Assembly (NCBI RefSeq): GCF_900115715.1
Contig: NZ_FOXM01000004.1
Span: 186,001 to 250,000, forward strand
DNA length: 64,000 nt
Source: Geopseudomonas sagittaria
GTDB lineage: Bacteria > Pseudomonadota > Gammaproteobacteria > Pseudomonadales > Pseudomonadaceae
Direction of reading: 5' to 3'
Numbering within the stretch: the stretch's first letter is position 1; each line of letters opens with the position of its first letter. Under the pieces are notes generated by a model that saw only the letters and a program-made list of their open reading frames with translations, was not told where the DNA came from and ran no database searches. This document shows positions 1-64,000 of the stretch, in pieces. Position numbers and translations under genes: made by a program.

Positions 1-415
1 CCGCCACGGCGACAACTTCCTGCTCACCATGCAGCGCCTGCTGCGCCAGCGCGCCGAGGTGCGCGTGGTCGCCGACCAGTTCGGCAATCCGACCAGCTGC
101 GCGGCCCTGGCCGCCGTCAGCGCGGCGCTGGTGGCGCGCATCGCCGCCGGCAATCCCGGCCCGGGCGGGCTGTACCACGCCAGCTGCAGCGGCGCGGCCA
201 GCTGGTACGACCTCGCCCAGGCGATCGCCGCCGACCTGCGCGGCCACGGCGAGACCTGCGCGCACCTGCTGCCGATCGCCGCCGCCGAGTATCCGAGCGC
301 GGTGGCGCGCCCGGCCGACTCGCGGCTGGACTGCAGCGCGCTGGCGCGCGACTGGGCCGTGACGCTGCCCGACTGGCGCACGGCGCTGGCAGCCTGTCTG
401 GCCGGCCCGGCCTGA
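1..415 (+). CDS. rmlD: dTDP-4-dehydrorhamnose reductase, C-terminal part (5' end outside window)
   Basis: This is the last ~137 codons of an SDR-type RmlD, the enzyme that reduces dTDP-4-keto-L-rhamnose to dTDP-L-rhamnose for lipopolysaccharide and rhamnolipid precursors. The reading frame is open from base 2, so the start lies upstream of the window. Family signs are the RVVADQFGNPTS stretch (usual form RVVDDQFGSPT) and GGLYHASCSGAASWYDLA, which matches the usual GIYHxxGxGxTSWYEFA substrate-side segment. It ends 10 bp before dctB. In PAO1, as I remember it, rmlA and rmlC lie between rmlD and dctB; here they do not. Confidence 0.9.
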   Translation, partial: RHGDNFLLTMQRLLRQRAEVRVVADQFGNPTSCAALAAVSAALVARIAAGNPGPGGLYHASCSGAASWYDLAQAIAADLRGHGETCAHLLPIAAAEYPSAVARPADSRLDCSALARDWAVTLPDWRTALAACLAGPA

Positions 416-425
416 GCGCTCCATA

Positions 426-2266
426 ATGCCGGCAGACTCCCTGCCGACCGCCATCATGACCTTGCCGCTCAACCTGTTCCGCCGCCCGCGCTGGCGCACC
501 CTGGTCCTGCTCGCCCTGCTGCTGGCCTCGCTGCTCTGGCCGATCGAGCACCTGGCCACCCGCTACTACCGCGAACGGGTCGCCGAGCAGAGCGCGCAGA
601 CCCTCGAGCTGTACGTCGCCAACCTGCGCGGCACCCTGCGCCGCTACGAGGCGCTGCCGCACATCATGGGCGACCTGCCGGCGCTGCGCGGCGCCCTGCG
701 CGCGGCGGAGGATGCCGACAGCGTCAACGCCGCCAACCAGCTGCTCGATCGGGTGCGCCGGCAGAGTGGTGCCGACGTGATCTACCTGATGAACCCGGCC
801 GGCCTGACCCTGGCGGCGTCCAACTGGAGCGAGTACGACGCCTTCGTCGGACGCAACTTCGCCTTCCGGCCGTACTTCCGCGAGGCGCTGGCCGGGCGTC
901 CCGCGCAGTTCTTCGGCCTCGGCACCACCTCCGGCAAGCGCGGCTACTACTTCGCCACCGCGGTGCGCGACGGCCACGAGGTGCTCGGCGTGCTGGTGGT
1001 CAAGGTCGACCTCGACCACACCGAGACCCTGCTCGGCAGCACCCCCGAGCAGCTGCTGGTGACCGACGCCCAGGGCGTGGTGATCCTCACCTCGCGCCCG
1101 GAGTGGCGCTTTCGCGCCACCCGCGAACTGAGCGCCGCCGAACGCGCGGAGATCGCCGCCAACCTGCCCTACCCGACCCAGCAGCCGCAGCCGCTGGCCC
1201 TCGGCAACCAGGACTGGCTGCGCCAGAGCCAGCTGCTCGCCGAAACCGGCTGGACGGCGAACATCCTCGCCCCGCGCAGCCTGGTCGAGCGCCCGGTGCA
1301 GAGCGTGGTGGCGATCGCCGCGGCAACCCTGCTGGCGATCCTGCTGCTGCTCGCCGTGTGGCTGCAGCGCCGCCGCCACCTGCTCGAACGCCTGGCCCTC
1401 GATGCCCGCGCCCGCCAGGAGCTGGAGCAGCGGGTGGCCGAGCGCACCGAGGATCTGCTCGCGCTGACCGAGCGCCTCAAGCAGGAGGTGCTCGAACGCG
1501 AGCAGGCCCAGCAGGAGCTGGTGAGCGCCCAGGACGAGCTGGTGCAGGCCGGCAAGCTGTCGGCGCTGGGCACCATGAGCGCGAGCATCAGCCACGAACT
1601 CAACCAGCCGCTGGCGGCGATCCGCAGCTACGCCGACAACGCCGGCGTGCTGCTCGACCACGGCCGTGTCGACGAGGCCCGCGGCAACCTCAAGCTGATC
1701 AGCGAGCTGACCGCGCGCATGGCCTCGATCATCAGCCATCTCAAGGCCTTCGCCCGCCGCGACCGCAAGGCGCCGGAAAGCGTGGCCCTGCAGCCGGCGC
1801 TGGACGATGCGCTGGCCCTGCTGGCCAGCCAGCGCCGCGCCCTGCAGGTGGAGCTGCTGCGCGACCTGCCGGACGCCACCCTGTGGGTGCAGGCCGGCGA
1901 GACCCGCCTGCGCCAGGTGCTCGGCAACCTGCTGAGCAACGCCTTCGACGCCCTCGGCGACAAGGCGCCGCCGCGCCGCCTGTGGCTGAGCGCGCAGACC
2001 CTCGCCGACGGGCGGGTCAGCCTGAGCCTGCGCGACAACGGCCCGGGCTTCACCGCCGAGGCGCTGGCGCGCGCCCGCGAGCCGTTCTTCACCACCAAGA
2101 CCACCGCCCGCGGCCTGGGCCTCGGCCTGGCGATCTGCGACACGCTGACCCGCGCCCTCGGCGGCGAGCTGCTGCTGGCCAACCACCCGGCCGGCGGCGC
2201 GCTGGTCACCCTCAACCTGCTGCCGGCCGACACCGGCATCGGCACCCAGTCCCCGGAGGATTGCCC

Positions 2267-2270
<4 letters not shown>
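426..2270 (+). CDS. dctB: C4-dicarboxylate sensor histidine kinase DctB
   Basis: Membrane sensor kinase of about 614 aa that detects external C4-dicarboxylates and phosphorylates DctD. A first membrane segment lies near residues 27-45, followed by a ~240-residue periplasmic PDC/Cache-type sensor region (Y-A-F-V-G-R-N-F-A-F-R-P-Y-F is typical of DctB). The second membrane segment is near 290-312. A coiled-coil linker leads to the HisKA site SISHELNQPLAAIRSYADN, with the phospho-His at about 390. The N box (NLLSNAFDA), G1 (DNGPGF) and G2 (GLGLGLAI) of the ATPase follow. Translation could instead start at 456 (MTLPLN); neither start has a clear Shine-Dalgarno. The stop overlaps the dctD start (ATGA), which indicates coupling. 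Confidence 0.93.
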
Positions 2271-4970
<2,700 letters not shown>

Positions 4971-4991
4971 GCTTCACCCGAGCGATTGATT

Positions 4992-5008
4992 CGCCCGCGG
5001 GGCGGGCG
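4992..5008 (+). promoter_or_regulatory. GC-rich hairpin between dctP and dctQ
   Basis: CGCCCGC and GCGGGCG pair around a GGG loop, with no T-run after the 3' arm, so it is not a standard terminator. In binding-protein operons, hairpins in this place commonly protect the 3' end of the receptor mRNA or thin out transcription of the membrane genes. That role is inferred here. Confidence 0.5.
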
Positions 5009-5072
5009 CCGCCGACAGCCACAGAGCTGCACGACGCCCGCCCCGTTGCTCTTTCCACTGGAGATACCTGCC

Positions 5073-5705
5073 ATGAACGCCTTGCGCCTGGTCTGGGATC
5101 GCTTCGAGGAAGGCTTCATCGTCTTCCTGCTGACGGCCATGACCCTGGTGACGTTCGTCTACGTCATCCTCAACAACCTGTACACGCTGTTCTACAACCT
5201 GGGTGACCGCTTCGAGGGTGCCAGCGAGCTGTTCTTCGCCATCGGCGACGCCATTCTCGACCTGGCCCAGGCGATGACCTGGAGCAACGCGCTGACCAAG
5301 GCGCTGTTTGCCTGGCTGATCTTCTTCGGCCTGGCCTATGGCGTGCGCACCGCCGGCCACATCGGCGTCGACGCGCTGGTCAAGCTGGCCAGCAAGCCGG
5401 TGCAGCGCATCATCGGCCTGATCGGCTGCCTGGCCTGCCTGGGCTACGCCGGCCTGCTCAGCGCGGCCAGCTTCGAGTGGGCGCAGACCCTGTTCGTCGC
5501 CGCCATCGGTGCCGAGGACCTCGGCCACTTCGGCGTCAAGCAGTGGCACATCGCCATGATCGTGCCACTGGGCTTCGCCATGGTGTTCATCCGTTTCCTG
5601 GAAATCTTCGTGCGCATCCTGCGCAACGAGCAGACCGGCCTGGGTCTGGCCGACGAGGCTGCCGAAGCGGTCAAGCTGACCGAGCACGAGGAGCACGTCA
5701 AATGA
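5073..5705 (+). CDS. dctQ: TRAP transporter small membrane subunit DctQ
   Basis: A 210-aa integral membrane protein with four predicted helices (about 14-40, 70-95, 112-135 and 158-180), the expected DctQ architecture. It pairs with DctM to form the transporter that receives C4-dicarboxylates from DctP. The start at 5073 is preceded by CTGGAGA about 7 nt upstream. Residues such as GVRTAGHIGVDALVK between helices two and three match family members. Its TGA overlaps the dctM ATG. Confidence 0.93.
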   Translation: MNALRLVWDRFEEGFIVFLLTAMTLVTFVYVILNNLYTLFYNLGDRFEGASELFFAIGDAILDLAQAMTWSNALTKALFAWLIFFGLAYGVRTAGHIGVDALVKLASKPVQRIIGLIGCLACLGYAGLLSAASFEWAQTLFVAAIGAEDLGHFGVKQWHIAMIVPLGFAMVFIRFLEIFVRILRNEQTGLGLADEAAEAVKLTEHEEHVK

Positions 5706-6985
5706 CCATCCTGTTCCTGTTCCTCGCCCTGTTCGTGCTGATGTTCATCGGCGTGCCGATCGCCGTGTCGCTGGGTCTGGCCGGCTCGGTCACCATCATG
5801 CTGTTCAGCCCGGACTCGGTGCGCTCGCTGGCGATCAAGCTGTTCGAGACCTCCGAGCACTACACCCTGCTGGCGATTCCGTTCTTCCTGCTCGCCGGCG
5901 CCTTCATGACCACCGGCGGCGTGGCCCGCCGGCTGATCGATTTCGCCAACGCCTGCGTCGGCCACATCCGGGGTGGCCTGGCCATCGGCGCGGTGCTGGC
6001 CTGCATGCTGTTCGCCGCCCTCTCCGGCTCCAGCCCGGCCACCGTGGCCGCGGTCGGCTCGATCGCCATCGCCGGCATGGTGCGCTCCGGCTACCCGCAG
6101 GCGTTCGGCGCCGGCATCGTCTGCAACGCCGGCACCCTGGGCATCCTCATCCCGCCGTCGGTGGTGATGGTGGTGTACGCCGCCGCCACCGAGACCTCGG
6201 TCGGCAAGCTGTTCATGGCCGGCGTGGTGCCGGGCATCCTGCTCGGCGTGGTGCTGATGACGGCGATCTACATCATCGCGGTGAAGAAGAACCTGCCGGC
6301 ACTGCCGCGCGCCTCCTTCCGCGAGTGGCTGTCCGCCGCGCGCAAGGCGATCTGGGGCCTGCTGCTGATGGTGATCATCCTCGGCGGCATCTACTCGGGC
6401 ATGTTCACCCCCACCGAGGCGGCGGCGGTGGCGGCGGTCTACTCCGGCTGCATCGCGCTGTTCGTCTACAAGGACATGAGCTTCCGCGAGTGCCCGAAGG
6501 TGATCCTCGAGTCGGGCAAGCTGAGCATCATGCTGATGTTCATCATCGCCAACGCCATGCTGTTCGCCCACGTGCTGACCACCGAGCAGATCCCGCAGAC
6601 CATCACCGCCTGGGTGATCGAGATGGGCCTGTCGCCGTGGATGTTCCTGCTGGTGGTGAACATCGTGCTGCTGATCGCCGGCGCCTTCATGGAGCCCTCG
6701 GCGATCATCCTGATCCTCGCGCCGATCCTGTTCCCGATCGCCGTGCAGCTGGGCATCGACCCGATCCACCTCGGCATCATCATGGTGGTGAACATGGAGA
6801 TCGGCCTGATCACCCCACCGGTCGGCCTCAACCTGTTTGTCACCTCGGCGGTCACCGGCATGCCGGTCAGCGCGGTGATCCGCGCCGCCATGCCGTGGTT
6901 GATGATGCTGATCGGCTTCCTGGTGATCATCACCTACATCCCGGCGGTGTCGCTGGCCCTGCCCAACTGGCTGGGGATGAGCTGA
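5702..6985 (+). CDS. dctM: TRAP transporter large permease subunit DctM
   Basis: A 427-aa permease that carries C4-dicarboxylates using the Na+ or H+ gradient. It is almost entirely hydrophobic with about twelve membrane helices. Family motifs include LAIPFFLLAGAFM, the SGSSPATVAAVGSI segment linked to ion and substrate binding, GTLGILIPPSVVMVVY, MFTPTEAAAVAAVYS and EIGLITPPVGLNLFV. It overlaps dctQ by ATGA and ends the operon; a strong terminator follows 32 bp after the stop. Confidence 0.95.
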   Translation: MTILFLFLALFVLMFIGVPIAVSLGLAGSVTIMLFSPDSVRSLAIKLFETSEHYTLLAIPFFLLAGAFMTTGGVARRLIDFANACVGHIRGGLAIGAVLACMLFAALSGSSPATVAAVGSIAIAGMVRSGYPQAFGAGIVCNAGTLGILIPPSVVMVVYAAATETSVGKLFMAGVVPGILLGVVLMTAIYIIAVKKNLPALPRASFREWLSAARKAIWGLLLMVIILGGIYSGMFTPTEAAAVAAVYSGCIALFVYKDMSFRECPKVILESGKLSIMLMFIIANAMLFAHVLTTEQIPQTITAWVIEMGLSPWMFLLVVNIVLLIAGAFMEPSAIILILAPILFPIAVQLGIDPIHLGIIMVVNMEIGLITPPVGLNLFVTSAVTGMPVSAVIRAAMPWLMMLIGFLVIITYIPAVSLALPNWLGMS

Positions 6986-7017
6986 TCCTGTTTGGCTGTT
7001 TTGCTTGAAAGGCGTTT

Positions 7018-7043
7018 GACCCGGCTCTGCCGGGTCTTTTTTT
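7018..7043 (+). terminator. Rho-independent terminator after dctM
   Basis: GACCCGGC pairs with GCCGGGTC around a TCT loop and is followed by a run of seven T. Confidence 0.92.
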
Positions 7044-7090
7044 GCCGGCGCAAAGCTGTCGAGGTGTCGCGGCAATTGCCGTGGCTGTGA

Positions 7091-9300
<2,210 letters not shown>

Positions 9301-9442
9301 GGCAACTCGTGGTTCGTAGGCGGAAACGCGCGACAGTATCCGCGCATCGCCGGCGCGGGCCAAGCCCGCCGGACGGGGCGGGTTGCCGCACGCCGCCCGG
9401 CGGCCCCGCCAGCCGCCGCCGGGGGTGGCGCACACGGAAAAC

Positions 9443-9471
9443 TTGGGCGTCGCGCCGCGCACCGCTATAAT
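9443..9471 (+). promoter_or_regulatory. Sigma-70 promoter of ahcY
   Basis: TTGGGC (9443-9448) and a perfect TATAAT (9466-9471) are separated by 17 bp. This would start RNA about 28 nt before the riboswitch P1 stem. Confidence 0.75.
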
Positions 9472-9505
9472 CGTCACGCTTTGCGGCCCACGGCCGCACC
9501 CGCCT

Positions 9506-9573
9506 CCCGTCCGAGGGGCGCTGCAGCAGGTCATCCCGGTCGTCGCACCGGCCACCTGTCAGGCTCGGACGGG
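9506..9573 (+). promoter_or_regulatory. S-adenosylhomocysteine (SAH) riboswitch
   Basis: The leader carries the conserved core CCGAGGGGCGCTGCAGC and the 3' element CAGGCTCGG typical of SAH riboswitches. P1 is a perfect 10-bp pairing of CCCGTCCGAG (9506-9515) with CTCGGACGGG (9564-9573). SAH riboswitches of this type turn on ahcY when SAH builds up. The 350-bp gap 9301-9650 holds the promoter, this element and a hairpin touching the Shine-Dalgarno. Confidence 0.92.
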
Positions 9574-9621
9574 CTGTCGCCACGGCCTGCACTGCGCAGC
9601 CGTTCCTGACTTCAACGGCGC

Positions 9622-9642
9622 CCATTCGCAGATCACGAATGG
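9622..9642 (+). promoter_or_regulatory. Hairpin overlapping the ahcY Shine-Dalgarno
   Basis: CCATTCG (9622-9628) pairs with CGAATGG (9636-9642) across a 7-nt loop. The last two G of the 3' arm belong to the GGAGA Shine-Dalgarno (9641-9645). It is a candidate expression platform for translational control by the upstream riboswitch; this link is inferred. Confidence 0.5.
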
Positions 9643-9650
9643 AGATACGC

Positions 9651-11045
<1,395 letters not shown>

Positions 11046-11053
11046 TACGCCCC

Positions 11054-11167
11054 GTAGGGTGGGTTCGGCCGCAGGCCGCAACCCACCGACCGGCCGCCAG
11101 GCCGGCAATGCGGATGCCGACCGGCATCCCTGGCGGGTTACGCCGCGTGGCGGCTGACCCACCCTAC
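11054..11167. repeat. Intergenic inverted repeat, REP/BIME-like
   Basis: The gap between ahcY and metF begins with GTAGGGTGGGTT and ends with GACCCACCCTAC, so the outer ends are inverted copies. The first part alone can fold (GGTTCGGCC against GGCCGCAACC). This GTAGGGTGGGTT family is common between genes in Pseudomonas-related genomes. Only one copy lies in the window, so repetition cannot be shown here. Confidence 0.6.
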
Positions 11168-11184
11168 GCTCAAGGATCCATTCC

Positions 11185-12030
11185 ATGTCCCAGGAACGCC
11201 GCTACAGCTTCGAGTTCTTCCCCACCAAGACCGAAGCCGGGCACGAAAAACTGATGACCGTGGCCCGCCAACTGGCCGGCTACAACCCCGACTTCTTCTC
11301 CTGCACCTACGGGGCCGGCGGCTCGACCCGCGACCGCACCCTGCACACCGTGCTGCAGCTGGACGGCGAGGTGAAGGTGCCGACCGCGCCGCACCTGTCC
11401 TGCGTCGGCGACAGCAAGGCCGAGCTGGGCGAGCTGCTCAACCTGTACCAGAACGCGGGGATCAAGCGCATCGTCGCCCTGCGCGGTGACCTGCCCTCGG
11501 GCATGGGCATGGCCAGCGGCGAGCTGCGCTACGCCAACGAGCTGGTGGAGTTCATCCGCAGCGAAACCGGCGAGCATTTCCACATCGAGGTTGCCGCCTA
11601 TCCGGAAGTGCACCCGCAGGCGCGCAGTTTCGAGGATGATCTGCTCAACTTCGTGCGCAAGGTCCAGGCCGGCGCAGACAGCGCGATCACCCAGTACTTC
11701 TTCAACGCCGACTGCTACTTCTATTTTGTGGAACGCGTGCGCAAACTGGGTGTCAAAATCCCGATCGTCCCGGGTATCATGCCGATCACCAACTACAGCA
11801 AGCTGGCCCGCTTCTCCGACGCCTGCGGCGCCGAGCTGCCGCGCTGGATTCGCAAGCAGCTGGAAGCCTACGGCGACGATCTGGAGAGCATCCAGGCCTT
11901 CGGCGAGCAGGTGGTGACCGAGATGTGCGAGAAGCTCCTCGCCGGCGGTGCCCCCGGGCTGCACTTCTACACCCTGAACCAGGCCGAACCAAGCCTGGCG
12001 ATCTGGAACAACCTCAAGCTGCCACGCTGA
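11185..12030 (+). CDS. metF: 5,10-methylenetetrahydrofolate reductase
   Basis: A 281-aa flavin enzyme that reduces methylene-THF to methyl-THF, the methyl donor for methionine synthase. It matches MetF along its length: YSFEFFPTKTEAGHEKL (catalytic Glu in EFFP), FFSCTYGAGGSTRDRT, KRIVALRGDLP, AAYPEVHPQA, KVQAGADSAITQYFFN and PIVPGIMPI. It directly follows ahcY, placing two steps of the methionine/SAM cycle side by side. A hairpin lies 80-100 bp after its stop. Confidence 0.97.
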   Translation: MSQERRYSFEFFPTKTEAGHEKLMTVARQLAGYNPDFFSCTYGAGGSTRDRTLHTVLQLDGEVKVPTAPHLSCVGDSKAELGELLNLYQNAGIKRIVALRGDLPSGMGMASGELRYANELVEFIRSETGEHFHIEVAAYPEVHPQARSFEDDLLNFVRKVQAGADSAITQYFFNADCYFYFVERVRKLGVKIPIVPGIMPITNYSKLARFSDACGAELPRWIRKQLEAYGDDLESIQAFGEQVVTEMCEKLLAGGAPGLHFYTLNQAEPSLAIWNNLKLPR

Positions 12031-12108
12031 GGTCGAGCCTTGCGGCTCACAATGCTACGGACCTCCGTCCAGACCACCACCCAGCGCAGGGCGGTGGCCG
12101 TCGGGCGG

Positions 12109-12131
12109 GGGCGCAGGTCTGACCTGCGCCC
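12109..12131 (+). promoter_or_regulatory. Perfect hairpin between metF and rhlE
   Basis: GGGCGCAGGTC and GACCTGCGCCC are separated by a single T. No T-run follows, so it is either a weak terminator for metF or a structure in the rhlE leader. The surrounding 200-bp gap shows no gene. Confidence 0.4.
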
Positions 12132-12230
12132 TGTTCGCAGTCGATGATGATGCGCGCGGGATCCACCGGCCAACTGCCGGGCCGATCCCCCCCGAGTCGG
12201 CGGGTTGCCGACATGAAACAGGAACCCCGC

Positions 12231-14177
12231 ATGTCCTTTACTTCCCTCGGTCTCTCCGAGGCCCTGGCTCGCGCCCTCGAGGCCGCCGGCTACACCCAGC
12301 CCACTCCGGTGCAGCAACGCGCCATTCCCGCCGCCCTGCAGGGCCGCGACCTGATGGTCGCCGCGCAGACCGGCACCGGCAAGACCGGCGGCTTCGCCCT
12401 GCCGGTCCTCGAACTGCTGTTCCCCAACGGCCATCCCGACCGCGAACACCGCCATGCGCCGAAACAGCCGCGCGTGCTGGTGCTGACCCCGACCCGCGAA
12501 CTGGCCGCCCAGGTGCACGACAGCTTCAAGCTGTACGCCCGCGACCTGCCGCTGAAAAGCGCCTGCATCTTCGGCGGGGTCGGCATGAACCCGCAGGTCC
12601 AGGCCCTGGCCAAGGGCATCGACGTGCTGGTCGCCTGCCCCGGCCGCCTGCTCGACCTGGCCAACCAGAAGGCCATCGACCTCGGCCACGTGGAAATCCT
12701 CGTCCTCGACGAAGCCGACCGCATGCTCGACATGGGCTTCATCCACGACGTCAAGAAGGTGCTCGCCAAGCTGCCGAGCAAGCGGCAGAACCTGCTGTTC
12801 TCGGCGACCTTCTCCAAGGACATCACCGACCTCGCCGGCAAGCTGCTGCACAACCCCGAGCGCATCGAGGTCACCCCGCCGAACACCACGGTGGAGCGCA
12901 TCGAGCAGCGCATGTTCCGCATCGGCGCCACCCAGAAGCGTGCCCTGCTCGCCCACCTGGTGACCGTCGGCGCCTGGGAGCAGGTGCTGGTGTTCACCCG
13001 GACCAAGCACGGGGCCAACCGCCTGGCCGAGTACCTGTGCAAGCAGGGCCTGCCGGCCGCCGCGATCCACGGTAACAAGAGCCAGAACGCGCGCACCAAG
13101 GCGCTGGCCGACTTCAAGGCCAATGAAGTGCGCATCCTGGTGGCCACCGACATCGCCGCCCGCGGCCTGGACATCGACCAGCTGCCGCACGTGGTCAACT
13201 ACGAGCTGCCCAACGTCGAGGAAGACTACGTCCACCGCATCGGCCGTACCGGCCGGGCCGGGCGCAGCGGCGAGGCGGTTTCGCTGGTGTCGCCGGACGA
13301 GGACAAGCTGCTCAAGGCCATCGAGCGCCTGACCAAGCAGCGCATCCCCGAAGGCGACCTGATGGGCTTCGACCCCAGCCAGGTGGTCGACAGCGGCCCG
13401 GCCGACAGCGACGAGCGTCCGCCGCGTCCGACCCACGGCCGTGGCCGCAAGGACCTGCCCAACGAGCGCAAGGAGCGCCCGCGCGCCGACAAGGCCAAGG
13501 CCGACAAGCCCGCCCAGCCGGCGCGCGGCGAGCAGAGCGCCAGCAAGCCGCGCGGCGAGCGCCCGGCACGCAGCGCCGCTGCCGCCGAGCAGGGTGGCGA
13601 CAAGTCGCGCAATCGCCGTGGCGGCCAGAGCCAGGAGCCGGGCCGCAGCGAGCGCCGCGGGCCCAAGCCGGCGGCCATCCAGCTGGCCCCCGGTGAGCTG
13701 CCGCTGCCGACCCGTCCCGACCGCGACCCGGAAGCCTTCCTCGACGACGAGTACGACAACTTCGGCAACAGCGTCGAGTACGTCAGCCCCTACCAGGGCA
13801 AGAACCAGAGCCGCGGCCGCCGTCCGGCGGGTGCAGGTACTGGCGCCAGCGCCGCCAAGCCGGCCACGGCAGGCGCCCGTCCGGCCGCGGCAGCCCCGCG
13901 CAGCAATGCGGGCAAGCCAGCCGGCGGACGGCAGAACAGCGCCGGCGGCAAGGGCCGTGCGCCCCGCGACATCGGCCAGCGCTCGCGCGACAGCCTGCTG
14001 CGCGAGCCGGCCCTGCGCGAACCTGCCGCCGTGCGCAGCCCCCGCGACAGCCAGCCAGTGATCGTGCACAAGCCGTCGCGCAGCGACCGCCTGCCGACCG
14101 CCGAGCAGCTCGAGCAGCTCGAGCAGGAAAACCGCGCGCGCAGCGAGAAGCCGGCCCTGCTGACCCGCAACAAGTAA
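12231..14177 (+). CDS. rhlE: DEAD-box ATP-dependent RNA helicase, RhlE family (RhlE2-like)
   Basis: A 648-aa helicase. The core (~1-385) has the Q motif, Walker [21 protein letters not shown] ([13 protein letters not shown]), SAT, ARGLDI and HRIGRTGR. The last ~260 residues form a low-complexity basic tail rich in Arg, Lys, Ala and Pro, which can bind RNA or RNase E. Position beside metF matches PAO1 PA0428, which I recall as RhlE2. Start 12231 ([10 protein letters not shown]) fits the family; upstream in-frame ATGs at 12144 and 12213 would add non-conserved residues. A strong hairpin terminator follows. Confidence 0.93.
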
Positions 14178-14188
14178 GCCGCCGCAAC

Positions 14189-14220
14189 GCAAAACGCCGA
14201 CCCCAGGGTCGGCGTTTTGC
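14189..14220. terminator. Bidirectional terminator between rhlE and the channel gene
   Basis: A 15-bp perfect stem, GCAAAACGCCGACCC with GGGTCGGCGTTTTGC, ends in A/T runs on both sides and serves both convergent genes. Confidence 0.9.
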
Positions 14221-14235
14221 TGTCCGCATGGCGCG

Positions 14236-14874
14236 CTACAGCTCCTCCTCGTCCTCTTCTTCGTGCATCAGCGCCAGGCTGCGCGCCACCAGCAGGGCGA
14301 TGAACATCACCCCCATCACCGCCTCGGTACCAGCCAGCAGGCGCGCTGCCGGCGCGATGGCGTGGATGTCGCCGTAGCCGACCGTGGTCAGGGTCGCCAG
14401 GCTGTAGTAGACGAAGTCGTCCAGCAGCAGCTTGTCCACGCTGTTGAACGCCCCCGGCACCAGGCCGCTGACCACCTGATAGGCGAAGGCAAAGGCCAGC
14501 CCCAGCTGCAGGTACAGCGCGCACAGGCCGTAGAGCAGTTCCTTGGTCACCGGTCGCTCGCCGGTAACACGGTGGAACAGGGTGGCGCAGAGCAGCAGGT
14601 AGAAGACGATCAGGCCCAGACCGTCGCTCAGCGCCTGCGGCAGCACGATCAGTTGGTCGAGGCCGAGCAGCAGCAGGTTGATCCCGCCGATCCACAGCGC
14701 CAGCTGCTGGAACAGGCGCTTGTGGCGCAGGGTGTTGATCCCGGCCAGCACCAGGCCGAGCAGGCAGCCCCACTCCAGCCACAGCGGCGGCGCGGGCCAG
14801 CCCATCACCAAGGTCAGCAGGCCACTGGCGACCAGCAGCAGGCGGAAGCGGTAGCGCAGCAGGATGTCGTTCAC
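14236..14874 (-). CDS. Potassium-channel-like membrane protein (TVGYGD filter)
   Basis: A 212-aa inner-membrane protein. Hydrophobic segments lie at about 10-25, 33-48, 58-74, 84-101, 115-136 and 183-203. The K+ selectivity filter TVGYGD sits at 164-169 in a pore loop (DDFVYYSLATLTTVGYGD). There is no soluble RCK/TrkA domain and no charged S4-type helix. The C-terminus is very acidic (HEEEDEEEL). It is best described as an ion-channel (Ion_trans_2) family protein; ion and gating are inferred from the filter only. It stands alone between two terminators, where PAO1 carries the mexR-mexAB-oprM region. Confidence 0.85.
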   Translation of the reverse strand: MNDILLRYRFRLLLVASGLLTLVMGWPAPPLWLEWGCLLGLVLAGINTLRHKRLFQQLALWIGGINLLLLGLDQLIVLPQALSDGLGLIVFYLLLCATLFHRVTGERPVTKELLYGLCALYLQLGLAFAFAYQVVSGLVPGAFNSVDKLLLDDFVYYSLATLTTVGYGDIHAIAPAARLLAGTEAVMGVMFIALLVARSLALMHEEEDEEEL

Positions 14875-14945
14875 ACGGGCGATCCAGGCAATGACAGGCA
14901 GCGAGTCTGCAGAAGGCGTCCAGCGCCGTCCAGTCGGCAGAAACG

Positions 14946-14973
14946 CGAACGCCGCCCCAAGGGGCGGCGTTCG
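14946..14973 (-). terminator. Terminator after yceI
   Basis: CGAACGCCGCCCC pairs with GGGGCGGCGTTCG around a 2-nt loop, just past the yceI stop on the minus strand. The following T-run is short. Confidence 0.7.
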
Positions 14974-14989
14974 GCTGACGCGGGGTGGC

Positions 14990-15565
14990 TTACTGACGCA
15001 CGCCTTCCACCGAGATGATCAGCTCGACTTCCGAGGAGGCCGGGCCGAGATCCTTCTCGATGTCGAAGTCCTTCAGCTTGAGCTTGGTGCTGCCCTCGAA
15101 GCCGGCGCGGTAGCCGCCCCACGGGTCCTGGCCTTCACCGATGAACTTGGCGGCGATCACCACCGGCTTGGTCACGCCGTTGAGGGTCAGGTTGCCGCTG
15201 ATGTCGGCGGTGCCTTCGCCGGTGGACTTCACGCCGGTGGAGGCGAAGCTCGCGGTCGGGTGCTTGGCGACGTTGAGGAAGTCGGCGCTGCGCAGGTGCT
15301 TGTCGCGCTCGGCATGGTTGGAGTCGACGCTGGCGGTCTTCAGCTCGACCTGCACCTTGCTCTCCTCGGGCTTGGCGGCGTCGAAGCTGAAGGCGCCGTC
15401 GAAGTCGTTGAAGGTGCCGTACAGCCAGCTGTAGCCGAGGTGGCTGATCTTGAAGTTGACGAAGGCGTGCTGGCCTTCCTTGTCGATCTTGTACTCGGCG
15501 GCCATGGCCTGGGCACCGAACAGCAGGGAACCGAGGCTCAGCGCCAGCAGGGATTTTTTCAGCAT
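14990..15565 (-). CDS. YceI-family periplasmic lipid-binding protein
   Basis: A 191-aa secreted protein with a signal peptide ending near AMA (20-22). The mature part ([35 protein letters not shown]) is the standard start of the YceI lipocalin-like beta barrel that binds isoprenoid-type lipids. Later strands [26 protein letters not shown] and [12 protein letters not shown] are also typical. It lies 26 bp after the cytochrome b561 gene, a frequent YceI partner. The PAO1 neighbour in this position is known as PasP. Exact function here is unproven. Confidence 0.9.
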
Positions 15566-15591
15566 GGATAGACTCCGTTTCAGTTGCAGGG

Positions 15592-16146
15592 TCAGTCGCG
15601 TTCGCGGCCGAGCATGCGGCTCAGCGTCGCGTCGCGGTCGATGAAGTGGTGCTTGAGGGCGGCCAGCGCGTGCAGCACGGCCAGGCCGACCAGACCCCAG
15701 GCCAGCCACAGGTGGACGACACCGGCGATGTCTTCCTGGCCCTCCAGGCCGCTCAGGGTCGCCGGCACGCTGAACCAGCCGAACACTTCGATGGCGCGGC
15801 CGTCGGCGGTGGAGATCAGGTAGCCGGAGAACATCAGGGCAAACAGGCCGAGGTAGAGCAGGCCGTGCACCAGCGCCGCACCGCGCCGGGTCATTGCGCT
15901 GTAGTTGCTCAGCGCCGGCGGTGGCGGGCTGACGAAGCGCCAGAGCAGGCGCAGCAGCATGGCGAGCAGCAGCAGGATGCCCACGCCCTTGTGCAGGTCG
16001 GGGGCGCGGCGATACCAGCTGCTGTAGTAGTCGAGACCGACCATCCACAAGCCGAGGCCGAACAGGCCGAACACCGCCAGGGCCACGCCCCAGTGCAAAA
16101 CAATGCTGAACAGCCCGTAACGCCGGGCAGAATTGCGCCACTGCAT
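15592..16146 (-). CDS. Cytochrome b561 (CybB/YceJ-type)
   Basis: A 184-aa di-haem b-type membrane cytochrome with four helices. Candidate haem ligands are His in [31 protein letters not shown] and [25 protein letters not shown]. Such proteins move electrons, often from quinol or superoxide, across the membrane. Start 16146 ([11 protein letters not shown]) gives the family length; the frame stays open to 16233 but the extra residues are not typical. It precedes yceI, probably as an operon. Confidence 0.88.
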
Positions 16147-16281
16147 GAGAAGGGTTCCCGTTAAAACCATGGCGGCAAGACTAACAACAAATACATCGAT
16201 ACAAAGCGGAAATTCTCGGTGATAAGGATTCAAAATATTGATCGGTGAACACCTGCAGCCGCTGACCGCACACGCCCCGGG

Positions 16282-16312
16282 TTGTCCATCGCGCCGCGCC
16301 AGCGGCTACACT
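16282..16312 (+). promoter_or_regulatory. Possible bioA promoter
   Basis: TTGTCC (16282-16287) and TACACT (16307-16312) are separated by 19 bp, a little long for sigma-70. The adjoining AT-rich stretch 16180-16245 probably also holds the divergent cybB promoter. Confidence 0.35.
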
Positions 16313-16348
16313 GTGCGCCCTGCCCGACCCGCCCGAGGAGCGCCGCCG

Positions 16349-17755
16349 ATGAGCCGCAACCAGCAATGGATGGAGCGCGACCTTGCCGTGCTCTGGCACC
16401 CCTGCACGCAGATGAAGGATCACGAGCAGCTGCCGCTGATCCCGATCCGCCGAGGCGAAGGCGTGTGGCTGGAGGACTTCGACGGCAAGCGCTACCTCGA
16501 CGCGGTCAGCTCCTGGTGGGTCAACGTGTTCGGCCATGCCAATCCGCGCATCGGCGCGCGGATCAAGGCGCAGGTCGACCAGCTCGAGCACGTGATGCTC
16601 GCCGGCTTCAGCCATCAGCCGGTGATCGAGCTGTCCGAGCGCCTGGTGGCGATCACCCCGCCGGGCCTCGAGCGGGTGTTCTACGCCGACAACGGCTCCT
16701 CGGGCATCGAGGTGGCGCTGAAGATGAGCTTCCACTACTGGCGCAACTGCGGCCATGAAACCAAGAAGCGCTTCGTCACCCTGACCAACAGCTACCACGG
16801 CGAGACCGTGGCGGCGATGTCGGTGGGCGACGTGGCACTGTTCACCGACACCTACAAGCCGCTGCTGCTGGACACCTTCAAGGTGCAAAGCCCTGACTGC
16901 TACCACCGCCCCGAGGGAGTGAGCTGGGAGGCGCATTCGCGGACCATGTTCGCCCACATGGAGCAGACCCTGGCCGATCATCACGGCGAGATCGCCGCGG
17001 TGATCGTCGAGCCGCTGATCCAGGGCGCCGGCGGCATGCGCATGTACCACCCCATCTACCTCACCCTGCTGCGCGAGGCCTGCGACCGTTACCAGGTGCA
17101 TCTGATCGCCGACGAGATCGCCGTCGGCTTCGGCCGCACCGGCACGCTGTTCGCCTGCGAGCAGGCCGGCATCACCCCGGACTTCCTCTGCCTGTCCAAG
17201 GCGCTGACCGGCGGCTATCTGCCGATGGCCGCGGTGCTGACCACCGACAGCGTGTACCAGGCCTTCTACGCCGACTATGCCACCCTGCGCGCCTTCCTCC
17301 ACTCGCACACCTACACCGGCAACCCGCTGGCCTGCGCCGCAGCCCTGGCGACCCTGGACATCTTCGCCGAGGACAACGTGATCGAGGCCAACCGGGCGCT
17401 CAGCGCGCGCATGGCCAGCGCCACCGCGCACCTCAGGGAACATCCGCATGTCGCCGAGGTGCGTCAGACCGGCATGGCCCTGGCCATCGAGATGGTCGAG
17501 GACAAGGCCGCCAAGACGCCCTACCCGTGGCAGCAACGTCGCGGCATGGCGGTCTACCAGCACGCGCTGCGCCGCGGCGCCCTGCTGCGCCCGCTGGGCA
17601 GCGTGGTGTATTTCCTGCCGCCCTACGTGATCACCCCCGAGCAGATCGACTTCCTCGCCGAGGTGGCCACCGAGGGTATCGACCTGGCCACCCGCGCGCG
17701 GGTCAGCGTGGCGGTGCCGACCGGCGCGCCGGCCGAGTTCCGCGATCCCGGATAG
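16349..17755 (+). CDS. bioA: Adenosylmethionine-8-amino-7-oxononanoate aminotransferase
   Basis: A 468-aa class III PLP aminotransferase that uses SAM as amino donor to turn KAPA into DAPA in biotin synthesis. Visible signs are LWHPCTQMKDH, SSWWVNVFGH, YADNGSSGIEVALKM, NSYHGETVAAMSVG, the PLP-binding Asp255 (LIADEIAVGFGRTG) and Schiff-base Lys284 (LSKALTGGYLPMA). Start 16349 (MSRNQQWMERD) follows GAGGAG by about 8 nt; the frame is open further upstream without family similarity. No other biotin gene is adjacent. Confidence 0.96.
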   Translation: MSRNQQWMERDLAVLWHPCTQMKDHEQLPLIPIRRGEGVWLEDFDGKRYLDAVSSWWVNVFGHANPRIGARIKAQVDQLEHVMLAGFSHQPVIELSERLVAITPPGLERVFYADNGSSGIEVALKMSFHYWRNCGHETKKRFVTLTNSYHGETVAAMSVGDVALFTDTYKPLLLDTFKVQSPDCYHRPEGVSWEAHSRTMFAHMEQTLADHHGEIAAVIVEPLIQGAGGMRMYHPIYLTLLREACDRYQVHLIADEIAVGFGRTGTLFACEQAGITPDFLCLSKALTGGYLPMAAVLTTDSVYQAFYADYATLRAFLHSHTYTGNPLACAAALATLDIFAEDNVIEANRALSARMASATAHLREHPHVAEVRQTGMALAIEMVEDKAAKTPYPWQQRRGMAVYQHALRRGALLRPLGSVVYFLPPYVITPEQIDFLAEVATEGIDLATRARVSVAVPTGAPAEFRDPG

Positions 17756-17941
17756 CGGCGCAGCCGACCGGGCGGGTGGCGGAAGTCGCGCCGGCACGGA
17801 TGACGCAGTGGCGTCACCAGGATGGAGCGCGGCGCCCTCGCGCCCGTCTGCACCGCAGCAATGCGCTGCGGCCCCCTACTGCTGTACGTGGCCAGCGGTT
17901 AAGCTTGCCGCCTTCCACTCGCAGCCTGCCACACACGCCCC

Positions 17942-18661
17942 ATGCGCCTATCCCGTTTCTTCGTCGACCTCCCCCTCGCCCTCGGCCAGCACCCGCTGCC
18001 GGAAGCCCAGGCCCACTATATCGGCCGCGTCCTGCGCCTCGCCGCCGGCGATGCCGTGCAGCTGTTCGACGGCAGCGGCCAGGAGTTCGTGGGCGAGCTG
18101 GTCGAGGTGGGCAAGAAGAGCGTGCAGGTCGAGCTGCGCGAACAGTTCGCCGGCCTGACCGAGTCGCCGCTGCGCATCCACCTGGGCCAGGGCCTGTCGC
18201 GTGGCGAGCGCATGGACTGGGCGATCCAGAAGGCCACCGAACTGGGCGTGGCGGAAATCACCCCACTGGTCAGCGAGCGCTGCGAGGTACGCCTGAAGGA
18301 CGAGCGCGCCGACAAGCGCCTGGCCCACTGGCGGCAGATCGCCATCAGCGCCTGCGAGCAGTGCGGCCGCTCGGTGCTGCCGACCATCAACGCGCCGCTC
18401 GGCCTGCATGACTGGCTGGCGCAGACCGCAGCCGAGCTGAAGCTGGTCCTGCACCCGGTCGCCGCGCCGCTGGCCAGCCATGCCCGCCCTGGCTCGCTGG
18501 CCTTCCTGATCGGTCCGGAAGGCGGCCTGAGCGACGCGGAGGTGGAGCAGGCGCAACGTGCCGGCTACCACGCCGCGCGCCTCGGCCCGCGGGTGCTGCG
18601 TACCGAAACCGCACCGGTGGTCGCCCTCAGCGTGGCCCAACAGTTGTGGGGCGACTTCTAG
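17942..18661 (+). CDS. rsmE: 16S rRNA (uracil1498-N3)-methyltransferase
   Basis: A 239-aa SPOUT-class enzyme that methylates U1498 of 16S rRNA. The N-terminal PUA-like part starts MRLSRFFVD and includes HYIGRVLRLAAGD. The knotted C-terminal domain carries IQKATELGVAEITPL, AISACEQCGRS, the SAM-binding FLIGPEGGLSDAE and LGPRVLRTETAP. It lies 186 bp after bioA with no clear gene between, and faces the chpC gene across a shared terminator. Confidence 0.95.
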   Translation: MRLSRFFVDLPLALGQHPLPEAQAHYIGRVLRLAAGDAVQLFDGSGQEFVGELVEVGKKSVQVELREQFAGLTESPLRIHLGQGLSRGERMDWAIQKATELGVAEITPLVSERCEVRLKDERADKRLAHWRQIAISACEQCGRSVLPTINAPLGLHDWLAQTAAELKLVLHPVAAPLASHARPGSLAFLIGPEGGLSDAEVEQAQRAGYHAARLGPRVLRTETAPVVALSVAQQLWGDF

Positions 18662-18673
18662 AGCCGGCACTGA

Positions 18674-18709
18674 AACACCAAGGCCCGCATGCGCGGGCCT
18701 TGGTGTTTT
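18674..18709. terminator. Bidirectional terminator between rsmE and chpC
   Basis: ACACCAAGGCCCGC pairs with GCGGGCCTTGGTGT around ATGC, flanked by A and T runs, serving both convergent units. Confidence 0.9.
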
Positions 18710-18721
18710 CGCCTGATCGGC

Positions 18722-19198
18722 TCAGATCAGGCCGATATCCGCCAGCTTCTGCTCCAGCGCCACCAGGTCGGGAATCCGCGCCACGTCGCCCTCGACCAGC
18801 GCCGAATCCAGTTCCAGCGCCGCCAGCGGCGCGCCAGCCGGGGCCAGGCCGCTGTCGAGCTTGTGCGGGCGCGGGATGCCCTGCACCAGCAGGGCGTAGA
18901 ACTTCAGGTGCGGCCGGCCGCCGACGGCGTTGATCACCGCCACCCGCGCTCCCGGCGCCGGAGCCGCCGGCACGCTGCCGCTCGAGGCGGTCTCGAAGGA
19001 CAGCAGCGGCAGACGCAGGTCGCGCCAGATGATGTCGCCCAGATACCAGTCGGGCGTGCCGAGCCGCGGCTCCACCGGACGCTGGTTGATCAGCTCGGCC
19101 AGTGCAACGCTGGGCAGCAGCAGGCTGCGGTCGCTCAAGGGCAGCAACAGGCTGTTGAGGGTTTGCGGCGAATGGCCGGCAACGGGGGCTTGGCTCAT
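18722..19198 (-). CDS. chpC: CheW-like chemotaxis adaptor ChpC
   Basis: A 158-aa CheW-domain protein of the Pil-Chp system. Short CheW-type segments are visible: LLLPLSDRSLLLPSVALAELI at the front and GDIIWRDLRLPLLSFE in the middle. In P. aeruginosa ChpC is thought to link extra receptors to ChpA. It is the last gene of this operon, 28 bp after chpB, and ends just before the terminator at 18674-18709. The chpD and chpE genes that follow in PAO1, as I remember, are absent. Confidence 0.85.
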   Translation of the reverse strand: MSQAPVAGHSPQTLNSLLLPLSDRSLLLPSVALAELINQRPVEPRLGTPDWYLGDIIWRDLRLPLLSFETASSGSVPAAPAPGARVAVINAVGGRPHLKFYALLVQGIPRPHKLDSGLAPAGAPLAALELDSALVEGDVARIPDLVALEQKLADIGLI

Positions 19199-19226
19199 GG
19201 CTGACTCCTGATAACGGCGGCGCGGA

Positions 19227-20249
19227 TCACTGGTCGTACTGCTCGGCCAATCGCGCCACCAGCGCTTCGGCCAACTCGCGCGGCGACGCGCTGAAACTGC
19301 TGTAGCCGCCCTCGCGCAGGCTGTCGGGCATGCTCGGGCAGGCGCAACTGTCGGCCTGCTGGGTCCAGATCAGCCCGCCCTGGCGACGCACGTAGGCGGC
19401 GGCGGCACTGCCGTCGCTGCCCATGCCGCTGAAGGCGATGACCCCGCAGCAGGACGGAAACTGTTGCGCCAGGTTGAGCATCATCTGATCGATCGAGGGA
19501 CTGTAGGGCTCCGGCCAGGGGCGCGCATGGATCTGCATGCGCCCGTCGTCGGCAAACGCCAGCTCCTGGCTGATCGGTGCCACCACCACCTCGCCGCAGC
19601 GCACCCAGTCGCCATCGCGGGCCAGGCTCACCGGCCACTGGCTGTGGCGCCCGACGGCCTGCGGCAAACGCTGTTCGAACGAGGCATCGATGTGCTGGGC
19701 ATAGACCAGGCCGAGCGGCAGACCACCGGGCAGCGCATCGAGAAACTCCTTGACCGCCTCCGGCCCTCCCAGCGAGGCGGCCAGCAGCCAGACCTCGCGG
19801 GCCGGCTGCCCGGCAACCAGCGCCGTGCTGCTCAGCGAATCCGGCAGATTGAGGCGTGCCAGACGCTGAGCCTGGTTGAGCAGTCCCTCCAGGCTCGGAC
19901 CGACCGCCCGGGCCGGATCACCGACCAGACGCTTGAGCTTGCCGACCAGGCGCCGCTCCCAGCGCGGGTAGTGCTCGGAGTTGCGCTCCGGGGCCTGTCC
20001 CTCGCCGAACAGCACCGGGGCCGTGGCCTGATCGAGCAGCAGGTCGATCAGCGGCGAGTCCTCCAGCTGGGCCAGGTCGACCAGCCACAGGTCCGGCGTG
20101 CAGGCGCGCAGCTGTTCGCCATCCAGGCGCTGCGGGTCACTGTTGAGCAGCACCTGATAGCCGTTGGCGAGCAGGGTCTGCTGCAGCACATGGCGCTGCA
20201 GCGAGGTATCGGCGATGACCGCAACGCGGCCGCTGCTGCGCTCAGTCAT
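19227..20249 (-). CDS. chpB: CheB-type methylesterase ChpB
   Basis: A 340-aa protein-glutamate methylesterase that removes methyl groups from the PilJ receptor. The N-terminal ~115 residues form a weak receiver-like domain that keeps an Asp (LWLVDLAQ, Asp58) but lacks the usual double-Asp pocket. The C-terminal catalytic domain has Ser159 (LAASLGGPEAV), His186 (YAQHIDASF) and Asp279 (FSGMGSDGS). It starts 8 bp inside the end of chpA. The first in-frame start at 20342 lies within chpA and was rejected in favour of MTERSSGRVAVI. Confidence 0.92.
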   Translation of the reverse strand: MTERSSGRVAVIADTSLQRHVLQQTLLANGYQVLLNSDPQRLDGEQLRACTPDLWLVDLAQLEDSPLIDLLLDQATAPVLFGEGQAPERNSEHYPRWERRLVGKLKRLVGDPARAVGPSLEGLLNQAQRLARLNLPDSLSSTALVAGQPAREVWLLAASLGGPEAVKEFLDALPGGLPLGLVYAQHIDASFEQRLPQAVGRHSQWPVSLARDGDWVRCGEVVVAPISQELAFADDGRMQIHARPWPEPYSPSIDQMMLNLAQQFPSCCGVIAFSGMGSDGSAAAAYVRRQGGLIWTQQADSCACPSMPDSLREGGYSSFSASPRELAEALVARLAEQYDQ

Positions 20250-23200
20250 GGCGCTGTACCAGTTGCTGGTGGATGTGCTCCAGCAGCAACGCTTCCTGAT
20301 AGGGCTTGCCGAGGTACTGGTTGACGCCGATGGCCAGCGCACGCTCGCGGTGCTTCTCGCCGGTTCGCGAAGTGATCATGATGATCGGCAGATCCTTGAG
20401 CCGCTCGTCGTGGCGCACCAGGGTGGCCACCTCGAAACCGTCCATGCGCGGCATCTCGATGTCCAGCAGCATCACGTCCGGCAGCACCTCCTGCAGCTGG
20501 GTGATGGCGTCCAGTCCGTCCTTGGCGGTCACCACGTCCATGCCGTTGCGCTCCAGCAGACGCGTGGTCACCTTGCGCACGGTGACCGAATCGTCGACCA
20601 CCATGACCAGCGGCGGGCGCTGCTTGTCGACGTTCTCGGCCCCCGCGTGGGCCGTGCCGGCATGTCGCGGCAGCTGCTGGGCCTGGCGCGCACGCAGGGT
20701 CGCCAGCAGGTCGAGAATCACCACCACCCGGCCATCGCCGAGGATGGTCGCGCCGGAAATGCCATGCACCGCGGCGAACTGCGCGCCGAGGCTCTTCACC
20801 ACGATCTCGCGCGAGCCGGCCAGGCTGTCCACCTGCACAGCCGTGGCGTATTCGGCGGAGCGCACCAGCACCACCGGCAGCGGCAGGCTCTGTCCGGCCA
20901 GCTTGGGCTGCTGGCCATTGTTCAGCAGCTCGCCGAGGTACTTCAGCTCGTACTGCTGGCCGGCGTATTCAAAGCGCGGCGCGTTGGGCCGGTAGTAGCT
21001 CTCCAGCTCGAACGGCGAGATGCGCACGATACCTTCGACGGTGTTCAGCGGGATGGCGTAGAGGTCATCGCCGGAGTGCACCATCAGCGCACGGTTGACC
21101 GATACGGTGAACGGCAGACGCACCAGGAAGCGCGTTCCCTGGCCACTGACCGAATCGATGCTGACCGTGCCGCCCAGCTGCTTGACTCCGGAGGCCACCA
21201 CGTCCATGCCGACGCCACGCCCGGAGATCTGCGTGACCTGGGCGGCCGTGGAGAAGCCGGCCTCGAGGATGAACTGCAGCACCTCGTAGTCGGAAAGCTC
21301 GGCATCGGCGGCCATCAGGCCGCGCTCGACGGCCTTTCTGCGCACCGCAGCGATGTTCACCCCGCCGCCGTCGTCGGCCAGGGTCAGCAGGATGTCGCCA
21401 CCCTCGCGGCTCAGGCTCAGGCGGATGGTGCCGAGATCCGGCTTGCCGGCGGCACGCCGTGCCTCGATTGCCTCGATGCCGTGGTCGACGGCATTGCGCA
21501 GCATGTGCTCCAGCGGCGCCACCATGCCTTCCAGCACGCTGCGGTCCATCTCGCCTTCGGCGTTCTGCACCACCAGCTCGACCTGCTTGCCCAGCTCGCC
21601 GGCGACCTGGCGCACGATGCGGCGCAGGCGCGGCACCAGACGGTCGAACGGCACCATGCGGGTGCGCATCAGGCCTTCCTGCAGCTCGGTGTTGACCCGC
21701 GCCTGCTGCAGCAGCAGGGTTTCCGCATCGCGGTTGCGCGCGGTCAGGGTTTCCTTGAGGTCGAGCAGGTCGGAGGCCGACTCGAACAGTGCGCGCGACA
21801 GCTGCTGCAACTGCGAATAACGGTCCATTTCCAGCAGGTCGAAGTCTTCGTAGCCGGCCCGCTCGCTCACCGACTGGTAGCGCGAGAGGATCTGCGCCTG
21901 GGTCTCGATATCCAGACGGCGCAGCTGATCGCGCACCCGCTCGATGGTGGCCTCCATCTCGCCGAGGGTGAAGGCGGTGTCGTTGACCTGCTGTTCGATG
22001 CGGCCGCGGAAGATCGAGGTCTCACCGGCGAGGTTGACCAGCGCCTCGAGCAGCTCGGCGGGCACCTTGACCAGCTCCTGCGGGGCACGCTGCGCAGCTG
22101 CCTCGGCGGCCATCTGCTGGGCACGCAGGACAAACGGCAATACTTTGTGGGGCGCCACGGCCGAGAGCGGCAGGATGCGCTGCACCAGCCGTTCGACCTG
22201 CACCTGCGGAGTCGACGCCTGGCTGACCGCGACTGCAGCGGCTGGCACCACTGCCGCCGGCAAGAACCCGCGCAGTTGCTCGACGCCCGCCATCAGCCCT
22301 TGGTAACCGGCCTGCAGAGCAGGCAGCAGGCCATTCAGCCCGCTATCGTCGTCGCCAGCCTCGGCCAGACACTCTTCCAGGCGCTGGCTCAACTCCACCA
22401 GCGGTTGCTGGCGAGCCAGCTGGGCTCCGCCCTTGAGAGTGTTCAGCAGGCCGCGCAACTCATCCAGCGGGACTGCAGCAGTGCTTTGCCAACGCCCCAG
22501 CGCCCCGTCCAGGGCCTCCAGCTGATCGCCAGCCTCGTCGAGGAACAGCGACAGCACTTCGCTGTCGCTGGGCTCCGGGGTGACGTAGCCGACCCGATGG
22601 TCCGCCTCGGCCGTCGGCACCGGCGCCTCGGCGATGAAAGTCGACTCGCCTTCTGCCGCCGGCTCGACCGCTGCGGTGGGCTCGTTGCTGGCCGCGAAGG
22701 CCTCGGCCTGGCGGGCATCATTGCCGAGCTGCGCCTGCTGGCGGAAACGGCGGATCGCCGCGACCTGCTGGCCACCGTCAGGCAGCGGGTCGCCGCTGCG
22801 CAGGGCCTCCAGCATCAGGGCCAGGCGGTCGTGGCAGTCGTGCAGCAGGCCAAACAGCGCGCCTTCCGCCTGCAGGCGGCCGTCGCCGAGACCTTCGTAG
22901 AGATATTCCAGTTCATGGGCCAGATCGCCGATTTCGCCGATCTCGGCCATCCGCGCGCCGCCCTTGAGGGTATGCAGATCACGCTGAAGGGCATCCAGGT
23001 CCGGTCCCTTGGCACCGGCATCCAGCCAGCGCTGCAGAGCCTCGCTCGCCGAGTCGAGGATATCGAAACCTTCCTCGAGGAAGATTTCCACCAGCTCGGG
23101 GTCACGCTCGACCACCACGCTGTCCGTCATGACCGACTGCGACGCAGATCCCAGCGACTGCGGACTGACCTGGGTGGAGAACGCCGCGGTAGCGGGTGCC

Positions 23201-26200
23201 TGCGCCGGCTCCGCAGGCGCATCGAGCAGCAACTCCGGCCACTCGGCCTGGGTGGCAGCTTCGGCTTCGGCAGCAGCGCGTGCCTGGGCAGCGGCTTCGG
23301 CTTTGGCTTCGGCTTCGGCTTCGGCTTCGGCTTCCGCGGCAGCTTGCGCCTGGGCAGCAGCCTCGGCTTCGGCGGCGGCACGCGCCTGGGCAGCGGCCTC
23401 GGCTTCCGCGGCAGCACGCGCCTGGGCAGCGGCCTCGGCTTCCGCGGCAGCACGCGCCTGGGCAGCGGCCTCGGCTTCCGCGGCAGCGCGTGCCTGGGCA
23501 GCGGCTTCGGCTTCGGCAGCAGCGCGTGCCTGGGCAGCGGCCTCGGCTTCCGCAGCAGCGCGTGCCTGGGCAGCGGCTTCGGCTTCCGCGGCGGCACGCG
23601 CCTGGGCTTCGGCGGCCAGCGCCGACGGCGCCAGCGCATTACCTTGACGCAACTCGCGCATCTGGCCGAGCAGTGCGCCGGCAGCGGTCAGCGGCAGCCT
23701 CTGCTGCAACTCCTCCACCTGACGAGCCAGCAGATCGTGCCCTGCGTGCAGCAGGTGTACTGCGCCGCTCGCCAAGTCGAAGCGACCATCGGTCAGGCCT
23801 TCGTAGATCGACTCCAGCTCATGGGCCAGATCACCGATGGCCCGCACGCCAGCCATCCGGGCACCGCCCTTGAGGGTGTGCAGGTCGCGCTGCAGCGCGG
23901 CCAGCGCCGAGCGTGCCTGCGGCTCGGCCAGCCAGCGTTCGAGGGCTTCGCCGGCGCTGTCGAGAATGTCGCCGGCCTCTTCGAGGAAGATCTCGACCAT
24001 CTCTTCATCGAGGTCTTCCTCGTCGACCGCCGGCAGCTCATGCGCCACGACCTGCACGACCGGTGCAGGCTCGCCGCCCCGGGTAAGTTCACTAGGGCGA
24101 GGAAGCTGCGACTCGCGCTCGAACTCAAGTTCGGGTTCGGGTTCGGCTCGAGGCTCGGCTCGAGAGTCCGCGAGCAACGGCCGTGCGGCTTCGGCTTGCG
24201 CCGCAGCCGCGGCCGCGGCATTGCTCAGCAGCAGCTCGAGGGCCTGCACGCGCTCCGGCTGCGGGCTGACTTCGAGACCGGCGGCCACCTGATCCATCAT
24301 GCCGATCAGCGCTTCATGGGCAGCCTCGGCTTCGCGGAAGAAGGCCTCGTCCACGGCCAGACGAGACTCGCCCACCGCGTTGTAGGTAGTCAGCAGCGCA
24401 GCACAGAGCAGATCGACCTGCGGCAGATCGGCCTGCAGCGCGCCGTGGGCCAGGGTAGCCAGTTCGTCGCGCAGGGCATCCAGCTCGACGTGCTCGGCCG
24501 GATGCTGGCGCCAGCGAGCCAGCAGGTCGTCGGCGTCCAGCAGAATGTCCATGCCGTCGGCGAGGAACTGGCTGATCAGCTTGGGATCGCGATTGTCGTG
24601 GTCGCGCCAACTGGCTTCGGCGGCATCCAGCTGCTCCTGATGCAGCTGCTGCACCCGCTCCAGCAGGGCCACGCTACCGGGCAGACTCGCCAGGGGCGCG
24701 CGACCGAGCTGCTGCAGACCATGCTGCAGCATCCTTTCGGCATCGCGCAGCAGTTCGGCAGCCGCCAGGCCGAAGGGAATCAGGTTGGTCTTGAATTCCT
24801 TGGCCAGCTTCTCCAGCGGCGCGGCCACTTCGGCGATCGGCAGGATGCCGGCCATGTAGGCACTGCCCTTGAGGGTATGCAGGGCACGCTGCAGTTCGTC
24901 GGTGACCGGTTGTGGCAACTCGCGATCGCAGGCGGCGAGGAAGTGCGCCAGCGCCTCGAGATGCGCTTCGGCTTCGGTGCAGAAGACTTCCAGCAGCTGC
25001 GGATCGAGCAACTCATCGTCGCTGCTGCCGGCATTGTCGGTCACGGTGGGCGCTGCGGCCGCCACGGGCGGCGTCATGCTCGCCCGGGGCAACGGCTGTC
25101 CCTTGGACAGCGAATGGGCCGCCGCCGCCAACTGGTCGACATCGTCGCGCTGGCGCTGGGCCTTGCCGGCATACTCCTCGACCAGCGCAGGCAGAAGGTC
25201 GACCACCTCGCGGATCAACTGCAGCAGCGGCGCATCGGCCTGGATGCTGCGGTCGATGACCCGGTTGAGCATGTTCTCGATCGACCAGGCCAGCTCGCCA
25301 ACGACCAGGGCACGGACCATGCGGCCGCTGCCCTTGAGGGTATGGAAGGCCCGACGCACTTCGGTGAGCGCCTCGCGGTTGCCGGTATCGGCGGACCACT
25401 GCGGCAGGTATTCGTTGAGGGTCTCGAGCACCTCGCCGGCTTCCTCGACGAACACTTCCTGCAGGTCTTCGTCTATCGGCTCCTCGTCGGCCGGCGGCGG
25501 CAACAGTTGCGGCGGTGCATCCTGGGCCGGCGGGTTGATCGCCGCCACCGGTGTGGCCATCACGTCGGCCAGGGTCAGCACGACTGCAGGCTCGACCTCG
25601 GCGGCGCTGGCAAGCGGCGCATCAATGACGCCGATCGGAGCGAGTTGCGACTCGGCCGGCAGCACGGTTTCGGCAACGGCCGGCTCCGGGACGACGTCAG
25701 GGCGCTCGGCGGACAGCGCCACGGCCTCGGGCTCGGCCTCGGCGGCCGACAGCGGCAGACCAACCGTGTTGCCCGCAACAGAGAGGGAGTGCGGGTCGCG
25801 CGATTCGGCGACTGCCGCTGACTGCGCTTCAGGAAGCTGGTCGACGGTGAGCGCAGTCGCCTGCGGCAGCACCTGCGCGATCGGCTCGGCTAGCGGCGTC
25901 AGGTCGACCGCCGCCGGACTCGCCGGCACGGCAGTGACCAGCACCTCGCTCGGCACATCGAGAATCGAGCGCGTCGGCTTCAGGCCGTAGCCCAGCGCGG
26001 TGAGGCTTTCCTCGGCGACATCGAGAATCAGATCGCCCTGACTGGCATGATCTTCGGCGATCCGCTCGAGGTAGTACTCGACGCTGGTGATCGCATCGGC
26101 CAGGGTGTCCAGACTTTGCCAGCTGGGCACCGTCTGGCGCACCAGCAGCTGCTCGCGGATGTAACGGCAGCAGGCATCCAGCAGCGCCGCCGCGCGGGGC

Positions 26201-27660
26201 AACGGGATGATGCCGAGACCACCGCGCACCTGGGTCAGCAGCTCGGGCACCCGAGCCAGATGCTCGTGGTTCCACTGCGAGCCGATGAACTCGATAATCG
26301 CGTCCTTGGACTGCTCGAGTCCGTTGCGCGCCTCCTTGATCACCAGCTGGTGGATCTGCCCCACGTCGGTGGTCGGCAACAGGTTGTCTTCCGCCCGCTC
26401 GCCCTCCGCCGGACCGACCATGCCGGACAGCGTCGCTTCGACGAACAGCAGGGCGCCGGCGACGTCCATCAGTACCGCATCATTGGGCTGGTGCTGCCCA
26501 CCGATCAGTAGGCCAATCACATCGAGCTGATCGGCAATCACCTTGCGCTGCGGACCGAAGCCGAGCACGCCCAAGGTATCGGCGATCTGCTTGAGCGGTG
26601 CCTGCAGGCCGACGAGGTCCGCCATCTGGTGGCGATCGCTGCGCACGAACAGGTCCAGGCTGTCCTTGACCCGCACCAGCTCCTCGCACAGGGCGCCGAC
26701 CACCGAGCGCATCGCGTCACGGTCGGGCCCCGCCATGCGGGCCCGCTCCTCGTCCACCACCTGGCTGTCAGGCATCGCCTCGGCCAGCTGGAAGCGCGCT
26801 TTCAGTTCACCAATGCGGCCGGCTTCGCTCGGGCTCTTGGCCACGTAGAACAGCAGGTTCTTCAACAACTGGTCGGGCGCCGGCTGGTTGAGGGCGGCAA
26901 TGCCCTCGTCGATCAGACGCTTGAGTTCGCGATCGACCTCGCGCAGCAGGGTGCGTACCGTGTTGCTAGCAGGGATGCTGTCACCGCTCAGCCCCTCGAC
27001 CACGCCAGCGGCCACCGACCACAGGGGGGCGATCGGCGCACCGGCACACAGGCTTTCCAGCTTGGCGAACACCTTGGCCAAGTAGGCCAGCTGGGTCGCC
27101 GGTTCTTGATTGCGCATGTAGCCGACCAGTGCCACCTGCAGCATCTGTCGCAGCTTGCGCAGCAGGGTCGGCAGACCGGCGCGCTCCAGACGCTCGAGCG
27201 CGGCCTGCGGCAGCGCCGCCGGCCGTGCCGACAGGTCCGGGGCAAACAGGCTGGTCTCCGACAGCAGGCTCTCGCTGCGCGCGGCGCGCAGGTCGTTGAG
27301 CAGCGGCAGCACCACCAGCGGCAGGTCGCGACGCGCGCTCTGGATCCGCTCGAGATAGACCGGCAACTGCAGGATCGCCTGCATCAGCACCGGCAAGCCG
27401 TCACCCTGGGTGCTGGCGCGCCCTTCGATCAACGCCTGGAGCAGCTGCTCCATTTCCTCGGCCAGCAGAGCGGCGCCATAGAACTCGACCATCTGCAGGG
27501 TACCCTGCACCTGATGGATGTAGTTCAGGCAAAAACGCAGACGCGTCAGGTCCTGCGGGCTTTCGACGAATGCCTCAAGGGCCTGGCGGGCCTGCTTCAG
27601 GGTCTCCGCGATTTCGCCCTTGACCCACTCCAGGGCGACATAGTCGTGCCGATCACCCAT
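20242..27660 (-). CDS. chpA: Chemosensory hybrid histidine kinase ChpA of the Pil-Chp system
   Basis: A giant 2472-aa CheA-like kinase controlling twitching motility and cAMP signalling. Phosphotransfer modules are visible at His49 (YIHQVQGT), Thr476 (TQVRGG), His773 (HTLKGSGRM), His928 (HTLKGSAYM), a degenerate module at 1068 (ATLAHG), His1261 and His1563 (HTLKGGARM), and 1740 where Asn replaces the acceptor (NTLKGGAQ). An Ala/Glu/Gln/Arg repeat linker spans about 1350-1475. The CheA ATPase (MLRNAVDHGIE, near 2055) follows, then a CheW domain and a receiver with Asp2400 (MLLDIEMPRMDG). Start 27660 (MGDRHDYVALEWVKGE) matches the PAO1 protein and its length as I remember them. Confidence 0.96.
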   Translation of the reverse strand: MGDRHDYVALEWVKGEIAETLKQARQALEAFVESPQDLTRLRFCLNYIHQVQGTLQMVEFYGAALLAEEMEQLLQALIEGRASTQGDGLPVLMQAILQLPVYLERIQSARRDLPLVVLPLLNDLRAARSESLLSETSLFAPDLSARPAALPQAALERLERAGLPTLLRKLRQMLQVALVGYMRNQEPATQLAYLAKVFAKLESLCAGAPIAPLWSVAAGVVEGLSGDSIPASNTVRTLLREVDRELKRLIDEGIAALNQPAPDQLLKNLLFYVAKSPSEAGRIGELKARFQLAEAMPDSQVVDEERARMAGPDRDAMRSVVGALCEELVRVKDSLDLFVRSDRHQMADLVGLQAPLKQIADTLGVLGFGPQRKVIADQLDVIGLLIGGQHQPNDAVLMDVAGALLFVEATLSGMVGPAEGERAEDNLLPTTDVGQIHQLVIKEARNGLEQSKDAIIEFIGSQWNHEHLARVPELLTQVRGGLGIIPLPRAAALLDACCRYIREQLLVRQTVPSWQSLDTLADAITSVEYYLERIAEDHASQGDLILDVAEESLTALGYGLKPTRSILDVPSEVLVTAVPASPAAVDLTPLAEPIAQVLPQATALTVDQLPEAQSAAVAESRDPHSLSVAGNTVGLPLSAAEAEPEAVALSAERPDVVPEPAVAETVLPAESQLAPIGVIDAPLASAAEVEPAVVLTLADVMATPVAAINPPAQDAPPQLLPPPADEEPIDEDLQEVFVEEAGEVLETLNEYLPQWSADTGNREALTEVRRAFHTLKGSGRMVRALVVGELAWSIENMLNRVIDRSIQADAPLLQLIREVVDLLPALVEEYAGKAQRQRDDVDQLAAAAHSLSKGQPLPRASMTPPVAAAAPTVTDNAGSSDDELLDPQLLEVFCTEAEAHLEALAHFLAACDRELPQPVTDELQRALHTLKGSAYMAGILPIAEVAAPLEKLAKEFKTNLIPFGLAAAELLRDAERMLQHGLQQLGRAPLASLPGSVALLERVQQLHQEQLDAAEASWRDHDNRDPKLISQFLADGMDILLDADDLLARWRQHPAEHVELDALRDELATLAHGALQADLPQVDLLCAALLTTYNAVGESRLAVDEAFFREAEAAHEALIGMMDQVAAGLEVSPQPERVQALELLLSNAAAAAAAQAEAARPLLADSRAEPRAEPEPELEFERESQLPRPSELTRGGEPAPVVQVVAHELPAVDEEDLDEEMVEIFLEEAGDILDSAGEALERWLAEPQARSALAALQRDLHTLKGGARMAGVRAIGDLAHELESIYEGLTDGRFDLASGAVHLLHAGHDLLARQVEELQQRLPLTAAGALLGQMRELRQGNALAPSALAAEAQARAAAEAEAAAQARAAAEAEAAAQARAAAEAEAAAQARAAAEAEAAAQARAAAEAEAAAQARAAAEAEAAAQARAAAEAEAAAQAQAAAEAEAEAEAEAKAEAAAQARAAAEAEAATQAEWPELLLDAPAEPAQAPATAAFSTQVSPQSLGSASQSVMTDSVVVERDPELVEIFLEEGFDILDSASEALQRWLDAGAKGPDLDALQRDLHTLKGGARMAEIGEIGDLAHELEYLYEGLGDGRLQAEGALFGLLHDCHDRLALMLEALRSGDPLPDGGQQVAAIRRFRQQAQLGNDARQAEAFAASNEPTAAVEPAAEGESTFIAEAPVPTAEADHRVGYVTPEPSDSEVLSLFLDEAGDQLEALDGALGRWQSTAAVPLDELRGLLNTLKGGAQLARQQPLVELSQRLEECLAEAGDDDSGLNGLLPALQAGYQGLMAGVEQLRGFLPAAVVPAAAVAVSQASTPQVQVERLVQRILPLSAVAPHKVLPFVLRAQQMAAEAAAQRAPQELVKVPAELLEALVNLAGETSIFRGRIEQQVNDTAFTLGEMEATIERVRDQLRRLDIETQAQILSRYQSVSERAGYEDFDLLEMDRYSQLQQLSRALFESASDLLDLKETLTARNRDAETLLLQQARVNTELQEGLMRTRMVPFDRLVPRLRRIVRQVAGELGKQVELVVQNAEGEMDRSVLEGMVAPLEHMLRNAVDHGIEAIEARRAAGKPDLGTIRLSLSREGGDILLTLADDGGGVNIAAVRRKAVERGLMAADAELSDYEVLQFILEAGFSTAAQVTQISGRGVGMDVVASGVKQLGGTVSIDSVSGQGTRFLVRLPFTVSVNRALMVHSGDDLYAIPLNTVEGIVRISPFELESYYRPNAPRFEYAGQQYELKYLGELLNNGQQPKLAGQSLPLPVVLVRSAEYATAVQVDSLAGSREIVVKSLGAQFAAVHGISGATILGDGRVVVILDLLATLRARQAQQLPRHAGTAHAGAENVDKQRPPLVMVVDDSVTVRKVTTRLLERNGMDVVTAKDGLDAITQLQEVLPDVMLLDIEMPRMDGFEVATLVRHDERLKDLPIIMITSRTGEKHRERALAIGVNQYLGKPYQEALLLEHIHQQLVQRHD
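23348..23610. repeat. 36-bp tandem repeats inside chpA
   Basis: The motif GCCTGGGCAGC recurs exactly every 36 bp at 23348, 23384, 23420, 23456, 23492, 23528 and 23564, and GCCTGGGCTTC at 23600. On the coding strand it encodes the 12-residue unit QARAAAEAEAAA about seven times. A further diverged copy with an EAEAEAEAKAEA stretch lies at 23267-23347. The unit predicts a long charged alpha-helix joining phosphotransfer modules. Confidence 0.93.
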
Positions 27661-27684
27661 AGCGACTCCAAACATTGATCATGG

Positions 27685-28548
27685 TTACCCCTTTCGGGTA
27701 AAGGCCAGCACCTGCTCATCGGCGACCGGCTGCAGCTGCGGGTGACTCCAATCGGCCACTTCGCCGACTCCGATCACCAGCAGCCCGCCAGGCGCCAGAC
27801 GCTCGACCAGGCGCGAGAGAATCTCGCGCCGGCGCCAGCGCCGGAAGTAGATCAGCAGGTTCTGACAGAAAATGACGTCCATACCGCGCTGCGGCGCACG
27901 CGCCAGATCGAGCACATTCAGACGGGAAAAACAGACTCGCTCACGCAGGGCATCGCACACCGTGAGGCTGCCATCGTCCTGCGCCTGGAAATAGCGCTCG
28001 AGCAGCTCCGGTGCCAGCTCACCAACCCGCCGTGGGTTGTAGCAGGCGCCCCGGGCACGCTCCAGGGCGCTGAGACTGAGATCGGTACCGGTGACGCCGA
28101 AACGCCCGTCCAGCCCGGCCTCGCGCTGCACCTCGGCAGCCAGCAGGGCCAGCGAATAGACTTCCTCACCGCTGGAACAACCGACGCTCCACAACTGCCA
28201 GCCGCACTTGTCCGGGCTCGCCAGCAGCCGTCCGCGCAGATAGCCGGCGAGATGCTCGAACGATGCCGGATGGCGGAAGAAGCGGGTTTCCTGCACGGTC
28301 AGATGGTCCATCAGGTGCGACCACTCGACGGCGCCACGCGGTCCGGCGGTCACCTGCTGGTAGTAGCCGGCATAGCTGTCCAGCTCCAGCTCGCGCAGAC
28401 GAGTCGCCAGAATGGTCTGCAGAAACGCGCGGCGCTGCTCGTTGAGCACGATGCCGCTACGCGTTTCCAGCAATTCCTGCCAGGCGCGAAATTCCGCTGC
28501 CGTGATATCGGGCAGCGGCTTCATCGCCCAGACCGCGCTTGGCTGCAT
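27685..28548 (-). CDS. pilK: CheR-type methyltransferase PilK
   Basis: A 287-aa SAM-dependent protein-glutamate O-methyltransferase that methylates PilJ. The all-helical N-terminal CheR part includes LLETRSGIVLNEQRRAFLQTILATRL. The catalytic part has VQETRFFRHP, the SAM motif LWSVGCSSGEEVYSLAL, TGTDLSLSALERAR and DVIFCQNLLIYF. Start 28548 is supported by GAGGGG about 6 nt upstream; MKPLPDIT at 28524 is an alternative. It sits between pilJ and chpA in the operon. Confidence 0.93.
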   Translation of the reverse strand: MQPSAVWAMKPLPDITAAEFRAWQELLETRSGIVLNEQRRAFLQTILATRLRELELDSYAGYYQQVTAGPRGAVEWSHLMDHLTVQETRFFRHPASFEHLAGYLRGRLLASPDKCGWQLWSVGCSSGEEVYSLALLAAEVQREAGLDGRFGVTGTDLSLSALERARGACYNPRRVGELAPELLERYFQAQDDGSLTVCDALRERVCFSRLNVLDLARAPQRGMDVIFCQNLLIYFRRWRRREILSRLVERLAPGGLLVIGVGEVADWSHPQLQPVADEQVLAFTRKG

Positions 28549-28610
28549 GCCGCGCCCCTCGTTGGTGCTCGTCCGGCGGCAGCCCTCTCAGGCCGCCGCA
28601 CTCCATGGCC

Positions 28611-30659
28611 TCAGGCCTGCTCGCGCTCTTCGGGCAGGGTGAAACCGGATACCGACTTGCGCATGTCGCTGGCCATCTTGGCCAGGGTGCCGATGCTGCG
28701 CGCCGTCGCGGTGGTACCGGACGAGGTCTGGGTGGTGATCTCCTGAATCACGTACATGGTGTTGGAGATGTGACCGGCCGAGGAGGACTGCTGGCGGGCG
28801 GCGTTGGAGATGTTCTGGATCAGCGCGGCGAGGCTGCGCGATACCTTCTCGATCTCTTCCAGGGCCACACCGGCGTCCTGGGCCAGGCGGGCACCGCGCA
28901 CCACCTCGGTGGTGGTCTGTTCCATCGAGATGACCGCCTCGTTGGTGTCGGTCTGAATGGTCTTCACCAGCGCCTCGATCTGCTTGGTGGCCGCCGAGGA
29001 ACGTTCTGCGAGGCGCTGTACCTCGTCCGCTACCACGGCGAAGCCGCGACCGGCGTCGCCGGCCATGGACGCCTGGATCGCCGCGTTAAGTGCCAGGATG
29101 TTGGTCTGGTCGGCAATGTCGTTAATCAGGCTTACGATGTCACCGATCTCCTGGGACGACTCACCAAGACGCTTGATCCGCTTGGAGGTGTCCTGGATCT
29201 GCTCACGGATGTTATCCATGCCGGCGATGGTGTTCTGCACCACCTCGTTGCCCTTGTTGGCGATGGCTACCGAACGTTCCGCTACCGCGGTTGATTCGGC
29301 GGCGTTGGCCGATACCTGGTCGATCGACACGGCCATTTCGTTGATCGCCGCGGAGGCACCGGCGATTTCTTGGGCCTGGTGCTCGGAAGCCTCGGCCAGG
29401 TGCATGGCGGTGGCCTGGGTTTCCTGGGCGGCACCAGCCACCTGGACAGCGGTCTGGTTGATGGTCTCTACCAGGTCGCGCAGCTGGTCGATGGAGTAGT
29501 TGATCGAGTCGGCGATGGCGCCGGTGAAGTCTTCGGTTACCGTGGCCTGTACGGTCAGGTCACCGTCGGCCAGGTCGCCGATCTCGTCGAGCAGACGCAG
29601 AATCGCGGTCTGGTTGCGATCGTTCTTCTCGGCGGTCTCGGCCAGACGGCCGCGGGTATCACGCACCAGAACCAGCGCCATCAGCATGATCGAGGCCAGG
29701 GCCAGCAGACCCAGCAGGTAACCGGCCAGGGTGTTGAAGGCGCGACCGTCGGCGAGGTTTTCGAAGTCGGCACTCAGCTGGGTGGTGTGCTCGAGCACCT
29801 TCTGCGATACGCCGAAGATGTTGTTGGCGGACTCGCGCACCTGGAACAGCTGCGGCGAGGTTTCCAGAATCTCGTCCACCGAGCCGGAAACGAAGGAGAA
29901 CAGCTCGGAGATTTCACTCAGACGACTGATGGCCTCGGCGTCGGTCACCTTGGAGATCGACATCGCCGGGTTGCCTTCGAGCATGCCCTTCAGGACGCGC
30001 CCGAACAGGCTGGCATCGCGACCAAAGCTGTCGGCAGCCTGCACCGAATCCTCGGCACCGGCCAGCACCTTGTTCACTGCAGCGAGAATCCGCTCGGCGA
30101 GCAGGGTCTGACGCTGGGCCACGGCGACCTGGTCGGCCGACGCGCCGTTCTCGAGGAGGATGTCCACCACTTCCTCGTATTCGGCCTGCAGCTGGGGAAT
30201 GGTTTCAGCCAGGGTCTCGGCCACCTGGTGCAGCGACAGTACGGTCTGCTGGCTGGCCAGAATGGCGTCGGCACTGCTACGCAGACGCGTCCACTCGTCG
30301 CCCAGAACAGCCATATTCGCGGATACCGCCTCCGGACTGGCCGGCAGGCCGGTGTCCGGGTTGCCTTCGGTCAGCCAGCCCCAGCGCTGCTCGAAGTCGT
30401 CGCGCTCGCTTTTCAGCAGGGCGAAAGCCTCGGACTTGCCCGCCGCCGCCTCGATGGCGTTTTTCGCGATACCCTGAGAGAGCAGGCGCAGCTCGCCGGC
30501 GTGGCCGATGTACTGCTTGTCATGCTCGGCCTGCTGGTTGAGGTATGCGAAGTTGGCAAACAGCAACACCACCGAAACGATCAGGACGACGAACAGCCCG
30601 CCGATCAATCGACTGCTGCTCATGCCGGTGAACAAATTGCCCGCGTTAAGTTTTTTCAT
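28611..30659 (-). CDS. pilJ: Methyl-accepting chemoreceptor PilJ
   Basis: A 682-aa membrane receptor of the Pil-Chp system. A first membrane helix (about 20-40) is followed by a ~270-residue periplasmic helical region with two related PilJ modules. A second helix (near 310-333, [20 protein letters not shown]) leads to a HAMP region and the cytoplasmic signalling hairpin. The tip is [41 protein letters not shown], where it contacts PilI and ChpA. Start 30659 ([13 protein letters not shown]) fits the family length; an upstream start at 30722 was not used. Likely methylated by PilK and demethylated by ChpB. Confidence 0.95.
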
Positions 30660-30746
30660 CGTCTGGCCCCCGCCTGGACCTACCACACTAAACTGTTCCC
30701 AAGTAACACCACAGGACGGCAACAGCGTCCCGTCCAGTAGATCTAG

Positions 30747-31283
30747 TTATACGGCAACATCGAGGAATGCCTGCTCCCTGGCCAACGCGTGCGGGCTGAA
30801 CACCAGCCAGGGTCGCTCGCGCAGGAACACGCCATGGATGAGAGGCTGAATGGAGGCCTCGAGCGGTGGCAGCTGCTCGGCGAAGGCCTCCACGGAAAAG
30901 TGCTGCATGCCGAACACTTCGTCGACCACCAGACCGGCAAAGACCTTGTCGTGCTCGACTACCAGCACCCGCCGCTGCTTGCGCAACGGGGACAGTTCGC
31001 CACCCAGAAAACCGCACAGGTCCATGATCGGCAGCAGGCGCCCACGCACGTTGGCCACCCCCTTGACCCAGCTCTTGACACCAGGCAGCAGGGTATAGCG
31101 GGGCTCGTGGAGGACTTCGCTAACCTCGCCCATGGGCGCGACGAACAGTCGCGAGCCCATGCGGAAGCCGATGCCGCTCCAGCTCTGCGCCACCTCCTGC
31201 CGAGCTGGCAAACCCGCAGAAAAGCGCCGGCAAAGCTGATCGATTTCGAGCAGTCGCTGGAAAGGTGTCATGACATCGGACAT
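30747..31283 (-). CDS. pilI: CheW-like adaptor PilI
   Basis: A 178-aa CheW-domain protein that couples PilJ to ChpA. CheW signs are GIGFRMGSRLFVAPMGEVSEVL, WVKGVANVRGRLLPIMDLCGFLGG and VLVVEHDKVFAGLVVDEVFGMQHF. It lies 46 bp after pilH and 87 bp before pilJ in the operon. Confidence 0.94.
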   Translation of the reverse strand: MSDVMTPFQRLLEIDQLCRRFSAGLPARQEVAQSWSGIGFRMGSRLFVAPMGEVSEVLHEPRYTLLPGVKSWVKGVANVRGRLLPIMDLCGFLGGELSPLRKQRRVLVVEHDKVFAGLVVDEVFGMQHFSVEAFAEQLPPLEASIQPLIHGVFLRERPWLVFSPHALAREQAFLDVAV

Positions 31284-31329
31284 GCCGGCCCTGGCCTTCT
31301 GGTTGGAATTATCTCGCCCGCTCCACCGT

Positions 31330-31695
31330 TCAGCCGGCCTGGACGGCGCTGATGGTCTTCAACAGGGTTTCTTCATCGATCGGCTTGGTCAGGTAGTCGC
31401 GAGCGCCTTGGCGCTTGCCCCAGACCTTATCGGTTTCCTGATCCTTGGTGGTGACAATGATCACCGGAATGTGACCTGTTTCCGGATCCTTGGTCAGCTG
31501 GCGGGTGGCCTGGAAGCCGTTGAGCCCCGGCATCACCACGTCCATCAACACCACGTCGGGCTTCTCCTGGCGCGCCAGGGCAACGCCGTCAGCACCGTTT
31601 TCCGCCTTGAGAATCTGATGGCCATGCTTTTCGAGCATGGCGGTCAGCTTGTACATCTCGGTTGGCGAGTCATCAACAATCAGAATTCGAGCCAT
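31330..31695 (-). CDS. pilH: Single-domain response regulator PilH
   Basis: A 121-aa CheY-like receiver. The acidic pocket is Asp8/Asp9 (ILIVDDSPT), the acceptor is Asp52 (VVLMDVVMPGLNG), Thr is in IVTTKDQ and the Lys is in DYLTKP. In P. aeruginosa PilH opposes PilG and is linked to pilus retraction and adaptation. Start 31695 (MARILIVDD) fits the receiver fold; the frame runs to 31716 without a family match. Confidence 0.95.
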   Translation of the reverse strand: MARILIVDDSPTEMYKLTAMLEKHGHQILKAENGADGVALARQEKPDVVLMDVVMPGLNGFQATRQLTKDPETGHIPVIIVTTKDQETDKVWGKRQGARDYLTKPIDEETLLKTISAVQAG

Positions 31696-31741
31696 GAAAT
31701 CCCCCAATAAAGGCACGCGTCGGCAGCCGGACGGCCGGACG

Positions 31742-32152
31742 TCAGGTGGTTGCTTGCTCCACCGGTACGAAGCCGGGAACGTGCGTCTTGATGGCGCCGA
31801 GCAGTTCTTCCTTGCTGAAGGGCTTGGTCAGATACTGGTCGGAGCCGACGATACGCCCCTTGGCCTTGTCGAACAGGCCGTCCTTGGAGGACAGCATGAT
31901 CACCGGCGTAGATTTGAACGCACTATTATTCTTGATCAGGGCGCAGGTTTGGTAGCCGTCCAGGCGCGGCATCATGATGTCGACGAAGATGATGCTCGGA
32001 TGCGAATCGGCAATCTTGGCCAAGGCATCGAAGCCGTCGACAGCTGTGATGACGTCACAACCCACTTTCTTCAGCAGTGTTTCGGCGGTACGACGAATCG
32101 TTTTCGAGTCGTCGATCACCATGACTTTCAAGCCATCGGAATGTTGTTCCAT
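31742..32152 (-). CDS. pilG: Single-domain response regulator PilG
   Basis: A 136-aa CheY-like receiver and the first gene of the Pil-Chp operon. It has acidic Asp14/Asp15 (VMVIDDSKT), acceptor Asp58 (IIFVDIMMPRLDG), Ser in MLSSKDG and Lys in QYLTKPFSK. PilG promotes pilus extension and activates CyaB in P. aeruginosa. Start 32152 (MEQHSDGLKV) was chosen over an upstream in-frame start at 32230. The 241-bp gap to gshB must hold both divergent promoters; I saw no convincing match. Confidence 0.95.
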   Translation of the reverse strand: MEQHSDGLKVMVIDDSKTIRRTAETLLKKVGCDVITAVDGFDALAKIADSHPSIIFVDIMMPRLDGYQTCALIKNNSAFKSTPVIMLSSKDGLFDKAKGRIVGSDQYLTKPFSKEELLGAIKTHVPGFVPVEQATT

Positions 32153-32393
32153 GTCTGCCCTACCATTGCCTCGGTGAGTCGTTATTGTCCATCGCCCAAC
32201 GCTTGCGGCGCTGCCACCCACGGGCTGCAACCTGATCGTCGGGGCTTTTTAGCACACTCTCCTGCGGCAAGCCATAAACCCCGGATGCGCAAGGTTTTTC
32301 CTTGACTCAAAGCAAACTCGCGGCCACCTTGGACGACCGCTAATCGCCTTGTACGGCCGTCAAGCCGTTGTTTCGTTGTGGAGGACTTCCCCT

Positions 32394-33353
32394 ATGAGCG
32401 TTCGCCTGGGCATCGTCATGGACCCCATCGGTCGCATTTCCTTCAAGAAGGACAGCTCGCTGGCCATGCTGCTGGCCGCCCAGGCCCGCGGCTGGTCGCT
32501 GTACTACATGGAGCAGCATGACCTCTACCTGCGCGACGGCCAGGTCCGCGCCCGGGGGCGCTCGCTGCAGGTCTTCCATGATCCCAAGCACTGGTTCCAT
32601 CTTGATGACCAACAGGACCTGGCGCTGCACGAGCTGGACGTGGTGCTGATGCGCAAGGATCCGCCCTTCGACAACGAATTTCTCTATTGCACCCACCTGC
32701 TCGAGCAGGCCGAGCGCGAGGGCCTGCTGGTGGTCAACCGCCCGCAGAGCCTGCGCGACTGCAACGAGAAGCTATTCGCCACGCAGTTTCCGCAGTGCAC
32801 GCCACCGACCCTGGTGAGCCGGCGGGTCGACATTCTGCGCGAGTTCGCCAGCGAACAGCGTGACATCATTCTCAAACCCCTGGACGGCATGGGCGGCTCC
32901 TCGATCTTCCATCACCGCCACGGCGACCCCAACCTGTCGGTGATCCTCGAGACCCTGACCAATCACGGCACCCGGCAGATCATGGCGCAGCGCTACCTGC
33001 CGGCGATCAAGGACGGCGACAAGCGCATCCTGATGATCGACGGCGAGCCGGTACCCTACTGCCTGGCGCGCATCCCGGCGCACGGCGAAACCCGCGGCAA
33101 CCTGGCTGCCGGCGGCCGCGGCGAAGCCCGCCCGCTGACCGAGCGCGACCGCTGGATCGCCGCCGAGGTCGGCCCGACCCTGCGTGACAAGGGTCTGCTG
33201 TTCGTCGGCCTCGACGTGATCGGCGAGCACCTCACCGAGATCAACGTCACCAGCCCGACCTGCATCCGCGAGATCGATGCCGCCTTCCACACCGACATAG
33301 CCGGCCAGCTGATGGAGACGATTGCCGGCAAGCTCGCCGCACGCCAGAACTGA
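32394..33353 (+). CDS. gshB: Glutathione synthetase
   Basis: A 319-aa ATP-grasp ligase that joins gamma-glutamylcysteine and glycine. Motifs include LGIVMDPIGRISFKKDSSLAML, VLMRKDPPFDNEFLY, NRPQSLRDCNEKLFA, ILKPLDGMGGSSIF (ATP-grasp) and FVGLDVIGEHLTEINVTSPTCIREID. Start 32394 has a good Shine-Dalgarno (GGAGG, about 8 nt upstream). It is divergent from pilG, the conserved Pseudomonas arrangement. Confidence 0.96.
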   Translation: MSVRLGIVMDPIGRISFKKDSSLAMLLAAQARGWSLYYMEQHDLYLRDGQVRARGRSLQVFHDPKHWFHLDDQQDLALHELDVVLMRKDPPFDNEFLYCTHLLEQAEREGLLVVNRPQSLRDCNEKLFATQFPQCTPPTLVSRRVDILREFASEQRDIILKPLDGMGGSSIFHHRHGDPNLSVILETLTNHGTRQIMAQRYLPAIKDGDKRILMIDGEPVPYCLARIPAHGETRGNLAAGGRGEARPLTERDRWIAAEVGPTLRDKGLLFVGLDVIGEHLTEINVTSPTCIREIDAAFHTDIAGQLMETIAGKLAARQN

Positions 33354-33431
33354 GCCAGGCAAAGCGTCAAGGCGCGGAGTGCTTCATGGACTTTTGCCTG
33401 AGCCGGCGGCAGACTGCGTCGATTCCCTGCC

Positions 33432-34337
33432 ATGCGCCGACCGATGAACGCAGCCGTCCAAACCGCCACCTCCCCATCCGCCGGCGTGCGCCCGGCGGAT
33501 CGCCTGGGCTTCACCCTGTTCCTCACCGCAGCCGTGCATCTGGCCCTGCTGCTCGGGGTCAGTTTCGCCCTGCCCGAACCGAACATGGTGAGCAAGACGC
33601 TCGACGTCACCCTCGCCAGTTTCAAGAGCGCCGAAGCGCCGAAACAGGCCGACTTCCTCGCCCAGCATGACCAGCAGGGCAGCGGCAGCCTGGAGCACAA
33701 GGCAACGCCGAAGACCACCGAGCTGGCGCCCTTCCAGGACAGCGAGATCCGCCGCGTCGAGCCGCCGAGCCAGCCCAAGACCAGCCCGCCACCGCAACCG
33801 ACCCGCGCCGCCGTCGCCAGTCGCGCAGCGCAACCCGACAAGACCAGCACCAAGGCGCCGACCCCGCAACCGCCCCAGCCGACCCAGCCGGCACCGGCGT
33901 TCGACAGCAGCCAGCTGTCCAGCGAGATCGCCAGCCTCGAGGCGCAGCTGACCCACGAGCGCCAGCTGTACGCCAAGCGCCCGCGCATCCACCGCCTCAA
34001 CGCCGCCTCGACCATGCGCGACAAGGGCGCCTGGTACAAGGAAGAGTGGCGGCGCAAGGTCGAGCGGGTCGGCAACCTCAACTACCCCGATGCCGCACGC
34101 CGCGAGCGCATCTACGGCAGCCTGCGCCTGCTGGTGTCGATCAATCGCGACGGCACCCTGCGCGAGGTCCAGGTCCTGGAGTCCTCCGGCCATACCATCC
34201 TCGACCAGGCCGCCCTGCGCATCGTGCGCCTGTCGGCGCCGTTCGCGCCGTTCAGCGGCGACCTCAGCGATGTCGACGTGCTGGAAATCATCCGTACCTG
34301 GCGCTTCGAGCGCGGTGACCGCCTGGGCAGCTTCTGA
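33432..34337 (+). CDS. tonB3: TonB-family energy transducer (TonB3-like)
   Basis: A 301-aa TonB-like protein. A short cytoplasmic N-terminus precedes one membrane helix (about 26-46), then a long Pro/Lys/Gln-rich periplasmic spacer. The C-terminal TonB fold has NLNYPDAARRERIYGSLRLLVSINRDGTLREVQVLESSGH. Its place between gshB and yqgE matches PAO1 tonB3 (PA0406), linked to twitching motility and pilus assembly. Start 33432 or 33444 (MNAAVQ) are equally possible; neither has a strong Shine-Dalgarno. No exbB/exbD is adjacent. Confidence 0.87.
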   Translation: MRRPMNAAVQTATSPSAGVRPADRLGFTLFLTAAVHLALLLGVSFALPEPNMVSKTLDVTLASFKSAEAPKQADFLAQHDQQGSGSLEHKATPKTTELAPFQDSEIRRVEPPSQPKTSPPPQPTRAAVASRAAQPDKTSTKAPTPQPPQPTQPAPAFDSSQLSSEIASLEAQLTHERQLYAKRPRIHRLNAASTMRDKGAWYKEEWRRKVERVGNLNYPDAARRERIYGSLRLLVSINRDGTLREVQVLESSGHTILDQAALRIVRLSAPFAPFSGDLSDVDVLEIIRTWRFERGDRLGSF

Positions 34338-34403
34338 GCCCGGAGGGCCGCGGGCGCTGCGCCGCCCTTGCGGCGACCGCCGCCACAGCCGAAACTAGGG
34401 CTC

Positions 34404-34973
34404 ATGAAAAGCACAACCCCCAGCTACCTCAAGCATCACTTCCTGATCGCCATGCCGCACATGGCCGACCCCAACTTCGCCCACACGGTGATCTATCTGG
34501 TCGAGCACAACCAGCATGGCGCCATGGGCCTGGTGATCAACCGCAGCAGCGGCCTCAGTCTGGCCGACGTGCTCGAGCAGTTGCAGCCGGAAAACGAGCC
34601 GGACGAGCGCTGCCGGCACCTGCCGATCTACGCCGGCGGCCCGGTGCACACCGACCGCGGCTTCGTCCTCCACCCGCGCGACTGGAGCTACCAGGCCACC
34701 CTGGAACTCGGCGAGCTGGCGCTGTCCACCTCCCAGGACGTGCTGCTGGCGATCGCCGACGGCAGCGGGCCGCCGCGTCACCTGATCGCCCTCGGCTACG
34801 CCGGCTGGGAGGCCGGCCAGCTGGAGGCCGAGCTGATCGACAATGCCTGGCTGACCTGCCCGGCCGATCCGGCGGTGCTGTTCGACGTCGACGTCGAGCA
34901 GCGCCTGCAGCGCGCCGCCGCGCCGCTGGGCATCGACCTCAGCCTGCTCACCAGCCAGGCCGGCCACGCATGA
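34404..34973 (+). CDS. yqgE: YqgE/AlgH family protein (UPF0301)
   Basis: A 189-aa conserved cytoplasmic protein of the YqgE/AlgH family. Typical segments are LKHHFLIAMPHMADPNFAHTVIYLVEHN, GAMGLVINR, YAGGPVHTDRGFVLH and GYAGWEAGQLEAELIDNAWL. The family is widespread, and P. aeruginosa AlgH was once linked to alginate, but its activity is not settled. Start 34404 (MKSTTPSYLKHHF) fits the family. Its stop overlaps the ruvX ATG. Confidence 0.93.
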   Translation: MKSTTPSYLKHHFLIAMPHMADPNFAHTVIYLVEHNQHGAMGLVINRSSGLSLADVLEQLQPENEPDERCRHLPIYAGGPVHTDRGFVLHPRDWSYQATLELGELALSTSQDVLLAIADGSGPPRHLIALGYAGWEAGQLEAELIDNAWLTCPADPAVLFDVDVEQRLQRAAAPLGIDLSLLTSQAGHA

Positions 34974-35404
34974 GCGCGCCGCGCCTGCTGCTCGGCTTTG
35001 ACTACGGCAGCAAGCAGATCGGTGTCGCCGTCGGCCAAGCGATCACCGGCCAGGCCCGCGAGCTGTGCGTACTCAAGGCGCAGAACGGCGTGCCCGACTG
35101 GACGCAGATCGAGAAGCTGATCCAGGAGTGGCAACCGGACGCCATCGTCGTCGGCCTGCCACTGAACATGGACGGCACGCCCAGCGAGATGAGCGCCCGT
35201 GCCGAGAAATTCGCCCGCCGCCTCAATGGCCGCTTCAACCTGCCGGTATTCACCCACGACGAGCGCCTGACCACCTACGAGGCCAAGGGCCAGCGCCTGG
35301 CCCAGGGTCAGCGCGGCGGCTATCGTGAACGCCCGGTGGATGCGCTGGCCGCCGCCCTGCTGCTCGAGGGCTGGCTGGAGCTGCAACCCGCCCACCCGCT
35401 TTGA
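34970..35404 (+). CDS. ruvX: Holliday-junction-resolvase-like RNase H-fold protein YqgF/RuvX
   Basis: A 144-aa RNase H-like protein involved in pre-16S rRNA 5' end processing. It shows [16 protein letters not shown] (first catalytic Asp), [38 protein letters not shown] and the terminal [14 protein letters not shown] (last catalytic Asp). It starts by ATGA overlap with yqgE, a conserved pairing. Confidence 0.94.
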
Positions 35405-35421
35405 CTGCCCGAGGAATGCCC

Positions 35422-35937
35422 ATGACCCTGCCCGACCCCGCCGCCCTGCTGGCGCAGATGGCCGCCGAGCTGCGCGCCCACCTCGCCCGCCGCGGCATCC
35501 GCGAACCCCGCTTCATCGGCATCCATACCGGCGGCGTGTGGGTGGCCAGCGCCCTGCTCGAGCAGCTCGGCCACGGCGATGCGCCGCTCGGCGTGCTCAA
35601 CGTGTCCTTCTATCGCGACGACTTCAGCCAGCACGGCCTGCACCCGCAGGTGCGCCCCTCCGAGCTGCCGTTCGAGGTCGAGGGCCAGCACCTGGTGCTG
35701 ATCGACGACGTGCTGATGAGCGGACGCACCGTGCGCGCGGCGCTCAACGCGCTGTTCGACTATGGCCGCCCGGCCAGCGTGACCCTGGTCTGCCTGCTCG
35801 ACCTGGACGCCCGCGAACTGCCGATCCGTGCCGACGTGCTCGGCGCCACCCTGTCGCTGGCCCCCGACCAGCGGGTAAAATTGCACGGTCCCGCACCGCT
35901 CGCCCTCGAGCTGCAGACCCTCGCCGCCTCCCACTGA
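35422..35937 (+). CDS. pyrR: PyrR bifunctional pyrimidine regulator / uracil phosphoribosyltransferase
   Basis: A 171-aa PRTase-fold protein with the PRPP motif [17 protein letters not shown]. It also has [20 protein letters not shown] and [17 protein letters not shown], as in other Pseudomonas PyrR. In this genus PyrR acts in pyrimidine salvage and regulation. Start 35422 ([10 protein letters not shown]) has GAGGA at 35411-35415 in the right place; a TTG at 35401 and an ATG at 35416 are in frame but too close to or before that site. pyrB follows 11 bp later. Confidence 0.9.
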
Positions 35938-35948
35938 GAATTTCCGCG

Positions 35949-36953
35949 ATGACGCCAACCGACGCCAAGCGCCCGTTGCAGCTCAACGACCAGGGCCAGC
36001 TGCGCCACTTCCTGTCGCTCGACGGCCTGCCCCGCGAGCTGCTCACCGAGATCCTCGACACCGCCGACTCCTTCCTCGAGGTCGGCGCCCGCGCGGTGAA
36101 GAAGGTGCCGCTGCTGCGCGGCAAGACCGTGTGCAACGTGTTCTTCGAGAACTCCACGCGCACCCGCACCACCTTCGAGCTGGCCGCCAAGCGCCTGTCC
36201 GCCGACGTGATCACCCTCAACGTGTCGACCTCCTCGACCAGCAAGGGCGAGACGCTGACCGACACCCTGCGCAACCTCGAGGCGATGGCCGCCGACATGT
36301 TCGTGGTGCGCCATGCCGACTCCGGTGCGGCGCACTTCATCGCCGAGCACGTCTGCCCGCACGTGGCGGTGATCAACGGCGGCGACGGCCGCCACGCCCA
36401 CCCCACCCAGGGCATGCTCGACATGCTGACCATCCGCCGCCACAAGGGCAACTTCGAGAACCTCTCGGTGGCCATCGTCGGCGACATCCTGCACTCGCGG
36501 GTGGCGCGCTCCAACATGCTGGCGCTGAAGACCCTCGGCTGCCCGGACATCCGCGTCATCGCGCCGAAGTCCCTGCTGCCGGTCGGCGTCGAGCAGTACG
36601 GCGTGCGCGCCTACACCGACCTGGCCGAAGGCCTCAAGGACGTCGACGTGGTGATCATGCTGCGCCTGCAGCGCGAGCGCATGCAGGGCGGCCTGCTGCC
36701 CAGCGAAGGCGAGTTCTACCGCCTCTACGGCCTCACCGAGCAGCGCCTGGCGCTGGCCAAGCCGGATGCCATCGTCATGCACCCGGGGCCGATCAACCGC
36801 GGCGTGGAGATCGAGTCGGCGGTGGCCGACGGCGCCCAGTCGGTGATTCTCAACCAGGTAACCTACGGCATCGCCATCCGCATGGCCGTGCTGTCCATGG
36901 CCATGAGCGGCCAGCAGACCCAGCGCCAGCTCGAACAGGGAGACGCCCAGTGA
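35949..36953 (+). CDS. pyrB: Aspartate carbamoyltransferase catalytic subunit
   Basis: A 334-aa ATCase that forms carbamoyl-aspartate in de novo pyrimidine synthesis. The carbamoyl-phosphate site [45 protein letters not shown] and [15 protein letters not shown] are all present. The N-terminal extension (about 20 residues before RHFLSLDGL) is typical of Pseudomonas PyrB, which forms a dodecamer with PyrC'. No pyrI is present. The stop overlaps the GTG start of pyrC'. Confidence 0.96.
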
Positions 36954-38221
36954 AACTCAGCATCCACGGCGCCCGCCTGATCGACCCCGCCAGCGGCCTC
37001 GACCAGATCAGCGACATCCACATCGACAGCGGGCGCATCGCCGCCCTCGGCGCAGCCCCGGCCGGCTTCGACGCCGAGCAGCAGATCGCCGCCCACGGCC
37101 TGATCGCTGCCCCCGGCCTGGTCGACCTGGCGGTGAGCCTGCGCGAGCCGGGCTACACCCGCAAGGGCAGCATCGCCAGCGAAACCCGCGCCGCCGCTGC
37201 TGGCGGCGTCACCAGCCTGTGCTGCCCGCCGCTGACCAAGCCGGTACTGGACACCACCGCGGTCGCCGAACTGATCCTCGACCGCGCGGCGGCCGCCGGG
37301 CATGCCCGCGTGTTCCCCATCGGCGCGCTGAGCAAGGGTCTCGACGGCGAGCAGCTGGCCGAACTGGTGGCCCTGCGCGACGCCGGCTGCGTCGCCTTCG
37401 CCAACGGCCTGGCGCCGATGGCCAACAGCCGCGTGCTGCGCCGCGCCCTGGAGTACGCCGCCACCTTCGACCTCACCGTAGTGTTCCACTCCCAGGACCC
37501 CGACCTCGCCGAAGGTGGCCTGGCCCACGAAGGTCCGACCGCCAGCTTCCTCGGCCTGCCGGGCATCCCGGAGACCGCGGAGACCGTGGCGCTGGCGCGC
37601 AACCTGCTGCTGGTCGAGCAGAGCGGCGTGCGCGCCCACTTCAGCCAGCTGACCAGCGCCCGCGGCGTGGAGATGATCGCCGCCGCCCAGGCCCGCGGCC
37701 TGCCGGTGACCGCCGACGTCGCCCTGTACCAGCTGATCCTCACCGACGAGGCGCTGGCCGGCTTCTCCAGCCTGTATCACGTGCAGCCACCGCTGCGCTC
37801 GCGCAGCGACCGCGACGCCCTGCGCGCCGCCGTGCAGAGCGGCGTGGTGCAGGCCATCGCCAGTCACCACCAGCCCCACGAGGCGGACGCCAAGCTGGCG
37901 CCGTTCGGCGCCACCGAACCGGGCATCAGCAGCGTCGAGCTGCTGCTGCCGCTGGCCCTGACCCTGGTCGAGGACGGCCTGCTCGACCTGCCGACCCTGC
38001 TGGCGCGCCTGACCTGCGGCCCGGCCGCCGCCCTGCGCCTGCCGGCCGGCCAGCTGGCCGCCGGCCAGAATGCCGACCTAGTGCTGTTCGACGCCCAGGC
38101 GCAGACCCTGGCCGGCGAGCGCTGGCTGTCGCGCGGCGGCAACAGCCCGTTCCTCGGCCACTGCCTGCCCGGCGCGGTGCGCTACACCCTGCTCGGCGGA
38201 CGCATCAGCCACCAGGCCTGA
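36950..38221 (+). CDS. pyrC': Non-catalytic dihydroorotase-like subunit PyrC'
   Basis: A 423-aa dihydroorotase homologue starting with GTG at 36950. Active enzymes have the metal motif DxHxHxR near the N-terminus; here the segment reads [18 protein letters not shown], so both metal-binding His are lost. This is the known state of Pseudomonas PyrC' (PyrX), which is needed structurally for PyrB activity rather than for catalysis. The rest keeps the amidohydrolase order ([32 protein letters not shown]-like [12 protein letters not shown]). A terminator follows 11 bp after the stop. Confidence 0.93.
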
Positions 38222-38232
38222 TCGGCTGCGCA

Positions 38233-38268
38233 AACGACAAGGCCCGCCATTTGGCGGGCCTTGTCGTT
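38233..38268. terminator. Bidirectional terminator after pyrC'
   Basis: AACGACAAGGCCCGCCA pairs with TGGCGGGCCTTGTCGTT around a 2-nt loop, and also ends the convergent TM2 gene. Confidence 0.9.
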
Positions 38269-38279
38269 GTGGGCGGGAT

Positions 38280-38684
38280 TCAGAAGCGCCAGGCGTTGCG
38301 GATCGAGATCTGGTCGTTGAGCGTCCAGAAGTCGTAGAGCACGCCGATCAGGAAGAAGCCACCGGTGCACAGGTAGAGGATGCCGGTGAACCACTTGCCC
38401 ATGTACATGCGGTGCACGCCGAATACGCCGAGGAAGGTCAGCAGGATCCACGCCACGTTGTAGCTGGTGCGCCCGCTGTTGAAGCGCAGGTCGGCCTCGC
38501 GATCCATGCCCGGGATCAGGAACAGGTCGATCAGCCAGCCGATGCCGAGCAGGCCGAGGGTGAAGAACCACAGGGTGCCGGTCACCGGACGCCCGTAGTA
38601 GAAGCGGTGCGCGCCGAGAAAGCCGAAGATCCACAACAGGTAGCCGATCAGCTTGCTGTGGGTGTCCCGGGTCAATGTCGTCAT
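38280..38684 (-). CDS. TM2-domain membrane protein
   Basis: A 134-aa protein with two tandem TM2 modules. Each has a G-x-F-G-x-H-R-x-Y-x-G signature: FGFLGAHRFYYGRPVTG and LGVFGVHRMYMGKWFTG, followed by a helix and a terminal D (IDLFLIPG, YDFWTL). Four membrane helices are expected. The function of bacterial TM2 proteins is unknown. It lies 79 bp after pilU on the same strand, so it may be cotranscribed. Confidence 0.85.
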   Translation of the reverse strand: MTTLTRDTHSKLIGYLLWIFGFLGAHRFYYGRPVTGTLWFFTLGLLGIGWLIDLFLIPGMDREADLRFNSGRTSYNVAWILLTFLGVFGVHRMYMGKWFTGILYLCTGGFFLIGVLYDFWTLNDQISIRNAWRF

Positions 38685-38763
38685 GCTGCCTCCTGGAAAG
38701 AATCAAGGGTGGCAAGCCAAGGCTGCCACCCGCTTCGACCGACGGTACGCCCAGGCGTTCCCT

Positions 38764-39912
38764 TCAGCGGCGGCGCAGCCCCGGCTGATCCTCGTCGCTG
38801 CGCTCGAGGCTCAGGCTCTGGGTCAGGCTGCCGAGGTGCTCGGCATCGGTTTCCGAACCGAGCTTGATCATCAGGCGCAGGTCGTTGGCCGAGTCGGCAT
38901 GGGCCAGGGCATCCTCGTAGGTGATCTCGCCGTTGCTGTACAGCTGGTACAGCGCCTGGTCGAAGGTCTGCATGCCCTGCTCGCTGGAGCGCTTCATCAG
39001 GTTCTTCAGCTCGTGCACCTCGCCCTTGCGGATCAGGTCGGCGGCCAATGGCGTGTTGATCAACACCTCGATCACCACCCGGCGGCCCTTGCCGTCCGGG
39101 GTCGGCACCAGCTGCTGGGCGACGATCGCCTTGAGGTTGAGCGACAGATCCATCCACGCCTGCTCGTGACGGTCCGCCGGGAAGAAGTGGATGATGCGAT
39201 CGAGCGCCTGGTTGGCGTTGTTGGCGTGCAGGGTGGCCAGGCACAGGTGGCCGGTTTCGGCGAAGGCCACCGCGTAGTCCATGGTCTCGCGGGTGCGCAC
39301 CTCGCCGATCATGATCACGTCCGGCGCCTGGCGCAGGGTGTTCTTCAGCGCCACCTCGAACGACTCGGTATCGATGCCCACCTCGCGCTGGGTGACGATG
39401 CAGCCCTGGTGCTGGTGGATGAACTCGATGGGGTCCTCGATGGTGATGATGTGGCCCTGGGAGTTGCGGTTGCGCTCGCCGATCATCGCCGCCAGCGAGG
39501 TCGACTTGCCCGCGCCGGTACCGCCGACGAACAGCACCAGGCCGCGCTTGCTCATCGACAGCTGCTTGAGCACGTCGGGCAGCTTGAGCTCCTCGATGGT
39601 CGGGATGTTGGTCTCGATGCGGCGCAGCACCATACCCACCAGGTTGCGCTGGTAGAAGGCGCTGACCCGGAAACGGCCGACGCCGCGCGCGCTGATGGCG
39701 AAGTTGCACTCGTGGGTCTCGGCCAGCTCGCGGCGCTGCTGCTCGTTCATCACCGACAGCACGGTCTCGCGGGTCTGCTCGGGCGACATCGGGTTCTTGG
39801 TCACCGGCAGGATGCGCCCGTTGACCTTCATCGACGGCGGCACCCCGGCGGTGATGAACAGGTCGGAGCCACCCTTCTCGATCATCAGGCGCAGCAGTTT
39901 CTCGAATTCCAT
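38764..39912 (-). CDS. pilU: Twitching motility ATPase PilU
   Basis: A 382-aa hexameric secretion-type ATPase assisting pilus retraction. It has Walker A GGTGAGKST, the Asp box ITIEDPIEFIH, Walker B APDVIMIGEVRTRETM and the His box ATLHANNANQALDR. The C-terminal tail (ETDAEHLGSLTQSLSLERSDEDQPGLRRR) extends past the PilT end, as in other PilU. It lies 75 bp after pilT on the same strand. PilU depends on PilT to retract pili. Confidence 0.95.
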   Translation of the reverse strand: MEFEKLLRLMIEKGGSDLFITAGVPPSMKVNGRILPVTKNPMSPEQTRETVLSVMNEQQRRELAETHECNFAISARGVGRFRVSAFYQRNLVGMVLRRIETNIPTIEELKLPDVLKQLSMSKRGLVLFVGGTGAGKSTSLAAMIGERNRNSQGHIITIEDPIEFIHQHQGCIVTQREVGIDTESFEVALKNTLRQAPDVIMIGEVRTRETMDYAVAFAETGHLCLATLHANNANQALDRIIHFFPADRHEQAWMDLSLNLKAIVAQQLVPTPDGKGRRVVIEVLINTPLAADLIRKGEVHELKNLMKRSSEQGMQTFDQALYQLYSNGEITYEDALAHADSANDLRLMIKLGSETDAEHLGSLTQSLSLERSDEDQPGLRRR

Positions 39913-39987
39913 GGTTTTCCCTTGATGCTTCGCGCTGCCCGGGCAGCGTGGCAGCCAGGCGCCCGACCGGGCGACCTGGCCGGACGG

Positions 39988-41022
39988 TTACAGGCTTTCC
40001 GGCGACTTGGCCTTTTCCTTGGCCGCCTCGCGGCTGACCAGACCCTTGCTGAGCAGGGTCTTCAGGCAGGCGTCGAGGGTTTGCATGCCCAGCGCACCAC
40101 CGGTCTGGATCGCCGAATACATCTGCGCCACCTTGTCCTCGCGGATCAGGTTGCGGATCGCCGGGGTGCCGATCATGATCTCGTGGGCCGCCACCCGGCC
40201 GCCGCCGGTCTTCTTCAGCAGGGTCTGTGAGATCACCGCCTGCAGCGACTCGGAGAGCATGGAGCGGACCATGGACTTCTCCTCGGCGGGGAACACGTCG
40301 ACCACCCGGTCGATGGTCTTGGCCGCCGAGGTGGTGTGCAGGGTGCCGAACACCAGGTGACCGGTTTCCGCGGCGGTCAGCGCCAGGCGGATGGTCTCCA
40401 GGTCGCGCATCTCGCCGACCAGGATGATGTCCGGGTCCTCACGCAGCGCCGAGCGCAGCGCCTCGGCGAAGCCGAGGGTATCGCGATGCACCTCGCGCTG
40501 GTTGACCAGGCACTTCTTCGACTCGTGGACGAATTCGATCGGGTCCTCGATGGTGAGGATGTGGTGGTACTTGTTGCTGTTGATGTAGTCGATCATCGCC
40601 GCCAGGGTGGTCGACTTGCCCGAACCGGTCGGTCCGGTGACCAGCACCAGGCCGCGCGGCACGTCGGAGATCTTCTTGAACACCTCGCCCATGCCGAGGT
40701 CTTCCATGCTCAGCACCCGCGAGGGAATGGTCCGGAACACCGCGCCGGAACCGCGGTTCTGGTTGAACGCGTTGACCCGGAAGCGCGCGACGCCAGGCAC
40801 CTCGAAGGAGAAGTCGGTCTCGAGGAACTCCTCGAAGTCCTTGCGCTGCTTGTCGTTCATGATGTCGTAGATCAGCGCATGCACCTGCTTGTGCTCCATC
40901 GGCGGCAGGTTGATGCGGCGCACGTCGCCATCGACGCGGATCATCGGCGGCAGACCGGCGGAGAGGTGCAGGTCCGATGCGCCCTGCTTGGCGCTGAAGG
41001 CCAGCAGCTCGGTAATATCCAT
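39988..41022 (-). CDS. pilT: Type IV pilus retraction ATPase PilT
   Basis: A 344-aa retraction motor. Walker A GPTGSGKST (130-138), Asp box LTIEDPIEFVHES, Walker B DPDIILVGEMRDLETI, His box GTLHTTSAAKTIDRV and the PilT-specific AIRNLIRE motif near the C-terminus are all present. Start 41022 (MDITELLAFSAKQGASDLHLSAG) matches the family length; an upstream in-frame start at 41034 adds only MGTP. It is divergent from yggS across 72 bp. Confidence 0.97.
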   Translation of the reverse strand: MDITELLAFSAKQGASDLHLSAGLPPMIRVDGDVRRINLPPMEHKQVHALIYDIMNDKQRKDFEEFLETDFSFEVPGVARFRVNAFNQNRGSGAVFRTIPSRVLSMEDLGMGEVFKKISDVPRGLVLVTGPTGSGKSTTLAAMIDYINSNKYHHILTIEDPIEFVHESKKCLVNQREVHRDTLGFAEALRSALREDPDIILVGEMRDLETIRLALTAAETGHLVFGTLHTTSAAKTIDRVVDVFPAEEKSMVRSMLSESLQAVISQTLLKKTGGGRVAAHEIMIGTPAIRNLIREDKVAQMYSAIQTGGALGMQTLDACLKTLLSKGLVSREAAKEKAKSPESL

Positions 41023-41094
41023 GGGGGTCCCCAATCACAAACAAGCGGGTAGAATGCTGCGACAGCCAGCGGCCGGTGCAGGAAGCGGAAGTAA

Positions 41095-41802
41095 ATGTCC
41101 ACGATCCACGACAATATTGCAAAGGTCCGAACGCGCATCCGTGAGGCGGCGCAAGCATCCGGTCGCGATCCGCAGGCGGTGCAGCTGCTGGCGGTGAGCA
41201 AGACCAAGCCGGCGCACGCCCTGCGCGAGGCCTTCGCCTGCGGCCAGCGCGACTTCGGCGAGAACTACCTGCAGGAGGCCCTGGCCAAGCAGGCCGAACT
41301 GGCCGACCTGGATCTCGTCTGGCATTTCATCGGCCCGATCCAGTCGAACAAGACCAAGCCGCTGGCCGAGCACTTCGCCTGGGTGCACTCGGTGGATCGC
41401 CTGAAGATCGCCGAGCGCCTGTCCGCCCAGCGCCCCGCACACCTCGCCCCCCTGAACATCTGCCTGCAGGTCAACGTCAGCGGCGAGGCCAGCAAGTCCG
41501 GCTGCAACCCCGACGAGCTGCCGGCGCTGGCCGCCGCGGTGGCCGCGCTGCCCAACCTGCGCCTGCGCGGACTGATGGCGATTCCCGAACCGACCGCGGA
41601 GGTCGCCGCCCAGCGCGCCGCCTTCGCCCGCCTGCGCCAGCTGCAGGAAAGCCTGTCGCTGCCCCTCGACACCCTGTCGATGGGCATGAGCGACGACCTC
41701 GAAGCGGCGATCGCCGAAGGCGCCAGCTGGGTGCGCATCGGCAGCGCGCTGTTCGGCGCCCGCGACTACCCTCAGAAAGCTTCCGAGAGCCCCGCCCGCT
41801 GA
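41095..41802 (+). CDS. yggS: YggS-family pyridoxal phosphate homeostasis protein
   Basis: A 235-aa PLP-binding TIM-barrel protein (COG0325) that buffers cellular PLP. The PLP lysine is in LLAVSKTKP, with FGENYLQEAL, WHFIGPIQSNKTK, VHSVDRLKIAERL and SMGMSDDLEAAIAEGASWVRIGSALFG. GGAAG-type Shine-Dalgarno bases (GGAAG, 41085-41089) precede the ATG. It heads the yggS-proC-yggT-yggU cluster common in gammaproteobacteria, divergent from pilT. Confidence 0.95.
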   Translation: MSTIHDNIAKVRTRIREAAQASGRDPQAVQLLAVSKTKPAHALREAFACGQRDFGENYLQEALAKQAELADLDLVWHFIGPIQSNKTKPLAEHFAWVHSVDRLKIAERLSAQRPAHLAPLNICLQVNVSGEASKSGCNPDELPALAAAVAALPNLRLRGLMAIPEPTAEVAAQRAAFARLRQLQESLSLPLDTLSMGMSDDLEAAIAEGASWVRIGSALFGARDYPQKASESPAR

Positions 41803-41838
41803 GGCGGCGCCCTCCCCGACCTGAAAGGAACTTGCCCC

Positions 41839-42657
41839 ATGACTCATCCGCGCATCGCCTTCATCGGCGCCGGCAACATGGCCACCAGCCTGATCGGCGG
41901 GCTGATCGCCCGTGCCGTGCCCGCCGAGCGCATCACCGCCAGCGAACCCTCCGCCGAGCAGCGTGAGCGCATCGCCGGCGAGCACGGCATCGCCGTGTTC
42001 GCCGACAACGCCGCCGCCGTGGCCGGCGCGGACATCGTGGTGCTGGCGGTCAAGCCGCAGGTGATGAAGGAAGTCTGCCAGGCCCTGGCCCCGGCGCTGC
42101 CGGCCGGCGTGCTGGTGGTCTCCATCGCCGCCGGCATCCCCTGCGCCAGCCTCGAGCGCTGGCTCGGCGAGCAGGCCATCGTGCGCTGCATGCCCAACAC
42201 CCCGGCACTGCTCCACGAAGGCGCCAGCGGCCTGTACGCCAACGCGCGCACCAGCGCCGCGCAGCGCGAGCAGGCCGAGGCCCTGCTGGATGCGGTCGGC
42301 CTGGTGCTGTGGCTGGACAACGAGCAGCAGATCGATGCGGTGACCGCGGTGTCCGGCAGCGGCCCGGCCTACTTCTTCCTGCTCATGGAGGCGATGACCG
42401 CCGCCGGCGAGCGCCTCGGCCTGCCCGCCGCCACCGCCAGCCTGCTGGCCCGGCAGACCGCCTTCGGCGCGGCGCGCATGGCCCTGGTCAGCGACTTCGA
42501 CCCGGCCGAACTGCGCCGCCGGGTGACCTCACCCAACGGCACCACCGAGGCGGCGATCAAGGCCTTCCAGGCCGGCGGCTTCGAGGCGCTGGTCGACCAG
42601 GCCCTGCACGCCGCCGCCCACCGCTCGGCCGAACTCGCCGAACAGCTCGGCCAATAA
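41839..42657 (+). CDS. proC: Pyrroline-5-carboxylate reductase
   Basis: A 272-aa NAD(P)H enzyme for the last step of proline synthesis. The Rossmann start is IAFIGAGNMATSLIGGL, followed by VLAVKPQVMKEV, RCMPNTPALLHEGASGLYAN and the conserved VSGSGPAYFFLLMEAM. The C-terminal dimer domain has VTSPNGTTEAAIKAFQAGGF. A clear GAAAGGAA Shine-Dalgarno precedes it. It lies 36 bp after yggS and 9 bp before yggT. Confidence 0.96.
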   Translation: MTHPRIAFIGAGNMATSLIGGLIARAVPAERITASEPSAEQRERIAGEHGIAVFADNAAAVAGADIVVLAVKPQVMKEVCQALAPALPAGVLVVSIAAGIPCASLERWLGEQAIVRCMPNTPALLHEGASGLYANARTSAAQREQAEALLDAVGLVLWLDNEQQIDAVTAVSGSGPAYFFLLMEAMTAAGERLGLPAATASLLARQTAFGAARMALVSDFDPAELRRRVTSPNGTTEAAIKAFQAGGFEALVDQALHAAAHRSAELAEQLGQ

Positions 42658-42666
42658 GGAGCCCCG

Positions 42667-43260
42667 ATGAACGGACTCAACACCGCCGCCGTCTACGTCG
42701 TGCAGACCCTCGGCAGCCTGTACCTGCTGATCGTCCTGCTGCGCTTCATCCTCCAGCTGGTGCGCGCCGACTTCTACAATCCGCTCAGCCAGTTCGCGGT
42801 CAAGGCCACCAAGCCGCTGCTCAACCCGCTGCGCAAGGTGATTCCCGGCTTCGGCGGCCTGGACCTGGCCTCCCTGGTGCTGGCGCTGCTGATCCAACTG
42901 CTGCTGATGATCCTCACGCTGCTGCTGATGGGCTACGGCATCGGCGCCCTGCTGCCACAGCTGCTGGTGTGGTCGGTGATCGGCGTCACCGCGCTGTTCG
43001 TGAAGATCTTCTTCTTCGCCCTGATCGCCAGCGTGATCCTCTCCTGGGTCGCCCCGCACAGCCACAATCCCGGCGCCCAGCTGGTCAACCAGCTCTGCGA
43101 GCCGCTGCTGGCGCCGATCCGGCGCATCCTGCCGAACCTCGGCGGCCTGGATATCTCGCCGATCTTCGCCTTCATCGCGCTGAACCTGGTGGACATGCTG
43201 GTGATCAAGAATCTCGCCGCCATGACCAGCATGCCGCAACTGCTCAGCCCGTTCCTGTAA
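42667..43260 (+). CDS. yggT: YggT-family membrane protein
   Basis: A 197-aa integral membrane protein with two YggT repeats. Each has the pattern around LLRFILQLVRADFYNPLSQFAVKATKPLLNPLRKVIPG and SVILSWVAPHSHNPGAQLVNQLCEPLLAPIRRILP. Four or more helices are expected. The family is linked to osmotic or K+ stress in some bacteria, but the mechanism is unknown. Its TAA is directly followed by the yggU ATG. Confidence 0.92.
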   Translation: MNGLNTAAVYVVQTLGSLYLLIVLLRFILQLVRADFYNPLSQFAVKATKPLLNPLRKVIPGFGGLDLASLVLALLIQLLLMILTLLLMGYGIGALLPQLLVWSVIGVTALFVKIFFFALIASVILSWVAPHSHNPGAQLVNQLCEPLLAPIRRILPNLGGLDISPIFAFIALNLVDMLVIKNLAAMTSMPQLLSPFL

Positions 43261-43590
43261 ATGAGCTGGTTCCGCTGGGACGGCGCGGACCTGATCCTCG
43301 CCTGCCACCTGCAGCCCAAGGCCAGCAAGGACGAGTTCGCCGGACTGCATGGCGAGCGCCTGAAGATCCGCCTCACCGCGCCGCCGGTGGAGGGCAAGGC
43401 CAACGCTCACCTGCTGGCCTTCCTCGGCAAGGCCTTCGGCGTGGCCAAGAGCCAGGTCAGCCTGGAAAGCGGCGACCTCAACCGACAGAAGCGCGTGCGT
43501 ATCCACGCGCCGCAGCAGCTGCCGGCGGAGCTGGCCGCGGAACTCGAGGCCGGACGCCAGGCGCAGCGTGGCTCAGGCCAAAGGCCGTAA
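43261..43590 (+). CDS. yggU: YggU-family protein (DUF167)
   Basis: A 109-aa small conserved protein. Typical DUF167 residues are LQPKASKDEFAGLHGERLKIRLTAPPVEGKANAHLLAFLGKAFGV and VSLESGDLNRQKRVRIHAP. No enzymatic activity is known for the family. It starts immediately after the yggT stop, so it is probably coupled. An 81-bp gap before metX holds that gene's likely promoter. Confidence 0.92.
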   Translation: MSWFRWDGADLILACHLQPKASKDEFAGLHGERLKIRLTAPPVEGKANAHLLAFLGKAFGVAKSQVSLESGDLNRQKRVRIHAPQQLPAELAAELEAGRQAQRGSGQRP

Positions 43591-43671
43591 CCCCCCCCTT
43601 CCACCCGCGCCCTTGCCCCTCGGGGGCGCGCTCTTTAGACTGGCGCACTTCATTTTTCGAGAGCAGGGTCG

Positions 43672-44811
43672 ATGCCCACCGTCTTCGCCGAAGATTCCGT
43701 CGGCCTGGTCAGCCCCCAGGTACTGCACTTCAAGGACCCCCTCCCGCTGGCCTGCGGCCGCCAGCTGGCCGACTACGAGCTGGTCTACGAAACCTACGGC
43801 ACGCTCAACGTCGAGCGCAGCAACGCCGTGCTGATCTGCCACGCCCTCTCCGGCCACCACCACGCCGCCGGCTACCACAGCCCCGACGACCGCAAGCCAG
43901 GCTGGTGGGACAGCTGCATCGGCCCCGGCAAGCCGATCGACACCCGCAAGTTCTTCGTGGTCAGCCTCAACAATCTCGGCGGCTGCAACGGCTCCACCGG
44001 GCCCGGCAGCCGCAACCCGGAAACCGGCCGCGCCTACGGCGCCGACTTCCCGGTGCTGACCGTGGAGGACTGGGTGCACAGCCAGGCGCGCCTGGCCGAC
44101 GCCCTCGGCATCACCCAGTGGGCGGCGGTGGTCGGCGGCAGCCTCGGCGGCATGCAGGCCATGCAGTGGAGCATCAGCTACCCCGAACGCATCCGGCACT
44201 GCCTGGTGATCGCCTCGGCGCCCAAGCTGTCGGCGCAGAACATCGCCTTCAACGAGGTGGCGCGCCAGGCCATCCTCACCGATCCGGACTTCCACGGCGG
44301 ACACTTCCAGGAGCAGGGCACCATCCCCAAGCGCGGCCTGATGCTGGCACGCATGGTCGGCCACATCACCTACCTGTCCGACGACGCCATGGGCGAGAAA
44401 TTCGGCCGCGAGCTGAAGACCGACCAGCTCAACTACGACTTCCACAGCGTCGAATTCCAGGTGGAAAGCTACCTGCGCTACCAGGGCGAGGAGTTCTCCG
44501 GGCGTTTCGACGCCAACACCTACCTGCTGATGACCAAGGCGCTGGACTACTTCGACCCGGCCGCCGCCCATGACGGCGACCTGGTCAAGACCCTCACGCC
44601 TGCCCGCGCCGACTTCTGCGTGATCTCCTTCTCCACCGACTGGCGCTTCTCGCCAGCGCGCTCGCGGGAGATCGTCGATGCGCTGGTGGCGGCGAAGAAG
44701 AACGTCAGCTATCTGGAAATCGAGTCGGCCCACGGCCACGACGCCTTCCTCATCCCCAGCCCGCGCTACCTGCAGGGCTTTGGTCGCTACATGAACCGTA
44801 TTGCCGTGTAA
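43672..44811 (+). CDS. metX: Homoserine O-acyltransferase MetX (probably O-succinyltransferase)
   Basis: A 379-aa alpha/beta hydrolase-fold acyltransferase that activates homoserine for methionine synthesis. The nucleophile is Ser157 ([14 protein letters not shown]), with the Asp in [10 protein letters not shown] and His in [11 protein letters not shown]. The oxyanion region is [14 protein letters not shown]. MetX proteins of this Pseudomonas clade have been reported to use succinyl-CoA despite the MetX fold; the acyl donor here is inferred from that. It is followed 15 bp later by metW, its usual partner. Confidence 0.94.
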
Positions 44812-44826
44812 GGAAGCCTGTCCGAC

Positions 44827-45417
44827 ATGCGTGCCGATCTGGAAATCATTCAGGAATGGATCCCCGCCGGCAGCCGGGTCCTCGACCTCGGCTGCGGCAA
44901 TGGCGAACTGCTGGCCTGGCTGCGCGAGCACCGCAACGTGCACGGCTACGGCCTGGAGCGCGACCCGGACAAGATCGCCCAGTGTCTGGACCGCGGGGTC
45001 AACGTCATCGAGCAGGACCTGGACCTCGGCCTCGACCACTTCGGCGACGACAGCTTCGACGTGGTGGTGATGACCCAGACCCTGCAGGCGGTGCACTACC
45101 CCGACCGCCTGCTGCGCGACATGCTGCGGGTCGGCAAGACCTGCATCATCACCTTCCCCAACTTCGCCCACTGGCGCTGCCGCTGGTACCTGGCGCGCAA
45201 GGGCGAAATGCCGCGTTCCGACTTCCTGCCCTACACCTGGTACAACACGCCGAACATCCACTTCTGCACCTTCCGCGACTTCGAGGCGCTGTGCCGCGAA
45301 CAGCGGCTGCGCGTGCTCGATCGCCTGGCGGTGGACCGCGACCACCGGCTGCATGCACTCACCCGCCTGTGGCCTAATCTGTTGGGTGAGATCGGTATCT
45401 ACCGAGTCACCCGCTGA
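44827..45417 (+). CDS. metW: Methionine biosynthesis protein MetW
   Basis: A 196-aa SAM-methyltransferase-like protein. The SAM motif is [15 protein letters not shown], followed by [28 protein letters not shown] and the MetW signature [37 protein letters not shown]. It works with MetX in methionine synthesis; its own methyl-transfer activity is not established. It forms an operon with metX. Confidence 0.95.
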
Positions 45418-45432
45418 GCAAGGAGAACCACC

Positions 45433-45864
45433 ATGCGTCGCCTAGCCCTCCTCCTCCTCACCCTGAGCCTGGCCCTGCCGGCCGCCGCCGAGCGCCTGCA
45501 ACGCTTCGGCGACCTCGAGGTGCACTACAACGTGTTCAACTCCAGCTTCCTGCAGCCGGACATCGCCGCCGCCTCCGGCCTGACCCGCAGCAAGACCCAG
45601 GGCGTGGTCAACGTCGCGGTGATGCGCGCCGGCAAGGCCGTCCCCGCGGCCAGCGTCAGCGGCTCGGTGAAGAACCTGCTCGGCCAGAGCAAGACGCTGA
45701 ACTTCCAGCGTGTCAGCGAAGGCGAGGGCGACACCCAGGCGGTCTATCACCTGGCGCAGTTCAGCATGACCGACCGCGAGGTGCTGACCTTCGACCTCAA
45801 GGTGCAGGAAGGCGGCAACACCCACAGCCTCACCTTCAACCAGGAAGTATTCCCCGACGAATGA
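45433..45864 (+). CDS. DUF4426 secreted protein
   Basis: A 143-aa protein with a short signal peptide ([19 protein letters not shown], cleavage near residue 19). The mature part starts [31 protein letters not shown], typical of DUF4426. Its function is unknown. It is 15 bp after metW, and its TGA overlaps the ATG of rdgB by 4 bp, so all three are likely coexpressed. Confidence 0.88.
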
Positions 45865-46457
45865 AAGCCCTGACCGAACTGGTACTGGCCAGCCACAACG
45901 CCGGCAAACTCAAGGAACTGCAGGCCATGCTGGGCGACGCCGTGCGCGTGCGCTCGGTGGCCGAGTTCAGCAGCCATGAGCCGGAAGAGACCGGCCTGAG
46001 CTTCGTCGAGAACGCCATCCTCAAGGCCCGCCACGCCGCGCGGGTGTCCGGCCTGCCGGCGCTGGCCGACGATTCGGGCCTGGCGGTGGACGCCCTCGGC
46101 GGCGCCCCGGGCATCCGCTCGGCGCGCTACGCCGACGGCCTGGGCGATGCGGCCAACAACGCCAAGCTGCTCGACGCCCTCAAGGACGTGCCGGACGCCG
46201 AGCGCGGCGCCCGGTTCGTCTGCGCCCTGGCCCTGGTGCGCCATGCCGATGATCCGCTGCCGATCATCTGCGAGGGCCTCTGGCACGGCCAGATCCTCCA
46301 TGAGGCGCGCGGCACCGGCGGCTTCGGCTACGACCCGCTGTTCTGGGTACCGGAGCGCGAGTGCGCCAGCGCCGAACTGTCGCCCGTCGAGAAGAACCAG
46401 CTGAGTCACCGCGCACGGGCCATGGCCCAGCTCAAGCAGCGGCTGGCCCTCGCTTGA
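45861..46457 (+). CDS. rdgB: dITP/XTP pyrophosphatase RdgB
   Basis: A 198-aa Maf/HAM1-fold enzyme that removes non-canonical purine NTPs (dITP, XTP). Family signs are [75 protein letters not shown] and [10 protein letters not shown]. It starts inside the DUF4426 stop codon (ATGA) and ends overlapping the hemW start. Confidence 0.96.
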
Positions 46458-47644
46458 ACCGCGCGAGCGAGCACGGCGTCAGCTCCGCGCTGGCGCCGGT
46501 CGGGCCGTTCCAGCTGCCGCCGCTGGCGCTGTACATCCACATCCCGTGGTGCGTGCGCAAGTGCCCGTACTGCGACTTCAACTCCCACGCCGCCGGCCCC
46601 GAGCTGCCGGAAGTGGCCTATGTCGACGCCCTGCTCGCCGACCTCGACATCGACCTGCCCGCCGCCCACGGCCGCGAGCTGGGCTCGATCTTCTTCGGCG
46701 GCGGCACGCCCAGCCTGTTCTCGGCGCGCGCCCTCGACCGCCTGCTGCAGGGGGTCAACCGGCGCCTGGGCTTCGCCCCGGACATCGAGATCACCCTCGA
46801 GGCCAATCCGGGCACGTTCGAGCAGGCCAAGTTCGTCGACTACCGCCGGCTCGGCATCAACCGCCTGTCGATCGGCGTGCAGAGCTTCCAGACCGAGCAG
46901 CTCAAGGCGCTGGGGCGCATCCACGACGGTGATGAGGCGATCCGCGCCGCCGAGATGGCGCGCCGCGCCGGCTTCGACAACTTCAACCTCGACCTGATGC
47001 ACGGCCTGCCCGGCCAGGACGTCGCCGGTGCACTGGCCGACCTGCGCCAGGCCATCGCCCTGGCGCCGACCCACCTGTCCTGGTACCAGCTGACCCTGGA
47101 GCCGAACACGGTGTTCTGGAGCCAGCCGCCGGAGATTCCCGAGGACGACATCCTCTGGGACATCCAGGAGGCCGGCCAGGCGCTGCTGGCCGAACACGGC
47201 TTCGCCCAGTACGAGACCTCGGCCTACGCCCGCGATGAGCGCCGCGCCCGGCACAACCTCAACTACTGGAGCTTCGGCGACTTCCTCGGCATCGGCGCCG
47301 GTGCCCACGCCAAGCTGAGCGCCCCCGACGGCGCTATCCGCCGCAGCTGGAAGACCCGCCTACCCAAGGACTACCTCGACCCGGGCAAGCCGTTCCAGGC
47401 CGGCGAGCGCCTGCTGGAAGCCGGCGAGCTGCCGTTCGAGTTCATGATGAACGCCCTGCGCCTGACCGGCGGGGTGCCGGCGGCGCTGTACGAGCAGCGC
47501 ACCGGCCTGCCGCTGGCCAGCATCAGTGACGCCTGCGCCGCGGCGCGCGCCGCCGGCCTGCTCGACGCCGATCCGCGGCTGCTGCGGCCGACCGCCCGCG
47601 GCCAGCTGTTTCTCAACGATCTGCTGCAGCACTTTCTGCCCTAA
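46454..47644 (+). CDS. hemW: Radical SAM haem chaperone HemW
   Basis: A 396-aa radical-SAM protein of the HemN-like HemW group. The [4Fe-4S] motif is [10 protein letters not shown] (CxxxCxxC), followed by [41 protein letters not shown] and the C-terminal [11 protein letters not shown]. HemW delivers haem and is not coproporphyrinogen oxidase. No ATG exists in the right place. The best start is TTG at 46454, which overlaps the rdgB stop (TTGA) and fits translational coupling. Residues before [11 protein letters not shown] would be poorly conserved. Confidence 0.9.
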
Positions 47645-47722
47645 GCGTGTGCGGCGTGGCAGGCCCGTCACGCTGCACCGGGTAAACTAGCCCGAGCCTT
47701 CCCGTACTAGTCAGGAGTCCGC

Positions 47723-48046
47723 ATGGATCTGCTACTCGACCTGTTCGTCACCCTGTCGCGCTGGTGCCGCAGCCATCTCGACGAGATCGCCCTGGCGGTG
47801 GTCGCCGCGCTGCTGGTGCTGTTCGGCCCGCTGGTCAATGCCTGGCTGCAGCGCCAGGTCGGCAGCCTCAACTTCGTGTTCCGCACCCTGCTGTTCATCC
47901 TGCTCTGCGCGCTGGGCTACGGCATGGTCATCGTGCATGCCACCCCCTGGCTGGCCAAGGGCCTGGCGCAGCTGAACAACTACACCCTGGCGCCGGCGCT
48001 GCTGCTGGTATTCATCGGTATCGGCGTGATCGCCGAGCGGCGCTGA
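47723..48046 (+). CDS. DUF3392 membrane protein
   Basis: A 107-aa membrane protein with three likely helices (about 20-40, 54-72, 84-103). It matches the DUF3392 pattern known from pseudomonads between hemW and trmB (PAO1 PA0383 position). Its function is unknown. A Shine-Dalgarno (CAGGAG, about 7 nt upstream) supports the start. Confidence 0.82.
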   Translation: MDLLLDLFVTLSRWCRSHLDEIALAVVAALLVLFGPLVNAWLQRQVGSLNFVFRTLLFILLCALGYGMVIVHATPWLAKGLAQLNNYTLAPALLLVFIGIGVIAERR

Positions 48047-48070
48047 GTCCACCCTGCGCACCGACCAGAA

Positions 48071-48102
48071 ACGACAAAGCCGGGCAAGCCCGGCTTTGTC
48101 GT
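48071..48102. terminator. Bidirectional terminator between DUF3392 gene and trmB
   Basis: ACGACAAAGCCGGGC pairs with GCCCGGCTTTGTCGT around AA, in the convergent gap. Confidence 0.85.
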
Positions 48103-48115
48103 CAGTGCAATCGAC

Positions 48116-48838
48116 TCACTCAACGCGCTGGAACTTCAGATCCCACACGCCATGACCAAGGCGCTCACCGCGGCGCTCGAACTTGGTCACCGGGCGCTCC
48201 TCGGGGCGCGGCACGTAGCCGCCGTCCGCGGCCAGGTTGCGGTAGCCGGGCGCCGCGCTCAACACTTCCAGCATGTACTCGGCATACGGCTGCCAGTCGG
48301 TGGCCATGTGCAGCACGCCGCCGACCTTGAGCTTCTGGCGCACCAGCTCGGCGAAGGCCGGCTGCACGATGCGCCGCTTGTTGTGCTTGGCCTTGTGCCA
48401 CGGGTCGGGGAAGAACAGCAGCACGCGATCCAGGCTGGCGTCGGCCACGCACTGGCGCAGCACGTCCAAGGCATCGCAGCTGTACACGCGGATGTTACTG
48501 AGGTTCTGCGCCAGCGCGCCGCTGAGCAGGGCGCCGACGCCCGGCTTGTGCACCTCGACGCCGATGAAGTCCTGCTCGGGGGCGGCGGCGGCCATCTCCA
48601 GGGTCGAGTGGCCCATGCCGAAGCCGATCTCGAAGGTGCGCGGCGCTTGGCGTCCGAACACCTGGTCGAAGTCGCGCAGGCCGTCCTCCAGCTCGAGGCC
48701 GAACTTCGGCCAGCCCTGTTCGAGGCCGCGCTGCTGGCCCTCGGTCACCCGCCCGGCACGCATCACGAAGCTCTTGATGGTGCGCAGACGGCGCGCTTCG
48801 CCGGCAGCTTGCGGCGCTTGTTGGATTTCGTCAGTCAT
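48116..48838 (-). CDS. trmB: tRNA (guanine46-N7)-methyltransferase
   Basis: A 240-aa enzyme that makes m7G46 in tRNA. The SAM motif is [15 protein letters not shown], with [42 protein letters not shown] and the C-terminal [19 protein letters not shown]. Start 48838 (MTDEIQQ) is preferred over the in-frame GTG at 48844. It lies about 101 bp downstream of thiG on the minus strand, which could hold a separate promoter. Confidence 0.95.
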
Positions 48839-48939
48839 GAACACTTTCGCTGTAAAGACAAACGAGCCCTGCCCTCGCGGACCGGACTCGCCGTGCTGAA
48901 GTCAGGGCAGCGCCAGGGGCCTGCCCATGTAAACGTCGG

Positions 48940-49737
48940 TTAGCGGATCAACCCTTCCAGCGGCGACGAGGCGCTGGCGTACAGCTTCTTCGGCATACGC
49001 CCGGCCAGGTAGGCCAGGCGACCGGCGACGATGGCGTGCTTCATCGCCTCGGCCATCAGCACCGGGTGCTGGGCGTGGGCGATGGCGCTGTTCATCAACA
49101 CCGCCTCGCAACCCAGCTCCATGGCGATGGCGGCATCCGACGCGGTACCCACCCCGGCATCCACCAGCACCGGCACGGTGGCCTCCTCGAGGATGATGCG
49201 CAGGTTGTACGGGTTGCAGATGCCCAGGCCGGTGCCGATCAGGCCGGCCAGCGGCATCACCGCGATGCAGCCGATCTCGGCCAGCTGGCGGGCGATGATC
49301 GGGTCGTCGCTGGTGTAGACCATCACGTCGAAACCATCCTTGACCAGGGTCTCGGCGGCCTTGAGGGTCTCGAGCACGTTGGGGAACAGGGTCTTCTGGT
49401 CGGCCAGCACTTCCAGCTTGACCAGCTTGTGACCGTCGAGCAGCTCGCGAGCCAGGCGGCAGGTGCGCACCGCTTCCACCGCGTCGTAGCAGCCGGCGGT
49501 GTTGGGCAGGATGGTGTAGCGGTCCGGGCTGATCACGTCGAGCAGGTTCGGCTCGCCGGGATTCTGGCCGATGTTGGTGCGGCGCACGGCGACGGTAACG
49601 ATCTCCGCGCCGGAGGCCTCAATGGCCAGGCGGGTCTCGTCGAGATCCTTGTACTTGCCGGTACCGACCAGCAGGCGCGAGTTGTAGGTGCGGCCGGCGA
49701 GGACCAGCGGCTTGTCGGTGCGGGAAGACTGGGTCAT
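48940..49737 (-). CDS. thiG: Thiazole synthase ThiG
   Basis: A 265-aa TIM-barrel enzyme that builds the thiazole phosphate of thiamine from DXP, dehydroglycine and ThiS-thiocarboxylate. The Schiff-base lysine lies in VKLEVL (Lys107). Other signs are [44 protein letters not shown]-like [11 protein letters not shown] and [27 protein letters not shown]. Start 49737 ([10 protein letters not shown]) fits family length. It follows thiS by 60 bp. Confidence 0.96.
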
Positions 49738-49797
49738 GGAAGGCTCCATACGAGCAGGCGGAAACGGGTAAAGGGCGGCGGTGCAGGAGACAGCCGG

Positions 49798-49998
49798 CTA
49801 GCCGCCGCCGATCGCATGCACCACCTCGACCCGGTCGCCTTCGCCGAGGCGGGTCGCGGCATGCTGGCTGCGCGGCACGATATCGAGATTGAGCTCGACC
49901 GCCACGCGCTTGCCGGTCAGCTCGAGCCGCTCCAGCAGGTCGGCGACGGACAGACCGTCGGGCAGGTCGAGGGCTTCGCCATTCAGCTGAATGTGCAT
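49798..49998 (-). CDS. thiS: Sulfur carrier protein ThiS
   Basis: A 66-aa ubiquitin-like sulfur carrier ending in the required di-glycine (HAIGGG). The fold segments LNGEALDLPDGLSVADLLERL and GKRVAVELNLDIVPRS are typical. Its C-terminal thiocarboxylate supplies sulfur to ThiG, encoded just downstream. Confidence 0.93.
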   Translation of the reverse strand: MHIQLNGEALDLPDGLSVADLLERLELTGKRVAVELNLDIVPRSQHAATRLGEGDRVEVVHAIGGG

Positions 49999-50078
49999 GG
50001 GTATCCGCTCGCGAACACAGGGAAAGCCGGCATTCTAGCGCCGATCGTGGAGGATGACCAAGGCGGCGGCCGGATGGC

Positions 50079-50459
50079 TCAGTGGCGGCGCGACTGAGCG
50101 CGACTGGCGGCGATCCCCAGGCACAGCCAGCCGGCGAGCAGGCAGACGCCGCCCAGCGGGGTGACCGGGCCGACCCTGAGGCTGCTCAGGGTCAGCAGGT
50201 ACAGGCTGCCGGAGAACAGCAGGATGCCGGCGGCGAACAGGCCGCCAGCCGCCGCCAGCAGGCGCGAGCGCCAGTGCAGGGCCAGCGCGCCGACGCCGAG
50301 CAGGGCCAGCGCATGCACCAGCTGGTAGAGCACGCCGGTGTGGAACACCGCCAGGTACTCGGGGCTCAGGCGACCGCGCAAGCCATGGGCGGCAAAGGCG
50401 CCGAGGGCCACGCCGGTGAAACCGTAGAGCGCAGCGAGCAGGACGAACAGACGCGACAT
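50079..50459 (-). CDS. DUF423 (YgdD-type) membrane protein
   Basis: A 126-aa membrane protein with four helices, starting MSRLFVLLAALYGFTGVALGAFAAHGLRG, the classic DUF423 N-terminus. It also has FHTGVLYQLVHALALLGVG and PLGGVCLLAGWL. The function is unknown. Start 50459 was chosen because the family begins there; the frame is open further upstream. It is 80 bp upstream of thiS on the same strand, possibly cotranscribed, and divergent from the cupin gene. Confidence 0.88.
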   Translation of the reverse strand: MSRLFVLLAALYGFTGVALGAFAAHGLRGRLSPEYLAVFHTGVLYQLVHALALLGVGALALHWRSRLLAAAGGLFAAGILLFSGSLYLLTLSSLRVGPVTPLGGVCLLAGWLCLGIAASRAQSRRH

Positions 50460-50632
50460 GGGGGACTCCCACATCAGAAACGGCAGCCATGATCGCCCCA
50501 GACACCTGCCACAGGCAAACCGGCTGCACGCGGCCGAGCCGGACAAGGAGAGGTCGATTGCAGACAAGCCACGTTTTTCCACGTCGCTATGGTGAAGAGC
50601 CGTATCCACCCGCACACTCATAGGAGCACCCC

Positions 50633-50983
50633 ATGCACCAGCCGATCACTCTGCTGCGCGACACCCAGCCGATTCCCGTCCTCGACGCCTCCAAGTGGCG
50701 GATCATCGAGGGCGAGCCACACACGGTCAACCTGAACGCTTACACCTCGCCCGACGGTCGCAAGATCATGGGCACCTGGATCTGCACGCCGGGCAAGTGG
50801 GAGGTCAGCTACGACAAGTGGGAGTACTGCCACTTCCAGGAAGGCTACTGCATCATCACTCCCGAAGGGCAGGAGCCGATCCACCTGCGCGCCGGCGACA
50901 TATTCATGATCGAGGCGGGCATGCGCGGCACCTGGGAAGTGGTGGAAACCGTCCGCAAGTACTTCATCTTCGTCGCCGACTGA
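50633..50983 (+). CDS. Cupin-domain protein (DUF861-type)
   Basis: A 116-aa single cupin. The strand pattern and residues [57 protein letters not shown] fit the Cupin_3/DUF861 group, some members of which bind small metabolites. It lacks a full set of metal-binding His: one His is in [10 protein letters not shown]. No substrate can be named. GGAGC precedes the ATG by about 6 nt. It is monocistronic or precedes mtgA by 124 bp. Confidence 0.82.
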
Positions 50984-51107
50984 CTCCCCTGCGCGCCGGG
51001 CGGACGCCCCGCCCGTCCCGGGGCCGGCGACTTTGCGCCGCGGGCAGTCCCGTGGCGAGGCGGACGCCCTCTATAATGGCCACCCGCTCAGCCATTCCCG
51101 TGCCTCC

Positions 51108-51800
51108 ATGCCACGCCGCCTGCTTCGACGCATCACTCAACTCCTGCTCTGCTGCCTGGCCGCCAACCTCCTGCTGGTGCTGCTGCTGCGCTGGGTGCCG
51201 CCGCCCGGCAGCATGCTGATGATCGAGCGCAAGCTCGAGTCCTGGATCGACGGCGATCCGATCGACCTGCAGCGCGACTGGCGCCCCTGGCAGGAACTGC
51301 CGGACGATCTCAAGGTGGCGGTGATCGCCGCCGAGGACCAGAAGTTCGCCGAACACTGGGGCTTCGACCTGACCGCGATCCGCGCCGCGCTGGCGCACAA
51401 CGAGCGCGGCGGTAACCTGCGCGGCGCCAGCACCCTCAGCCAGCAGGTGGCCAAGAACCTGTTCCTGTGGTCCGGGCGCAGCTGGCTGCGCAAGGGCCTG
51501 GAAGCCTGGTTCACCCTGCTGATCGAGACCCTGTGGCCGAAGCAGCGCATCCTCGAGGTGTACTTGAACAGTGTCGAGTGGGGCAACGGCGTGTTCGGCG
51601 CCGAGGCGGCCGCCCGCCACCACTTCGGCAAGGGCGCGCCCTACCTGTCGCGCCAGCAGTCCAGCCTGCTCGCCGCGGTGCTGCCCAACCCGCGCGTGTG
51701 GAGCGCCGGCCGGCCGAGCGCCTACGTCAGCCGGCGGGCCAACTGGATCCGCCAGCAGATGTGGCAGCTGGGCGGCAGCCACTACCTCAGGCGCCTGTAG
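51108..51800 (+). CDS. mtgA: Monofunctional biosynthetic peptidoglycan transglycosylase MtgA
   Basis: A 230-aa GT51 enzyme that polymerises lipid II in the cell wall. One N-terminal membrane helix (about 12-29) is followed by the glycosyltransferase motifs [18 protein letters not shown] (catalytic Glu), [29 protein letters not shown] and [31 protein letters not shown]. There is no transpeptidase domain. Start 51108 ([12 protein letters not shown]) is favoured over 51033. A TATAAT at 51072 may be part of its promoter, but no good -35 is visible. Confidence 0.94.
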
Positions 51801-51816
51801 GCGCCGCAGGAACGCC

Positions 51817-51860
51817 GCACACAAAAAAACCGCATCCCGGGATGCGGTTTTTTTGTGTGC
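51817..51860. terminator. 44-bp perfect palindromic terminator between mtgA and rpoH
   Basis: The sequence is fully self-complementary over 44 bp. Its inner part, ACCGCATCCC/GGGATGCGGT, is flanked by a run of seven A on one side and seven T on the other, so it can end transcription in both directions. Confidence 0.93.
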
Positions 51861-51877
51861 CCCGAAACCGCTGCCGA

Positions 51878-52732
<855 letters not shown>

Positions 52733-52763
52733 GGACATCCTCCAGAGTACTAATCAGCTCATG

Positions 52764-52792
52764 ACTATAGCACTGTGCCAATAAGACAGGAA
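52764..52792 (-). promoter_or_regulatory. Possible sigma-70 promoter of rpoH
   Basis: On the minus strand TATAGT (52769-52764) lies 17 bp after TTCCTG (52792-52787). The -10 is good and the -35 poor. It overlaps the AlgU promoter. Confidence 0.35.
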
Positions 52793-52809
52793 ATGCCCGC
52801 GAAAAGTTC
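52782..52809 (-). promoter_or_regulatory. AlgU/RpoE-type promoter of rpoH
   Basis: On the minus strand GAACTT (52809-52804), 17 nt, then TCTTA (52786-52782) match the AlgU consensus GAACTT-N16/17-TCnnA. P. aeruginosa rpoH is known to have an AlgU-dependent promoter. The predicted start is near 52775. Confidence 0.75.
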
Positions 52810-52847
52810 CCTTACACTTCAAAAATATCAATAAAATCAACAGCTTG

Positions 52848-53858
52848 CTACTGCGGCTCAAGCTGGCGCAGGTGGCGGGCGACCGCCAGCCAGGCGCCGA
52901 CCCAGCCCAGCAGCAGCGCGCCGACCAGCAGCGACAGGCCATCGTCCACCGGCACGCCGCCGAGGGCGAACTCGCTGTCGTACAGCCCGGCCAGGCCCAC
53001 CACGGACTCGTTCAGCCAGCCCAGGCCGTATTCCAGCAGCCCCCAGGCCAGCAGGCCGGCGCCGATGCCGTAGAAGGCCCCGGTGTAGAGGAACGGTCGC
53101 CGCACGTAGCCGTCGGTGCCGCCGACCAGCTTGATCACCTCGATCTCCGCGCGGCGGTTCTCGATGTGCAGGCGGATGGTGTTGCCGATCACCAGCAGCA
53201 GGGCGAGGATCAGCACCACCGCCAGGCCGAAGATGAAGCGCTCGCCAAGCTTGAGAATGGCGCCCAGACGCTCGACCCACAGCAGGTCGAGCTGCGCCTG
53301 CTCCACTCCGGGCAGCGCCGCGAGGCGCGTGCGCAGGGCTTCCAGGGCGGCCTTGTCGATCTCCTGCGGGGTGACCAGCACCACCGCCGGCAGGGGATTT
53401 TCCGGCAGCTCGCGCAGCGCGTCGCCGAGGCCGGAATGCTGCTGCAGTTCCGCGAGCGCCTGTTCGCGACTGATCCACTCGGCGGCCAGCACCTCCTCCA
53501 TGCCGGCGATCTGTTCGCGCAGCGACTGCCCCTCGACGTCGGCCACCTCGAGCTTGAGGAACACCGAGATCTGCGCGGCGCGCTGCCAGGAGCCGCCGAG
53601 GCGCTCGACGCTATCCAGCAGCAGCGCCAGGCCCATGGGCAGCGACAGGGCGATGCCCATCACCAGGCAGGTGAGAAAGCTGCCGAACGGCTGGAGTGCC
53701 AGGCGGCGCAGGCTGTCGAGCAGGCTGGCGCGATGGCTGTCCAGGTAGGCACGCAGCAGGCCGCGCCAGTCGCTGGCCTCGTCCTCCTGCAGGTGGCGCT
53801 GGCGCGGCTGCGGCGCGCCTTCCTCGGCGCCGCGCGGCAACTGCTTGGTGGCGCTCAT
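52848..53858 (-). CDS. ftsX: Cell division ABC-type permease FtsX
   Basis: A 336-aa inner-membrane protein with four helices. The first is near 58-82 (FGSFLTCLVMGIALSLPMGLALLL), then a ~110-residue extracytoplasmic domain, then three C-terminal helices (around 208-230, 255-275, 302-325). With FtsE it links the septal ring to peptidoglycan hydrolases. The N-terminus is long and hydrophilic (about 50 residues). The start overlaps the ftsE stop by 1 bp. rpoH follows after about 115 bp. Confidence 0.94.
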   Translation of the reverse strand: MSATKQLPRGAEEGAPQPRQRHLQEDEASDWRGLLRAYLDSHRASLLDSLRRLALQPFGSFLTCLVMGIALSLPMGLALLLDSVERLGGSWQRAAQISVFLKLEVADVEGQSLREQIAGMEEVLAAEWISREQALAELQQHSGLGDALRELPENPLPAVVLVTPQEIDKAALEALRTRLAALPGVEQAQLDLLWVERLGAILKLGERFIFGLAVVLILALLLVIGNTIRLHIENRRAEIEVIKLVGGTDGYVRRPFLYTGAFYGIGAGLLAWGLLEYGLGWLNESVVGLAGLYDSEFALGGVPVDDGLSLLVGALLLGWVGAWLAVARHLRQLEPQ

Positions 53859-54526
53859 CAGGCCGCCTCCCCGTCGCCGATCAGGCGACCACGTTGCAGG
53901 GTCAGCAGGCGATGGCGCATGCGCGCGATCAGGGCAAGGTCATGGCTGGCGATCAGCACGGTCGTCCCCAGGCGGTTGATGTCCTCGAATACCCCCATGA
54001 TCTCGGCGGCCAGGCGCGGATCGAGGTTGCCGGTTGGCTCGTCGGCCAGCAGCAGCGCCGGCTGGTGCACCACCGCGCGGGCGATGCCGACGCGCTGCTG
54101 CTGACCGCTGGACAGGTCGCTAGGCAGCAGTTCGCCCATCTCCTGGAGCGACACCCGCTCCAGCGCGGTGTCCACCCGCCGGCGGATTTCATCGCGCGGC
54201 AGGCCGAGGATCTGCAGCGGCAGGGCGACGTTGTCGAACACGCTGCGGTCGAACAGCAGGTGGTGGTTCTGGAACACCACGCCGATCTGCCGGCGCAGGA
54301 AGGGGATCTCGGAGTTGCGGATCGAGCCGATGTCCTGGCCGGCCAGCAGCAGCTTGCCGCTGGTCGGCCGCTCCAGCGCCAGCAGCAGGCGCAGCAGGGT
54401 GCTCTTGCCGGCCCCGGAGTGGCCGGTGACGAACAGGAACTCGCCGCGCCGCGCGCGGAAGCTCAGCTCGTGCAGGCCGACGTGGCCGTTGGAATAACGC
54501 TTGCCCACCTGCTCGAACTGGATCAT
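53858..54526 (-). CDS. ftsE: Cell division ATP-binding protein FtsE
   Basis: A 222-aa ABC ATPase. Walker A is GHSGAGKST, the Q loop is VVFQNHHLLFDRSVFDNVALPL, the signature is LSSGQQQRVGIARA, Walker B is LLLADEPTGNLD and the switch His is in IASHDLAL. Start 54526 ([11 protein letters not shown]) overlaps the ftsY stop by ATGA; an open frame running to 54997 is inside ftsY. Confidence 0.96.
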   Translation of the reverse strand: MIQFEQVGKRYSNGHVGLHELSFRARRGEFLFVTGHSGAGKSTLLRLLLALERPTSGKLLLAGQDIGSIRNSEIPFLRRQIGVVFQNHHLLFDRSVFDNVALPLQILGLPRDEIRRRVDTALERVSLQEMGELLPSDLSSGQQQRVGIARAVVHQPALLLADEPTGNLDPRLAAEIMGVFEDINRLGTTVLIASHDLALIARMRHRLLTLQRGRLIGDGEAA

Positions 54527-55827
54527 GCCTGCTCCTGTCCCGCAAACAGCGCCCTCACGAAGGCATCGGCCTCGAAGGGACGCAGATCGTCGATACCCTC
54601 GCCGACGCCGATGTAGCGGATCGGCATCTGCATCTGCTTGGCCAGGGCGAAGATCACCCCGCCCTTGGCGGTGCCGTCCAGCTTGGTCAGCACCAGGCCG
54701 CTGAGGTTGACCGCCTGATGGAACAGCCGCGCCTGGCTGAGGGCGTTCTGCCCGGTGCCGGCGTCCAGCACCAGCAGGGTCTCGTGCGGCGCGCTGTCGT
54801 CGAGCTTGCCGATCACCCGACGGACCTTCTTCAGCTCCTCCATCAGGTTGTCCTTGGTGTGCAGGCGGCCGGCGGTGTCGGCGATCAGCACGTCGATGCC
54901 GCGGGCCTGGGCGGCCTGCACCGCATCGAAGATCACCGAGGCGGAGTCGGCGCCAGTGTGCTGGGCGATCACCGGAATCTGGTTGCGCTCGCCCCACACC
55001 TGCAGCTGTTCGACCGCGGCGGCGCGGAAGGTGTCGCCGGCGGCGAGCATGACCTTCTTGCCCTCGTCCTGCAGCTTCTTGGCCAGCTTGCCGATGGTGG
55101 TGGTCTTGCCGGCGCCGTTCACGCCGACCACCAGGATCACGTAGGGCTTGCGGCCGGCGGCGATCAGCAGCGGCTGCTCGACCGGGCGCAGGATGGCGGC
55201 CAGCTCTTCCTGCAGCGCCTTGTACAGCGCCTCGCTGTCGGTCAGCTCCTTGCGCGCCACGCGCCTGGTCAGGCTCTGGATGATCGCGTTGGTCGCCTCG
55301 ACGCCGACGTCGGCGGTCAGCAGGCGGGTTTCCAGCTCGTCGAGCAGGTCGTCGTCGATGGCCTTCTTGCCGAGGAACAGGCTGGCCATGCCCTCGCCGA
55401 GGCTGGCGCTGGTCTTGGCCAGGCCGGCGCGCAGGCGGGCGAAGAAGCCCAGCTTGGCCGGCGCCTCGCCGGCGACCGGGGCGGGCGCGGCGGCGGACAC
55501 GGGGAGTGTGGGTTCAGGTGCGGCGGGCGCGGGGACCACGGCGGCGGCGGGCGGCTCGACAACCGGCCGCGGAGCAGGCTCGGGCTCGAGCGCGGCCGCC
55601 GGCGGCGTGACCACCACGGGCGCTGGCGGCTTGGCCTGCGCGACCTCGGCTGCGGCAGCGACCGGCTCGGCCACCACCTCCGGCGTCTCGGGCGCGACAG
55701 CGGGCGTCGGCTCGGCGGCGGCCGGTTGTTCTTCGACCTGTGCCGGGCCCTTCTTGCGGAACCAGCCGAACAGGCCTTTCTTTTCTCCGCTCTCCGGAGT
55801 CTTCTTGTCGTCTTTGGAACCAAACAT
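54523..55827 (-). CDS. ftsY: Signal recognition particle receptor FtsY
   Basis: A 434-aa SRP GTPase for membrane protein targeting. The N-terminal ~130 residues are an acidic/Ala-Pro-rich A domain beginning MFGSKDDKK and including GLFGWFRKK. The NG domain has [14 protein letters not shown]1 [37 protein letters not shown] and [13 protein letters not shown]. It heads the ftsY-ftsE-ftsX operon and is divergent from the M16 peptidase genes. Confidence 0.96.
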
Positions 55828-55952
55828 GGACGGCTTGCATCTCAAGTGGGCGGCTGCGCACCGACGTGGCCGCCAGGAAATCGGTTGGGTATCCTAGCAC
55901 CTCCTCGCCCGCCGGCGCCAAAACCGGCCGGCAGTCTGAAAGGGCACTATTG

Positions 55953-57332
55953 ATGAATGCATTCGCGCGCCGCGCCGTCAGCCTGTTGCTGAGCGCTCTC
56001 TGCCTGCCGCTGAGCGCCCTTGCCGCCAGCGGCCAGCCCACCCACGAGTTCCGCCTGGACAACGGCCTGACCGTGATCGTGCGCGAGGACCACCGCGCCC
56101 CCGTGGTGGTCTCCCAGCTGTGGTACAAGGTCGGCTCCAGCTACGAGCGTCCCGGCTTCACCGGCGTGTCGCACGCCCTCGAGCACATGATGTTCAAGGG
56201 CAGTGCCCGTCTCGGCCCCGGCGAATCGTCGCGCATCCTGCGCGAACTGGGCGCCGAGGAGAATGCCTTCACCAGCGACGACTACACCGCCTACTACCAG
56301 GTGCTGGCCCGCGACCGCCTGGAAATCGCCCTGGAAATGGAAGCCGACCGCCTCGCCAGCCTGGCCCTGCCGGCCGACGAGTTCAGCCGCGAGATCGAGG
56401 TGATCAAGGAGGAGCGCCGCCTGCGCACCGAGGACAACCCCTCCTCGCTGGCCTTCGAACGCTTCAAGACCGCCGCCTACCCGGCCACCGGCTACCGCAA
56501 CCCGACCATCGGCTGGATGAGCGATCTCGAGCGCATGACGGTGGACGACCTGCGCAGCTGGCACAACGACTGGTACAGCCCCAACAACGCCACCCTGGTG
56601 GTGGTCGGCGACGTCACCGTCGCCGAGGTGAAGACCCTGACCGAGCGCCACTTCGCCGCCATCCCGGCCCGCCCGCTGCCGACCGCCAAGGCCCCGCTGG
56701 AGCTGCCGGCGCTCGGCGAGCGGCGCCTGACCCTGCGGGTCAAGACCCAGCTGCCCAGCCTGCTGCTCGGCTTCAACGTGCCGGGCCTGGCCAGCAGCGA
56801 CAACCCCCGCGAGGTGCACGCCCTGCGCCTGATCGCCGCCCTGCTCGACGGCGGCTACAGCGCGCGCCTGGCCACCCGCCTGGAGCGCGAGCAGGAACTG
56901 GTGACCGGCGCCTCGGCCTGGTACAACCCGTTCACCCGCGGCGACAGCCTGTTCATCCTGTCCGCCCGCCCCAACGTGCAGCAGGGCAAGACCCTCGAGC
57001 AGGTCGAGGCCGGCCTCTGGCAGGAGCTGGAGCTGCTCAAGAAGCAAGCGCCGAGCGCCGAGGAAGTGGCGCGGGTGCAGGCCCAGGTGATCGCCGGGCT
57101 GGTCTTCGAGCGCGACTCCATCACCAGCCAGGCCACCGGCATCGGCCAGCTGCAGACCGTCGGCCTGTCCTGGCAGCTGCTCGACCAGGAGCTCGACGCC
57201 CTCAAGGCGGTCACCCCCGCCGACATCCAGGCCGCCGCCCAGCGCCTGTTCCAGCGCGAGCGCCTGACCCTCGCCCAGGTGCTGCCACTGGCCAGCGCCG
57301 CGCCGACCACCGCGGAGACCCGCCATGAATAA
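55953..57332 (+). CDS. M16-family zinc peptidase (catalytic member of pair)
   Basis: A 459-aa secreted or periplasmic M16 peptidase. A signal peptide ends near ALAAS (about residue 25). The inverted zinc motif HxxEH is intact: His74, Glu77, His78 in GVSHALEHMMFKG. A downstream acidic ligand region EIEVIKEERRLRTEDNP and the family segments TAYYQVLARDRLEIALEMEADRL and WYSPNNATLVVVGDV support activity. A GAAAGGG lies before the start. The next gene overlaps by 8 bp and encodes a paralogue without the zinc site. Confidence 0.92.
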   Translation: MNAFARRAVSLLLSALCLPLSALAASGQPTHEFRLDNGLTVIVREDHRAPVVVSQLWYKVGSSYERPGFTGVSHALEHMMFKGSARLGPGESSRILRELGAEENAFTSDDYTAYYQVLARDRLEIALEMEADRLASLALPADEFSREIEVIKEERRLRTEDNPSSLAFERFKTAAYPATGYRNPTIGWMSDLERMTVDDLRSWHNDWYSPNNATLVVVGDVTVAEVKTLTERHFAAIPARPLPTAKAPLELPALGERRLTLRVKTQLPSLLLGFNVPGLASSDNPREVHALRLIAALLDGGYSARLATRLEREQELVTGASAWYNPFTRGDSLFILSARPNVQQGKTLEQVEAGLWQELELLKKQAPSAEEVARVQAQVIAGLVFERDSITSQATGIGQLQTVGLSWQLLDQELDALKAVTPADIQAAAQRLFQRERLTLAQVLPLASAAPTTAETRHE

Positions 57333-58818
57333 ACGCCACCTGCTGTTCGCCCTGGCGCTGCTGGTCCTGCTCGGCCTGTTGCTGCTGATCAGCCGCCCGG
57401 CGGCCGAACCGGACAGTCCCGCCCCGGCGACGCCCGCCACCGGCAGCACCCCGGCCGCAACGCCGAAGATCGCCTCGCTGGCCAGCATCAACGGCCAGGC
57501 CCTGGCCCGCCGCCACCTCGACATCCAGCGCTGGGAAACCGCCGAAGGCGCCCGCGTGCTGTTCGTCGAGGCCCGCGAGCTGCCGATGTTCGACCTGCGC
57601 CTGACCTTCGCCGCCGGCAGCAGCCAGGACGGCGCCACCCCCGGCCTGGCCATGCTGACCAACGCCATGCTCAACGAGGGCATCGACGGCCGCGACACCA
57701 CCGCCATCGCCGCCGGCTTCGAGAGCCTCGGCGCGGTGTTCGGCAACGGCGCCTACCGCGACATGGCGGTCGCCTCGCTGCGCAGCCTGTCCGCTGCCGA
57801 GCAGCGCGAAGCGGCGCTGGCGCTGTTCGCCCAGGTGGTCGGCGCGCCGAGCTTCCCCGACGCCGCCCTGGCGCGGCTGAAGAACCAGGTCCTCGCCGGC
57901 CTCGAGCAGCAGAAGCAGAACCCCGGCAAGCTGGCCAGCATCGCCCTGTTCCAGCAGCTGTACGGCGCGCACCCCTACGCCCGGCCGAGCGATGGCACCC
58001 TGCAGAGCGTCCCCGCCCTCGACCGCGCCCAGCTGGCCGCCTTCCACGCCCGCGCCTACAGCGCCGGCAACGCGGTGATCGCCCTGGTCGGCGACCTCTC
58101 GCGCAGCGAGGCCGAGGCCATCGCCGCGCAGGTCTCCGCCAGCCTGCCCAAGGGCCCGGCGCTGCCCGCCCCGCCAGCGCCCGCGGCGCCGGCCGCGGCG
58201 CGCCAGCACATCGAGTTTCCCTCGCAGCAGACCCACCTGATGCTCGCCCAGCTCGGCATCGAGCGCCGCGATCCGGACTATGCCGCGCTCTACGTCGGCA
58301 ACCAGATCCTCGGCGGCGGTGGCTTCGGTACCCGGCTGATGGAAGAGGTGCGCGAGAAGCGCGGCCTGACCTACGGCATCTACTCGGGCTTCACCCCGAT
58401 GCAGGTGGCCGGGCCGTTCATGATCAACGTGCAGACCCGCGCCGAGCTCAGCGAGGCCACCCTCGAGCTGGTGCGCACGCTGGTGCGCGACTTCGTCGCC
58501 CAGGGGCCGACCGAGGAAGAACTGAAGCAGGTCAAGCGCGAGCTGGCCGGCAGCTTCCCGCTGACCACCGCCAGCAACGCCGACATCGTCGGCCAGCTCG
58601 CCGCCATCGGCTTCTACGACCTGCCCAGCACCCAGCTGGAAGACTTCATGAACCAGGTGCAGCAGCTCAGCGTCGACCAGGTGCGCGAGGCCATGGCCCG
58701 CCACCTGGATGCCGACGCCTTCGTGGTGGTCTCCAGCGGTCCCACGGTCGCCCAGCAGCCGCTGCCACCGCCTGTCGAACGACCCGCCGCGCAGAGCGCC
58801 GGCGTACCGGAGCACTGA
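57325..58818 (+). CDS. M16-family peptidase-like protein lacking the zinc motif
   Basis: A 497-aa paralogue of the preceding protein with an N-terminal hydrophobic anchor (about 6-23) and a Pro/Ala-rich linker. The position of HxxEH reads LAMLTNAMLNEG, so the zinc site is missing. The Arg/Tyr region typical of the partner subunit is kept (RLMEEVREKRGLTYGIYSGF). It most likely forms a heterodimer with the upstream peptidase, as in mitochondrial-processing-peptidase-like pairs. It overlaps rsmD by 1 bp. Confidence 0.9.
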   Translation: MNKRHLLFALALLVLLGLLLLISRPAAEPDSPAPATPATGSTPAATPKIASLASINGQALARRHLDIQRWETAEGARVLFVEARELPMFDLRLTFAAGSSQDGATPGLAMLTNAMLNEGIDGRDTTAIAAGFESLGAVFGNGAYRDMAVASLRSLSAAEQREAALALFAQVVGAPSFPDAALARLKNQVLAGLEQQKQNPGKLASIALFQQLYGAHPYARPSDGTLQSVPALDRAQLAAFHARAYSAGNAVIALVGDLSRSEAEAIAAQVSASLPKGPALPAPPAPAAPAAARQHIEFPSQQTHLMLAQLGIERRDPDYAALYVGNQILGGGGFGTRLMEEVREKRGLTYGIYSGFTPMQVAGPFMINVQTRAELSEATLELVRTLVRDFVAQGPTEEELKQVKRELAGSFPLTTASNADIVGQLAAIGFYDLPSTQLEDFMNQVQQLSVDQVREAMARHLDADAFVVVSSGPTVAQQPLPPPVERPAAQSAGVPEH

Positions 58819-59420
58819 TGGCCAGATCCCCCGCAAGACCCGCCCGCGCCACCGCCAGCCAGGGCCAGCTGCGCATCATCGGCGGCGACTGGCGCTCGCG
58901 GCGCCTGAGCTTTCCCGACGCTCCCGGCCTGCGACCGACGCCGGACCGGGTGCGCGAGACCCTGTTCAACTGGCTGGCGCCCTATGTGGGCGCCGCCCGC
59001 GTGCTCGATCCCTTCGCCGGCAGCGGCGCGCTGCTCCTCGAGGCGCTGTCGCGCGGCGCCAGCCGCGGCCTGGCTCTGGAGCTGAATCCGGCGGCGGTCA
59101 GCGCCCTGCGCGGCAACCTCGAACTGCTGCGCGCCGGCAACGGCGAGGTGCGCCAGGCCGATGCCCTGCAGCACCTGCAGACGGCCGCCGCCGAGTCCTT
59201 CGACCTGGTGTTCCTCGACCCGCCGTTCCACAAGGACCTGCTCGCCCCCGCCTGTCAGCTGCTCGAAGCACGCGGCTGGCTGGCCGAGCGCGCCTGGATC
59301 TACACGGAGAGCGAGAACGCACCGTCCACGCTCGGCCTGCCGGGCAACTGGCGTCTGCACCGCGAGAAGCACACCGGCCAGGTGCACTACGCGCTGTGGC
59401 AGCGCCAGACGCCGAGCTGA
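58818..59420 (+). CDS. rsmD: 16S rRNA (guanine966-N2)-methyltransferase
   Basis: A 200-aa SAM-dependent enzyme. Motifs are RIIGGDWRSRRLSFPDAPGLRPTPDRVRETLFNWL, LDPFAGSGALLLEALSRGA and the catalytic DLVFLDPPF. It methylates G966 of 16S rRNA during 30S assembly. Its ATG overlaps the TGA of the M16 partner gene (TGATG), so it belongs to that operon. In PAO1 it occupies the same place downstream of the M16 pair. Confidence 0.94.
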   Translation: MARSPARPARATASQGQLRIIGGDWRSRRLSFPDAPGLRPTPDRVRETLFNWLAPYVGAARVLDPFAGSGALLLEALSRGASRGLALELNPAAVSALRGNLELLRAGNGEVRQADALQHLQTAAAESFDLVFLDPPFHKDLLAPACQLLEARGWLAERAWIYTESENAPSTLGLPGNWRLHREKHTGQVHYALWQRQTPS

Positions 59421-59583
59421 TCCGGCGGGCTGCGCAGCCCTCCGTGCACCGGGTTTCTGTCGACTTCATCACAGCGCAAGTCGCAACCCTGTCACACTGC
59501 TGCAAAAATGGCGGCCGGAACGCTATGCTTGGCGCCGCTGTCCGACCGCATCCCGACTGCCGCGCGGTGGACCAGGAGTCCCC

Positions 59584-61560
59584 ATGTCCACCCTCCGCGA
59601 TGCCACGCCCAGCCGCTGCAGCCGACGCTGCCAGTGGCTGCTCTGCTGCCTGCTGAGCCTCACCGGCCTGATCATCACCGCACTGTTCACCCGCCAGTTC
59701 TGGCAGGACAGCCTGACCGCCTGGAGCGTGGCCCTGCCGGGCGCCAGCCTCAGCCTGCTGCTCGGCATCCTGCTGTTCGTCCTGCTCAGCCAGCGCCAGC
59801 GCGCCCTGGCCCTGGTCGAGCGGCGCACTGCCGAGCTGCAGGGCAGCCGCGAGGCCCTGCGTCTCAGCGAGGAGCGCTGGACCCTGGCCCTCGACGGCAT
59901 CGGCGACGGCGTGTGGGACTGGGATCTGCGCAATGACCACCTGTACCTCTCGGCGACCTGGAAGAGCATGCTTGGCTACGCGGAGGACGAGATCGGCAAC
60001 CACCCCGACGAATGGCGCGAGCGCCTGCACCCGGAGGATGCCGCCCGCTGCCAGCAGGCCCTGCACGAGCACCTGGCCGACCGCACGCCGATGTACCGCT
60101 GCGAGCAGCGCCTGCGCGGCAGGGATGGCAACTGGCGGTGGCTGCTGGCCCGCGGCAAGGTGGTCGAGCGCCGGGCCGACGGCCAGCCGCTGCGCATCAT
60201 CGGCACCCACGTCGACATCTCGGCGCGCAAGGCGCTGGAACTGGAGCTGCGCCAGAGCAATGCCCGCCTGCAGCGCCTGCTCGAGGCCGCCACCCAGGTG
60301 GCCATCATCGGCGTCGGCGCGGACGGGCGGATCCGCACCTTCAACGCCGGTGCCGAGCGCCTGCTCGGCTACAACCGCGAGGACGTCCAGCAGCAGCCGC
60401 TCGACCCGCTGCTGGACGGCCCGAGTCTGGCCGCCAGTGCCGAGCTGGGCGTGCCGCCGGGCGGCGCCCTGGCGCTGCTGGAAGCGCTGCTCGACTCGCC
60501 ACATCAGCACCGCGAGCTGGAAACCATCCTGCTGCGGCGCAACCGCGAGCCGCTGCACGTGACCCTGATGCTCTCCGCCATCATCGAGGCCGATGGCCGG
60601 CGCGGCGGCTTTCTGCTGATCGCCCTCGACATCGGCGAGCGCCTGCGCGCCCGCCAGGCCCTGGAGGAGCGCAGCCAGTTGCTGGAAAAGCTCGGCGCCC
60701 AAGTGCCCGGCAGCATCTATCAATACCGCCTGTTCAGCGACGGCCGCAGCTGCTTTCCCTACGCCAGCGCCGGCATCCGCGAGGTCTACGAAGTGACGGC
60801 GGAGCAGGTGCGCAGCGACGCCACGGCGGTCCTCGAGCGCATCCACCCGCTCGACCGCGCGCGGATCATCGACTCGATCCAGCAGTCGGCCCGCCAGCTG
60901 ACCCGCTGGCAGGAGGACTACCGGGTGCTGCTGCCGCAGCGCGGCCTGCGCTGGCTGCGCGGCGAGTCGATGCCGGAGCGGCTGGCCGACGGCTCGGTGC
61001 TCTGGCACGGCTTCATCGCCGACATCAGCAACCTCAAGCAGGTCGAGCACGAGCTGCGGGCGCTGACCATCACCGACCCGCTGACCGGCATCCACAACCG
61101 CCGCTACTTTCTCGACCAGCTGGACATCGAACTGGAGCGCCGCACCCGCACCGGGCGCCCGCTCAGCCTGGTGATGCTGGATATCGACCATTTCAAGCGG
61201 GTCAACGACACCTGGGGGCACGATGCCGGCGATCAGGTGCTGCAGGAGCTGTGCCGGCGCATCGGCGCGCGCCTGCGGCGGATCGACCTGTTCTGCCGCC
61301 TCGGCGGCGAGGAGTTCGTGATCATCTGTCCGGAAACCGACGCCAGCCAAGCGGCCCACCTGGCCGAAGCCCTGCGACGCCTGGTGCAGGGCACGCCCTT
61401 CGCCCAGGCCGGCCAGGTCACCGCCAGCTTCGGGGTCAGCAGCGCCCGCCCCGGCGACAGCCACGGCAGCCTGCTGCAGCGCGCCGACCAGGCCCTCTAC
61501 GCCGCCAAGGGCGGCGGCCGCAACCGCGTGTGCGGCGAGACGGCGCCGCTGCCCGCCTGA
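59584..61560 (+). CDS. Membrane diguanylate cyclase with three PAS-type domains
   Basis: A 658-aa protein. Two membrane helices (about 17-35 and 47-68) enclose only a ~12-residue loop, so there is no large periplasmic sensor. Three PAS-like regions follow, near 95-215 (LALDGIGDGVWDWDL), 228-345 (EAATQVAIIGVGADGRI) and 355-480. The GGDEF domain has an intact GGEEF (574-578) and an RxxD inhibitory site (565-568), so it should make c-di-GMP and be product-inhibited. No EAL domain is present. The signal sensed cannot be named. Confidence 0.92.
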   Translation: MSTLRDATPSRCSRRCQWLLCCLLSLTGLIITALFTRQFWQDSLTAWSVALPGASLSLLLGILLFVLLSQRQRALALVERRTAELQGSREALRLSEERWTLALDGIGDGVWDWDLRNDHLYLSATWKSMLGYAEDEIGNHPDEWRERLHPEDAARCQQALHEHLADRTPMYRCEQRLRGRDGNWRWLLARGKVVERRADGQPLRIIGTHVDISARKALELELRQSNARLQRLLEAATQVAIIGVGADGRIRTFNAGAERLLGYNREDVQQQPLDPLLDGPSLAASAELGVPPGGALALLEALLDSPHQHRELETILLRRNREPLHVTLMLSAIIEADGRRGGFLLIALDIGERLRARQALEERSQLLEKLGAQVPGSIYQYRLFSDGRSCFPYASAGIREVYEVTAEQVRSDATAVLERIHPLDRARIIDSIQQSARQLTRWQEDYRVLLPQRGLRWLRGESMPERLADGSVLWHGFIADISNLKQVEHELRALTITDPLTGIHNRRYFLDQLDIELERRTRTGRPLSLVMLDIDHFKRVNDTWGHDAGDQVLQELCRRIGARLRRIDLFCRLGGEEFVIICPETDASQAAHLAEALRRLVQGTPFAQAGQVTASFGVSSARPGDSHGSLLQRADQALYAAKGGGRNRVCGETAPLPA

Positions 61561-62124
<564 letters not shown>

Positions 62125-62170
62125 GACACACGGACGCATGCAGGCCGCGCGCAGTTGCGGCACAATATGA

Positions 62171-62455
<285 letters not shown>

Positions 62456-62474
62456 TCCACCTGCCGCAGGCGAC

Positions 62475-62511
62475 AACGCCGGCCATCCCGCACAGGGTGG
62501 CCGGCGTTTTT
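62475..62511. terminator. Terminator after fdx
   Basis: ACGCCGGCCA pairs with TGGCCGGCGT, extended by CCC/GGG, and is followed by five T. It abuts the convergent transporter gene's stop. Confidence 0.85.
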
Positions 62512-64000
62512 CATTCCAGCTGGATCAGTGGCGCCTCGCCCTCGCCGCGGAACGGCAGCTGCGGCATGATCTCGTGCCCCTCGCCCAGGCCCAGCAGCAG
62601 CACGTTGCGCAGGCTCTGGCCGATCCGGCTGGCGTAGCCCAGATCGTTCATCAGCGAGCTGGCGTGCAGGCCGTCCAGGCGCTTCTCGCGCACCGCGGCG
62701 AACAGCCGCTCGCGGAACGCCGCGTCGAAGCTCGCCGCCTGGTTGTCGAACAGCTCCAGCCGCGCCCTGAGCGCTTCGGCCGGCAGATCCAGCAGGCTGA
62801 TCGCACGCATCTCGCGCAGCACCCAGAGCAACTGGCGACGCAGGTCGGCATAGGCCGCGCTGACCGCCGGCTCGCCGTCGTTCAGCAGGCGGCCGAGGTT
62901 CTTCTGCAGGTGCTTGGCGTCCTTCACCGCATCCACCAGCTGCAGCGCCACCAGTTGGCTGGCCAGCCAGGCGCGGCTGTGCGCCTCGTCCAGATTGACC
63001 TCCAGGCGCCCCATGTAGCTCAGCAGGTCGCCGTACACTCCCTTGATATGCCGCTGGTACAGCTGCTCGGCATCCAGCGCGCGCCCGGCCGTCTGCGCCG
63101 AGCGGCGCAGCAGCGCCTCGTCGACCTGCGCGCTGCTCAGCTGGTCGACCGGCAGGTACAGCGCGTGGCAGATCACCTCCAGGCTGAGACGCGCCAGATG
63201 CTGCAGCTCGCGAGCCACCGCCTGTACCGCGGCCTCGGCCGAACCCAGCGCACTGTCGTCCAGATAGCGGGCATGGGTGACCGCCGGCACCGACACCTGC
63301 GCCGCGCCCTGCACCTCGGCAATCAGCACCGCGGGCTCCGCCAGCTCGGGCAGCCAGCGCTCCAGGCGCACCGCCAGTCCCTTGTGCCAGGGCACGAACA
63401 GCAGCACGCCGAGGGTGTTGAACAGGGTGTGGAACAGCGCCAGCTGGAGCAGGGCGTTGTCGCCCAGACCGAGCCAGGCGGCGACCTGCCCGGTCAGCGC
63501 CGCCAGCGGCGCGACCAGCACGATGGTCAACAGTGCCGTGCCCAGGTTGAACAGCACATGGCCGAGGGCCAGACGCTTGCCGGCGCGCGCGCCGCCGAGC
63601 GAGCCGAGCACGGCGGTGACCGTGGTGCCGAGGTTGGCGCCGATGGCCAGCGCGAAGGCCTGCTCGAGGCCGATCTGCCCGCCCGCCAGGGCGGTCAGGG
63701 TCAGCATCAGCGCCGCATGGCTGGACTGCAGCAGCACCGTCGCCAGCAGGCCGACGCCGACGAACAGCAGGGTGCCGAGCAACCCCGGCACCTGGATGCT
63801 GGCCGGATCCAGCCAGGCGGTGGCGCCGGAGAAACCGCTCTGCATCAGGTCGATGCCGAGAAACAGCAGGCAGATGCCGAGCAGCACCCGGCCGACGCCC
63901 CTGGCCTTCGGGCCGTTGAAGCCGAGCAGGATGCCGACCACCGCCAGCGGCAGGGCCAGAGCGCTGAGGCTGGCGCTCTGCCCGGCCAGCGCCAGCAGCC
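62511..64000 (-). CDS. Na/Pi cotransporter family protein, 5' end outside window
   Basis: The visible ~496 residues belong to a NptA/YjbB-like sodium-phosphate symporter. Two QSS-type repeats are expected: one is ATVLLQSSHAALMLTLTALAGGQIGLEQAFALAIGANLGTTVTAVLGSLGG; the other lies upstream and is at least partly missing. The C-terminal ~200 residues form a PhoU-like helical domain (from about AEAAVQAVARELQHLARLSLEVI). The frame is open to the last base, so the start is outside. It transports phosphate or a related anion; regulation is not visible. Confidence 0.88.
   Translation of the reverse strand, partial: LLALAGQSASLSALALPLAVVGILLGFNGPKARGVGRVLLGICLLFLGIDLMQSGFSGATAWLDPASIQVPGLLGTLLFVGVGLLATVLLQSSHAALMLTLTALAGGQIGLEQAFALAIGANLGTTVTAVLGSLGGARAGKRLALGHVLFNLGTALLTIVLVAPLAALTGQVAAWLGLGDNALLQLALFHTLFNTLGVLLFVPWHKGLAVRLERWLPELAEPAVLIAEVQGAAQVSVPAVTHARYLDDSALGSAEAAVQAVARELQHLARLSLEVICHALYLPVDQLSSAQVDEALLRRSAQTAGRALDAEQLYQRHIKGVYGDLLSYMGRLEVNLDEAHSRAWLASQLVALQLVDAVKDAKHLQKNLGRLLNDGEPAVSAAYADLRRQLLWVLREMRAISLLDLPAEALRARLELFDNQAASFDAAFRERLFAAVREKRLDGLHASSLMNDLGYASRIGQSLRNVLLLGLGEGHEIMPQLPFRGEGEAPLIQLE

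Follow-up and report, generated by a model that had tools for sequence, protein, structure and literature searches.

Introduction

ChpA of Pseudomonas aeruginosa, as far as the accessible text of the published work describes it, presents many Hpt-like domains followed by an ATPase, a CheW domain and a receiver, and is encoded in the pil-chp cluster (PMC5812489, PMC10782961). According to the accessible part of one of these reports, autophosphorylation of the protein takes place on Hpt4-6, the receiver domain obtains phosphate from Hpt5 and Hpt6, and PilG and PilH are supplied mainly by Hpt2 and Hpt3 (PMC5812489). A dimerisation domain of the CheA type has also been described in the excerpt available (PMC10782961), and the reason for the many phosphotransfer domains of ChpA is described, in another partial text, as poorly understood (PMC12632253). 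An 18-bp insertion in chpA is recorded for the P. aeruginosa strain PcyII-40, its place in the gene not being given in the available part of the report (PMC7344871). No repeat array is mentioned in the accessible parts of the literature on P. aeruginosa ChpA, and a literature search that covered partial texts found no report of repeat arrays, or of a repeat hotspot, in ChpA linkers.

The 36-bp tandem array described here, which lies in a chpA-like gene, can also be compared with repetitive segments of other proteins. The central helix of TolA in Gram-negative bacteria is, like the array, a long Ala-rich repetitive helix that bridges two modules, but it spans the periplasm and is Lys-rich. The best sequence match to the array in the PDB is the Gln-Ala repeat of human TCERG1 (E 5.3e-7), a transcription elongation regulator whose repeat length varies among people. 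Both are low-complexity tracts of xA dipeptides within a regulator, but the proteins are unrelated and the match is one of composition, without homology. Single alpha-helices (SAH, ER/K) resemble the array in the long continuous helix predicted between domains and in its use as a spacer; however, as the accessible part of the source describes them, they contain much Glu, Arg and Lys and form numerous salt bridges, whereas the array is mostly Ala (PMC5347031).

The comparison presented below leads us to propose that the array is an in-frame 36-bp repeat that probably forms a length-tolerant spacer in the ChpA phosphorelay, within linkers that are hotspots for repeats.

Results and Discussion

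The chpA-like gene and its domains

The window, as the whole stretch of 64 kb of DNA analysed is called here, contains on its minus strand a chpA-like gene (20242..27675) encoding a multi-Hpt CheA-type kinase of 2,477 aa. Pfam recognised six Hpt, HATPase_c, CheW and Response_reg domains in this ORF, and domains of the CheW, PilJ plus MCPsignal, CheR and CheB_methylest types in the adjacent ORFs, which corresponds to a Pil-Chp cluster. Several Hpt domains ahead of an ATPase, a CheW domain and a receiver, together with neighbours of the pilI, pilJ, pilK and chpB types, are sequence features of the ChpA (Tfp) class, which controls twitching through PilG and PilH; the P. aeruginosa protein was compared through published descriptions, available in part. 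An earlier note on this DNA, made from its letters alone, had rightly named the gene ChpA.

A home-built Hpt profile recognised seven Hpt-like domains in this protein (numbered from the ATG, all on the minus strand). These are D1 (aa 21-112), D2 (aa 729-835, His778), D3 (aa 885-990, His933), D4 (aa 1025-1131, with a box that lacks the His by eye), D5 (23701..24024, aa 1218-1325, His1266), D6 (22798..23109, aa 1523-1626, His1568) and D7 (22270..22575, aa 1701-1802), which is the nearest to the kinase and has Asn1745 in place of the His. The kinase ATPase, CheW and receiver domains follow (20272..21516, aa 2054-2468). The D4-D5 linker (24025..24282, 86 aa) has no large array in the window, and the D5-D6 linker (23110..23700, 197 aa) consists mostly of the array. 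This sits between two His-bearing Hpt domains, D5 and D6, and so does lie between phosphotransfer modules, as had been claimed. The six Hpt domains of P. aeruginosa would correspond to D1, D2, D3, D5, D6 and D7, so the array would occupy the Hpt4-Hpt5 linker.

The phosphosite residue of D7 varies within the genus (genomes are numbered with G and ChpA loci with L), being Asn in the window, Tyr in G005, Gln in G001 and G002, and His in G004, G006 and G007, and D7 is the least conserved of the compared domains, with 50-83% identity to the window (G003 apart). Antisense to chpA, an open frame of 1,885 aa (window 20164-25821, plus strand) is probably a by-product of the G+C-rich codon usage.

The 36-bp array

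In the 64-kb window TRF detected the array at 23246..23607 (minus strand), with a period of 36 bp, 10.2 copies and a score of 444, while the next-best row outside it reached a score of 61. The tandem 36-bp repeat reported in the earlier note at 23267-23610 is real, and those limits were close. Seven perfect units, each reading exactly QARAAAEAEAAA (23353..23604, minus strand), were taken into the codon table and the codon-shuffle test, and they are followed by a degenerate array end (23251..23352, minus strand), which read by codon is composed of QAQAAAEAEAEAEAEAKAEAAA (23352-23287) and the last unit, QARAAAEAEAAT (23286-23251). The former contains a hexamer run, which is the sole exact (GAAGCC)5 of the window's genome, G000 (23305..23334, minus strand; C29:209305-209334). 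The array is read in the frame of the minus-strand ORF (27675-20242), of which it covers aa 1358-1475, and the 36-bp unit is a multiple of three and stays in frame, as in a coding VNTR. Regarding its composition, 80 of 124 residues are Ala, with 23 Glu, 8 Arg and 1 Lys.

When the array was searched against its own genome, a single weak match was obtained apart from chpA itself (72% identity, E 9.9e-4); it falls in an ORF that resembles HlyD by eye. Concerning structured RNA, no Rfam match at gathering scores was found between 18000 and 32000 of the window. An origin of the 36-bp unit from (GAAGCC)n was also considered and rejected, the hexamer likeness being 23/36 against a null mean of 22.9 based on codon usage (P 0.60); the amino-acid pattern does fit such a derivation, with 43 of 44 non-Ala residues on one parity.

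The same linker in relatives

The search covered 36 genomes, the window's own included, with the genus represented by eight species and one genome per species; the family of the window's species includes Pseudomonas- and Stutzerimonas-like relatives. The C-terminal part of ChpA was matched in all of them, although the best match in G024 was weak (E 8.7e-16). Within the genus, a Glu/Ala-rich array occupies the D5-D6 linker in seven of the eight species, and G003 has no array at this linker. Six of the seven arrays are (GAAGCC)n tracts, and the 36-bp type is present only in the window. Pure GAAGCC units at D5-D6 number 58 in G002 and 34 in G007, each assembled as a single contig, and 22 in G001, while the tracts of G004, G005 and G006 are broken by contig ends or an N gap. 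The D4-D5 linker holds large arrays in five of the eight species, with units of 12, 39, 40, 53 or 78 aa, and other ChpA linkers carry (EP)n or acidic repeats. In three same-genus genomes, domains D2-D6 keep 72-88% identity to the window, against 8-15% for the D4-D5 linker and 29-55% for the D5-D6 linker. The D5-D6-type linker measures 34-267 aa in the 32 proteins with both domains recognised. Since relatives build the spacer from different repeats, its length seems to change often.

An extra (EA)n tract was observed in the D1-D2 stretch of the G004 protein (L164, aa 574-604), so that a single chpA may contain as many as three arrays. Among other gammaproteobacterial homologues of ChpA, L103 (Dyella sp. 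S184, aa 1097-1251) and L099 (aa 1305-1368) possess long Ala-rich linkers made of repeat units of their own, which look like separate origins.

The earlier suggestion that copy number may vary was borne out for repeat length in close relatives. L031 (a Pseudomonas metagenome assembly) and L032 (Stutzerimonas kunmingensis 28M-8) share 98.9% identity over 15,411 bp with a single internal indel, of 84 bp or 14 hexamers, which falls in the D4-D5 tract and leaves 19 against 6 pure GAAGCC units, with the reserve that the tract length of L031 may be imperfect because this is a metagenome assembly. L033 and L078, which are 90.2% identical, present 11 and 8 units at the D5-D6 linker and four indels inside chpA, each of them a multiple of three and outside the mapped domains. 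These sequence comparisons support that array length varies among relatives.

The nearest relative of the window is G005, with 88.8-98.0% identity in 11 segments of 250 bp from the adjacent chp genes, against 74-88% in ChpA at about aa 1184-1767 and a second dip to 81-83% near aa 601-684. In G005, D5-D6 has a hexamer tract and D4-D5 a 12-aa array (EARAEAEARAAA), unlike the window, where D4-D5 has no large array; the type of array and its place thus shift between close relatives. The region from the D4-D5 linker to D7 (about 22251-24250) is far more diverged from G005 (L111) than the surrounding genes are, and the D5 protein of G007, G006 and G004 is closer to the window (87-88%) than that of G005 (84%), which may be a hint of recombination or fast evolution.

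This pattern indicates that the inter-domain linkers of ChpA repeatedly gain, lose and swap in-frame arrays while the domains stay conserved, probably through slippage or unequal exchange. The likely reason is that the phosphorelay can accommodate spacers of very different length.

Arrays across ChpA proteins

At least one array with a TRF score of at least 80 was found in 39 of 114 ChpA ORFs or fragments, a set in which split genes count twice (G004 as L114 and L164, G006 as L112 and L165), contig-end fragments are included, L093 crosses an N gap and is in a wrong frame there, L035 and L128 are likely one organism (equal ORF length and Hpt positions), and the named loci are the best 80 of at least 586 found and no random sample. 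Since these ORFs are related and partly double-counted, the counts describe the set and not independent events. Nearly all the arrays (50 of 52) lie outside the mapped Hpt domains and the kinase core, the remaining two being in the kinase core. Residues outside mapped domains make up 48.7% of the 114 ORFs, a share that includes the long D1-D2 stretch and may hide further phosphotransfer-like domains. Among the arrays with a score of at least 100 (31, from 25 of 100 ORFs), every period is divisible by three. No array with a score of at least 80 was detected in the other 75 of the 114 ORFs, among them the majority of the named Pseudomonas loci of fluorescens and putida type, in which the D5-D6-type linker is about 34-42 aa long when recognised.

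The exact (GAAGCC)5 motif is present in 11 of the 36 genomes, the window's own included, and in 10 of these 11 there is a tract in chpA. Outside chpA the motif occurs at three sites, of which G003 has two and G010 one. The site of G010 is in what resembles, by eye, the tail of RNase E, and G003 has GAAGCC tracts in two non-chpA ORFs (L168 and L169) and a chpA without a tract.

Variation among the units

The mean pairwise codon identity of the seven perfect units is 0.722, against a mean of 0.449 and a maximum of 0.583 when synonymous codons were shuffled within units (0 of 20,000 shuffles reached 0.722). Their nucleotide identity is 0.907 (90.7%), compared with a mean of 0.817 and a maximum of 0.892 derived from ChpA codon usage. 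Codon usage does not account for the likeness in codon choice among the units, and the array is amplified, though not pristine. All seven variable sites among these units are synonymous third codon positions, which makes their DNA less uniform than the protein and means that the array is not of the freshest kind. The earlier note had described the units as nearly identical even at third positions: the identity does exceed chance, but it is precisely the third positions that vary. Its view of a recent expansion has to be tempered, the pure hexamer tracts of the sister species looking fresher.

In the core units, 7 of 7 variants are synonymous against an expected fraction of 0.28-0.32 (P about 0.0001-0.0003), and in all ten units 11 of 17 are, against 0.28-0.31 (P about 0.002-0.004, assuming independent changes). 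As the core block was picked for identical amino acids, only the ten-unit figure carries weight, and lightly. This excess is a hint that the unit is constrained and does not drift freely, and purifying selection on the 36-bp unit is suggestive only. In the D4-D5 arrays of three sister species there was no clear excess, with 5 of 9 synonymous variants in G005, 18 of 61 in G007, where a misaligned fifth unit inflates the replacement count, and 10 of 24 in G001.

These data bear on a possible, though not favoured, alternative: that the linker is unconstrained G+C-rich filler, its repeats arising from mutation bias alone and its function being just to join domains. The large differences in length and type between close species would be expected of such filler, and so would the D4-D5 arrays of G005, G007 and G001. 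The synonymous excess in the window array speaks against it, even if it is post hoc for the core, as does the fact that (GAAGCC)5 is far commoner in chpA than elsewhere in the same genomes.

The same bias of the hexamer towards chpA, strong in 10 of 11 genomes, would suit another reading, in which copy-number changes are selected heritable variation that alters phosphotransfer and, in consequence, twitching. According to textbook geometry, each 12-aa unit would add about 1.8 nm of helix and turn the next domain by about 120 degrees. The strain-scale length change between L031 and L032 agrees with such tuning, and, provided that the numbering of P. aeruginosa applies here, the array would separate the kinase-proximal Hpt domains from the output ones. 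Nevertheless, species differ both in the type of unit and in the geometry predicted for it; moreover, the units are in frame, so that changes would be graded, with no on/off switch by frameshift as in a contingency locus. Tuning is unlikely on balance, and the effect of copy number on twitching put forward in the earlier note is a guess. The observation in that note is confirmed and its interpretation as a whole is partly supported.

A broader proposal, which we regard as speculative and rather improbable, is that the Hpt-Hpt linkers of ChpA are a dedicated site of evolvability, where slippage-prone, in-frame tracts would make the tether from kinase-proximal to output phosphotransfer domains longer or shorter and would provide heritable, graded and reversible variation in surface motility, and where some tracts would have been turned by point changes into slower-mutating, helix-coding 36-bp units like those of the window.

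Structure of the spacer

With a 26-sequence alignment, AlphaFold2 predicted one continuous helix at aa 1350-1472 (123 residues), followed by disorder before D6, with a block pLDDT of 86-98 at about aa 1355-1454; few sequences cover the array in this alignment (at most 5 of the 26 rows in 79 of the 118 array columns) and such models may over-call helices, so this helix is a prediction only. Considering a rise of 0.15 nm per residue, 123 residues would extend about 18 nm if the whole segment were helical. The Lifson-Roig estimate of helicity for the array has a mean of 0.60 and reaches 0.80 at the centre (0.46 with weaker propensities), compared with 0.25 for the 12-aa array of G005, 0.09 for the array of Dyella L103, 0.03 for (EA)58 and 0.00 for (EP)20. 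In L031, modelled by AlphaFold2 without an alignment (mean pLDDT 52.8), (EA)19 is drawn as a helix at modest confidence, most of the stretch having a block pLDDT of 63-78; this conflicts with the helix-coil estimate, in which (EA)n has low helicity.

Since the unit codes for an Ala-rich, helix-forming sequence, the spacer of the window is probably helical, alone or paired in the ChpA dimer, and a rigid helix in this species is plausible. A rigid helix is not the conserved property, given that the sister species have (EA)n and other ChpA linkers (EP)n or acidic repeats. The helix of about 120 residues that the earlier note expected is thus reproduced by the model, but a rigid helix does not appear to be shared by ChpA linkers in general. 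Nor is the linker a classical charged single alpha-helix: the QARAAAEAEAAA unit contains 8 Ala in 12 residues and one possible R-to-E(+4) pair per 12 residues, and lacks the dense E-K/E-R pairs at i to i+3/i+4 of that class.

Instead of a lone rod, the Ala-rich arrays of two ChpA chains might associate as a dimer stalk. CheA-type kinases dimerise, which is in line with this idea. Designed Ala-rich repeats, in the accessible part of the source, were helical but dimerised or oligomerised (PMC5347031), and this self-association, added to a unit without dense salt bridges, makes pairing in the ChpA dimer possible. On the other hand, the 12-residue period gives no regular heptad and the (EA)n tracts of the sister species should repel each other, which leaves the stalk doubtful.

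That short-read assembly created the array or its copy number is very improbable, even if the window's genome is a 44-contig draft in which the copy number could be wrong and the assemblies of relatives fail at hexamer tracts, because the longest exact repeat within the array is 74 bp, synonymous sites tell the units apart, 22001-25000 of the window contains no N, and the single-contig genomes G002 and G007 hold long tracts at D5-D6.

Implications for ChpA

The preferred reading remains that of a length-tolerant spacer, which would keep the kinase-proximal Hpt domains tethered some way from those upstream. A practical consequence concerns genome data. Hexamer tracts break assemblies (in G004, G006 and G021 a contig stops within the tract, and in G005 a gap of 10 N interrupts it), and draft assemblies may show chpA broken or mis-sized. 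A frameshift or pseudogene in the chpA of G005 was ruled out, the break being the 10-N gap in the hexamer tract.

Regarding the biology of the family, the natural variants in spacer length, some of them in nearly identical genomes, are a ready experiment on geometry in a multi-Hpt relay. If length proves to be without effect, these linkers would be a clean example of a tolerated low-complexity linker.
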